The notes under the pieces: generated by a model | Databases searched by the model: none | Told to the model about the DNA's origin: nothing | What the model saw: only the letters and a program-made list of their open reading frames with translations | Translations under genes and position numbers: made by a program | Origin: Desulfuromonas sp. | GTDB taxonomy: Bacteria > Desulfobacterota > Desulfuromonadia > Desulfuromonadales > BM103 | DNA: 41,291 bases | Direction: 5' to 3' | Assembly (NCBI GenBank): GCA_012026975.1 | Contig: VEPG01000046.1 | Location: 12,367-53,657 of the forward strand | In this document: piece by piece, positions 1-41,291 of the stretch | Layout of the letters: every line of letters begins with the position of its first letter | How positions within the stretch are numbered: the stretch's first letter is position 1

Positions 1-582
1 CCCGTCAACTTCACCGGGCTTCTCGGGAACCACGGCAAAGACCCCCAGTGCCGCCAGCAGCGTCACCCCCGCGAGAAGCAGGAAGACCCCCCGCCAATCG
101 GTGATCCGCAGGGCCAGTTCGACCGGCGTGGTGGCAGCCAGGGCACCGAGCCCACCCGAAACCATCTGGATGCCGTTGACGAACGGCAGCGCCTCCCGGG
201 GAAACCACTGGGTGAAGGCCTTGAAGGCCGCCATCAGGCAGGCCGCGACGCCCAGACCGATCAAGGCCCGGCCGCACAACAGTTCGCCGAGGGTCGTGGC
301 ACGGGCGAAAAGCAGGGCGCCGATGGCGGCGAACAGGAGCAGCGTGGCCTCCACGCGGCGCGGACCGTAGCGGTCGAGCAGAATGCCGAGCGGCAGCTGG
401 GCCGCGGCAAAGGCGATGAAATAGGCTGAGGTCAACAAGCCGAGGCCGGCCGGCTCGAGACCCAGGTCTTTCACCAGGTCCGGGGCGAGCACGGCGTTGA
501 CGGTGCGGAACAGATAGCTCAGGAAATAGCCGAGGGCAAACGGCAGGAAGATGCGCAGGTATATGGCCGGCGTCAACGGCAT
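1..582 (-). CDS. MFS transporter, N-terminal part (runs off left edge)
   Basis: The 194 visible codons read into the left edge without a stop, so only the N-terminal half of the carrier is present. Six hydrophobic segments can be picked out. Between helices 2 and 3 lies a loop with DRYGPRR, the MFS motif A (G-x-L-x-D-R-x-G-x-R-R type). The ATG at 582 is chosen because GGGAG lies about 10 bases upstream and the protein then starts just before the first membrane helix. Members of the major facilitator superfamily move small solutes across the inner membrane by proton coupling or exchange. The substrate cannot be read from this fragment. The gene is divergent from the PLP decarboxylase gene at 768. 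Confidence 0.85.
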   Translation of the reverse strand, partial: MPLTPAIYLRIFLPFALGYFLSYLFRTVNAVLAPDLVKDLGLEPAGLGLLTSAYFIAFAAAQLPLGILLDRYGPRRVEATLLLFAAIGALLFARATTLGELLCGRALIGLGVAACLMAAFKAFTQWFPREALPFVNGIQMVSGGLGALAATTPVELALRITDWRGVFLLLAGVTLLAALGVFAVVPEKPGEVDG

Positions 583-669
583 GAAGGTGACTCTCCCAAA
601 GCGGATTCCGCAATTTTCACGGAAAAAGCGGCGATTGCCTAGCGGCAAATCACATCACGCGGGAACATC

Positions 670-698
670 TTGTTTTTTAAGTGTTCATCCGCTATATC
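670..698 (+). promoter_or_regulatory. Possible sigma-70 promoter for the lysA-type gene
   Basis: TTGTTT (670-675) is followed after 17 bases by TATATC (693-698). The match to consensus is moderate. It lies about 70 bases upstream of the ATG at 768, just before a heptamer repeat. Confidence 0.3.
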
Positions 699-717
699 TT
701 TAAAACTTTTCTTTACC

Positions 718-748
718 ACTCAGTACCCGGTACTCAGTACTCGGAACT
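718..748 (+). repeat. Heptanucleotide tandem repeat
   Basis: Four consecutive 7-mers, ACTCAGT, ACCCGGT, ACTCAGT and ACTCGGA, followed by ACT, lie in the leader of the lysA-type gene just before its ribosome binding site. The 7-bp periodicity matches the repeats in the cobalamin operon to the right. Confidence 0.7.
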
Positions 749-767
749 TTTTTCAGGAGCTTAGACC

Positions 768-2036
768 ATGCCGATGTCCCAGGAGTTCAAGCAGCGACTC
801 TTCCCCCGCATTCGGGAGATTGCAGCACATTACGGCACCCCGTTCCACATCTACGACGAGGCCGGCATCCTTGCCACCGGCGCCGCACTCAAACAGGCCT
901 TTGCCGGCATCGACGGCTTCCGCGAGTACTACGCGGTCAAGGCCTTGCCGAATCCCCGCATCCTGGCCCTGATGAAAGACATGGATTTCGGCTTCGACTG
1001 CAGTTCGATCCCCGAGCTGGTCATGAGCCGCCGCATTGGCGCGCGCGGCGAAGAGATCATGTTCACCTCGAACAACACCAGTCGTGAAGAGTTTGACGCG
1101 GCGGCAGCCGAGGGGGGGTGCATCCTCAACCTCGACGACATCTCGCTGCTCGCCAAGGTCCCGAACTTCCCCGAGTTGATCTGCTTCCGCTACAACCCCG
1201 GCCCGCGCCGGACCGGCAACGTCATCATCGGCAATCCGGTGGAAGCCAAATACGGCATCGCCCACGACCAGGTCATCTCCGCCTACCGCATGGCCATGGA
1301 GCGCGGCGCCAGGCGCTTCGGCCTGCACACCATGGTGGCCTCCAACGAACGTGACTGCACTTACATCATCGAAACGGCGCGGATGCTGCTGGAACTGACC
1401 GCCCTGGTCGACGACGAGCTCGGCATCCAATTCGAGTTCGTCAACATCGGCGGCGGGCTGGGCATCCCCTACCGCCCCGAGGACAACGCTCTCGACCTCG
1501 CCACCATGGCGCAAGAGATCACCGCCCAGTTCAACGAGTTCAAGGCCAGGCGCGGCTTCGCCCCGCGCATGTACATGGAGAGCGGCCGCTGGATGACCGG
1601 CCCGCACGGGGTGCTGGTCACCACCGCCATCAACCACAAGAACATCTACCGCAAGTACATCGGCGTCGATTCCTGCATGTCGTCGCTGATGCGCCCGGCC
1701 CTCTACGGCTCCTATCATCACATCGACGTGGTGGGCAAGGAGAACGTTCCGGCGACGGAGGTCTACGATGTGGTCGGCTCGCTCTGCGAGAACAACGATA
1801 AGTTCGCGGTGCAGCGGCATCTGCCGCCGATCCATGACGGCGACCTGCTGGTGATCCAGGACACCGGTGCCCACGGCTATGCCATGGGCTTCCAGTACAA
1901 CGGCCGGCTGCGTCCCAAGGAACTGCTGCTGCGCACGGATGGCTCGGTGGAACTGATCCGCCGCCCGGAAACCGTCGAGGACTATCTGCGTACTCTCGAG
2001 TTCGCTCCGGATACCATGCCCGCCCCGGGACGCTGA
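768..2036 (+). CDS. lysA: Diaminopimelate decarboxylase-type PLP enzyme
   Basis: This is a fold-type III PLP decarboxylase of the DapDC/ornithine decarboxylase group. The family decarboxylates meso-diaminopimelate to L-lysine in the cytoplasm. Visible hallmarks are the PLP lysine in YYAVKALPNP near residue 62, the glycine-rich phosphate loop IGGGLGIPY near residue 225, the substrate cysteine motif LCENNDKF near residue 342, and a C-terminal YAMGFQYNGRLRP motif near residue 375. The 422-residue length is normal for the family. The ATG at 768 is supported by CAGGAG at 754-759. No other lysine or dap genes lie next to it, so a related substrate such as carboxynorspermidine is possible, but the CENN motif and length fit DAP decarboxylase best. 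Confidence 0.8.
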   Translation: MPMSQEFKQRLFPRIREIAAHYGTPFHIYDEAGILATGAALKQAFAGIDGFREYYAVKALPNPRILALMKDMDFGFDCSSIPELVMSRRIGARGEEIMFTSNNTSREEFDAAAAEGGCILNLDDISLLAKVPNFPELICFRYNPGPRRTGNVIIGNPVEAKYGIAHDQVISAYRMAMERGARRFGLHTMVASNERDCTYIIETARMLLELTALVDDELGIQFEFVNIGGGLGIPYRPEDNALDLATMAQEITAQFNEFKARRGFAPRMYMESGRWMTGPHGVLVTTAINHKNIYRKYIGVDSCMSSLMRPALYGSYHHIDVVGKENVPATEVYDVVGSLCENNDKFAVQRHLPPIHDGDLLVIQDTGAHGYAMGFQYNGRLRPKELLLRTDGSVELIRRPETVEDYLRTLEFAPDTMPAPGR

Positions 2037-2069
2037 CGCTGCCAACGCGGTGAATCGTTTCTCCTTCTG

Positions 2070-2765
2070 GTGCCCGCCGACTTCCTCTCGGCGGGCACCG
2101 TTCGTCTCACCGGCCGGCGCCACCGCCACTTGGTCGACGTCCTGCGCACCCAGCCCGGCGAGCCGCTGCGCGCCGGGCTGCTCAACGGCAGCATCGGCGA
2201 AGCCCGTCTCGTCTCCCAGGATCCGGAGGAGACGGTCCTCGACGTTGTCCTGACCACGCCTCCGCCGCCCCCGGCATCGCTCACCCTGCTGCTCGCCCTC
2301 CCTCGCCCCAAGGCCCTGCGTCGCATCCTCCAGGGAGTAACGGCGATGGGGGTCAAGCAGATCGTCCTGCTCAACACCTTCCGCGTCGACAAGAGCTACT
2401 GGAACAGCCCGCTGCTACACCCCGACGCCATGACCGAGCAGCTATGCCTCGGACTCGAACAGGCCCGCGACACCCTGCTTCCTCAAGTACTGCTGCGCCC
2501 GCGTTTCCGCCCGGTCGTCGAAGCTGACCTGCCCGCCCTTGCCGCCGGACAGCTGTGCCTGGCAGCCCGCCCGGACAGCGCCGCGCCGTGCCCCTGCAAC
2601 ATCACCGGACCGGTGGTTCTGGCCATCGGCCCCGAAGGGGGCTTCATCCCCTTCGAAGTCGATCTGCTCTCTCGTCAGGGATTCCGCCCGATCCACCTGG
2701 GCAGCCGCCCCCTGCGGGTGGAAACGGCCGTGCCGGCCGTACTCGGCCGGCTGCTGCAGCTCTGA
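2070..2765 (+). CDS. rsmE: 16S rRNA m3U1498 methyltransferase RsmE (probable N-terminal frameshift)
   Basis: SPOUT-class methyltransferase that methylates N3 of U1498 in 16S rRNA using SAM. The C-terminal SAM-binding knot is clear: AIGPEGGF near residue 185 and LGSRPLRVETAV near residue 210. The N-terminal PUA-like part begins abruptly with VPADFLSAG if the GTG at 2070 is the start. No ribosome binding site precedes that GTG. In the next frame, from the GTG at 2050, the DNA encodes VNRFSFW, the normal start of an RsmE first strand. A single missing G at about 2068-2071 (tggtg instead of tgggtg) would join the two into a typical N-terminus. The gene is therefore either a one-base frameshift, a base-calling error, or a shortened protein. 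It follows lysA closely and ends in a strong terminator. Confidence 0.85.
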   Translation: MPADFLSAGTVRLTGRRHRHLVDVLRTQPGEPLRAGLLNGSIGEARLVSQDPEETVLDVVLTTPPPPPASLTLLLALPRPKALRRILQGVTAMGVKQIVLLNTFRVDKSYWNSPLLHPDAMTEQLCLGLEQARDTLLPQVLLRPRFRPVVEADLPALAAGQLCLAARPDSAAPCPCNITGPVVLAIGPEGGFIPFEVDLLSRQGFRPIHLGSRPLRVETAVPAVLGRLLQL

Positions 2766-2791
2766 CCGCCGGCTACCCGGCAAGGCACGAA

Positions 2792-2830
2792 ACACAAGGG
2801 CCGGCTTCACCGCCGGCCCTTGTGTTTTTT
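2792..2830 (+). terminator. Rho-independent terminator after rsmE
   Basis: A perfect 14-bp stem (2792-2805 with 2812-2825) encloses a 6-base loop and runs into T6. It separates rsmE from the convergent flavin-reductase-like gene, and its A-rich 5' side may let it work weakly in the other direction. Confidence 0.9.
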
Positions 2831-2834
2831 CAAC

Positions 2835-3353
2835 TCACGAAGGCAGTGCCGTTCGCAGGGGGCGTAAACCGCAAAAATCCGGGTGAACGGCAGGGTCGAG
2901 AAAAATGCCGCCGCGATGCAGCAGCATGATTTCCCCGAAAAATTCCGTGGTCCAGCCGCCTGGGGCAATGGCGCCATGAACGCACTCGATCTGCAGCGCG
3001 CACCCCGTCAGCAGCGGAGCATGTACGGAACGGCCGGGGGAAAAATTCGCGGCGGGATCAATCGCGACGCAAGGAGAGGCCGCGGCTTTGGCTATCAGTT
3101 CGCTCAGCGCCGGAAGTACCGGATGCATTGGGATGTTGACGGCAAAGTCAAAATTTTCCGGCAGTTCATTGCATCCAGGCATCCTCCCGGAGCAGCCGCC
3201 CCGCAATTCGGGAGGCTGCCCGTTGATGACCGCCAGCCAGGATGCGAGCATGGCAACGGGGCCATCCGGCGCATACCAGGTAACCAGGCCGACCGGTGAA
3301 CCATTGATCGGCAACCAACCTTCACCACGAGACATCATCGACAGCACCCGCAT
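2835..3353 (-). CDS. Flavin reductase-like / flavoredoxin-like domain protein
   Basis: A 172-residue protein resembling the FMN-binding split-barrel flavin reductase-like family. An N-terminal strand SPVGLVTWY is followed by MLASWLAVINGQPPEL, which corresponds to the family's N-A-M-T-A-S-W-x-x-x-x-x-x-P-P-L region. Further on, NFDFAVNIP matches the F-x-V-N-x-P strand. Members bind FMN and reduce flavins or ferric complexes, or act as flavoredoxins in anaerobes. Cysteines at CSGRMPGC are an unusual local pair. The ATG at 3353 has GAAGG about 9 bases upstream; a start at one of the two ATGs 5-6 codons later is possible. The assignment rests on pattern resemblance, so the precise activity is unknown. 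Confidence 0.6.
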   Translation of the reverse strand: MRVLSMMSRGEGWLPINGSPVGLVTWYAPDGPVAMLASWLAVINGQPPELRGGCSGRMPGCNELPENFDFAVNIPMHPVLPALSELIAKAAASPCVAIDPAANFSPGRSVHAPLLTGCALQIECVHGAIAPGGWTTEFFGEIMLLHRGGIFLDPAVHPDFCGLRPLRTALPS

Positions 3354-3415
3354 GGAAAGATGCCTTCAAATTAACGGGAAAGCCTGATGGACGCAATCCC
3401 TTTTCCAGTGAATTC

Positions 3416-3444
3416 TTGACATAGACAATGAACTTTACTAAAAA
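3416..3444 (+). promoter_or_regulatory. Sigma-70-type promoter of the Rrf2 gene
   Basis: A perfect TTGACA (3416-3421) is followed after 17 bases by TAAAAA (3439-3444). The ribosome binding site GGAGG (3463-3467) and the ATG at 3475 follow. Rrf2 regulators commonly autoregulate, but no clear operator palindrome is seen. Confidence 0.5.
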
Positions 3445-3474
3445 TGTAACAACAGAAGATATGGAGGGTTTATC

Positions 3475-3942
3475 ATGAAGTTGTCGACCAAAAGCCGTTA
3501 CGGACTGCGCGCCATCTTTGACATGGCCTATCATGCCGGAACGCTGCCGGCCCAGATCAAGGATATCAGCCGGCGCCAGAACATCTCGCCGCGCTATCTC
3601 GAACAGATCTTCCAGGATCTGAAGAAAGGCGGCCTGCTCAAAAGCCGGCGCGGTCCCCAGGGCGGCTACACCCTGGCCCGCAAACCCCACGAAATCAGCG
3701 TTATGGACGTCATCCATGCGACCGAGGGGGAGATGGCCCTGGTCGACTGCGTCAAGACCGGAAAACGGGGCAAAAAAGGGTGCGAGTTCGAGAATCAGTG
3801 CATCACTCAGCAGGTCTGGGCCGAGGCCAGTCGCAAACTCAATGAGTACCTCGGCAACGTAACCATCAAGGATCTGTGCGACCGAGGGCGTGAAATGGGA
3901 TTGGAGAAAGAACTCGACCACCGCTTCATGTACTTCATCTGA
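3475..3942 (+). CDS. Rrf2-family transcriptional regulator with Fe-S-type cysteines
   Basis: A 155-residue Rrf2/IscR-type repressor. The N-terminal winged helix-turn-helix is typical, with MKLSTKSRYGLRA at the start and a wing RRGPQGGYTLAR at residues 58-69. Three cysteines at 92, 103 and 109 occupy the place where IscR and NsrR hold a [2Fe-2S] or [4Fe-4S] cluster. The spacing here is C-x10-C-x5-C, longer in the first interval than IscR's x5. This suggests an Fe-S, redox or NO sensing regulator rather than a CymR-type protein without a cluster. The targets are unknown: larE lies downstream on the same strand after 30 bases, while no isc or suf genes are in the window. GGAGG at 3463 supports the start. 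Confidence 0.85.
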   Translation: MKLSTKSRYGLRAIFDMAYHAGTLPAQIKDISRRQNISPRYLEQIFQDLKKGGLLKSRRGPQGGYTLARKPHEISVMDVIHATEGEMALVDCVKTGKRGKKGCEFENQCITQQVWAEASRKLNEYLGNVTIKDLCDRGREMGLEKELDHRFMYFI

Positions 3943-3972
3943 GCAACCGCGCCCGGGGTATTTTCCGCCATC

Positions 3973-4797
3973 ATGCCAATCGACAGCAAATTGCAGCGCC
4001 TGAACGCCCTCCTCGTTGAATTGGGCTCAACCCTGGTTGCCTTTTCCGGCGGCGTCGATTCGACCTTCCTGCTCTGGGCGGCGCGGCAAGCCCTCGGCCC
4101 GGAGAAAGTCGTCGCCCTGACCGCCACCTCGCCGACCTACCCCGACCATGAATTCGCCGAAAGCACGAGCCTGGCCCGGCAGTTGGGAATCCGCCAGGTG
4201 GTCATCGACAGCAACGAGTTGGAGATCCCCGGATTTGCCGACAACCCGCCGCGCCGCTGCTACCACTGCAAGCACGAACTCTTCGCCCTGTGCGTGGCCA
4301 AGGCCAGGGAACTGGGGCTGGCCGCGGTTCTTGACGGCGCCAACCAGGACGACCTGGCGGACTTTCGCCCCGGCCGCGAAGCCGCCCTTGAGTTGGGCAT
4401 CCGCTCCCCTCTGCTGGAAGTCGGCCTGACCAAGGACGAAATCCGCGAACTGAGCCGCCGCGCCGGCCTCCCCACCGCCAACAAGCAGCCGTTTGCCTGC
4501 CTGGCGTCGCGCTTCCCCTACGGCACGCGGATTACCGCCGAACGCCTGCGCCAGGTCGACCGGTGCGAGAGTTTTTTGCGCGAACACGGCTTCGGCACCT
4601 TCCGGGTCCGCTATCATGACCAAACGGCACGGATCGAGATTGCCCCGAGCGAAATGCCGCGCCTGCTGGAACCGGAACTTCGCGGCGCCCTGGTGGCCGC
4701 CTGCAAGGCCGCCGGATTTACCTATGTCGCCCTCGATCTCGAAGGCTACCGCTCCGGCAGCATGAATCTCGGCATTGCCGCCGCATCCCCCTCCTGA
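3973..4797 (+). CDS. larE: ATP-dependent sacrificial sulfur transferase LarE
   Basis: LarE donates sulfur to make the pincer cofactor (nickel pincer nucleotide) of lactate racemase and related enzymes. The 274-residue protein has the PP-loop SGGVDS at residues 25-30, which adenylates the substrate carboxylate. An RCYHCK motif lies at 95-100. Cys176 in PFACLASRFPYG is at the same residue number as the sacrificial cysteine of Lactobacillus plantarum LarE. The extra cysteines that let some LarE proteins hold a [4Fe-4S] cluster are not at the expected sites (only C198 is near), so the single-use sulfur donor type is likely. No larB, larC or larA is nearby. No strong Shine-Dalgarno is seen before the ATG at 3973. 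Confidence 0.88.
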   Translation: MPIDSKLQRLNALLVELGSTLVAFSGGVDSTFLLWAARQALGPEKVVALTATSPTYPDHEFAESTSLARQLGIRQVVIDSNELEIPGFADNPPRRCYHCKHELFALCVAKARELGLAAVLDGANQDDLADFRPGREAALELGIRSPLLEVGLTKDEIRELSRRAGLPTANKQPFACLASRFPYGTRITAERLRQVDRCESFLREHGFGTFRVRYHDQTARIEIAPSEMPRLLEPELRGALVAACKAAGFTYVALDLEGYRSGSMNLGIAAASPS

Positions 4798-4800
4798 TTC

Positions 4801-5313
4801 ATGCCGCGCGCCATCGGACTGCTCCTCGCCGCCTGCTGGCTGCTGATCGGCCAGGCGGCCCTCGCCGGGGACGCCCCGGCAGCGCTGACCGGCACCGTCA
4901 CCTGGGTCTACGATGCCGACACTCTGGAGATCGCGTCGCACGGCAAGGTGCGACTGCTCGGCATCGACGCTCCGGAAAAAGCCGGTTCCGACCGCGACGA
5001 AAAGTTCATCAAGCTCGGCATCGCCCGGAAGCACCTGCGCCCGGTTCACGGCGCCGGTCTGGCCTGGTGCCTGCGCAACGTCAAGGGACAGCAGGTCACG
5101 CTCACCTTCGACACCACCCAGAAAGAGCGCCGCGACCGTCACGGACGGCTCCTGGCCTATATCTACCTCCCCGACGGCCGGCTGCTCAACCGCCTGCTGC
5201 TCGAGCAGGGGCTGGTCATCGTCTACCGGCGCTTCCCGATCGATTTGAAGCAGGACTTCCTCTCCGCCGAAACCGAAGCGAAACATCGCGGCCTCGGTCT
5301 CTGGGCACGTTGA
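4801..5313 (+). CDS. Secreted thermonuclease-family (SNase) protein
   Basis: A 170-residue protein with an N-terminal signal peptide (hydrophobic residues 5-17, cleavage after ALA near residue 22) and a staphylococcal-nuclease OB-fold domain. Family marks are DADTLEI (calcium-binding aspartates), RLLGIDAPE with the catalytic Arg, and RRDRHGRLLAYIYLPDG with the second half of the active site, followed by LLLEQGLV and GLGLWAR. The family cleaves DNA and RNA with calcium, so this protein probably acts outside the cytoplasm. It starts only 3 bases after the larE stop, so the two are co-transcribed, although no functional link is known. Confidence 0.85.
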   Translation: MPRAIGLLLAACWLLIGQAALAGDAPAALTGTVTWVYDADTLEIASHGKVRLLGIDAPEKAGSDRDEKFIKLGIARKHLRPVHGAGLAWCLRNVKGQQVTLTFDTTQKERRDRHGRLLAYIYLPDGRLLNRLLLEQGLVIVYRRFPIDLKQDFLSAETEAKHRGLGLWAR

Positions 5314-6909
<1,596 letters not shown>

Positions 6910-6929
6910 CAGCTGAAAAGCATAACGGC

Positions 6930-6970
6930 AACGGCAAAGGCCCGGCAGCAATGCCGGGCCTTTGCCGTTA
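6930..6970 (+). terminator. Rho-independent terminator after gdhA
   Basis: A perfect 17-bp stem (6930-6946 with 6953-6969) surrounds a 6-base loop. The following T-run is short (ATTTC). It also lies at the 3' side of the convergent ferredoxin operon. Confidence 0.8.
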
Positions 6971-6984
6971 TTTCTCCAGAAAAG

Positions 6985-7101
6985 TCAGCTTCTTATAAAC
7001 GTTTGCGCGGCTTTGCCGGCAATTTCTCGTGCCTCAGCACCCAATTCTCCCCGTATCGACAGGCCAAGGGCGGGAGAACCTGCCTTTACGGTGATGGTCA
7101 T
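6985..7101 (-). CDS. Small 38-codon ORF coupled to the ferredoxin gene
   Basis: The ATG overlaps the ferredoxin TGA stop as ATGA, the usual sign of translational coupling. The product starts MTITVKAGSP and ends KAAQTFIRS, with no cysteines, no membrane segment and no family I recognise. It could be a short protein of the RIC-ferredoxin operon or a chance reading frame before the terminator. Its position at the operon end is the only support. Confidence 0.35.
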   Translation of the reverse strand: MTITVKAGSPALGLSIRGELGAEAREIAGKAAQTFIRS

Positions 7102-7292
7102 TCTTTCCAGTAGATGCAGGAGACCGGGCAGGCATTGACGGCGTCGTTTTCGATTTGCTCCTCCGGAGCGCCGTCCGGATCGAAGCACTCCGCCTTGCCG
7201 TTCTCGGCAAAACGAAAGACTGCCGGGAGATTATCGATACAGAGTCCACAACTGATACACTCATCCTGATCCACCCACGGTTTTTTCGCCAT
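7098..7292 (-). CDS. Single-cluster [4Fe-4S] ferredoxin
   Basis: A 64-residue ferredoxin of the Desulfovibrio type. Cys12, Cys15 and Cys18 (CISCGLC) and Cys55 in ACPVSCIYW are the four ligands of one [4Fe-4S] cluster. The second cluster motif of clostridial ferredoxins is absent. Cys36 and Cys59 could form the internal disulfide known from such proteins. The ATG at 7292 is chosen for AAGGAGAG just upstream; a longer frame adds 15 unlikely residues. It lies 41 bases downstream of the RIC protein on the same strand, suggesting electron supply for iron-sulfur repair or NO/oxygen stress metabolism, which is inference from context. Confidence 0.9.
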   Translation of the reverse strand: MAKKPWVDQDECISCGLCIDNLPAVFRFAENGKAECFDPDGAPEEQIENDAVNACPVSCIYWKE

Positions 7293-7333
7293 GACACTCT
7301 CCTTTCCGGCGCCTTGGCCGGTCTTGCCGCTCG

Positions 7334-7750
7334 TCAAAACAGTGCGGCCTTCGGGAAGAGGATATTGTTTTCGAGGCGGACATGTTTGTGCAAATCCGCC
7401 TCGAATTCTTTGAGCTTTTGACAGGTGACCGCGAAGCTGTTACAGACATCGGCCGGTATCGCATAGTCCTTGCTCAAACGACGGATCGCATGGATTGCAT
7501 CGCTGATTTCCACATGCTCGCGGCCTAGCTTCAGGAGAGACACCCTGATCACTTCACGATCCTTCGTCGCCGGAATCCGACCGGTTTCTTGAGAGGTTGC
7601 GGCCCGCCCTTCTCGTTTCGCTTGGCCGCCACAGCAGAAGTCGATACCGTGTCGTTCGAAGACGGCTGCGGTACGATAATCCTCGGCGACAAACATGCCG
7701 ATCGATTTATCTACCGCACCCGGTGTCTGTTGCTTTTTCGGGCTTGCCAT
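7334..7750 (-). CDS. Compact RIC/ScdA-like iron-sulfur repair protein
   Basis: The family repairs iron-sulfur clusters after nitrosative or oxidative damage and usually has about 220-240 residues: a ScdA_N (DUF542) domain plus a full hemerythrin-like four-helix bundle. Here the ScdA_N domain is intact (AEDYRTAAVFERHGIDFCCGG at residues 22-42, Cys39-Cys40). The C-terminal helices are also intact: REHVEISDAIHAIRRL, then EADLHKHVRLENNILFPKA ending near 135. The intervening helices that normally carry three of the five di-iron histidines are missing, replaced by about 25 residues. Total length is 138. Only His79, His123 and Glu127 of the expected ligands remain. The start has AAGGTG upstream. It heads an operon with a ferredoxin. 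Confidence 0.75.
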   Translation of the reverse strand: MASPKKQQTPGAVDKSIGMFVAEDYRTAAVFERHGIDFCCGGQAKREGRAATSQETGRIPATKDREVIRVSLLKLGREHVEISDAIHAIRRLSKDYAIPADVCNSFAVTCQKLKEFEADLHKHVRLENNILFPKAALF

Positions 7751-7987
7751 GAGGGCACCTTGTCATGCGTCAGGGTTGGCGATAGGTAAGATCAGTTTAA
7801 CAGCTTTGCCCTGTTATGCTATTGGCGTGAAACTATCCACTCCGTCGGCCATGGCCTCCGCCTTGCTGTCCGTCGCAACGGCCTGAAATTTCCAGGTTTG
7901 GCTTGTCTGGATTCCGGATGAAGTTCAGGGTCGTTCTTTTGCTGCCTGTGGTATGATCAGGCTACAGGGGGAGAGAGGGAAATCGCT

Positions 7988-10219
7988 GTGGGTTTTGAGC
8001 AGACGTTACCAGCTTCTGGCAGATCCTCGCAGGCTACTATCGGCGGGCTGCTCGAGATCGCACTCCGTGACAGGCCGTTAAAGGAAAAGCTGGCTTCCGC
8101 CCTGAGACTGATTCTCGATTCCAACCCTGGCAACTTCTTCAATCAAGGCAGCATCTTCCTGGCGGATGACCAGACCACCAATCTGGTGCTGGTCGCCGAA
8201 CACAACCTCGCCCAGACCTTCAGGCATGAATGCACTGTCGTTCCCCTTGGTCATTGCGTTTGCGGCCAGACCGCCTTGGAGCAACGCAGCGTATTCCTCT
8301 GTCATGACCCCGAGGACGGCAGATATCCGCACGGCCATTTCTGCGCACCGATCATTGCCGGCGAGCAGTTGCTGGGGGTTCTCAATATCTATACGTCGCC
8401 ACGTCCCGGCCTGAATGACCAGGAAGAAGCTTTCCTGGCTTCCGCAACCCAGAGCCTGGCCCTGATCATCGCGCATCATCGCAATGATGACGCCTTGCTG
8501 GCCCAGCGGGACCTGCTCAGGACGATCCTCGACCATCTCCCTTTCCGGATTTTCTGGAAAGATCGCCATTCCGTTTTCCAAGGTGGCAACCAGCCGTTTT
8601 TCCGGGATGTCGGCGTCACCGTGCCGGATGAACTCATCGGCAAGCGCGACGAGGAGTTGCCGGGACGACGTGTCGATGCGGCAACCTACCTCCGCCGGGA
8701 AGAATGGGTGCTGGCAGGAGAAGGGGTGCTGCGCGATTACGAGGAGTTGCGTCTTTTCGCCAACGGCCGGGAAGGATTGATTCTCGGGCAGTTGCTGCCG
8801 CTTCACGATGCCAAAGGGGAGATCAGCGGAGTTCTGGAGATCTACGAGGACGTGACCGAGCAGCGTGAAGCGGAAAACCGCTTGCGCGACCTGACGTTCA
8901 ACGACCAGTTGACCGGGCTGCCGAATCTGGCCATCTTCAAGGACCGGCTCGGCCAGTCGCTCGTTACCGCCCGCCACAAGCAGCACACAACCGCAGTCGT
9001 TTGTCTGGACCTTGACAACTTTAAAAAGGTCAACAACTCATTCGGCCATGCTGTCGGAGACGAGGTCCTGCGGCTCTCCGGAGAACGGTTGCGGCAGGTT
9101 ATTTCCGACCGGGATTCGGTTGGGCGCATGGGTGGTGATTCCTTCGTTCTGCTTTTCAAGAATCTGCAGCAGGAAGACGAAATCGCCCTGGTGCTGCGCA
9201 AGCTGCGCCAGGCCTTCAGCCAGCCGTTCCCGGTGGCTGGCCACGAGGTGTTCATTACGGTCTCTCTCGGTGTCGCCATTTATCCGCACGACGGCGAGGA
9301 TGCCGAAACCCTCCTGAAAAATGCCGATACCGCACGCCATCAGGCCAAGGAAAAAGGGCGCAACAGCTACCAGTTGTACTCGCCATCGATGAATGCCTCG
9401 GCACTGATGCGGCTGAGCCTGGAAGGTCAGATGCGCCGGGCCGTCGAGCAGCAGCAGTTCGAGGTGTATTACCAGCCTCAGGTTGCCGCGGACAGCGGCC
9501 TCCTGGTTGGTGCCGAGGCTCTCGTGCGCTGGCAGCATCCGGAACTTGGCATGATGGCGCCGGGCGATTTCATCTCCCTGGCCGAAGAGTCCGGGCTGAT
9601 CGTGGAAATCGGCGCCTGGGTCCTCAACGAGGTCTGTCAGCAGGCCAAGAAGTGGCATGACCGGGGGATCGGGCTGGAGCGGGTGGCGGTGAACCTCTCC
9701 CCCCGCCAGTTCCAGCAGCATGACATCGTCACGACGGTCTGTGCCGCCCTGCTCGACAGCGGGCTTGAGCCGGGGTGCCTGGAGCTTGAAATCACCGAAA
9801 GTGCCGTGATGTACGACTCGGAGCAGACCACGGAAGCCCTGAACTATTTCCGTGAGATGGGCGTCCGCATCGCCATCGACGATTTCGGGACAGGTTATTC
9901 ATCACTGAGCCAGCTCAAGAAGTTTCCGATTACGTTGCTGAAAATCGATCGCTCTTTTGTTCAGGGGATCGGTCACGGCGGCGACGATGATGCAATCGTC
10001 GGTGCGGTCATAGCCATGGCGCGCAAACTCGGGCTGAAAGTCCTGGCCGAAGGGGTGGAAACCAAAAACCAGTGGGAACTGCTCCGCGACAGCGGCTGCG
10101 ACGAACTACAGGGGTATCTGTTCAGCCGACCGCTGGAACTGGGACGGTTCGAAGCACTGCTGACCAGGGAAGCCGTAGCCGACCACATAACAATCGGGAC
10201 GGGCCATCCGGAACAGTAA
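7988..10219 (+). CDS. GAF-PAS-GGDEF-EAL c-di-GMP phosphodiesterase
   Basis: A soluble 743-residue signalling protein. Domain order is GAF (about 20-165, with PLGHCVCGQ), PAS (about 170-293, ending in EIYEDVTEQREAENRL), GGDEF (about 295-460) and EAL (about 475-725). The GGDEF signature is degenerate: GGDSF at 382-386, the preceding motif reads FKKVNNSFGH, and no RxxD inhibitory site precedes it. The EAL domain keeps EAL at 510-512 plus ITES, DDFGTGYSS, LKIDRSF and EGVET. It probably hydrolyses c-di-GMP, with the GGDEF part sensing GTP or being structural. No transmembrane segment is seen, so the GAF and PAS domains should read cytoplasmic signals. The start is GTG 7988, after a purine-rich GGGGAGAGAGGG. 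Confidence 0.9.
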   Translation: MGFEQTLPASGRSSQATIGGLLEIALRDRPLKEKLASALRLILDSNPGNFFNQGSIFLADDQTTNLVLVAEHNLAQTFRHECTVVPLGHCVCGQTALEQRSVFLCHDPEDGRYPHGHFCAPIIAGEQLLGVLNIYTSPRPGLNDQEEAFLASATQSLALIIAHHRNDDALLAQRDLLRTILDHLPFRIFWKDRHSVFQGGNQPFFRDVGVTVPDELIGKRDEELPGRRVDAATYLRREEWVLAGEGVLRDYEELRLFANGREGLILGQLLPLHDAKGEISGVLEIYEDVTEQREAENRLRDLTFNDQLTGLPNLAIFKDRLGQSLVTARHKQHTTAVVCLDLDNFKKVNNSFGHAVGDEVLRLSGERLRQVISDRDSVGRMGGDSFVLLFKNLQQEDEIALVLRKLRQAFSQPFPVAGHEVFITVSLGVAIYPHDGEDAETLLKNADTARHQAKEKGRNSYQLYSPSMNASALMRLSLEGQMRRAVEQQQFEVYYQPQVAADSGLLVGAEALVRWQHPELGMMAPGDFISLAEESGLIVEIGAWVLNEVCQQAKKWHDRGIGLERVAVNLSPRQFQQHDIVTTVCAALLDSGLEPGCLELEITESAVMYDSEQTTEALNYFREMGVRIAIDDFGTGYSSLSQLKKFPITLLKIDRSFVQGIGHGGDDDAIVGAVIAMARKLGLKVLAEGVETKNQWELLRDSGCDELQGYLFSRPLELGRFEALLTREAVADHITIGTGHPEQ

Positions 10220-10256
10220 CCCCACCCCGCCTTGACCTGCGCTGCCGGCTGAGCGG

Positions 10257-10709
10257 TTATGCCGTTGCTTCGACCTGTGGGGAGGACTGCAGCCGGTCGA
10301 TGAGGTCGATGATCTCCCAGTAGTAGGCGATCAGCAAGTTGGTACTGAGCCAGTTGCCCCAGATGATTTTCCAAAGCGATGTGCCGAAGACCGCGGTCCC
10401 GGTGCAGATGATTATCCCGCCAATGCGCAGGCCGTCTTCGGTCATCATGTAGAGGCCGAAGCCGAACAGGAGAAACATGAGCAGCAGCCAGCAGACCTGG
10501 GTATTGCGGAAGGGATTTTCAAACAGGGAAAGGCTGTCGATGTAATAGGCCAACAGGTTGCGTGTGTGCTTCATGAACTGTTCGATATCACCGGCAGTGG
10601 CTACGAGATAGACGTACGCGAGAAAATGTTCCTGCGCAACCCGGCGCGTCTCATGCTGCCGCTCTTCCGCATACCGTTTAATAGCCTTGTCGATTTCCTC
10701 GCTTTTCAT
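10257..10709 (-). CDS. Small membrane protein of unknown function
   Basis: A 150-residue protein not recognised as any named family. An amphipathic, charged N-terminal region of about 70 residues, rich in Arg, Glu and Gln and ending in YYIDSLSLFENPF, precedes two hydrophobic helices (WLLLMFLLFGFGLYMM and GGIIICTGTAVFGTSLW). A short cytoplasmic C-terminus follows. The ATG at 10709 is chosen for the strong GGAGGTG before it. The gene lies convergent to the c-di-GMP gene and about 230 bases downstream of another small membrane protein on the same strand. Confidence 0.65.
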   Translation of the reverse strand: MKSEEIDKAIKRYAEERQHETRRVAQEHFLAYVYLVATAGDIEQFMKHTRNLLAYYIDSLSLFENPFRNTQVCWLLLMFLLFGFGLYMMTEDGLRIGGIIICTGTAVFGTSLWKIIWGNWLSTNLLIAYYWEIIDLIDRLQSSPQVEATA

Positions 10710-10940
10710 GGGCCACCTCCGTTTCACCGAAGATGAGAGAGTTTTTCAGTCACTCTCAGAGGCAGCCAGGCCATCCGCCTTCGCCAACGGTTCACGCCGG
10801 CTTTGCCACGATCCGAGAGGACTCTTCATGACTCCACTGTAGCACAATTAATCCGTATTTCCAGTGGGGGGCTGTTCATGCTCTGTTCAGAAATGGGGGG
10901 CGGCAGCGAGGGGCTTTCCCGGAACTGCCGGCTTTGTCCG
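10710..10940. other. Intergenic region, no gene seen
   Basis: This 231-base gap lies between two minus-strand membrane protein genes. It holds a loose inverted repeat GAGAGAGTTTTTCAGTCACTCTC around 10735-10757 and no convincing reading frame. It probably contains the promoter of the gene at 10257-10709. Confidence 0.3.
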
Positions 10941-11378
10941 TCAAACGTCTGAAAAGCGGAAGGCATCGGACGGCGGTGACTGGGCAAACAATCCCTTGAC
11001 GGATTCCTTGTTGAGAACAATCAGGGTAAAGACGCCGAGAACCGTTCCGAACGGGATCATCATGCATTCAATGCCGGCGACGATCATGCAAAACGTCATC
11101 CCTTTGCGAGCCTTCAGTTTCCTGCCAGCGATGATCATGCACGCGGCAAGGCTCCAGCCGAGCAGGATACAAAGGGCGCCGATGACAATAAACAGCCAGC
11201 CGAACCATGCTTCTGGCGGCCCCGAATTATTGCTGTTTTCCGCAAATTTTCCGGTGACCATGGCAACGCCGATGAAGACATGGATGAACGGCATGCAGGA
11301 AAACAAGGCCGTGAGCCCGCCCACGATGTAGTGAAACATTGACAGGAGATCCAGATTCCTCAGGTCTTCATTTGTCAT
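10941..11378 (-). CDS. Small multi-pass membrane protein, unknown function
   Basis: A 145-residue protein with three to four predicted membrane segments: FHYIVGGLTALFSCMPFIHV, WLFIVIGALCILLGWSLAACMII and a last segment ending in FGTVLGVFTLIVLN. It ends in a polar tail beginning KESVKGLF. I recognise the general pattern as a widespread hypothetical family in which a C-terminal G-x-x-L-G-x-x-x-L-x-V-L-N motif is conserved, but no function is known. The ATG at 11378 is preferred over the adjoining GTG at 11381. The gene starts about 20 bases after the stop of the PPDK_N protein, so it is probably in the same operon. Confidence 0.6.
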   Translation of the reverse strand: MTNEDLRNLDLLSMFHYIVGGLTALFSCMPFIHVFIGVAMVTGKFAENSNNSGPPEAWFGWLFIVIGALCILLGWSLAACMIIAGRKLKARKGMTFCMIVAGIECMMIPFGTVLGVFTLIVLNKESVKGLFAQSPPSDAFRFSDV

Positions 11379-11397
11379 CACGGTTCCCGCCAGCCCC

Positions 11398-13983
11398 CTA
11401 CCGGTAACACAACAGCCGCTGACTCACCACGTCCGCCAGCAGCTGCAGCCCCTCGCCGGGGAGATTGTAGACCTTGACCACCTTCTTGTAACGACTGCTG
11501 GCCGGCATGATCCCTTCCAGGGCGTTGGGCAGTTCCTCCAGCCAGCCGCGGCTGAAGGTGCAGAATTCGCTGTCAGGGAAGAGTGCCACGTAGAAGATGT
11601 CGGCCTCGACCAGGTCCTGGAAGAAGTGGGTGCCGAAGGAAAGCTCCGGCATCAGGTTGCCGCCGGGGAAGGCCACCTCGGCCAAAGCGGTGATGTTGTT
11701 CAGTTCGGCAAAGGTCACCGGCACCCCCAGCGACGGGGTGGAGGTTCCCCAGCGTCCCGGCCCGATCAGCAGGGTCGGCACCTCGCGGCGGTCGCCGAGG
11801 CGCCGGTTGAGCCGGCCGATCAGGCGCGCCACCTCGTACTTCTCGGCCAGCGGCAGGCGGATGTACTCCTCGGAATCGACCAGGATGATGCGGCGGATCG
11901 TCTGGGCGATGCTCCCGCCCATGAAGTGCCCCTCGGTGGCGAAGAAGACCCGCTCCTCGCCGATCCCCTGCGGGATGTCGACCTTCTGCGCTTCGCCCTT
12001 GGTCTGCAGCGGCCGGCACTGGACGACGTTCAGCACCGGGCTGCCCGCCACGTCGAAATTGACGGTGAACTCGACGTCCACCGGGTAGCGGTAGACCCCT
12101 TCGAGGGTCTTGAGCATGCGCTGCATCATCCCGGTGAACGGCCCCTCGGAGAGGAGTGTATCGAAGGTCAGCAGCCAGACTTTCTGCTGCTTGCCGCCAC
12201 GCTCCTCCAGGCGCTTGGTGGTCTCCCAGTCGGGGACCGCGTAGCGCGACCAGTCGATCCCCACCTCCTGGCGGAACAGATCGAGCAGGGAGACGGTTTC
12301 CGGGCGATTGCTCTCGATGTTGATCAGATCGACGTCGCGCTGGGCAAAGCGGCGGGCGTCGTCGAACCCCTTCAGCGGCCGCTTGAGCGGCGCATCGAGG
12401 GCGACGATCCGTGGGTAGTCCCCTTCCACGCGGTCGACGGCGCGGGTGCCCAGGCCGGCCACCAGCCGCAGCATGCCGGCCTTCGGGTCCATCTCCTTCG
12501 ACCAGACGAAGGTGTTGTAGGAGACGCCGACCCCGGCCAGGTCGGGGAAGTAGTAATGGTTGCGGTAGCTGCCGGAAACCCGCTGGATCAGCAGCCCCAT
12601 CTGCTCCTCCAGCCGGTCGAGGCCGCGCTGGCGGCGATAGGCCAGAGCGTCCTCGCCCATGGTGCTGGCGAAGATCGCCCGCACCACCTCTTCCAGGCGG
12701 GCGCAGCGCTCCTCCGGGGAGCCCTGGTTGGCCAGGAAATAACTGTCGTACTTGCCGGCGAAGGCATTGCCGAAGCCGTCCTCGAGCAGGGAACTGGAGC
12801 GGACGATGATCGGGTACTGGCCGAAGTATTCCAGCATCTGCTGGAAGGCCTCGCGGATCTCCTCGGGGAAGCTCCCCTGGCGCATCTTCTCGCGCAGCTC
12901 GGCGGCGACGCTGAAGTAGCCGTCGTCGGTCTTCTGCTGCATCAGCAGCTTCCACCAGCCGTTGTGAACGATATAGGAGTAGTAGACATCGGAGCCGACG
13001 AAGAACGAATCGTGCTGTTCCAGGTGGTTCTTCCAGTCGAACTCCCTGTTGGTCAGCAGGATGCGTCTGGCCAGCAGCATGCCGGCGGCCTTGCCGCCGA
13101 CGAAGCCGGTGCCGATCATGCGCGCCTTGATGCCGAGCAGGTCCTCCAGCGTCAGGTAGGCACGGGCCAGGGAGAGAATACGGTCCTCGCGGCCGATCAT
13201 CACCCGGCAGAGCTGGTCGATCATTGGCGCGGTCGCCTCCGGCGGGCTCCCCGAAGCGATCAGATCCTCGGCCTGCAGGAAGAGGCGGTCCCAGTAGTCG
13301 AGCTGACGGCGACCGCTCTCGGTACCGCGCCGGCTGATGCTGGAGAGCAGCTCGGTCGCCTCGAAGCTGCCGGCCACCGGCAGGAAGCTCTCGGCGGCCT
13401 GGGCATGGGGGAGGAACATGGTCGGCGAATGGCGCTGCCAGACCTTGATCGGATGGACGTGCATCGTTTCCCGCCAGGTGTGCACGCCGATCATGACCTG
13501 GGTGGTCTCGCGAATCTTGGCGGTGGTCTTGAAGGAGTGACTGCCGCGCAGCAGGGCGAAGTAGGCCACCGTGTCAAGCTCGAACAGATAGGGGCAGGTC
13601 ACCTGGAAAAAATTGCCGATCACCTGGTCGGTGGCCCACGCCGAGAGCAGGTCGGAGAGGCAGTCGAAGACGTAGAAGGCGTAGCGCCCCTCCTCGGTGG
13701 CGATGGCGTGGACCTTTGATGCGAACGATTCGAACCCCTGGAAGGCGTCAAGCTGGTAGGTGACCACGTTCGGCGCCGACACCACCAGCGGCTCGTGGCG
13801 GCCGAAGCGCATGTAGACGACGCGCCGTCCGTCGGCAAGGGCCTGGCGCACATAGGGGGTGACGAAGGCCTTGTAGTCGGCGATGTTGTCGACCCGCCAG
13901 ACCACGTTGTCGCCGATGCGCAGGCTGTCGAGGATCTGGTCGAGGCCGGGGATGCCGGTGGAGACGCGGGTGTTCTTGTCCAT
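11398..13983 (-). CDS. PEP/pyruvate-binding domain protein with KaiC-like N-terminus
   Basis: An 861-residue protein. Residues 1 to about 200 resemble a RecA/KaiC-type fold (STGIPGLDQILDSL then VVYMRFG), but the P-loop lysine motif is replaced by RIGDNVVWRV, so ATP binding there is doubtful. From about residue 285, GTGFVGGKAAGM begins an ATP-grasp domain of the PPDK/PEP synthase N-terminal type, with PIIVRSSSLLEDGFGNAFAGKYDSYF as nucleotide loop and LNVVQCRPLQTKG as domain end. The C-terminus adds IGPGRWGTSTPSLGVPV. The swivelling phosphohistidine domain and the PEP/pyruvate TIM barrel of true PEP synthase are absent, so it is not a complete pyruvate-phosphorylating enzyme. It probably phosphorylates or senses something else. 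It lies 37 bases after the HerA-like ATPase gene. Confidence 0.8.
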   Translation of the reverse strand: MDKNTRVSTGIPGLDQILDSLRIGDNVVWRVDNIADYKAFVTPYVRQALADGRRVVYMRFGRHEPLVVSAPNVVTYQLDAFQGFESFASKVHAIATEEGRYAFYVFDCLSDLLSAWATDQVIGNFFQVTCPYLFELDTVAYFALLRGSHSFKTTAKIRETTQVMIGVHTWRETMHVHPIKVWQRHSPTMFLPHAQAAESFLPVAGSFEATELLSSISRRGTESGRRQLDYWDRLFLQAEDLIASGSPPEATAPMIDQLCRVMIGREDRILSLARAYLTLEDLLGIKARMIGTGFVGGKAAGMLLARRILLTNREFDWKNHLEQHDSFFVGSDVYYSYIVHNGWWKLLMQQKTDDGYFSVAAELREKMRQGSFPEEIREAFQQMLEYFGQYPIIVRSSSLLEDGFGNAFAGKYDSYFLANQGSPEERCARLEEVVRAIFASTMGEDALAYRRQRGLDRLEEQMGLLIQRVSGSYRNHYYFPDLAGVGVSYNTFVWSKEMDPKAGMLRLVAGLGTRAVDRVEGDYPRIVALDAPLKRPLKGFDDARRFAQRDVDLINIESNRPETVSLLDLFRQEVGIDWSRYAVPDWETTKRLEERGGKQQKVWLLTFDTLLSEGPFTGMMQRMLKTLEGVYRYPVDVEFTVNFDVAGSPVLNVVQCRPLQTKGEAQKVDIPQGIGEERVFFATEGHFMGGSIAQTIRRIILVDSEEYIRLPLAEKYEVARLIGRLNRRLGDRREVPTLLIGPGRWGTSTPSLGVPVTFAELNNITALAEVAFPGGNLMPELSFGTHFFQDLVEADIFYVALFPDSEFCTFSRGWLEELPNALEGIMPASSRYKKVVKVYNLPGEGLQLLADVVSQRLLCYR

Positions 13984-14020
13984 CAGGTGACTCCTTTACT
14001 TTTTCTCGTCCGCAGCAGCT

Positions 14021-15499
14021 TCAACGACGCCGTCCCCCGCCGAACAAGGCCCCCAGCGCGCCACGGATCAGCTGCCGGCCAAGACTGCTGCCGATGGCGC
14101 GGGCAGCGCTTTTGGCCGCCGCTTCGAACACGTCTTCGCGACCCCTCGGCGCCGGGCGGGATGCCAGTTTTTCCGCCTCCTGCTGCTGACGCAGCTGTTC
14201 GGCTTCCTGCTGTGCCCGGGCCGCCCGCTCTTTGAGGATCTCGCTGGCGGATTCACGGTCGACCACCTTTTCATAATGGCCGGCCAGCGGCGAGCTGCGG
14301 ACAACCCTGGCCCGCTCGGCGTCATCCAGCGGCTTGAGCCGGCTGCGCGGCGGGCGCACCCAGGCCCGCTGCACGATCGACGGCACCCCCTTGGCGTCAA
14401 GGACCGAGACCAGCGCCTCGCCGACACCGAGATCGAGGATCGCCGTCTCGACGTTGAGCTTGGGATTGGCGCGGAACGTTTCGGCGGCGGTTTTGACCGC
14501 CTTCTGATCGCGCGGGGTGAAGGCGCGCAGGGCGTGCTGGATTTTCAGGCCGAGCTGACCGAGGACGGTATCGGGAAGATCGATGGGGTTCTGGGTGATG
14601 AAATAGACGCCGACCCCCTTGGAGCGGATCAGCCGCACCACCTGCTCGATCTGGTCGACCAGTGCCGGCGGCGCGTCGTCAAAGAGCAGGTGGGCTTCGT
14701 CGAAGAAGAAGACCAGCTTCGGCTTGGGCGGGTCGCCGACCTCGGGTAGCCGCTCGAACAGCTCGGCCAAAAGCCACAAGAGGAAGGTGGCATAGAGGCG
14801 CGGCGAGCGCATCAGCTTGTCGGCGGCCAGAATGTTGATCATGCCGCGACCGCCGTCGGTCTGCATCAGGTCGTCGAGATCGAGGGCCGGTTCACCGAAG
14901 AAGCGGTCGCCCCCCTGCTCCTCCAGCACCAGCAGGCCGCGCTGGATGGCGCCGATGCTGGCCGCCGAGACATTGCCGTACTCGGTGCGGAACTGTGCGG
15001 CGTTATCGGCAACGAAGGTCGCCATGGCGCGCAGGTCCTTGAGGTCGAGCAGCAGCAGTCCCTGATCGTCGGCCACCTTGAAGACGACGTTGAGCACCCC
15101 TTCCTGGGTGTCGTTGAGGCCGAGGATGCGGGCAAAGAGCTGCGGCCCCATCTCGGAAACGGTGGTGCGCACCGGGTGGCCGGCCGCCCCGAACAGGTCC
15201 CAGAAGGTCACCGGGTAGCCGCGGTAGTAGTCGTCGCCAAGACCGAACGACTGGGCGCGTTCGCGGACCTTGGGGTGATCGCCCCCCGCTTCGACCAGCC
15301 CGGTCAGGTCCCCCTTGATGTCGGCCAGAAAGACCGGCACGCCGCCGTCGCAGCACGCTTCGGCCAGCACCCGCAGGGAGACGGTCTTGCCGGTGCCGGA
15401 CGCCCCGGCGATCAGGCCGTGGCGGTTGGCCACCCCCGGCAGCAGATCGATATCATCCTCGGCACGCGCCAGCCACCAGGTCAGATCACGCTCACTCAT
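14021..15499 (-). CDS. HerA/YjgR-like (DUF853) ATPase
   Basis: A 492-residue P-loop ATPase of the helicase HerA-like DUF853 family. Walker A is GASGTGKT at residues 32-39, Walker B is KLVFFFDEAHLLF near 262-274, and a sensor-like FITQNPIDLP follows. An Arg/Gln/Glu-rich coiled segment near 425-465 precedes a basic C-terminus with ALGALFGGGRRR. The family is related to FtsK/HerA motors, but the role of this branch is not established. Start ATG 15499 has GGAGGAGG upstream. It heads a minus-strand block with the PPDK_N protein and two membrane proteins. Confidence 0.85.
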   Translation of the reverse strand: MSERDLTWWLARAEDDIDLLPGVANRHGLIAGASGTGKTVSLRVLAEACCDGGVPVFLADIKGDLTGLVEAGGDHPKVRERAQSFGLGDDYYRGYPVTFWDLFGAAGHPVRTTVSEMGPQLFARILGLNDTQEGVLNVVFKVADDQGLLLLDLKDLRAMATFVADNAAQFRTEYGNVSAASIGAIQRGLLVLEEQGGDRFFGEPALDLDDLMQTDGGRGMINILAADKLMRSPRLYATFLLWLLAELFERLPEVGDPPKPKLVFFFDEAHLLFDDAPPALVDQIEQVVRLIRSKGVGVYFITQNPIDLPDTVLGQLGLKIQHALRAFTPRDQKAVKTAAETFRANPKLNVETAILDLGVGEALVSVLDAKGVPSIVQRAWVRPPRSRLKPLDDAERARVVRSSPLAGHYEKVVDRESASEILKERAARAQQEAEQLRQQQEAEKLASRPAPRGREDVFEAAAKSAARAIGSSLGRQLIRGALGALFGGGRRR

Positions 15500-15591
15500 C
15501 TCAAGCCTCCTCCGGCAGGAAATTCATCCGGGAATTGTAAACCGGCCGGACGATTCCGGCAACGGGATTGCGCGCCAAAGTCTCGTTTCCC

Positions 15592-15619
15592 TTGCATGAT
15601 GCCCGGCCGGGGCTAGAAT
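15592..15619 (+). promoter_or_regulatory. Sigma-70-type promoter
   Basis: TTGCAT (15592-15597), 16 bases, then TAGAAT (15614-15619). Transcription would start near 15626, leaving about 23 bases before the ATG at 15649. It faces away from the HerA-like gene. Confidence 0.5.
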
Positions 15620-15648
15620 TCAAGAAAGCGCAATCCGACAGGAACCAC

Positions 15649-16830
15649 ATGAATGCTCCGCGACAGCTTTTGATCCCCCCCGGCGGATTCGCTGGGCTTT
15701 TAATGCGAAAACTGCTGCGGTCCATGGTTTTGATCCTGTTGCTGCTGCCGACGGCGGGCGTTGCCGCGTCACCTTCCACCACCGCGGACCAGCAAGGAGC
15801 CCTGGTCGTCTATGTCCAGACCGGCTGCCCGCATTGTGCCGCCGCCAAAACCTATCTGGCCGAACTGGCCGGCAAACGGCCCGACCTGCGCATCGTCTAC
15901 CGCCATGTCGATCGCGACGCACAGGCCGGCAAAGAACTGGTGGAACACTTCCGCAAGCGGGGGATGTGGCCGCCGGGGGTGCCGACCTTCCTCTTCGGCG
16001 AGCGGATCCTGTTCGGCTTTGACAACGCGGAAAACAGCGGCCCGCAAATTCTGGCCCTGATCGAGCCGGCGGCGCCATCGCGTCCGGCCGACCAGGTCGA
16101 AACCAAGCTGTTCGGCAGTCTCAGCGCCTCGCAACTGGGGCTGCCGCTCTTCACCCTGGCCCTCGGCCTGCTCGACGGCTTCAATCCCTGCGCCACCTGG
16201 GTGCTACTCTTCCTGCTCTCTTTGCTGGTGCGCCTGCAGGATCGCCGGCGGATGGCACTGGTGGCCGGCACCTTCGTGCTGGTGAGCGGCGCGGTCTACT
16301 ACGCCTTCATGGCCGCCTGGCTGAACGTCTTTCTGCTGGTGGGGATGTCGGCGGCGCTGCGCATGACGCTGGGCGGCGTGGCCCTGGTCATCGGCGGGAT
16401 CAACGTCAAGGACTTCTTCGCCTTCGGGGAGGGACCATCGCTCTCCATCCCGGCGGCGGCCAAACCGGGACTGTACGCGCGGGTCCGCACGGTGCTGCAC
16501 GCCGAGGCGCTGCCGGCATCACTGCTCGCCGTCACCGTACTCGCCGTGGTGGTCAATTTCATCGAGCTGCTGTGCACTGCGGGCTTTCCGGCGATCTATA
16601 CCGCCGTGCTGACCCAGCAGCAGCTCAGCCCCGCGACCCATTACGCCTATCTCGGGTTGTACATCGTCGGCTACATTGCCGACGATACCCTGATGGTCAC
16701 CGTCGCGGTCATCATGCTGGGCAGCCACAAGCTCACCGAACGCGCCGGGCGCTGGCTCAAGCTGCTGAGCGGCGCGGTCATGCTGGCGCTGGGGGTGGTG
16801 ATGCTGCTGCGCCCGGAGTGGCTGCGTTAG
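15649..16830 (+). CDS. Glutaredoxin-like domain fused to DsbD/CcdA-like membrane domain
   Basis: A 393-residue envelope protein. A signal anchor is followed by a periplasmic thioredoxin-fold domain with the redox pair CPHC (QTGCPHCAAAK) and the cis-proline region GVPTFLFG. About six membrane helices follow, containing GLLDGFNPCATWVLLFLLSLL and IELLCTAGFPAIYTAVL. These are the paired intramembrane cysteines of DsbD/CcdA electron carriers. The likely job is to carry electrons from cytoplasmic thioredoxin across the membrane to the outer thioredoxin-fold domain, for disulfide reduction or cytochrome c maturation. The ATG at 15649 has AGGAAC upstream; a start at 15703 would give a more compact signal peptide and cannot be excluded. 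Confidence 0.8.
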   Translation: MNAPRQLLIPPGGFAGLLMRKLLRSMVLILLLLPTAGVAASPSTTADQQGALVVYVQTGCPHCAAAKTYLAELAGKRPDLRIVYRHVDRDAQAGKELVEHFRKRGMWPPGVPTFLFGERILFGFDNAENSGPQILALIEPAAPSRPADQVETKLFGSLSASQLGLPLFTLALGLLDGFNPCATWVLLFLLSLLVRLQDRRRMALVAGTFVLVSGAVYYAFMAAWLNVFLLVGMSAALRMTLGGVALVIGGINVKDFFAFGEGPSLSIPAAAKPGLYARVRTVLHAEALPASLLAVTVLAVVVNFIELLCTAGFPAIYTAVLTQQQLSPATHYAYLGLYIVGYIADDTLMVTVAVIMLGSHKLTERAGRWLKLLSGAVMLALGVVMLLRPEWLR

Positions 16831-16836
16831 AAGAGC

Positions 16837-19506
<2,670 letters not shown>

Positions 19507-19640
19507 GTCGACCTCCGGGTATGGTATGGCACCGGGCCATTCTACCACAGACAGCCGGATTTGCCGGCCCGGAACACCTTGCAATCACAGGTGGCATTTG
19601 CTATCTAAGAGGCTGCCATTTCAACCCCGGACAGGTAGCT

Positions 19641-20756
19641 ATGGATCTCGCTCTGCTCGACCAAACCCTCTTCGACATCACCTATCGTCAATTCGCCCTG
19701 GCGCTGCTGGCGGTCCTTGTCGCCCTGGTTGGCAAGAAGCTCTTTGCTTACCTGCTCACCCGCCTGCTCGCGCCGCTCACCCGGCGCACCGAAACCGACC
19801 TCGACGATCTGCTGCTGGAGTGCCTGCGCAAGCCGCTGGAACTGCTGGTGCTGATTATCGGCCTGTTTGTGGCGGTGCAGATCCTGCAGCTGCCCGAGGA
19901 GCCGACCAACGTCCGCAACGGCGCCTACGCCCTGCTCCGGGCCATGATCACCATCGCCGGCGGCTGGGCGCTGTTCAACATGGCCGGAGTTTTCGGTCAG
20001 TACCTCGAAGATTTGTCGGCAAAAACCGAAAACGACCTCGACGACCACCTGGTGCCGTTCGTCCGCAAGTCGCTGCGGGTCTTCATCGTCATCCTCGCCG
20101 GGGTCATGGTGATCCAGAACCTCGGCTATTCAACCTCCGGGCTGCTGGCTTCGCTGGGGATCGGCGGCATGGCGCTGGCCTTTGCCTCGAAGGACGCCTT
20201 GTCGAACATCTTCGGCTCGCTGATGATCATCTTCGACCGGCCGTTCAAGCTCGGCGACCAGGTCATCGCCGGCAACATGGAAGGGACGGTCGAGGAAGTC
20301 GGCTTCCGCTCCACCAAGATCCGCACCCCGGCCAAGACGCTGATCAGCGTGCCGAACAGCATCATCGCCAACATGCCGCTCGACAACGTCAGCCGCATGC
20401 CGCGCCGGCGCATCAAGCTGGCCATCGGCCTGACCTATGCCACCACCCCGGCACAGATGCGCACGGCGGTGGCCCGGCTGCGAGCCCTGCTGACGACGCA
20501 CCCGGAGATCGATCCCGAGACCGTTCAGGTCAACTTCACTGATTTCGGCGCCTCGTCTCTCGACATCACCGTCACCTGTTTCAGCGTCACCACCGTGCTC
20601 GGCGAGCATCTCAACGTGCGCGAGGATATCTGCCTGAAAATCATGGACCTTCTGGAGGAACTTGGGCTGCAGTTCGCCTTCCCGAGCCGCACCGTCTACC
20701 TCCACCACGCCGACAGCGACCCACCTGAAGGGAGTTCCCGATGCGCCGTTTCCTGA
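19641..20756 (+). CDS. MscS-family mechanosensitive ion channel
   Basis: A 371-residue inner-membrane channel of the small-conductance mechanosensitive family, which releases solutes during hypo-osmotic shock. Three to four N-terminal helices are followed by the pore-lining segment LLASLGIGGMALAFASKDALSNIFGS. The cytoplasmic beta domain begins with FDRPFKLGDQVI, and VEEVGFRSTKIRT and VPNSIIANMPLDN follow, all classical MscS blocks. ATG 19641 is chosen because AGGTAG lies upstream and the first helix follows immediately; the frame stays open far upstream through unrelated sequence. Its 3' end overlaps the next lipoprotein gene by 16 bases. Confidence 0.9.
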   Translation: MDLALLDQTLFDITYRQFALALLAVLVALVGKKLFAYLLTRLLAPLTRRTETDLDDLLLECLRKPLELLVLIIGLFVAVQILQLPEEPTNVRNGAYALLRAMITIAGGWALFNMAGVFGQYLEDLSAKTENDLDDHLVPFVRKSLRVFIVILAGVMVIQNLGYSTSGLLASLGIGGMALAFASKDALSNIFGSLMIIFDRPFKLGDQVIAGNMEGTVEEVGFRSTKIRTPAKTLISVPNSIIANMPLDNVSRMPRRRIKLAIGLTYATTPAQMRTAVARLRALLTTHPEIDPETVQVNFTDFGASSLDITVTCFSVTTVLGEHLNVREDICLKIMDLLEELGLQFAFPSRTVYLHHADSDPPEGSSRCAVS

Positions 20757-21010
20757 TCATGATCATTACGACCGGCCTGCTGGCCGGTTGCGCCCCCTGG
20801 CTGGCCCTGGAAAACGTCAACACCGGCATGACCAAGCCCGAGGTCCTGGCCCAACTCGGCAAACCGACCGATGTCGCCGGCACCGGCAATGTCGAATACC
20901 TCTGGTACAACCCGGTCAATCGCTTCTGGCAGCGCTATTATGTCCGACTGGTCAACGGCAAGGTCGAATCGTACGGGCCGCTCGGCAGCGAACCGGAACC
21001 CGCCAAGTAA
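20741..21010 (+). CDS. Small BamE/SmpA-like lipoprotein
   Basis: An 89-residue lipoprotein with a short signal peptide and lipobox LLAGC, giving Cys17 as the lipidated residue. The mature part, VNTGMTKPEVLAQLGKPTDV then VEYLWYNPV and RYYVRLVNGKVESYG, has the pattern of the SmpA/OmlA (BamE) fold: a G-M-x-x-x-x-V-x-x-x-x-G-x-P helix followed by paired aromatic strands. It is probably anchored to an envelope membrane. True BamE helps the outer-membrane assembly complex, but many short homologues have no assigned role. It starts inside mscS (GAAGGGAG is the ribosome binding site), so the two are translationally linked. Confidence 0.8.
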   Translation: MRRFLIMIITTGLLAGCAPWLALENVNTGMTKPEVLAQLGKPTDVAGTGNVEYLWYNPVNRFWQRYYVRLVNGKVESYGPLGSEPEPAK

Positions 21011-21096
21011 ACCGTGCGCAAGTCTCTGGACAGATGCAGGCCGCCGTGCTATTGAATCGCCCGTTGAATTTTTCTAATCAACCGGGAGAACGATGA

Positions 21097-22230
21097 ATGA
21101 AGAGTGAAGTAGCACGGATTCTCAGCGAGTCGCGGCGGAATGAGACGCTGTTGGCGACGCGGCTCGATGCCCTGGCGGCGCAGGCGGGAGAAGAAATCTA
21201 CCAGGAAGTTCTGCTCCAACTGGCAGGCAAGGACTTCCCGGCACAACTGGCCGCCCGCTATTGGCGCGAGGCCCTGGCGCAGCGGGCCAATCACTGCCAG
21301 GACGGTTGTGCCTATACCGGCGTGCGTTCGAGCCTGCTCGGCTACCTCTACCGGGTGGTTGGCGAAATCCACGACCCGCGTATCATCGAAGCCGACGACC
21401 TGGCCGGCTTTCGGCACGCCTCGGTTACCGACGGTCTCACCGGTCTCTACCATCAGACTTATTTTAAAGCGCATCTCGAGCAGATTACCGGGCGGCTGCA
21501 AGGACAGCGGGGGCAGGGGCTGGCGGTGGTCATGCTCGACCTCGATCATTTCAAGCAGTACAACGACCGCTGCGGACATCTGGCTGGAGATGCGGCGCTG
21601 CGGCAAGTGGCCGCGACGCTGCAGAGCTGCATCCGTCAGGGGGACCTGGCGGCGCGCTACGGCGGCGAGGAGTTTGCACTGATCCTGCACCGCCTCAACC
21701 TCCCCCAGGCCTGCATGGTGGTGGAACGCATCCGGCAGACGATCGAGGCGTTCCCCTTTGCCGGCGAAGAGCGGCTCGACCGCCGCTGCCTGACGATCAG
21801 CGGCGGCATTGCCATCCATCCCGACGACGGGGTTTCGGCTCTGGAGCTGCTGCAGCGGGCCGACGAACGGCTCTACCAGGCCAAGCTGCGGCGCAATACG
21901 ATTTTCCCGCTGAATCGAGACCAGCGGCGAGCCCGCCGCTTTCCCTTCCAGTCGGTCGTCGAATACGCCGTCGCCGCAAACGGCCCGCTCCGCACCGGCC
22001 TGAGCCACGACCTGAGCAGCACCGGCATGACCCTGGCCTGTGAAAACACCCTGCCGCTCGGCGCCGAACTCGAACTGCACTTTCACCAGCCGTTCTGGCC
22101 GGCCGACTGCTCGGCCAGAGCCGTGGTCCGCAATGCCGGGCCGAACCGCGACGGACTGCTGACCCGCGTCGGCCTGCAGTTTGCCGAAACGCCGGTCCCT
22201 CTGACCAGCCTGATCCGGAGCAAGTCCTGA
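21097..22230 (+). CDS. GGDEF-PilZ diguanylate cyclase
   Basis: A 377-residue soluble protein. The N-terminal 105 residues are helical with no recognised sensor domain. The GGDEF domain (about 110-265) is intact: DLDHFKQYNDRCGH metal and substrate loop, and GGEEF at 189-193. A product-inhibition RxxD site (R180-D183) lies five residues before the signature. The C-terminal domain (about 275-370) is PilZ, with the c-di-GMP-binding RRARRFPF and DLSSTGM motifs. One polypeptide therefore can make c-di-GMP and bind it at two places. ATG 21097 has GGGAGAA 6 bases upstream; an overlapping ATG four bases earlier leads to an immediate stop. Confidence 0.9.
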   Translation: MKSEVARILSESRRNETLLATRLDALAAQAGEEIYQEVLLQLAGKDFPAQLAARYWREALAQRANHCQDGCAYTGVRSSLLGYLYRVVGEIHDPRIIEADDLAGFRHASVTDGLTGLYHQTYFKAHLEQITGRLQGQRGQGLAVVMLDLDHFKQYNDRCGHLAGDAALRQVAATLQSCIRQGDLAARYGGEEFALILHRLNLPQACMVVERIRQTIEAFPFAGEERLDRRCLTISGGIAIHPDDGVSALELLQRADERLYQAKLRRNTIFPLNRDQRRARRFPFQSVVEYAVAANGPLRTGLSHDLSSTGMTLACENTLPLGAELELHFHQPFWPADCSARAVVRNAGPNRDGLLTRVGLQFAETPVPLTSLIRSKS

Positions 22231-22267
22231 ACGGCTCCCCGGCAGGCGGTCCCACCAGGAGAACGCG

Positions 22268-23395
22268 ATGACCAGCACCGTCCACTTTGCCGACCTGCGC
22301 GCCGGCCTCAAGGAAAATCTGCACGACAAGCTGGAGCGCCTGCTGGAAGCCGCCGGGCTCCCCGGCGTGGTCGGCCAGGGCGACCTGACCGCGATCAAGC
22401 TGCACTTCGGCGAGCGCGGCGGGCACGCCTACCTGCGCCCGACCTTCGTCCGCCGGGTAGTCGACCGCGTCCGCGCCTGCGGCGGCAAACCTTTTCTCAC
22501 CGACTCCAGCACCCTCTATCCCGGCGAGCGCAAGGAAGCGGTTTCGGCCCTCTCCTGCGCCATCGAGAACGGCTTCGCCTATGCCGTGGTCAACGCCCCG
22601 CTGCTGATGTGCGACGGCCTGCGCGGCCACTCCGCGCGGCGGGTGCCGGTCCCCGGCGAGGTGCTGCGGACGGTCGACATCGGCCTGGAGATCCTCGAGG
22701 CCGACACGCTGGTGGTCCTCAGCCACTTCAAGTGCCACGAACTGAGCGGCTTCGGCGGAGCGCTCAAGAACCTGGCCATGGGCTGTTCGAGCCGCGAGGG
22801 GAAACTGGAGCAGCACTCCACCGTGGCGCCGGTCGTCTCGGAAAAACACTGCACGGTGTGCGGCGCCTGTCTGAAGGCCTGCGTCCACGACGCGATCGAC
22901 TTCAATCCCGGCAAGGCGCACATCGACGAAGTGCGCTGCACCGGCTGCGGGCGCTGCATCACGGTCTGCGAACCGCAGGCGATCCGCGTTCAGTGGAACG
23001 AGCAGACGCCGCTGGTGATGAAGAAGATGGCCGAGTACGCCTGCGGGGCGGTCAGCGGCAAAAGCGGGAAGCTGCTGTTCGTCAACTTCATCACCCAGGT
23101 ATCGCCGGCCTGCGACTGCTACGGCTATTCCGACGCGCCGATCATCCCCGATCTCGGCATCCTCGCCGGCACCGACCCGGTGGCCCTCGACCAGGCCTGT
23201 GCCGACCTGGTCATCCAGGCGCGCGGTCTGCCGGACACCGCCATGGTCCACGGCCACGAGCCCGGCGGCGACAAGTTTCGCGGCGTCCACCCGGAGATCG
23301 ACTGGGAGATTACTCTGGCGCATGCCGAAAAGCTCGGCCTGGGGAGCCGCGCCTACCAACTGGTCAGACTGGAACCCAAGAACGGGAAGTGGTAA
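22268..23395 (+). CDS. DUF362 protein with two [4Fe-4S] clusters
   Basis: A 375-residue cytoplasmic protein. Residues 1-185 and 260-340 form the DUF362 domain (IKLHFGERGGHAYLRP, LSHFKCHELSGFGGALKNL and DCYGYSDAPIIPDLGIL). Inserted between them, at about 197-240, is a bacterial ferredoxin module with CTVCGACLKAC and CTGCGRCITVC, eight cysteines for two [4Fe-4S] clusters. Such proteins are common in anaerobes. Their reaction is unknown but an electron-transfer or metallocofactor role is likely. AGGAGAACGCG precedes the ATG. No metabolic partner is adjacent. Confidence 0.85.
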   Translation: MTSTVHFADLRAGLKENLHDKLERLLEAAGLPGVVGQGDLTAIKLHFGERGGHAYLRPTFVRRVVDRVRACGGKPFLTDSSTLYPGERKEAVSALSCAIENGFAYAVVNAPLLMCDGLRGHSARRVPVPGEVLRTVDIGLEILEADTLVVLSHFKCHELSGFGGALKNLAMGCSSREGKLEQHSTVAPVVSEKHCTVCGACLKACVHDAIDFNPGKAHIDEVRCTGCGRCITVCEPQAIRVQWNEQTPLVMKKMAEYACGAVSGKSGKLLFVNFITQVSPACDCYGYSDAPIIPDLGILAGTDPVALDQACADLVIQARGLPDTAMVHGHEPGGDKFRGVHPEIDWEITLAHAEKLGLGSRAYQLVRLEPKNGKW

Positions 23396-23421
23396 CCCCA
23401 CCCCTGAAGACTGTCGCAAAA

Positions 23422-23453
23422 CGAGGGCCGGTTCCCGATGGAACCGGCCCTCG
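23422..23453. terminator. Bidirectional hairpin terminator
   Basis: A perfect 14-bp stem (23422-23435 with 23440-23453) and a CGAT tetraloop. On the minus strand it runs into TTTT, on the plus strand only into an AT-rich tail. It therefore terminates the minus-strand GAF/ResB genes best and also ends the DUF362 gene. Confidence 0.8.
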
Positions 23454-23505
23454 CATTAAATCGGCCGGGGCGCGCTGTCCCTGCGGTTGCGCTGCGGCGG
23501 ACGCT

Positions 23506-24015
23506 CTAGAGCGGCAGCTCCACGAGGAACTGGGCGATGACTTCCAGCTCCTCAAGCTGCACGGCGGTGAAGTCCGGGCCGGCCTCGGCGGGCGTCGCCC
23601 CTTTGCGTGATACCTGCACGATCCAGCGCAGCCGCTCGCCTTCCAGGCCGGGGGCCGTCATCACCTTCTGCAGCGGGATGCAGTGATCGCGCTCGGCCAG
23701 CCCCTGTTCGAATACGTGCAGGTGCGGAGTCGCAGCGAAGGCGTTGTTGATCGACCCGCGCCGCTGCCGGGCGGTCGCTGACACCAGCGAGCCGGTGAAC
23801 AGGTGGACGGGTATCCTGACTTCCTGGCCCAGGCGATGGGGCGGCCAGACAAAGCTCGCCGTACGCGCCTCCCCCTCGAACCGGAACAGGCCGACTTCAT
23901 GGGGCTGCACCTTGAAATACACCGCCAGTTCTCCCGCCAGAAGAGCAAGACGCTGCTCGGCCCCGGCCGTGGTCAGCACGGCCACAAGATGTTCGCAGAA
24001 ACTCTTCGCATTCAT
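23506..24015 (-). CDS. GAF-like domain protein, unknown role
   Basis: A 169-residue soluble protein. The order of strands and helices (LAVYFKVQPHEVGLFRFEG, SFVWPPH, GSLVSATARQRRGSINN, HLHVFEQ, LRWIVQVSRKG then a helix LEELEVIAQFLVEL) fits one complete GAF domain without an output domain. GAF domains bind small ligands or dimerise. GGAGGCAGAT before the ATG supports the start. It begins only 14 bases after the resB stop and is probably co-transcribed with it. The fold assignment is by pattern and the role is unknown. Confidence 0.6.
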   Translation of the reverse strand: MNAKSFCEHLVAVLTTAGAEQRLALLAGELAVYFKVQPHEVGLFRFEGEARTASFVWPPHRLGQEVRIPVHLFTGSLVSATARQRRGSINNAFAATPHLHVFEQGLAERDHCIPLQKVMTAPGLEGERLRWIVQVSRKGATPAEAGPDFTAVQLEELEVIAQFLVELPL

Positions 24016-24029
24016 ATCTGCCTCCGCCG

Positions 24030-25289
24030 CTAGCGGTTGATGTCGGGCTCACTTCCGGCCCCGCCCAGCACGTTCGCCAACGCCGCCAGCCGTTCCCGAC
24101 CCGCTTCGCCGCGGAAACCGCCGAGGGCGACCAGCCGCCAGCCGCCGGCATGGGACACCAAGGCCACGCTGCGCGGGCGCACCGTGAAAACCGTCAGCAG
24201 GGCCAGGACCAGGACGATGCTGCCGCCCCAGACCAGCGGTTCGCCGGGGTCGCGCGAGAACTGGAAGCCGCAGTACCAGAACCCGTTCTTGTCGCGGGCA
24301 TAGGCGGTCTGGTAGATGGCGACGCCGCGATGGACCAGCGGGCTGTTGACCTCGATGACCGCCTGACGCACCTCCTGGTCGTTTTCCAGGATGGTGACCT
24401 GACTGCTCAGCTGTTTGACCACCGGGTCGCGGAAGGCGGCCGGCTTGATCAGCACGCCGGGGTCGGGGTTGTTCGGGTAGTCGCGTTTGCCGCTCAGGGC
24501 GTGGTACTCGCCGAGCGGTCGGCCATTGCGCTCCAGGAAGAGGACCAGGTGCTCCTCTTCGGGGTAGAAGCGTAAAACCCTTATGACCAGACCGTTGCCG
24601 GCCGCCACCGTTTCCCCCTCGCGGGTGGTGAGCGTCTGCAGCAGCTGCATCTGCCGCGGGTCGATAACGGCGATCTGCAGATCGATCGGGTAGTAGGTCG
24701 GCTCGAAGTGATCGAGGCGGAAGGCGAACCCCAGGGGGCGCTGTCCCTGGCTGTCCCAGTCGAAGATGCTGTCGACCTGGTGAGTGACGTAAAGATTGAC
24801 GGTGCCGACAAAACCGAAGGCGCCGGCCAGGGCGCCGGCCATGATGGCGATGACGGCCAGGTGCAGCACCGGTACCGCCCAGCGGCTGGCCGCGCGACTG
24901 CGGCCGAGCAGCCCGTTGCCGCACGGGGTGACCCGGTAGCCGGCGGCCCCCAGGCGGACGGTTAACTCCGCCGCCGACAATGCCGGCAGATCGTGGCCGG
25001 CACTGTTGGCGGACAGACCGGCGGCGACCTGAGCCGCCAGGCGTTGGCGCTCGCCGAGCGCGCGGCGCAGGGTTCGCCAGGTGCAGACCGCCAGATTGAC
25101 TGCCAATAGAAACAGCAGCAGGCGATACCAGGGCGACTGAAAATAGAGATCGAAGCGCTTGACCGGTGGCCCTTCGCCGAGAGCCTGTTCGACCGGTTGC
25201 AGGGTGCCGCCGATCGCCACGACGGCGAGAGTCATCAGCAGCGCCAGCGTCAGGCGCACGGAACCGAAAAAATCAAGCAAACGTTGCAT
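24030..25289 (-). CDS. ResB-like cytochrome c biogenesis protein
   Basis: A 419-residue membrane protein of the ResB (Ccs1) family, which with ResC (CcsA) delivers haem and ligates it to apocytochrome c on the outer face of the membrane (System II). It has SVRLTLALLMTLAVVAIGGTLQP as first helix, YRLLLFLLAVNLAVCTW as second, VPVLHLAVIAIMAGALAGAF as third, a large outer domain containing VEVNSPLVHRGVAIYQTAY, and a last helix GSIVLVLALLTVFTV. All are family features. ATG 25289 is chosen for CGGAGTGA upstream and the immediate first helix. No resC partner lies beside it. Confidence 0.85.
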   Translation of the reverse strand: MQRLLDFFGSVRLTLALLMTLAVVAIGGTLQPVEQALGEGPPVKRFDLYFQSPWYRLLLFLLAVNLAVCTWRTLRRALGERQRLAAQVAAGLSANSAGHDLPALSAAELTVRLGAAGYRVTPCGNGLLGRSRAASRWAVPVLHLAVIAIMAGALAGAFGFVGTVNLYVTHQVDSIFDWDSQGQRPLGFAFRLDHFEPTYYPIDLQIAVIDPRQMQLLQTLTTREGETVAAGNGLVIRVLRFYPEEEHLVLFLERNGRPLGEYHALSGKRDYPNNPDPGVLIKPAAFRDPVVKQLSSQVTILENDQEVRQAVIEVNSPLVHRGVAIYQTAYARDKNGFWYCGFQFSRDPGEPLVWGGSIVLVLALLTVFTVRPRSVALVSHAGGWRLVALGGFRGEAGRERLAALANVLGGAGSEPDINR

Positions 25290-25368
25290 CGTCACTCCGG
25301 CGAGACTAAACTGGGCGACATCATAACACTTTCGCCGGCTCCACAAAAGCCGGCTGGACGCGAGCCCC

Positions 25369-26475
25369 ATGATCGTCGGCGTTCCCAGGGAGATCAAGGT
25401 TCAGGAGCACCGGGTCGGCATGACCCCGGCCGGGGTGCGCACCCTGGTCGAGGATGGCCACCGGGTGTTGGTGCAGGGCGGCGCCGGGCTGGGGAGCGGT
25501 CTGGACGACGCCCGCTACCGGCAGGCCGGCGCAACGTTGGTCGACACTGCCGCGGAGATCTATGCGACGGCGGAGCTGGTGGTCAAGGTCAAGGAGCCGC
25601 TGCCACCGGAATACGGCCGGCTGCGCTCGGGACAGCTGCTCTTTACCTATCTGCATCTGGCGCCGGAACGGGCGCTGACCGAGGCGTTGCTGGCCAGCGG
25701 CTGCACGGCCATTGCCTATGAAACGGTGACCCGCGCCGACGGCACCCTGCCGCTGCTGACGCCGATGAGCGAGATTGCCGGACGGATGGCCCCGCAGGTC
25801 GGCGCCCACTGGCTGCAGAAGGAACAGGGCGGCAAGGGGGTGCTGCTGGCCGGCGCGCCGGGGGTGCGTCCCGGGAGGGTGGTGATCCTCGGTGCCGGCA
25901 CGGTGGGGAGCAATGCCCTGCGCATCGCGGTCGGGATGGGTGCCGACGTCACCGTGCTCGATATCGACGCCGGCCGATTGACGGCCCTGGACGATCATTA
26001 CGGCAACCGCATCCACACCCTGGTCGCCAACAGCCAGACCATCGAGGAGGAGACGCCGCGCGCCGACCTGCTGATCGGCGCGGTGCTGATTGCCGGCGCG
26101 GCAGCCCCGCAGCTGGTCTCCCATGAACTGGTGGCGCGCATGGAGCCGGGGAGCGTGATTGTCGATGTGGCCGTCGACCAGGGCGGCTGCGTCGCCACCA
26201 CCCGGCCGACCACCCATGCCGAGCCGGTCTACACGGTCAACGGCATTCTGCACTACGGCGTGGCCAACATGCCCGGCGCGGTCAGTCACACCAGCACCTT
26301 CGCCCTGACCAACGCCACCCTCCCCTACGTCCGCCAGCTGGCCGCCGAAGGCTACAGCGCCTGCCTGCGCCACCCGGAACTGCGGGCGGGCGTCAACGTC
26401 CACGCCGGCGACATTACCCACCCGGCGGTGGCCAAAGCCTTCAGCCTCCCCTGCCACCCCATCCCGACCAACTGA
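25369..26475 (+). CDS. ald: Alanine dehydrogenase
   Basis: NAD-dependent oxidative deamination of L-alanine to pyruvate and ammonia, or the reverse. The 368-residue length and motifs are standard: MIVGVPREIKVQEHRVGMTP start, catalytic lysine in VVKVKEP, catalytic histidine in FTYLHLAPE, dinucleotide loop GAGTVGSNALRIAVGMGADVT with D in VLDID, and DVAVDQGG then NMPGAVSHTSTFALTNATLPY. The Shine-Dalgarno is weak. It is divergent from resB and ends 10 bases from the convergent end of the cobalamin operon, with no obvious terminator between. Confidence 0.95.
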   Translation: MIVGVPREIKVQEHRVGMTPAGVRTLVEDGHRVLVQGGAGLGSGLDDARYRQAGATLVDTAAEIYATAELVVKVKEPLPPEYGRLRSGQLLFTYLHLAPERALTEALLASGCTAIAYETVTRADGTLPLLTPMSEIAGRMAPQVGAHWLQKEQGGKGVLLAGAPGVRPGRVVILGAGTVGSNALRIAVGMGADVTVLDIDAGRLTALDDHYGNRIHTLVANSQTIEEETPRADLLIGAVLIAGAAAPQLVSHELVARMEPGSVIVDVAVDQGGCVATTRPTTHAEPVYTVNGILHYGVANMPGAVSHTSTFALTNATLPYVRQLAAEGYSACLRHPELRAGVNVHAGDITHPAVAKAFSLPCHPIPTN

Positions 26476-26485
26476 ACCGAACCGG

Positions 26486-27562
26486 CTAGAATAACCCGGC
26501 CAGTTCGTCGAGCAGGCGCCGGTTGTCGGCGGCGCTGCGCACGGCGAGACGCAGATGGCGGTCGTCAAGACCGGCAAAGTCCGTGCAGGTGCGAACGAGC
26601 ATACCCTTGTGGCGCAGCCGTGCCGCAACGGTGGTGGCGGACGGGGCCGGATCGGGGAGTCGACAGAGGAGGTAGTTGGCCACCGACGGGTGAACGGTGC
26701 ACCCCCGCTTCACCAGACCGGCGGTCAACTCGGTGCGCAGCACGGGGATTGCCTGAAGCGTGGCGATGCGCAGGGCATCGGCGTGCAGGCAGGCAATTCC
26801 GGCGGCAATGGCCGGCGTGGAGAGCCGCCACGGTTCGCGCTGTGCCGCGAACCGTGCAATCAGTTCCGGCGCCGCCGCCAGCCAGCCGATGCGCAACCCG
26901 GCCAGGGCATAGAATTTGGTCAGGGAGCGCAGGACGATCAGCTCCTCCCGCAGGGGAGCCTGGTCGGCGATGGACAGGCTCGGGGCAAAATCGACAAAGG
27001 CTTCGTCGACCAGCAGGTGGATGTTGGATGGCAGGACGTCGGCCAGGTGCAGCAGCAGTTCGCGTGGATAGCCGGTACCACTCGGGTTGAGGGGATTGGC
27101 GAGCCAGACCAGATCGGTTTCCGGATGCAGGGCTTTGCCGAGCGCGACCGGGTCGAGGCGGAAATCGTCGGCGGGATCGAGACGGAAGGTGTCGACGACG
27201 GCTCCGGCTTGGAGCAGGGCCGCCCGGTACTCACTGAAGGCCGGTTCGACCAGCAGGACGCGGCGCGGCCGCAACACCCGCGGGACGAGGAAGATAAACT
27301 CCGTGGCCCCGGCGCCGGCCAGCACGCACGCTGCCGGCAGACGGTGATGTGTGGCCAGCGCTCCGGCCAGGCTGGCGGCATCGCTTTCCGGGTAATGGCA
27401 GATGTCGGCCAGGGCGGCCAGAGCGGCGGCCAGGGCCTCCGCCGGCGGGCCAAGAGGATTGAGGCTGGCCGAAAAGTCGAGAATAGCCGTTGCCGGGCAC
27501 CCCAACTCCCTAGCCAGGGCCGGCGCCCGGCCGCCATGCAGGCGCAGCGGATCAGCCATCAT
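26486..27562 (-). CDS. cobD: L-threonine-O-3-phosphate decarboxylase CobD
   Basis: PLP enzyme of the class II aminotransferase fold that makes (R)-1-amino-2-propanol O-2-phosphate, the arm of the cobalamin nucleotide loop. Visible are LDFSASLNPLGPP near the start, GAGATEFIFLVPRVL, LANPLNPSGTGYP, the turn VDEAFVDFAPS and the PLP lysine in LRSLTKFYALAGLRIGW. The product has 358 residues. The start ATG at 27562 overlaps the cbiB stop as ATGA; a second ATG follows at once. It is the last gene of the cobalamin operon in this window. It could carry out the related CobC step, but neighbouring cbiB supports this role. Confidence 0.9.
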   Translation of the reverse strand: MMADPLRLHGGRAPALARELGCPATAILDFSASLNPLGPPAEALAAALAALADICHYPESDAASLAGALATHHRLPAACVLAGAGATEFIFLVPRVLRPRRVLLVEPAFSEYRAALLQAGAVVDTFRLDPADDFRLDPVALGKALHPETDLVWLANPLNPSGTGYPRELLLHLADVLPSNIHLLVDEAFVDFAPSLSIADQAPLREELIVLRSLTKFYALAGLRIGWLAAAPELIARFAAQREPWRLSTPAIAAGIACLHADALRIATLQAIPVLRTELTAGLVKRGCTVHPSVANYLLCRLPDPAPSATTVAARLRHKGMLVRTCTDFAGLDDRHLRLAVRSAADNRRLLDELAGLF

Positions 27563-28512
27563 TGCCATATCTCGCAGGTGAACCAGCCGATACTGCAAGT
27601 CAACCCGAGCGCCAAAACCGCCACCGCATACATGAGCATCACCATCCGTCGGTAATCGTCGATCGTCAGCAGCCGCCCGGCATCGCCGAAGGTCGGCTTC
27701 TCCTGCCACCGGCCGAAGTAGCTGGCCGGGCCGCCGAGCTGCACCCCCAGGGCCCCGGCGGCGGCCGCTTCGGGGTAGCCGGCATTGGGGCTGGCATGTT
27801 TGCGCGCGTCGCGTCGAGCAATGCGCCAGGCCTTACGGGCGTCGAGGCCGAGCGGAAGGCAAGCACACACCAGCAACAGGGTGGTGAGCCGGGCCGGCAG
27901 CCAGTTGAGCAGGTCGTCGAGGCGCGCCGCCGCCCAGCCGAATTCCCGGTAGCGCTCGTTGCGGTAGCCGACCATCGAATCGAGGGTGCTGGCCGCCTTG
28001 TAGAGCATCCCCGCCACCGGTCCGCCAAGGCCGAGATAGAAGAGTGGGGCGACAATCCCGTCCGAGCTGTTCTCGGCCACGGTTTCGATGCAGGCCCGCA
28101 GGATCGCCTGCTCGTCGAGTTCACCGGTGTCGCGGCCGACAATCATGCTCAACGCCTGCCGGGCACCGGGCAGATCGCCGGCACTCAGCCGCGCGATGAC
28201 AGCGGCGCTCTGGCGGTGCAGTTCCCGCACCGCCAGGCAGGTCCAGGCCAACCAGACGGCGACGACGATGCCGGTGGCCGGATGCAGCCAGGCGGCCAGG
28301 GTCAGCAGCCCCCACGCAGCGGTGCCGGCCACCGCCAGCGTCAGGAGAACCAGCACGATGCCACCGAGGCGGCGCGGCTGGATGCGTTCGTAAAGAAGCC
28401 CTTCGCATCCGGCGATCAGCCGGCCGATGCCGACCACCGGGTGCGGCAGCCGGCGCGGGTCGCCGAACAGCAGGTCGACGGCGAAGGCCGCCGCCAACCA
28501 GAGCGGCGACAT
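27559..28512 (-). CDS. cbiB: Adenosylcobinamide-phosphate synthase CbiB
   Basis: Integral membrane enzyme that joins adenosylcobyric acid to aminopropanol phosphate (or aminopropanol), giving adenosylcobinamide phosphate. The 317-residue protein has several membrane helices and the family blocks DLLFGDPRRLPHPVVGIG, IVGRDTGELDEQAILRACIE, ETVAENSSDGIVAPLFY, KAASTLDSMVGYRNERY and SPNAGYPEAAAAGALGVQLGG. The ATG shares its A with the TGA of the cbiH-cbiP fusion gene, so translation is coupled. The product of cobD, which overlaps its stop, is its substrate donor. Confidence 0.95.
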   Translation of the reverse strand: MSPLWLAAAFAVDLLFGDPRRLPHPVVGIGRLIAGCEGLLYERIQPRRLGGIVLVLLTLAVAGTAAWGLLTLAAWLHPATGIVVAVWLAWTCLAVRELHRQSAAVIARLSAGDLPGARQALSMIVGRDTGELDEQAILRACIETVAENSSDGIVAPLFYLGLGGPVAGMLYKAASTLDSMVGYRNERYREFGWAAARLDDLLNWLPARLTTLLLVCACLPLGLDARKAWRIARRDARKHASPNAGYPEAAAAGALGVQLGGPASYFGRWQEKPTFGDAGRLLTIDDYRRMVMLMYAVAVLALGLTCSIGWFTCEIWQ

Positions 28513-30863
28513 CAGCCAGCGGACTCGTCTGGCAGCTCGAGCAGTGCCCAGATCCGCGCCAGATCGAGATGCCGCGCCAGGTGATCGGCCAGCCGGTCAA
28601 GCTCGGCATCGAGGCCCGCAACGGCCGGGCGCGCCGCCGGGGCCAGGCCGCGTCGGGCCCGCAGGAAATCGAGCAGGGCGTGACGCAGCGCGGCATCGTC
28701 GAACAGGCCGTGCAGGTAGGTTCCCCAGGTGCGGCCATCGACGGAAACGGCGCCGTCCTCGATCGTCTCGCCGAAACCGCCGTGGCGGGCCACCGCGAAG
28801 AGCGGCCGGGCCAGCGCCCCCCGGGTCGTCACCCCCATGTGGATCTCGTAGCCGGACACGTCCCCGTCCGCCGCCAGGCCGAGCGCCACCGCCCCCTCCA
28901 GCACGGTGCCCGCCACCTGGTGGGTCTGCTTGTCGCCGGTCAGCACCGTATCGACATCGAGGAGGCCAAGCCCCTCGGCCTCGCACTGATCGGACTCGAT
29001 GCCGTCGGGATCGGCGATATGCTTGCCGAGCATCTGGTAGCCGCCGCAGATCCCGGCGATCCGCCCTCCCTGCATGTGGAAGTCGTGAATCGCCCGGGCC
29101 AGACCGCTGGTGCGCAGATGTTGCAGATCGGGAAGGGTGCTCTTGGTGCCGGGGAGGATCAGCAGATCGAGCCCGGCAATCTCGTCCGGGCTGGTGATGT
29201 AGCACAGGTCGACATCGGCTTCCTGCTCGAGGGGGTCGAAATCGGTATAGTTGGAGAGGCGCGGCAGACGGACCACGCCGATGCGTAGCGGCGCCCCTGC
29301 CCTGCCCTGCCCCTTGCGGGCCAGGCCGAGCGAGTCCTCTTCGGGAAGCTTGAGATCGAGCCACGGCACGACCCCGAGCACCGGCACGCCGGTCCGCGCC
29401 TCGACGGTGGCAATCCCGGAAGCGAGCAGCGATGGGTCGCCGCGGAAGCGGTTGATGATCACCCCGGCGAGCATCCGCCGTTCCTCCGGGGCCAGAAGTT
29501 CGACGGTGCCGACGATGCTGGCGAAGACGCCTCCGCGGTCGATGTCGGCGACCAGCAGCACCGGAGCCTGTGCCATGGTCGCGGCGCGCAGGTTGGCGAT
29601 GTCGTGTTCGCGCAGGTTGATCTCGGCAATGCTCCCCGCCCCCTCCATGACCACGATGTCGGCACGGGCGGCCAGGCGTTGGAACGATTCCTCGATCTTC
29701 CGGAACGCCTCGGGCTTGTAGGCGTGATACTGCGCCACGGTCATGTTGCCGACCGGCCGCCCCTGGACGATCACCTGCGCCCCGGTGTCGGAATTCGGCT
29801 TGAGGAGCACGGGATTCATGTCGACGTGCGCCGGCACCCCGCAGGCGGCGGCCTGCAGCGCCTGGGCCCGGCCGATTTCGCCGCCCTCCGGGGTGACCGC
29901 CGCGTTGAGCGCCATGTTCTGCGCCTTGAACGGCAGCACCTTGACCCCTTGGTTGCGCAGCAGCCGGCAGAGGCCGGCGGTCAGTACGCTCTTGCCGACA
30001 TCGGAGCCGGTACCGCCGACGAAAAGTGCCCGCGCTTTTTGAGTGCCAAGCGCCAAGACGCAAGACTCAAGAGGTTGTTCTTGAGTCTTGGCGCTTGAGT
30101 CGTGCACCTCATATCCCCTCGGCGTGACCATCCGCCCTTTGCCATCCACATAGGTCGCGGTGTTGCCGATGATCACCAGGGAGAACATGTCGATGGGGTG
30201 GGCGGTGAAATCCAGCAGGGTGCTGACCGTGACCTCTTCGTCGGCACGACAGGCGTGGCGGACGATGCCGACCGGGGTGGCCGGGTCGCGGTGGCGCAGC
30301 AGGGTCTCGCGCGCCGCCTCGATCTGGCTGGTGCGCGAACTGCTTTTCGGGTTGTAGAGGGCAACGACGAAATCGACCGCGGCCGCCGCTTCCAGCCGTC
30401 GGGCGATCGTGTCCCAGGGGGTGAGCAGATCGGAAAGGGAGATCACCGCGAAGTCGTGCATCAGCGGCGCGCCGAGCCGGGCGGCAGCAGCCTGCAGGGC
30501 GGAGACGCCGGGAACGATCTCGATGTCGACATCATGCAGGAGCGCAGCAGGCTGCGCCCCTGCGCCCTCATTCGCCAATTCCAAAACCAGTCCGGCCATG
30601 CCGTAGATGCCGGCATCGCCGCCGGAGACCAGGGCGACGACCTGGCCGGCGGCCGCCCGTTCCAGCGCCTGGCGGCAGCGCTCGACCTCCTGGCGCATGC
30701 CGGAGGCGAGCAGTTCCTTGCCGGCCAAAAGGTCCGGGATCAGGTCGAGATAAGTCTGGTAGCCGGCAACCACCTCGGCCGCCTCGATGGCGGCTCGCGC
30801 CGCCGGGGTCAGGTGGGCGGAATCACCGGGACCGATGCCGACGACAAACAGTTTACCGCTCAT
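28512..30863 (-). CDS. cbiH-cbiP: CbiH-CbiP fusion: C17-methyltransferase plus cobyric acid synthase
   Basis: A 783-residue bifunctional protein. Residues 1 to about 250 are the SAM-dependent C17-methyltransferase (CbiH/CobJ) that performs ring contraction, with VVGIGPGDSAHLTP, SGGDAGIYGMAG and ALYNPKSSSR. Residues from about 277 to the end are cobyric acid synthase (CbiP/CobQ), which amidates the b, d, e and g side chains. These contain P-loop GGTGSDVGKS, KAQNMALNAAVTPEGGEIGRAQ, GICGGYQMLG and YLHGLFDD. The linker, residues about 256-272, is encoded by a heptamer-repeat hairpin (30048-30096) and has no homology to either enzyme. The frame is continuous. The methyltransferase acts mid-pathway while the amidase acts late, so the fusion does not channel consecutive steps. 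It starts 2 bases after the cbiG stop. Confidence 0.92.
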   Translation of the reverse strand: MSGKLFVVGIGPGDSAHLTPAARAAIEAAEVVAGYQTYLDLIPDLLAGKELLASGMRQEVERCRQALERAAAGQVVALVSGGDAGIYGMAGLVLELANEGAGAQPAALLHDVDIEIVPGVSALQAAAARLGAPLMHDFAVISLSDLLTPWDTIARRLEAAAAVDFVVALYNPKSSSRTSQIEAARETLLRHRDPATPVGIVRHACRADEEVTVSTLLDFTAHPIDMFSLVIIGNTATYVDGKGRMVTPRGYEVHDSSAKTQEQPLESCVLALGTQKARALFVGGTGSDVGKSVLTAGLCRLLRNQGVKVLPFKAQNMALNAAVTPEGGEIGRAQALQAAACGVPAHVDMNPVLLKPNSDTGAQVIVQGRPVGNMTVAQYHAYKPEAFRKIEESFQRLAARADIVVMEGAGSIAEINLREHDIANLRAATMAQAPVLLVADIDRGGVFASIVGTVELLAPEERRMLAGVIINRFRGDPSLLASGIATVEARTGVPVLGVVPWLDLKLPEEDSLGLARKGQGRAGAPLRIGVVRLPRLSNYTDFDPLEQEADVDLCYITSPDEIAGLDLLILPGTKSTLPDLQHLRTSGLARAIHDFHMQGGRIAGICGGYQMLGKHIADPDGIESDQCEAEGLGLLDVDTVLTGDKQTHQVAGTVLEGAVALGLAADGDVSGYEIHMGVTTRGALARPLFAVARHGGFGETIEDGAVSVDGRTWGTYLHGLFDDAALRHALLDFLRARRGLAPAARPAVAGLDAELDRLADHLARHLDLARIWALLELPDESAG
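30047..30100 (-). repeat. Heptamer-repeat hairpin forming the CbiH-CbiP linker
   Basis: Read on the plus strand: CAAGCGC, CAAGACG, CAAGACT, CAAGAGG in tandem (30047-30074), then a complementary arm with TTGAGTC and TTGGCGC units. AAGCGC (30048-30053) pairs with 30091-30096 and CAAGACTCAAGA (30061-30072) pairs with 30079-30090, with a 6-base loop and a 7-base bulge equal to one repeat unit. The same CAAGACT unit lies in the cbiET-cbiL and cbiF-cbiG junctions. Confidence 0.85.
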
Positions 30864-30865
30864 AT

Positions 30866-31924
30866 TCAGTCAACCTTCTCCGCAACGGCAAGCGTGACGT
30901 TGCCGCACTTCTTCTTGGTGATCAGCAGCGGCCCGCCGCCGCCGGCGAGGATGGCCGCCGGCTCGCAGACCCCACGGGCACCGACGGCAGCCACGGCATG
31001 GGGTGATGCCGGTGAAGGCGCGGCCACGGCATTGAGTTCGTCCGCGGAGTAAAACGCGAGCGGCAGGGCATGCCGTGCCGCGAACTCGAGCAGCCCGGGC
31101 TCGTCGGCTTTCTCCCGCACGCTGGCCAGGCGGCCGATGCTGGCAAAGGCCAGGAAGGTGCGGCCGAGTTCGGCGGTGATGGCCACTTCGATTTCATCGG
31201 CAGAGGTCCCGCGATTGCAGCCGATCCCGACCATCAGGTCGGGGGGGCGCAGGATCAGCAGGTTCGGGCGGCGATCGAGGTCGGGGATGAGCCGGTGGGT
31301 GACGAAGACCAGCCCGGCCGCGCCGCTCTGCAGGGCGGCGGCAAAGTTGGCGTGCACTTCGATGCCGGGGGTGTTGGCAAAGAGCGGCGCCACGCGGCCG
31401 CGGCGGTCGACCAGGGCAATGCGCCCCCCTTCGAGGAGCAGGCTGTTGAGGTTCCTGATGTGCGCCAGCGGCTCGACGCGCAGGCCGGCCTGACGGGCCG
31501 CTTCATCCCAGGCGGTCAGCCCGTTGACGTCGGTGGCGGTGGTGATCACCGCCGTACCGCCACTGGCGGCGGCCAGTTCGACAGCCAGACGGTTGGCGCC
31601 GCCGAGATGGCCGGCCAGCAGCGAGACGGCAAAGCGCCCGGTTTCATCGAGCACCACCACCGCCGGGTCGCGCCCCTTGCCGGCCAGGTGTGGGGCGACC
31701 ATGCGCACCACGATGCCGGTGGCCATGATGAAGGCAAACCCGTCAAAGTGCCCCCACAGCCGGGCGACCAGCCCCTTGAGTTCACCGCTGAACGATGTGA
31801 CCGCCGGGCCGCCGTCACCGGCAAAGCGTTCGAGGACAAACAGCTGCGCCTCCGGGCGAGTCGCCTGCAATTGGGCGCCGAGACGGGCGCCGTTGCGGGT
31901 GATGGCGATGATGGCAAGTTTCAC
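30866..31924 (-). CDS. cbiG: Cobalt-precorrin-5A hydrolase CbiG
   Basis: Opens the lactone ring of cobalt-precorrin-5A and releases acetaldehyde, a step specific to the anaerobic pathway. The 352-residue protein has all three parts: N-terminal domain with AIIAITRNGARLG and GFAFIMATGIVVRMVAPHL, central ETGRFAVSLLAGHLGGANRLA, and C-terminal cobalamin synthesis G domain with VGIGCNRGTSADEIE and FASIGRLASVREKADEPGL. GTG 31924 gives the usual start (V/M)KLAIIAITRNG; a TTG two codons earlier is the only alternative. The expected Shine-Dalgarno position is occupied by a heptamer repeat, so translation efficiency may be unusual. Confidence 0.93.
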   Translation of the reverse strand: MKLAIIAITRNGARLGAQLQATRPEAQLFVLERFAGDGGPAVTSFSGELKGLVARLWGHFDGFAFIMATGIVVRMVAPHLAGKGRDPAVVVLDETGRFAVSLLAGHLGGANRLAVELAAASGGTAVITTATDVNGLTAWDEAARQAGLRVEPLAHIRNLNSLLLEGGRIALVDRRGRVAPLFANTPGIEVHANFAAALQSGAAGLVFVTHRLIPDLDRRPNLLILRPPDLMVGIGCNRGTSADEIEVAITAELGRTFLAFASIGRLASVREKADEPGLLEFAARHALPLAFYSADELNAVAAPSPASPHAVAAVGARGVCEPAAILAGGGGPLLITKKKCGNVTLAVAEKVD

Positions 31925-31927
31925 GGG

Positions 31928-31966
31928 CAAGACTCAAGGTTCAAGGTCAAAAGTCCGAGGTAAAAG
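31928..31966 (-). repeat. Degenerate heptamer repeat between cbiF and cbiG
   Basis: Plus-strand reading gives CAAGACT, CAAGGTT, CAAGGTC, AAAAGTC, CGAGGTA and AAAG in 7-base steps (31928-31966). It fills most of the gap before the cbiG start and shares the CAAGACT unit with the cbiH-cbiP linker. Confidence 0.65.
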
Positions 31967-31972
31967 AAATGA

Positions 31973-32746
31973 TCAACCCTGCCGATCGCGAAAGCCGTGG
32001 GAAAAGCCCTTGTCGTACAGTTTCGAAACGGCCGCTAAACCTTGCTGTCCGGCCTTGAGCACGTCGCCGACGATGATGATCGCCTGGCGATCGATGCCGG
32101 CATCGCGGACCTTGGCGGCGAGGTCGGCCAGCGTCCCCATGACGATTTGCTCATCCGGCCAACTGGCCTTCGCGACGACCGCCGCTGGAGTTTCGACCGT
32201 GTAGGCACCCTGCAGCAGTTCCGCCACCACCTCCTCGATCATGCCGACCGAAAGGTAGATGACCAGGGTGGCGCCGATCCTGGCGATCTCCGCCAGACGC
32301 TCGCGTTCCGGCACCGGGGTGCGGCCGGCCAGGCGGGTGACAATGACCGTCTGCGAGACCTCCGGCAGGGTCAGCTCCTGTTTGAGCGCCGCAGCGGCGG
32401 CGAAGGCGCTGGTCACCCCGGGGACGACTTCGTAAGCAATGCCGAACTGATCGAGCTCCACCATCTGCTCCTGGATCGCCCCGTACAGCGAGGGGTCGCC
32501 GGTGTGCAGGCGCACCGTCCGTTTCCCGGCGGCCACGGCGTCGGCCAGCAGCCGGGTCGTCTCCGTCAGCGTCAACCCGGCCGAATCGTGGACCTCGGCC
32601 TGCGGCGCATAGGTACGCACCAGCTCACGATCGACCAGACTGCCGGCGTAGACCACCACATCGGCCCCTTCCAGCAGGCGGGCGCCCCTGACGGTGATCA
32701 GGTCGGCAGCACCGGGACCGGCGCCGATGAAGTAAATGATGGGCAT
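31973..32746 (-). CDS. cbiF: Cobalt-precorrin-4 C11-methyltransferase CbiF (CobM)
   Basis: SAM-dependent uroporphyrin-III C-methyltransferase family member that methylates C11 of cobalt-precorrin-4. The 257-residue protein has the N-terminal FIGAGPGAADLITVRG loop, VVYAGSLV, LHTGDPSLYGAIQEQM, VVPGVTSAFAAAAAL and the C-terminal AIIIVGDVL strand, all typical. The ATG at 32746 has a modest ACGGAAC upstream. It lies between cbiL and cbiG, with heptamer repeats at both flanking junctions. Confidence 0.93.
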   Translation of the reverse strand: MPIIYFIGAGPGAADLITVRGARLLEGADVVVYAGSLVDRELVRTYAPQAEVHDSAGLTLTETTRLLADAVAAGKRTVRLHTGDPSLYGAIQEQMVELDQFGIAYEVVPGVTSAFAAAAALKQELTLPEVSQTVIVTRLAGRTPVPERERLAEIARIGATLVIYLSVGMIEEVVAELLQGAYTVETPAAVVAKASWPDEQIVMGTLADLAAKVRDAGIDRQAIIIVGDVLKAGQQGLAAVSKLYDKGFSHGFRDRQG

Positions 32747-32766
32747 GGATGGTTCCGTTTAGCCAA

Positions 32767-32826
32767 GTCAAAGGTCAAAGGTCAAAGGTCAAAGGATTAT
32801 TGCTATTTACCTTTTACCTTTCACCT
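32767..32826 (-). repeat. Heptamer repeat GTCAAAG x4 between cbiL and cbiF
   Basis: Four perfect copies of GTCAAAG (32767-32794) are followed by a partly complementary arm CTTTTACCTTTCACCT (about 32811-32826), giving a possible hairpin. It fills the 74-base junction and reaches the cbiL stop codon. Confidence 0.85.
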
Positions 32827-33531
32827 GTTTTTTCTGACGATCAGCAGCGACAGATAGTCGAGCTTCTGGCCGACCAGCGCGGCCAGATCGGTCACCACTT
32901 CTTCCTGGTCCGATCCCACCCGGCGGACGAACACCCCCTGGCGCTCCAGCCCGAGCTCGGTGAGCAGCGCGTAGACCCGGTCGAAGACCCGGCTGATCTT
33001 CATCAGCACCACGCAGTCGAAATCGAGCAACGTCTGGCGGAGCTTCTCTTCTTCATAGGTCGCGGGGAGGATCGCCAGGCGCTCCGCCGCCATCCCCAGC
33101 GGGATCCCGGCCGCGGCCGCCGCCGCGCCGACACTGGTGATGCCGGGGACGATCTCGACGGCGATTTCCGGGTAGCGTTCGCGCAGGATGCGTAGCAAGT
33201 AGAGGAAGGTCGAGTAGAGGAGCGGATCACCGATGGTGACGAAGGCCACCGTCCGCCCGGCGCGGACATGCCCGGCGACTTCAAGGGCCGTCGCCTCCCA
33301 ATGGGGGCGCAGTTCTTCCTCGTCGCGGCTCATCGGGAAGACCCGCTCCAGCACCAGCTGCCGGTCGCGGTCGAGATGCCCGGCGACGATCCCCAGCGCA
33401 TAGCTGGCCGCCTCGGCCTGGCCGGTCGGGGCGACGATGACGTCGGCGGCGCGCAAGATGCGCGCCGCCTTGAGAGTCAGCAGTTCGGGATCGCCGGGGC
33501 CGACGCCCACGGCATAGAGACGGGGAGACAT
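32821..33531 (-). CDS. cbiL: Cobalt-precorrin-2 C20-methyltransferase CbiL (CobI)
   Basis: SAM-dependent methyltransferase that adds the C20 methyl to cobalt-precorrin-2, the first methylation after cobalt insertion. The 236-residue protein has YAVGVGPGDPELLTLKA, FVTIGDPLLYSTFLYL, VPGITSVGAAAAAAG and LMKISRVFDRV near the end, the family's typical blocks. ATG 33531 is chosen; a TTG three codons upstream lies in repeat DNA. The repeat-filled junction before it means no clear ribosome binding site can be named. Confidence 0.93.
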   Translation of the reverse strand: MSPRLYAVGVGPGDPELLTLKAARILRAADVIVAPTGQAEAASYALGIVAGHLDRDRQLVLERVFPMSRDEEELRPHWEATALEVAGHVRAGRTVAFVTIGDPLLYSTFLYLLRILRERYPEIAVEIVPGITSVGAAAAAAGIPLGMAAERLAILPATYEEEKLRQTLLDFDCVVLMKISRVFDRVYALLTELGLERQGVFVRRVGSDQEEVVTDLAALVGQKLDYLSLLIVRKNR

Positions 33532-33537
33532 AAGCGT

Positions 33538-33606
33538 CAAGACTCAAGACTCAAGAAACAAGATTGAAGGAAAGTCATCAGCATATTCTTGAGTCTTGCC
33601 TCTTGC
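33538..33606 (-). repeat. Heptamer-repeat hairpin between cbiET and cbiL
   Basis: CAAGACT, CAAGACT, CAAGAAA on the plus strand (33538-33558), then 28 bases, then the complementary arm TTCTTGAGTCTTG (33586-33598) pairing with 33545-33557 over 13 bp. It fills the whole cbiET-cbiL junction and belongs to the same family as the cbiH-cbiP linker. Confidence 0.85.
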
Positions 33607-33608
33607 GT

Positions 33609-34820
33609 CTATTCCTTCACTGCCGTAATGACGAAGACCGGGTTGTGCGCCTCGAACAATTTGTAATCGGTCAGTGGCCGGGTGCGGGCGATGTTGACGG
33701 TGACCACCTCCAGCTGGTAGCCGGCATTCTCGAAGAACTCGGTGGCGGCGGTCAGGGTGTCGAGAGTGACGGCGTTGATCACTACCCGGCCGGCGGCCGG
33801 CAGACGGCCGTCGATCGCCTTGAGGATCTCCCAGAGGTTCCCCCCCGAGCCCCCGATGAACACCCGGTCCGGATCGGGGAGACCATCGAAACACTCCGGG
33901 GCGGCGCCGGCCACGACGTTGATATGGCGCGACTGGAACTTGCCGAGATTTTCCTTGAGAAAGGCCAGACACTGCGGGTTGCGTTCGATGGCGTAGACTT
34001 CGCCGTTGGGGAGCAACTGATCGGCCTCGATGCTGACCGAACCGGAGCCGGCGCCGATGTCCCAGAGGGTCATGTCGTGGCGCAGGCGCAGCTTGGCGAG
34101 ACTGACGGCACGCACCTCTTCCTTGGTGATCAGCTTCTTGACGGTCGCGAACTCCTCGTCGGCGATCCCCAGCGCCGGCCGTGCCCCTTCGCCGCCGGCC
34201 TCATACTCCTTGATCAGGATCAGGACATTCAGAGCCGCGGCCCTGATCTCCAGCAAGCCGCGGATATCGGTGCGCACGATCCGCTCCTGGTCGCCGCCGA
34301 GGTTCTCGCACAGCCAGGCACTGTAGCCGTCGCGGCCACGCTCGATCAGCTCATTGGCGATGGCCGCCGGGGTGTTCTGCTCGTCGGTGAGGATCGCCGC
34401 CTTGTCGTTGGCGACGATCCGGTCGACCGCCTCCTTGAGACCGCGCCCGTGGGTGGAGATGAAGACCGTGTCATCCCACGGTTCGCGAATCCTGGCGAAG
34501 GCGTACTGCACCGAACTGACATTGGGGAGGAATTCGAAATCGGCACCCGGCAGGTTGCGCAGCAGGTAGCGGCCGATCCCGAAGAAGAGCGGATCGCCGG
34601 AGGCGAGCACCACCGGATTCCCGGCAGTTTTTTTCAGGCGTTCCACCACCCGGCCGAGATTGCTGTCGACGACCAGCTTCTCTCCGGTGAAATCAGGAAA
34701 GAGCGCCAGCTGCCGTTCGCCGCCGATCAGCAGATCGGCCTGCCGGATCAACTCCAGCGCCCTGCGACCGAACTCCTCGTGTCCCCTGACTCCCGCCCCG
34801 ATCACGTAGATCTTGCTCAT
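33609..34820 (-). CDS. cbiET: Precorrin-6Y/7 methyltransferase-decarboxylase CbiET (CobL-type)
   Basis: A 403-residue fusion of CbiE and CbiT, equivalent to CobL, which methylates C5 and C15 and decarboxylates the C12 acetate. The CbiE half (1 to about 205) is a tetrapyrrole methylase with IYVIGAGVRG, LASGDPLFFGIGRYLL and FLPNVSSVQYAFARI. The CbiT half (about 215-403) is a class I methyltransferase with ITKEEVRAVSLAKL, LWDIGAGSGSVSIEAD, AIERNPQC and DRVFIGGSGG. Fused CobL-like forms are common. The ATG overlaps the cbiD stop as ATGA. C-terminally it ends at a repeat-filled junction. Confidence 0.95.
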   Translation of the reverse strand: MSKIYVIGAGVRGHEEFGRRALELIRQADLLIGGERQLALFPDFTGEKLVVDSNLGRVVERLKKTAGNPVVLASGDPLFFGIGRYLLRNLPGADFEFLPNVSSVQYAFARIREPWDDTVFISTHGRGLKEAVDRIVANDKAAILTDEQNTPAAIANELIERGRDGYSAWLCENLGGDQERIVRTDIRGLLEIRAAALNVLILIKEYEAGGEGARPALGIADEEFATVKKLITKEEVRAVSLAKLRLRHDMTLWDIGAGSGSVSIEADQLLPNGEVYAIERNPQCLAFLKENLGKFQSRHINVVAGAAPECFDGLPDPDRVFIGGSGGNLWEILKAIDGRLPAAGRVVINAVTLDTLTAATEFFENAGYQLEVVTVNIARTRPLTDYKLFEAHNPVFVITAVKE

Positions 34821-35953
34821 GGTTTCCTCGCTCCGAACAATTCGCCAAAGGTCACGGCAGGTTCACCGGTGTAACCGGCCAACAGCACTCCGCAGCATAC
34901 GCCGGGGGCCCACTCCTGCAGACGGTCGATCGCCCGTGCCGCGACCAGCGCCACCAGGGGGTGGTGCGGCCCGAGTTCCAGGTACAGCTCGCGGGCGGTG
35001 TGCGCCCACTCTAGCCGTTCGATCAGCGCAGCGTCAAGGCCGCTCGCACGTCCCCACTCGGCCAGCATCGCCAGGTCAAGGGCCACCACCGCCGCGTGAG
35101 TCTGCGGGTGGCCGCAGGCGATCTTGATCAGCTTGGCGAACTGGGCGGCCACGACCAGCTCCCTGACACCGCGCCGGGCACAGGCGGCAGCCAGGTGCCC
35201 GACATGATCGCCCATCAGGATGAACGCTTCTTCCGGCAGCGACAACATCTTTTCCGCCACCTGTTCACTGCTGCGCCCAGTGCTGGCCACCACCCTTTGG
35301 CAGCCGGCTGCCAACGCCACGCCGAGGGCGGCGTCGATGGTGTCGGTCCAGGCCCGGTGGGAGACCGGCGTGACCACGCCGGTGGTACCAAGGATCGACA
35401 GACCGCCGACAATGCCGAGGCGGGCGTTGAGGGTACGCCGGGCACGTTCCTCACCGTCGGGGATGCTGATGGTGACGTGAGGCGTAACCCCGTGATTCGT
35501 GATCCGTGATCCGTGATCAGGGAAAACCTCAAGGACCGCCGCCGTGATCATCCGTCTGGGGACGGGGTTGATGGCCCACTCGCCAACCGCCACCGCCAGT
35601 CCCGGCTTGGTCACCCGGCCGATGCCGGTGCCACCGGTGATGATAATGGGGAACGAAGGGGGCAGTCCCCCTCCTTCAAGGGGACTGTCCCCATTCTCCA
35701 GTCTCACCTCCGCCCACACCTCACAGCCGTTGGTGACGTCGGGATCGTCGCCGGCGTCCTTGACCACGCAGCAGGCCGCCGTCCGCTCGTCAAAGCGTTG
35801 GCCATGAAGAGGGAAAGTTGCCGTAAGCCCCGCCGGCAGGGTCAGCTCCACCGTTGCCACCAATCGCCGGTCGCGCAGCATCAGCGCCGCCCCCCTGGCC
35901 GCCGCGGCGGCGCAGGCGCCGGTGGTGAACCCATGGCGCAGTGGCCGGCGCAC
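34817..35953 (-). CDS. cbiD: Cobalt-precorrin-5B C1-methyltransferase CbiD
   Basis: Methylates C1 of cobalt-precorrin-5B in the anaerobic pathway. The 378-residue protein starts at GTG 35953, three bases after cbiC, and shows RHGFTTGACAAAAARGA, GGTGIGRVTKPGLAV, INPVPRRMI, RLGIVGGLSILGTTGVV and GDHVGHLAAACARRGV. Two loops carry foreign DNA in frame. Residues about 88-99 (GDSPLEGGGLPPS region) come from a GGGGACTGTCCCC palindrome pair, and residues 146-155 (DHGSRITNHG) from four tandem 7-mers. Both lie outside the recognisable motifs, so the enzyme is probably functional. Confidence 0.93.
   Translation of the reverse strand: MRRPLRHGFTTGACAAAAARGAALMLRDRRLVATVELTLPAGLTATFPLHGQRFDERTAACCVVKDAGDDPDVTNGCEVWAEVRLENGDSPLEGGGLPPSFPIIITGGTGIGRVTKPGLAVAVGEWAINPVPRRMITAAVLEVFPDHGSRITNHGVTPHVTISIPDGEERARRTLNARLGIVGGLSILGTTGVVTPVSHRAWTDTIDAALGVALAAGCQRVVASTGRSSEQVAEKMLSLPEEAFILMGDHVGHLAAACARRGVRELVVAAQFAKLIKIACGHPQTHAAVVALDLAMLAEWGRASGLDAALIERLEWAHTARELYLELGPHHPLVALVAARAIDRLQEWAPGVCCGVLLAGYTGEPAVTFGELFGARKP
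35491..35518 (-). repeat. Heptamer repeat CGTGATY x4 inside cbiD
   Basis: Plus-strand CGTGATT, CGTGATC, CGTGATC, CGTGATC in perfect 7-base steps. It is translated in frame on the minus strand as DHGSRITNHG at CbiD residues 146-155. Confidence 0.9.
35658..35692 (-). repeat. GGGGACTGTCCCC palindrome pair inside cbiD
   Basis: A near-palindrome GGGGGCAGTCCCC (35658-35670) and a palindrome GGGGACTGTCCCC (35680-35692), which can also pair with each other, lie in the cbiD frame. A second pair of the same type lies at 37285-37312. Confidence 0.8.
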
Positions 35954-35956
35954 CCT

Positions 35957-36592
35957 TTAGCCCTTCTCCGCGGCGAGGATCATCAGGGCGTTGAGGATCG
36001 CGGCGGCAATCGCCGACCCCCCCTTGCGCCCGCGGCAGGTGATGAACGGCAGATTTGAGGCCAGCAGCGCCGCCTTCGACTCGGCGGCGCCGACGAAACC
36101 GACCGGCACGCCGACCACCAGCGCCGGCTCGACCTTCCCGGCCCGAGCCAGATCAAGCAGTTCGAACAGGGCCGTCGGCGCGTTGCCGATCAGGAAGATG
36201 CCGCACCCCTCTTGCACGCCGCGACGCATGGCGACCAACGAGCGGGTGACCCCCAGTTCGCGCGCCTGCCGGGCAATGTCGGGGTCGGCGACGTGGCAGA
36301 CGAGGTCGCTGCCGAATGCCGCCAGGCGGGTCTTGCTGACCCCGGCGCGGACCATGTGGGTGTCGCACAGAATCTTCGCGCCACTGCGCAGGGCCGCGAT
36401 CCCCGCTGCGACCGCCCCCGGCGAGAAGCAGGTGGTCGCGGCGAAGTCGAAGTCGGCGGTGGTGTGGATGATGCGCCGCACGATCGGCCACTGGCGGTCA
36501 TCGTAGGGATGCGTTCCGACCTCGGCATCGATGAGGCGGAAGCTTTCGGCCTCGATGGCGGCCGGGTCGAGAATAGTCGGACCGACGGACAT
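35957..36592 (-). CDS. cbiC: Cobalt-precorrin-8 methylmutase CbiC
   Basis: Moves the C11 methyl to C12 to give cobyrinic acid. The 211-residue protein has RRIIHTTADFDFA with the catalytic histidine, AGIAALRSGAKILCDTHMVRAGV, FLIGNAPTALFELL and PALVVGVPVGFVGAAESKAALL, all diagnostic. The ATG shares one base with the cbiX TGA stop (TGATG), so the two are translationally coupled. cbiD follows after 3 bases. Confidence 0.95.
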   Translation of the reverse strand: MSVGPTILDPAAIEAESFRLIDAEVGTHPYDDRQWPIVRRIIHTTADFDFAATTCFSPGAVAAGIAALRSGAKILCDTHMVRAGVSKTRLAAFGSDLVCHVADPDIARQARELGVTRSLVAMRRGVQEGCGIFLIGNAPTALFELLDLARAGKVEPALVVGVPVGFVGAAESKAALLASNLPFITCRGRKGGSAIAAAILNALMILAAEKG

Positions 36593-36957
36593 CAACCCAG
36601 CGCTTCCCGGATCCGTTCGCAGACGATCTCGCCCAGCTTGGGATGGGTGCCGAGCGGCTGGCCCATCAGCATCTCTACGCCGGGGTGGCGCTGCCTCGCC
36701 TCCTCCATCTCGGCGGGAAGGTCTTCGAGGACATGCGCCCCGGCAAAGAGGAAGTAGGGGTAGAGGAGCACCCGTTCGGCTCCTTGGGCGACACAGGCAT
36801 CGATCCCTTTCTGGATGTTCGGCGCGTGCTGTTCGCGAAAGGCCACTTCGACGATCTCGTACCCCTGCTGCCGCACCATGGCGGCAATGGCGTGCAGGGC
36901 GTCGTTGGCCTCGGCCACGCGCGAACCGTGGCCCATCAGCAGTATAGCGGTTTTCAT
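36592..36957 (-). CDS. cbiX: Short sirohydrochlorin cobaltochelatase CbiX
   Basis: Inserts cobalt into sirohydrochlorin, the committed step of the anaerobic pathway. The 121-residue length is that of the short CbiX (CbiXS) form, which works as a homodimer. AILLMGHGSR carries the first metal-binding histidine and YPYFLFAGAHVLEDLP the second. The ATG at 36957 has AAGGA about 10 bases upstream. The chelatase precedes cbiC, cbiD and the methyltransferases in transcription order. Confidence 0.93.
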   Translation of the reverse strand: MKTAILLMGHGSRVAEANDALHAIAAMVRQQGYEIVEVAFREQHAPNIQKGIDACVAQGAERVLLYPYFLFAGAHVLEDLPAEMEEARQRHPGVEMLMGQPLGTHPKLGEIVCERIREALG

Positions 36958-36980
36958 CGGCAAGGATCCTTTCAAAAACC

Positions 36981-37268
36981 TCAAACGGTCTGAATGAGTA
37001 CGTACGGGGCGACGATCAACATCCGGAACGGTTTCTCCAGCTCAAGCTCCCAGGCGGTCAGTTCCTCGCTGCTTGGCTTGCGCAGCTGCCCGCTGCCGAT
37101 CCAGCCGGCGACTTCGGCGGTTCGGTCCCTGGCCACGCACCAACCGACCTCCACCAGCTCCAACTCCGGCGCGACCAGGATCACGCTGTCCCGCCCCAGT
37201 TGGGGGCGCAGCGCCCGCCAGTCGACGGTGGCCAGCTCCTCGGCAAGTTTTTTGCGAATTTCATCCAT
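36981..37268 (-). CDS. DUF2288 protein
   Basis: A 95-residue protein of the DUF2288 family, with LAEELATVDWRALRPQLGRDSVILVAPELELVEVGW at the start and EKPFRMLIVAPYVLIQ at the end. The central helix pair AEVAGWIGSGQL and SSEELTAWELE is also typical. The function is unknown. It sits 23 bases before cbiX inside the cobalamin operon, so a role in cobalt chelation or pathway regulation is possible but unproven. The ATG at 37268 is preferred because GAGGA lies 8 bases upstream; another ATG at 37277 has no spacing. Confidence 0.75.
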   Translation of the reverse strand: MDEIRKKLAEELATVDWRALRPQLGRDSVILVAPELELVEVGWCVARDRTAEVAGWIGSGQLRKPSSEELTAWELELEKPFRMLIVAPYVLIQTV

Positions 37269-37284
37269 TATTTTCATCCTCAGA

Positions 37285-37312
37285 GGGGCAGTCCCCGTGC
37301 GGGGACAGTCCC
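37285..37312. repeat. GGGGACTGTCCCC-type palindrome pair between thiC/bzaF and DUF2288
   Basis: GGGGCAGTCCCC (37285-37296), GTGC, then GGGGACAGTCCC (37301-37312). It fills the short junction and touches the stop codon of the upstream gene. It is of the same type as the element inside cbiD and could form a hairpin in the transcript. Confidence 0.75.
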
Positions 37313-38622
37313 TAGACCTTGTCGCCGCGCAGATCGCCGGCAAAGAGCGCCCCGGCGCCGCGCGAGGCGCAGAAGTCGCCGCACATGGTGCAGGTGGCCT
37401 CGTCCTCGGGGGTGCGGCTGGCGCGGATCGCCCGGGCGTCCTCGGGGAAGAGCGCCAGTTCGAACTGCTTCTGCCAGTCGAGGTCGCGGCGCGCCTTGCT
37501 CATCAGTTTGTCGCGCTCGCGCCCCCTTTCCGGGTACTTGTTCATGTCACCGATGTAGGCCGCCACCTTGGCCGCCTTGACGCCGGTGATCACGTCCTGC
37601 TCATTGGGCAGGGCCAGGTGCTCGGCGGGGGTGATGTAGCAGATCAGGTCGGCCCCGAAACGGCTCGACTGGGCGGCGCCGATCGCAGCGGTGATGTGAT
37701 CGTAGCCGGGGGCGACATCGCAGGCGATCGGTCCGAGCATGTAGTAGGGGGCGTCGCCGCTCATGCGCTTCTGCAGACGGATGTTCCCCTCGACCTCATC
37801 GAGCGGCACGTGCCCCGGCCCCTCGACCAGCATCTGGCAGCCCATCTCGCGGCCGAGTTCGGCCAACTCGCAGTTGATCAAGAGTTCCTGGATCTGCGCC
37901 CGGTCGCTTGAGTCGTGGATCGCTCCGGCGCGCAGGCCGTTGCCCAGCGACAGGACCGTGTCGTACTTTTTGAGGATGGCGACCACCCGGTCGAACTGCG
38001 CGTAGAGCGGGTTCTCGCGGTTGTTTGCGAGCATCCACGCGACCATCGACACTCCCCCCTTGCTGACCAGCCCGCCGTAGCGGTAGCCCTGCTTCCGGAG
38101 GCGCTCGATGGTATAGAGGTTGATGCCGCAGTGCACCGCCATGAAGGCCATGCCATCTGAGCACTGCTGCTCGATCAGGTCGAAGAGCAACTCCTCGTCA
38201 AGCTTGTTGGGGTCGCCGTACTTGCGCGCCGCCTCGCAGAACGCCTGGTAGAGCGGGACGTTGCCGACCGGCAGGTCGACCGCATTGATCACCTCGCGAC
38301 GCACCCGGTCGAGATCGCCTCCCACCGACAGCTCCATCAGGGTATCGGCGCCGGCCTCCTGGGCGGCCCGGGCCTTTTGCACCTCGGCGGCGTAGTCGAC
38401 GATGTCGGAACTGGTGCCGATCGAGGCGTTGACCTTGGTGGCGAGCCCCTTGCCGATTCCGGCAATCCGGGCGGGCTTGCGGTTGTGGTTCCAAGGGATG
38501 ACCACCTTCCCCGCGGCGACCATCTGCCGGATGTAATCTTCGCTCACCTGCTCATTGCGGGCCACCGCCGTCATCTGCGGGGTGACGATGCCGGCGCGAG
38601 CGTGTTCGATCTGGGTCTTCAA
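37312..38622 (-). CDS. bzaF: ThiC-family radical SAM enzyme: 5-hydroxybenzimidazole synthase BzaF or HMP-P synthase ThiC
   Basis: A 436-residue radical SAM enzyme of the ThiC family, acting on aminoimidazole ribotide. Visible are the N-terminal QIEHARAGIVTPQM, KVNASIGTSSD, ADTLMELSVGGDL, MAVHCGINLYTIERL, EGPGHVPLDEVEGN, APYYMLGPIACDVAPGYDHI and a C-terminal cluster motif CTMCGDFC (C-x2-C-x3-C). Thiamin ThiC makes HMP phosphate; its paralogue BzaF turns the same substrate into 5-hydroxybenzimidazole, the cobalamin lower ligand, in Desulfuromonas and Geobacter relatives. Position inside the cobalamin operon favours BzaF; sequence alone cannot decide. The start is TTG 38622, overlapping the pabBC stop as TTGA, with AAGGAGAG upstream. 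Confidence 0.6.
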   Translation of the reverse strand: MKTQIEHARAGIVTPQMTAVARNEQVSEDYIRQMVAAGKVVIPWNHNRKPARIAGIGKGLATKVNASIGTSSDIVDYAAEVQKARAAQEAGADTLMELSVGGDLDRVRREVINAVDLPVGNVPLYQAFCEAARKYGDPNKLDEELLFDLIEQQCSDGMAFMAVHCGINLYTIERLRKQGYRYGGLVSKGGVSMVAWMLANNRENPLYAQFDRVVAILKKYDTVLSLGNGLRAGAIHDSSDRAQIQELLINCELAELGREMGCQMLVEGPGHVPLDEVEGNIRLQKRMSGDAPYYMLGPIACDVAPGYDHITAAIGAAQSSRFGADLICYITPAEHLALPNEQDVITGVKAAKVAAYIGDMNKYPERGRERDKLMSKARRDLDWQKQFELALFPEDARAIRASRTPEDEATCTMCGDFCASRGAGALFAGDLRGDKV

Positions 38623-40391
38623 CCATTCTCTCCTTCGGAATGCAAATTCACCCGCCGCCAGCCGCGGACGGAATTGATCAACCACAGGCGGCGGGCGGCC
38701 AACAGCTCTTGCCGGGTAACAATCTCTTCGGCCAGAATGCCCCTCTCCACCAATTCGCCGCGCAGCGTTCCCGGCAGCAACCCGCAGGCCACCGGCGGCG
38801 TCACCAGCCGGCCCTCCCGCTCCACCACCAGGTTATGGATCGTCCCCTCGGTCACCTCGCCGCTCTCGTTGCAGAATAGAACGTCGAGATAGCCCGGGTG
38901 CCGTTCCAGCACGCCATCATACCATGGGCGCCAGGTGGTCTTGTGCCGGAGCAGCGGCTCACGGCTGTCGATCGGTGCCGTCGCGAGCGTCACCCGCGCC
39001 GGCGTCGCTGCGGACTCCCGCTGAGTCAACGGCACAGCCGTAACCGTGATGATGCCGTCGGCGGCCAGCAGCAGGCGGACCTTGTGCCGCCCCGTGCCGG
39101 TTGGCGCCGCGGTCAGCAGTTGCCGGCGCACGGCATCGAGATCGCAGGCAAAGCCGAGCTCCGCTGCCGAAGCCGCCAGTCGCCGCAGGTGCCGCTCCAG
39201 CAGGGCATAACCCTGCGGCTCGTCCCATGGCAGTGTTTCGATCAACTGCAGCGGTTCGGCGTTACACGCCAGAAAGGCCGCTTTCTGTAGGCACTCCCGG
39301 TATTCCGCCGCCGCCTCGGCATCCGCCGTCACGCCGCTGCCGATCCCCATCTCCCCCGCGCCGCGTCGCACATCGAGGGCGGCGGTGCGGATCGCCACGC
39401 TGAAGACCGCCTCATCACCCGGCGAGACGAAGCCGATCGCCCCGCAATAGGGACCGCGCGGCCCATTCTCCAACTCCTTGATGATCGCCATGCTGCGCCG
39501 CTTCGGCGCCCCGGTCACCGAGCCGCACGGGAAGAGGGCGCGGAAGATATCGACCAGGCCGACGCCGTCCCGCAGCCGCGCGGTCACCGTCGAAGTCATC
39601 TGATGCAGCGTCGGGTAGCTCTCCACCGCAAACAGCTGCGGGACCGCCACCGAACCGGTGGCGGCAACCCGGCCGAGGTCGTTGCGCACCAAGTCGACGA
39701 TCATCAGGTTCTCGGCCTGCTCCTTGGGCGCGGTTGCCAACTCCTCCCGCCGCCGAAGATCGTCCGCCGTGTCAAGTCCGCGCGGCGCCGTTCCCTTCAT
39801 TGGCCGCATGGCGATCGCGTGGCCTTGCCGGACGAAGAACAGTTCCGGCGACGCCGAGGCGATGACCATCTCGCCGAGATCGAGCCAGGCGCAAAACGCC
39901 GCCGGCTGGTCCGCGCACAGCCGCCGGTAGAGGGAAAAGGGCTCGCCGGCAAAGCGCAAACGCTGGCGGAAAGTCAGATTGACCTGATAGCTGTCGCCGG
40001 CGGCGATGTATTCCTTGACCGCGCGGAAGGCCGCCGTGTAGCGCGATTCACTCCAGGCGGGCGGCAGCATGGCCAGGCGGCAGGCGCCGGGAACCGTCGT
40101 CGCTCCGGCCGTGACCTCGTGGCGTTCGGCAAAGAGGCCGAACCAGGCCAGTGGCAGCGCCTCCGGCAGGTGCACCGGCAGGGCCGGATCGAGACCGGGC
40201 GCCGCCTCGAAGGCGACCAAGCCGGCGGCATGACGTCCCGCCGTCACCGCCCGTTCAACCTCGGCCAGCAGCGGCGCGACCTCCGCCACGGTCCGCGCGG
40301 TCAGCACCCGCTCCAGCCCGTCGAAACGGAACGACCGACCCTCCGGACCGGGAAGGAACGATTCGAACAGGGCGAGGGGCCGGCGGTTCAC
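38619..40391 (-). CDS. pabBC: Fused aminodeoxychorismate synthase component I and lyase (PabB-PabC)
   Basis: A 590-residue bifunctional protein making p-aminobenzoate for folate. The PabB part (1 to about 355) has SYQVNLTFRQRLRF, PMKGTAPRG with the Lys typical of aminodeoxychorismate (not anthranilate) synthase, ENLMIVDLVRNDLGRV, FPCGSVTGAPKRRSM and GIGSGVTADAEAAAEY. The PabC part (about 370-590) has a PLP lysine in LLRHKTTWRPWYDG, VLFCNESGEVTEGTIHNLVVE and CGLLPGTLRGELVE. Fused PabBC proteins are known. The GTG start overlaps the cbiA stop as GTGA, so it is translated as part of the cobalamin operon; its job there is not obvious. Confidence 0.92.
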   Translation of the reverse strand: MNRRPLALFESFLPGPEGRSFRFDGLERVLTARTVAEVAPLLAEVERAVTAGRHAAGLVAFEAAPGLDPALPVHLPEALPLAWFGLFAERHEVTAGATTVPGACRLAMLPPAWSESRYTAAFRAVKEYIAAGDSYQVNLTFRQRLRFAGEPFSLYRRLCADQPAAFCAWLDLGEMVIASASPELFFVRQGHAIAMRPMKGTAPRGLDTADDLRRREELATAPKEQAENLMIVDLVRNDLGRVAATGSVAVPQLFAVESYPTLHQMTSTVTARLRDGVGLVDIFRALFPCGSVTGAPKRRSMAIIKELENGPRGPYCGAIGFVSPGDEAVFSVAIRTAALDVRRGAGEMGIGSGVTADAEAAAEYRECLQKAAFLACNAEPLQLIETLPWDEPQGYALLERHLRRLAASAAELGFACDLDAVRRQLLTAAPTGTGRHKVRLLLAADGIITVTAVPLTQRESAATPARVTLATAPIDSREPLLRHKTTWRPWYDGVLERHPGYLDVLFCNESGEVTEGTIHNLVVEREGRLVTPPVACGLLPGTLRGELVERGILAEEIVTRQELLAARRLWLINSVRGWRRVNLHSEGENG

Positions 40392-41291
40392 GGCGACCGG
40401 TCCCGCCACCTTTGACAACTGGCGACGAAGTTCGCCGCCAGCGCCGGGTTCGACGCGAAGTGCAGGTGCACATAGGAGCCGAGCACGTTGCCGCGCAGGT
40501 AACCTTCCTCCCCGTACGGCGTGTCGTCGCGCCCGGCCAGCCGGTAGGCGCGGGAAACGTCGGGCGGCATCGCCAGCTCCGAATAGTGGAACTCGTGGCC
40601 GCGCGCCGTCGTGCCGGCCGGGCCGAGAGGGGTGGCGACGGTCATGGTCACTTCGCGGTAGCCGAGGGCCTTGCGTTTCGGCAGCATGCGCGCGGCCGCC
40701 GGAAAGATCCCGGCCAGCGGCACGCCGTCGAGGCTGGCTGACAAAAGCAGCAACCCCCCGCATTCGGCATAGACCGGCATGCCGCCGTCCACTGCGGCAC
40801 GCAAGCCGGCAAGCAGCGTCGCATTTGCCGCCAATTGTTCGACATGCAGTTCCGGATACCCTCCCGGCAGGTAGAGTCCCTCGATCCCCTCCGGCAGACG
40901 CTCGGTCAGCGGCGAGAAGAAGACCAGTTTGGCGCCGGCGCGCTCCAGCAGCTCCAGGTTCTCCGGATAGCAGAAGCAGAAGGCCGCATCGCGGGCGACG
41001 CCGATGCGCACCGGGTCGGCATTTCCCCTCACCCGGCCTTCGGCCACCCTCTCCCCGAGGAGAGGGTGCTCTCCCCTCGCCCCCTGGGAAAGGGGTCGGG
41101 GGTGAGGGGAGAAATTCTCCAGCAGCTGGTCAAGATCGACGTATGCCTCGATCCAATCCGCCAGTTTTGCGTAGATCGCGGTCGCCGCCGCATCGTCCGC
41201 CGTCACCTGGCCGAGATGGCGCTCCGGCAGGACCAGTCTCGCATCGCGCGGCAGGCATCCCAGCAGCGGCGGCAAATCCGGCCGCGAGGCG
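40388..41291 (-). CDS. cbiA: Cobyrinate a,c-diamide synthase CbiA (CobB), C-terminal part
   Basis: The frame is open to the right edge, so the N-terminal ATP-binding domain is mostly outside the window. The 300 visible codons start within LLGCLPRDARLVLPERHLG, end of the DTBS-like domain. They include the linker, then VARDAAFCFCYPENLELL and FSPLTERLPEGIEGLYLPGGYPELH, the glutaminase cysteine in YAECGGLLLLS and GHEFHYSEL. It amidates the a and c carboxylates of cobyrinate. A 29-codon palindromic element (41024-41110) sits exactly between the two domains. The gene ends coupled to pabBC. Confidence 0.93.
   Translation of the reverse strand, partial: ASRPDLPPLLGCLPRDARLVLPERHLGQVTADDAAATAIYAKLADWIEAYVDLDQLLENFSPHPRPLSQGARGEHPLLGERVAEGRVRGNADPVRIGVARDAAFCFCYPENLELLERAGAKLVFFSPLTERLPEGIEGLYLPGGYPELHVEQLAANATLLAGLRAAVDGGMPVYAECGGLLLLSASLDGVPLAGIFPAAARMLPKRKALGYREVTMTVATPLGPAGTTARGHEFHYSELAMPPDVSRAYRLAGRDDTPYGEEGYLRGNVLGSYVHLHFASNPALAANFVASCQRWRDRSP
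41024..41110 (-). repeat. 87-bp palindromic element inserted in frame in cbiA
   Basis: TCCCCTCACCC at 41024-41034 is the perfect inverted complement of GGGTGAGGGGA at 41100-41110. Inside is a second hairpin, ACCCTCTCC-CCGA-GGAGAGGGT (41046-41067). The length is 29 codons, and it is translated on the minus strand as a Pro/Arg/Gly-rich linker with SPHPRPLSQGARGEH. Similar CCCTCACCCC-type palindromes are widespread intergenic repeats in many bacteria. Confidence 0.85.

Follow-up and report, generated by a model that had tools for sequence, protein, structure and literature searches.

The window analyzed here, a stretch of 41,291 nucleotides from a Desulfuromonas sp. genome, carries a ric gene of only 138 codons. 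A full-length RIC-type stress protein normally carries two iron atoms, and the locus raises the question of whether such a short ric is a new compact design or a damaged gene. Our analysis points to the second rather than the first. Most likely, a ric-fdx operon for nitrosative stress has suffered an in-frame internal deletion, and the shortened product is left without a di-iron site of its own. We favor this reading because both short forms that we found have changes at invariant sites, because the cut runs across two domains, and because ric fragments occur across the class.

Structure of the short ric gene

The earlier note described an intact frame, a ribosome binding site, and conservation of both the ScdA_N domain and the last hemerythrin helices. 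The frame is indeed uninterrupted over its 138 codons (Table 1), and its product runs from the first half of ScdA_N, which includes the CCGG motif, through a linker to helices C and D of a hemerythrin-like bundle. Residue numbers refer to the 138-aa protein, while profile, family and YtfE comparisons were run on the 137-aa translation without the first Met. The Hemerythrin match (30.2 bits, cut-off 25.3) covers only profile positions 73-127 of 127, in keeping with the conserved last helices. The ScdA_N match (49.5 bits, cut-off 32.5) is not that of a whole domain, as it covers only positions 2-32 of 56, compared with 2-55 in the full-length protein of G013, a genome of the same family. The nearest curated family is the RIC equivalog TIGR03652, which scores 96.5 bits and thus falls under its cut-off of 204.7. 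The proposed ribosome binding site comes down to an AAGGTG upstream of the start, a weak match read by eye. No promoter-like site was found at the gene and nothing convincing emerged as a regulatory site common to the gene and its relatives, while repeats at the locus are limited to short, chance-like families. Most named relatives identified through ric belong to the Desulfuromonadia.

Compared with G026a, its closest full-length relative, the gene has a net loss of 105 codons, and both ends of the two proteins line up. The exact join is ambiguous by several codons, since the linker residues align in more than one way. The deletion spans the second half of ScdA_N and bundle helices A and B. 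Residues 75-134 of the Met-less translation form a gap-free alignment with YtfE 157-216, which shows that H160, H204 and E208 have counterparts in the short ric and that H84, H129 and E133 do not. The E159 equivalent is also kept. None of the six ligands varies among 80 full-length proteins of the class, and the short ric has three of them. The gap proposed earlier is thus real, but it takes two histidines and one glutamate instead of three histidines. The vicinal cysteines of CCGG (residues 39-42), invariant in the same 80 rows, are retained.

Set against the hallmarks of RIC proteins (YtfE, ScdA; TIGR03652), the short ric has the CCGG cysteines and descent from RIC, as well as a ferredoxin association seen in its relatives. 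It lacks a score above the family cut-off, a complete ScdA_N, a complete four-helix bundle and the full set of six ligands, and it is much shorter than the usual length of about 240 aa. Descent from RIC is indicated by the 81 of 103 core residues in common with the RIC of G026a and by the ric-fdx pair in the genomes G013 and G089.

Table 1. Coordinates of the short ric, its retained motifs, its ferredoxin neighbor and the second short ric. Positions are those of the window unless a locus is named.
Feature	Position	Strand	Evidence
ric with internal deletion, 138 aa	7334..7750	(-)	frame, domain and family matches, YtfE alignment, fold prediction
Deletion junction, approximate, codons about 43-52	7595..7624	(-)	alignments and length difference
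E-H-V kept (YtfE E159 and H160 equivalents)	7511..7519	(-)	YtfE alignment, 80-row count
HVRLE ligand motif kept (YtfE H204 and E208 equivalents)	7370..7384	(-)	YtfE alignment, 80-row count
64-aa [4Fe-4S] ferredoxin gene, second of the ric-fdx pair	7098..7292	(-)	Fer4_13, E 5.9e-13; pair also in G013 and G089
Second in-frame short ric, 149 aa (G1372:C3)	L136:4042-4491	(-)	both halves joined in frame; reads GIDFSCGGKA-AHLRDEEEKFFP

Elsewhere in the window, an 861-aa protein (11398-13983, minus strand) has a PPDK_N domain at 293-671, and its N-terminal 290 residues appear RecA/KaiC-like by eye, with no Pfam match at E 1e-5. Two small membrane-like frames on the same strand (10257-10727 and 10941-11381) have no Pfam match at E 1e-5 either.

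The ferredoxin neighbor and the ric-fdx operon

The ferredoxin partner named in the earlier note was confirmed; its frame begins 41 nt downstream of the short ric and the gene still appears intact. The same arrangement recurs in G013, where a full-length 240-aa ric is followed 43 nt on by a 64-aa ferredoxin, and in G089, a genome of the same order with a 240-aa ric and ferredoxin pair. Plasmid pPRO1 of Pelobacter propionicus (L208, 75080-81763) carries a full-length ric in a cluster with hcp, a ferredoxin resembling that of the window and a flavorubredoxin, next to a Tn3 transposase; the ric-fdx set is therefore plausibly mobile and tied to nitrosative stress. Only ric and fdx of the pPRO1 set are present in the window itself. 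Ferredoxin has been proposed as the electron donor of YtfE in a passage of PMC9052748, which also notes a ferredoxin-like domain in P. propionicus.

Constraint on the retained part

To place the retained residues, we used 80 full-length rows of the class (60 from the class list and 21 from the order, minus one identical row), with the short forms kept apart. The short ric departs at two sites that are invariant in all 80, G83S and H125R, the latter being the R of HVRLE where every full-length protein has His; in a leave-one-out count, no full-length row has changes at more than one such site. The H125 equivalent in YtfE is Ser. At sites conserved at 95%, the short ric departs at 5 of 49, which no full-length row reaches. 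The second short form, found in the genome G1372, departs at two invariant sites as well (C39S and E117G; 0/80 full-length rows do so) and at 2/49 of the 95%-conserved sites, a number reached by 13/80 full-length rows. The end branches of the short ric and the G1372 form have lengths of 0.34 and 0.36, where the median is 0.09, and rank sixth and fifth longest of 82. The likelihood of the retained part is not extreme, as 5 of 68 full-length relatives in an earlier relative set are as low.

Faster evolution than the linked ferredoxin was also considered. Ferredoxin identities are alike among the linked pairs (48-52 of 64), whereas core identities in ric fall to 77 and 73 of 104 for the short gene, versus 89. 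With G026a as reference, however, divergence is similar, with 82/104 residues in common for the short ric and 84/104 for G013. As this comparison shows no difference, accelerated evolution was dropped and is not claimed here. Judged by its substitutions, constraint on the short ric is relaxed or changed, not absent.

Search for other short ric genes

The short ric is the sole ric found in its genome, a 2.83-Mb draft in 116 contigs that is 91% complete. The missing stretch is absent elsewhere in this 91%-complete assembly; the 240-aa G013 protein as query gave no further match at E<=10. A ric match is present in 20 of the order's 136 genomes, and besides the genome of the short ric all of them (19) have a full-length copy (frames 246-300). 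At class level, 87/277 genomes match, and frames shorter than 200 aa make up 7 of the 104 C-half matches: the short ric itself, the G1372 form, one frame cut by a contig end, and four fragments without the N-terminal half (G1410:C122, G1404:C21, G1331:C105 and G1372:C2). Broken ric copies are therefore not rare in the class. Additional stop-broken copies were seen at G089:C1:3892261-3892530 and at L143 (G1378:C137), in genomes that also have intact copies.

A global search of genome contigs gave 79 loci, all full-length (230-486 aa), with a peptide prefilter that would miss forms such as the G1372 gene (L136). Samples of four phyla had no further joined short ric among the short frames inspected. 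In the phylum of the source, 32/395 genomes match PF04405, and the six short or odd frames inspected are ScdA_N alone or a fusion; some of the ScdA_N-alone frames have an upstream extension that looks out of frame. In a second phylum (26/398 genomes), the six short frames inspected all lack ScdA_N and have a whole bundle. A third phylum, with at least 145 of 395 genomes matching, has one short frame among the matches listed, and it is stop-broken. The two short frames inspected in a fourth phylum (46/292 genomes) both lie at contig ends and have a whole bundle. Viral contigs gave no ric match, and 14 plasmid records carry annotated full RIC or hemerythrin genes or are unannotated, with length checked for H1 only. 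The searched passages of the open-access literature report no RIC without half of its bundle.

Among described short forms, DnrN-type RIC (NF041614) is nearest in being short and having the C-D helices, and it scores 38 bits on the 138-aa protein. However, the inspected RICs without ScdA_N have the whole four-helix bundle, whereas the short ric combines half a bundle with the start of ScdA_N.

The gene in G1372, a genome from elsewhere in the class, is the sole other joined in-frame short ric found. The search for RICs of about 140 residues with the same gap, proposed in the earlier note, thus succeeded for length, as the G1372 form has 149 aa, but not for the gap. In both forms the gap starts just past CGG, within two codons of each other (CGG-Q/K). 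In G1372 it ends before H129, so that H129, E133, H160, H204 and E208 (five of six) are kept and only H84 is lost, and Ser replaces the first of the two vicinal cysteines. The other gap end, the five ligands and the changed cysteine mean that this is not the same half-bundle architecture. Additionally, ric occurs in the G1372 genome at full length and as a fragment of 77 aa.

Compact protein or damaged gene

Alternatively, the short ric could be a compact RIC homodimer, in which two C-D hairpins form one four-helix bundle, two sets of H160, H204 and E208 rebuild a symmetric di-iron site, and the ferredoxin reduces it. We consider this unlikely, although it is the best placed of the other explanations. 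According to section 6.2 of PMC9268430, Fe1 in YtfE is bound by H84 and H204 and Fe2 by H129 and H160, with E133 and E208 bridging. From this pairing, the kept set makes up one symmetric half of the site, so that a pair of chains would supply four His and two Glu; a two-subunit di-iron site is consistent with the kept ligands. AlphaFold2 predicts two long helices for the single chain (62-92 and 104-137), with pLDDT 79-95 in the C-D hairpin block, under 50 at residues 40-52, and a pTM of 0.49. The predicted hairpin superposes on YtfE over 61 columns at 0.9 A, an outcome that is expected from an alignment input of full-length relatives and is no test of a dimer.

EncFtn works with an encapsulin shell. 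It offers a precedent, as this encapsulated ferritin is described in PMC5012862 as making its di-iron site from two two-helix subunits, each chain giving half of a symmetric site. The dimer site is proven in EncFtn and merely possible in the short ric, and no sequence relation between them is shown. S. aureus ScdA is a dimer with a complete di-iron site in each chain, according to a passage of PMC12412097. Against a working homodimer, the searches turned up no other half-bundle of this kind, since the G1372 form keeps five ligands and has lost the CC cysteine. Moreover, G83S (H160 +4) and H125R (H204 +2) alter residues next to the ligands that the dimer would use.

An iron-free function has a low probability. 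The gene would then encode a small thiol/helical protein, with the CC motif and the hairpin, that works alongside the ferredoxin or partners other proteins. The retained CCGG and operon partner would fit such a role, and Trichomonas RIC2 was reportedly isolated without a di-iron centre (PMC9268430). However, with ScdA_N halved, the CC pair has probably lost the fold that displays it, in line with the low pLDDT at residues 40-52, and no conserved family of such proteins was found.

We regard an assembly error or a minor-strain chimera, with a full-length ric in the true genome, as just as improbable. The draft is fragmented into its 116 contigs, which leaves room for an error, and two congeners offer no ric match for comparison. 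An assembler collapse, however, requires long direct repeats at the breaks. Across 20 full-length genes of the order (21 taken, one skipped), the longest word common to both break regions is 7 nt, which is too short for a collapse, and the frame is maintained over the join.

A single ancient compact RIC lineage containing both short genes is the least probable explanation: the nearly identical gap starts point to it and the AU test does not reject a single origin (p-AU 0.249 for 82 rows and 0.597 for 70, the joined tree being 3.49 log units better in the smaller set), but forcing one clade costs 13.01 log units under the denser 82-row sampling, the downstream breaks and ligand sets differ, and the two share 68/103 core residues, compared with 81 between the window gene and G026a and 77 between the G1372 gene and L187, their best full-length relatives. 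The two short forms are probably separate deletions.

We therefore return to a damaged gene as the likely explanation. On this view, ric was at first full-length in its ric-fdx operon for nitrosative stress and lost about 105 codons in frame within this lineage, perhaps between short repeats, through a deletion that took the middle of a working gene with half of ScdA_N, two helices and three ligands. The 138-aa product could presumably no longer make a normal di-iron site alone, and the gene would be a damaged copy under relaxed constraint, not a working compact enzyme. Several points argue against decay: the intact frame, the retained CC, E159, H160, H204, E208 and ferredoxin neighbor, the status of sole ric in its genome, and the existence of a second in-frame short ric with a near-identical upstream break.

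If iron were bound across two chains, the short ric would be a natural test of the RIC bundle as a duplicated half-site and would allow the disputed role of RIC, iron donor or nitrite reductase, to be studied in a minimal system. A true homodimer would mean that two identical halves are enough to make a RIC bundle work. If the gene is merely damaged, it documents how a mobile gene for nitrosative stress has been lost repeatedly in this bacterial class.

Follow-up and report, generated by a model that had tools for sequence, protein, structure and literature searches.

The window, a 41,291-nt stretch of a Desulfuromonas sp. contig (VEPG01000046.1), carries cobalamin genes, one of which joins CbiH and CbiP in a single open reading frame. 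The features at issue are listed here with their window coordinates.

28512..30863, minus strand: cbiH-cbiP fusion ORF of 783 aa, precorrin-3B C17-methyltransferase plus cobyric acid synthase
30029..30110, minus strand: inter-domain linker region, about residues 252-278 (~27 residues), placed by domain ends and pLDDT; predicted disordered
30047..30097, minus strand: translated heptamer hairpin with CAAGACT/CAAGCGC-type arms, residues 256-273 of the fusion, within the linker
31926..31938, no strand assigned: short single arm, GGCAAGACTCAAG / CAAGACTCAAG, at a gene junction
33537..33600, no strand assigned: full CAAGACT-type hairpin, untranslated, between the cobalamin-gene ORFs 32821-33540 and 33609-34820
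41017..41115, minus strand: palindromic element of CCCTCACCC / CCCTCTCCC (CCCTC) type, an in-frame, translated part of the CbiA linker that precedes the GATase domain

Both domains of the fusion are complete within one open frame. Profile matches place CbiH at residues 5-252 (TIGR01466, 310 bits against a cut-off of 246) and CbiP at residues 279-775 (NF001989, 638 bits against a cut-off of 273), and the Pfam domains of the ORF are TP_methylase, CbiA and GATase_3. The hairpin falls between residues 252 and 279, confirming the claim of an earlier note on this DNA that a repeat hairpin forms the linker: residues 256-273 of about 252-278 are most of it. The inverted-repeat arms (30047-30065 and 30079-30097) are 19 nt each and 95% complementary, with a 13-nt spacer. 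The RNA fold of the hairpin reaches -35.1 kcal/mol versus -21.5 +/- 3.3 in shuffles (z -4.2), a value matched by 0 of 200 shuffles. Within the whole fusion ORF, the linker holds both the top-scoring inverted repeat (16, versus 9 at best elsewhere) and the top-scoring 7-bp tandem stretch (11.5 versus 5). An AlphaFold model of the fusion (mean pLDDT 71.9, with only 10 sequences) assigns no secondary structure to residues 249-275, whose pLDDT stays below 50 and is about 28 for the most part; the linker is predicted to be disordered. A plasmid blastn search with the hairpin returned no match.

The earlier note also described untranslated copies of the element at two neighbouring junctions, and both are present, one as the full hairpin at 33537-33600 and the other as the lone short arm at 31926-31938. 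A third junction, at 32764-32827, bears an AGGTCAA-type heptamer hairpin whose unit is unlike CAAGACT. The CAAGACTCAAGA unit has 11 exact matches in the studied genome (control, 0) and 0-1 copies in each of 21 other genomes, two congeners among them; the CAAGACT unit is all but restricted to the studied genome. A search of that genome with the exact inverted CAAGACT pattern gave no match, the pattern being too strict. Strong hairpins of any sequence number 32 in 392 kb of the studied genome, sampled as 20-kb stretches with about half of the contigs picked for carrying the repeat. Outside predicted genes lie 25 of the 32, where genes are crude calls (longest open frames) that make counts of hairpins within ORFs upper bounds. 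The repeat is thus dispersed and largely intergenic, with several genomic copies, most of them outside genes. A CAAGACG-type hairpin (L220:13274-13337) lies early in an open frame coding for a carboxypeptidase-regulatory-like protein and may sit upstream of the true start.

The studied genome is a draft of 116 contigs, which lends some colour to the suspicion that the fusion arose from faulty annotation or assembly, or that the gene has decayed. Either is hardly credible. Internal stops are absent from all 51 fused orthologues, including those of the single-contig genomes G033, G034, G040 and G089, and the fusion is the sole copy of CbiH and of CbiP found in the studied genome. Against the same-genus genome G002, dN/dS is about 0.26 for CbiH and 0.19 for CbiP; in close pairs it is about 0.05-0.26 in both domains, well under 1 and indicative of purifying selection. 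Judged by these sequences, the fusion protein is almost certainly made and used.

Of 136 genomes sampled from the order, 42 encode the whole fused protein, and relatives at class level, named Geobacteraceae MAGs among them, encode it too. In a tree of the two domains, one branch (SH-aLRT 99) splits fused from unfused proteins, so that the fused ones form a single clade. Outside the class, cbiH and cbiP are separate, adjoining in G169, G179, G225, L060 and L070 and farther apart in others. A search of open-licence papers for earlier accounts of CbiH joined to CbiP, or of cobalamin linkers containing repeats, returned none; one paper describes a CobD/CbiP fusion of Geobacter lovleyi that aligns with Pelobacter carbinolicus (PMC3403914).

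Linker length over the 51 fused genes ranges from 18 to 45 residues. Many of these linkers are DNA repeats, yet of differing kinds, and in many fused relatives the linker is plain, at 18-25 residues. At a threshold chosen by the analyst, 15 of 51 linkers show a strong 7-bp tandem signal, versus 4 of 1920 control windows elsewhere in those genes (Fisher p 6e-22, approximate because the control windows half-overlap and the genes share ancestry). Over periods 4-15, enrichment is limited to 7 and its multiple 14. The heptamer unit varies by genome, and at least two unrelated palindromic elements occupy the linker besides heptamers.

CAGGAGT unit: G040
CAGGAGC unit: G029
GCTGAAG unit: G046
GGGACGA unit: G032
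TTGAACC unit: G198
CCTCACC unit: G094, G089 and G097
CCCCCTTT...AAAGGGGG element: G022 and G042
CCCTCTCCC...GGGAGAGGG element: G093 and G091

The CCCCCTTT-type and CCCTCTCCC-type elements have dispersed copies elsewhere in those same genomes. Sister taxa carry unlike linker fillings (G000/G002, G094/G093, G097/G091, G046/G131 and G033/G032), and repeated replacement of the linker is plain because the sisters G094/G093 and G097/G091 differ in filling. A tree that leaves the linker out requires about 11 changes of heptamer state, at least 8 of them forced by branches with good support. The linker of G002 was considered as another palindrome and rejected, its inverted repeat scoring 9 versus 10 elsewhere in its ORF; it is excluded from the repeat linkers, though the tree of heptamer states labels it a palindrome. 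In genus g41, the "empty" genomes G095 and G096 still bear a one-arm heptamer array, and gain and loss are inseparable there. No exact empty site with a target duplication was recovered, the linkers being too diverged for alignment. Disorder alone is insufficient to explain the site because the internal linker of CbiP, between its two domains, is also low-confidence in the model and has not been invaded: its heptamer signal is 0 of 50 when it is located by alignment mapping (a motif search had matched 9 of 51).

The earlier note proposed that cbiH and cbiP were once separate, with a CAAGACT hairpin in the gap between them, and that in-frame loss of the stop and start there created the fusion. 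Unfused relatives with adjoining genes do exist, and two distant unfused operons, L060 and L070, carry heptamer arrays in the untranslated cbiH-cbiP gap, at the homologous position. In L060, the gap (L060:3763-3877) opens at the stop right after TPRGYDV, consists of heptamer arrays with inverted arms and closes at the cbiP start. Such gaps show that the cbiH/cbiP junction can be a repeat site also when predicted to be untranslated. The unfused arrangement that the earlier note expected, with the repeat in the gap, is therefore seen in part, as a heptamer hairpin in a distant relative, but the array is not shared by G225, the sister of L060, whose gap is almost nil. Because that sister is almost gapless, the L060 array reflects gain or loss of a repeat and not the origin of the fusion.

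Relative age also counts heavily against a repeat-made fusion, which is very improbable. The fusion is a single clade spread across the order and class, whereas the unit is almost confined to the studied genome. In G002 the fusion is 82% identical, with a different linker that lacks the CAAGACT repeat, and the fused Geobacteraceae and the genera g45 and g15 have plain linkers. The earlier note had held that fused relatives with a conserved non-repeat linker would speak against its history; fused relatives without a repeat linker are indeed present, their linkers being variable, not conserved. Since the fusion is order- and class-wide, the G002 linker differs and the unit is nearly private, the repeat is younger than the fusion and not its maker. 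The fusion is, by this distribution, ancestral to its clade and far older than the CAAGACT repeat. An older, different repeat may have stood at the ancestral fusion; nothing demands it.

In all probability, the linker is an old disordered tether that intergenic-type repeats have entered, or in which they have expanded, in frame, repeatedly and independently, the CAAGACT hairpin being one recent case. The ancestral fusion would have left a disordered tether under scant sequence constraint. Genome-specific 7-bp tandem or inverted arrays, or other palindromic elements, would then arrive or expand in frame, by transposition, template switching or slippage, take over the bulk of the linker peptide and be retained where neither its length nor its sequence matters much. 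Their persistence would reflect tolerance, neutral or nearly so, rather than hairpin function. A 7-bp unit suits this course: since 7 is not divisible by 3, an array of a stop-free unit can be read through in every frame, and the sole demand is a net length divisible by 3. Random heptamers are stop-free as tandem arrays in 69% of cases on a given strand and in 50% on both.

The inter-domain linker of CbiA repeats the CbiH-CbiP linker pattern. In the window, where the CbiA gene sits at the edge and is cut by the contig end, the CCCTC-type element encodes the peptide FSPHPRPLSQGARGEHPLLGERVAEGRVRG and is unrelated to the CAAGACT hairpin. Across 25 genomes, the studied one included, the CbiA linker is of CCCTC type, CCCCCTTT type or GGGGTCAG...CTGACCCC type, or holds other palindromes, or is plain; its inverted repeat outscores all control windows in 9 of the 25. 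The GGGGTCAG...CTGACCCC palindromes, 24-25 bp long, lie in the CbiA linkers of G032 (L264), G093 (L234) and G115 (L263), with arms that are unlike between these genomes yet complementary in each. This palindrome occurs at five places in 24 genomes, three of which are CbiA linkers of three different families.

The hairpin might instead work in the mRNA, as an inter-domain pause aiding co-translational folding or in protection or attenuation, and hence be favoured at junctions. The strong fold (z -4.2) is consistent with such a role, as is the clustering of repeats at both inter-domain linkers examined, CbiH-CbiP and CbiA. So are the three CbiA linkers whose palindromic arms have diverged between genomes and remain complementary, although arm matching can also be explained by template-switch correction of quasi-palindromes, an established mechanism. 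The hairpin is not required, because in more than half of the fused genes the linker is plain and lacks a notable hairpin. Several of the heptamer linkers, such as those of G029 and G198, are tandem arrays without a strong inverted repeat, and no Rfam family matches the hairpin. Function in the mRNA is accordingly doubtful. It is similarly unlikely that hairpin repeats are actively favoured at the CbiH-CbiP and CbiA junctions, recruited as both linker peptide and mRNA pause, with arms that change together to stay complementary. Tolerance of repeats at an old tether is the preferred reading.

In-frame palindromes in genes are already known from Rickettsia palindromic elements (RPEs) and intragenic REPs. 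RPEs sit in frame within functional genes, where they are translated (PMC10969869, PMC3733652). Compared by description, the linker hairpin resembles them: a palindromic repeat lies in frame in a functional gene, adds peptide to it and is absent from orthologues. RPEs, as reviewed, are defined families of about 150 bp found in many genes of one genus, whereas here a single linker, in one orthologous protein, is occupied across an order by short genome-specific heptamers and unrelated elements. Among intragenic REPs of the GTAG/CGTC families, two Xanthomonas species carry unlike REPs at nearly the same position in recB (PMC3733652). They too are short palindromes within genes, a likeness drawn from descriptions, but the units here have a 7-bp period.

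Heptameric intergenic repeats of Xanthomonas and Nostoc are dispersed 7-bp tandem units enriched outside genes (PMC4692102). These are of G-quadruplex type and under-represented in coding regions, in contrast to the hairpin-forming or simple tandem arrays translated in the linker. In Borgs, tandem repeats yield new disordered protein regions (PMC9879509), much as disordered peptide is made from repeat DNA here, but intragenic Borg units are all divisible by three and the units here are 7 bp. A case of unrelated repeats, chiefly heptamers, that time and again fill a single linker of an orthologous enzyme throughout an order was not found in open-licence papers. What is newly seen is that the CbiH-CbiP linker is a recurrent in-frame landing site for repeats.

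The 51 orthologues form a natural replicated series in which non-coding repeats supply linker sequence, with many independent fillings and with plain linkers as controls. The series gauges the tolerance of a bifunctional enzyme to change in its tether and illustrates that period-7 DNA is able to pass as coding sequence. It also counsels caution: finding a repeat where two genes are fused does not make it the cause of their fusion.

Clustering of a repeat within one genome is seen in G040, a closed genome, where all six matches to the CAATCCCCCTTT...AAAGGGGGA pattern fall within 19 kb (G040:C1:3082991-3101334).
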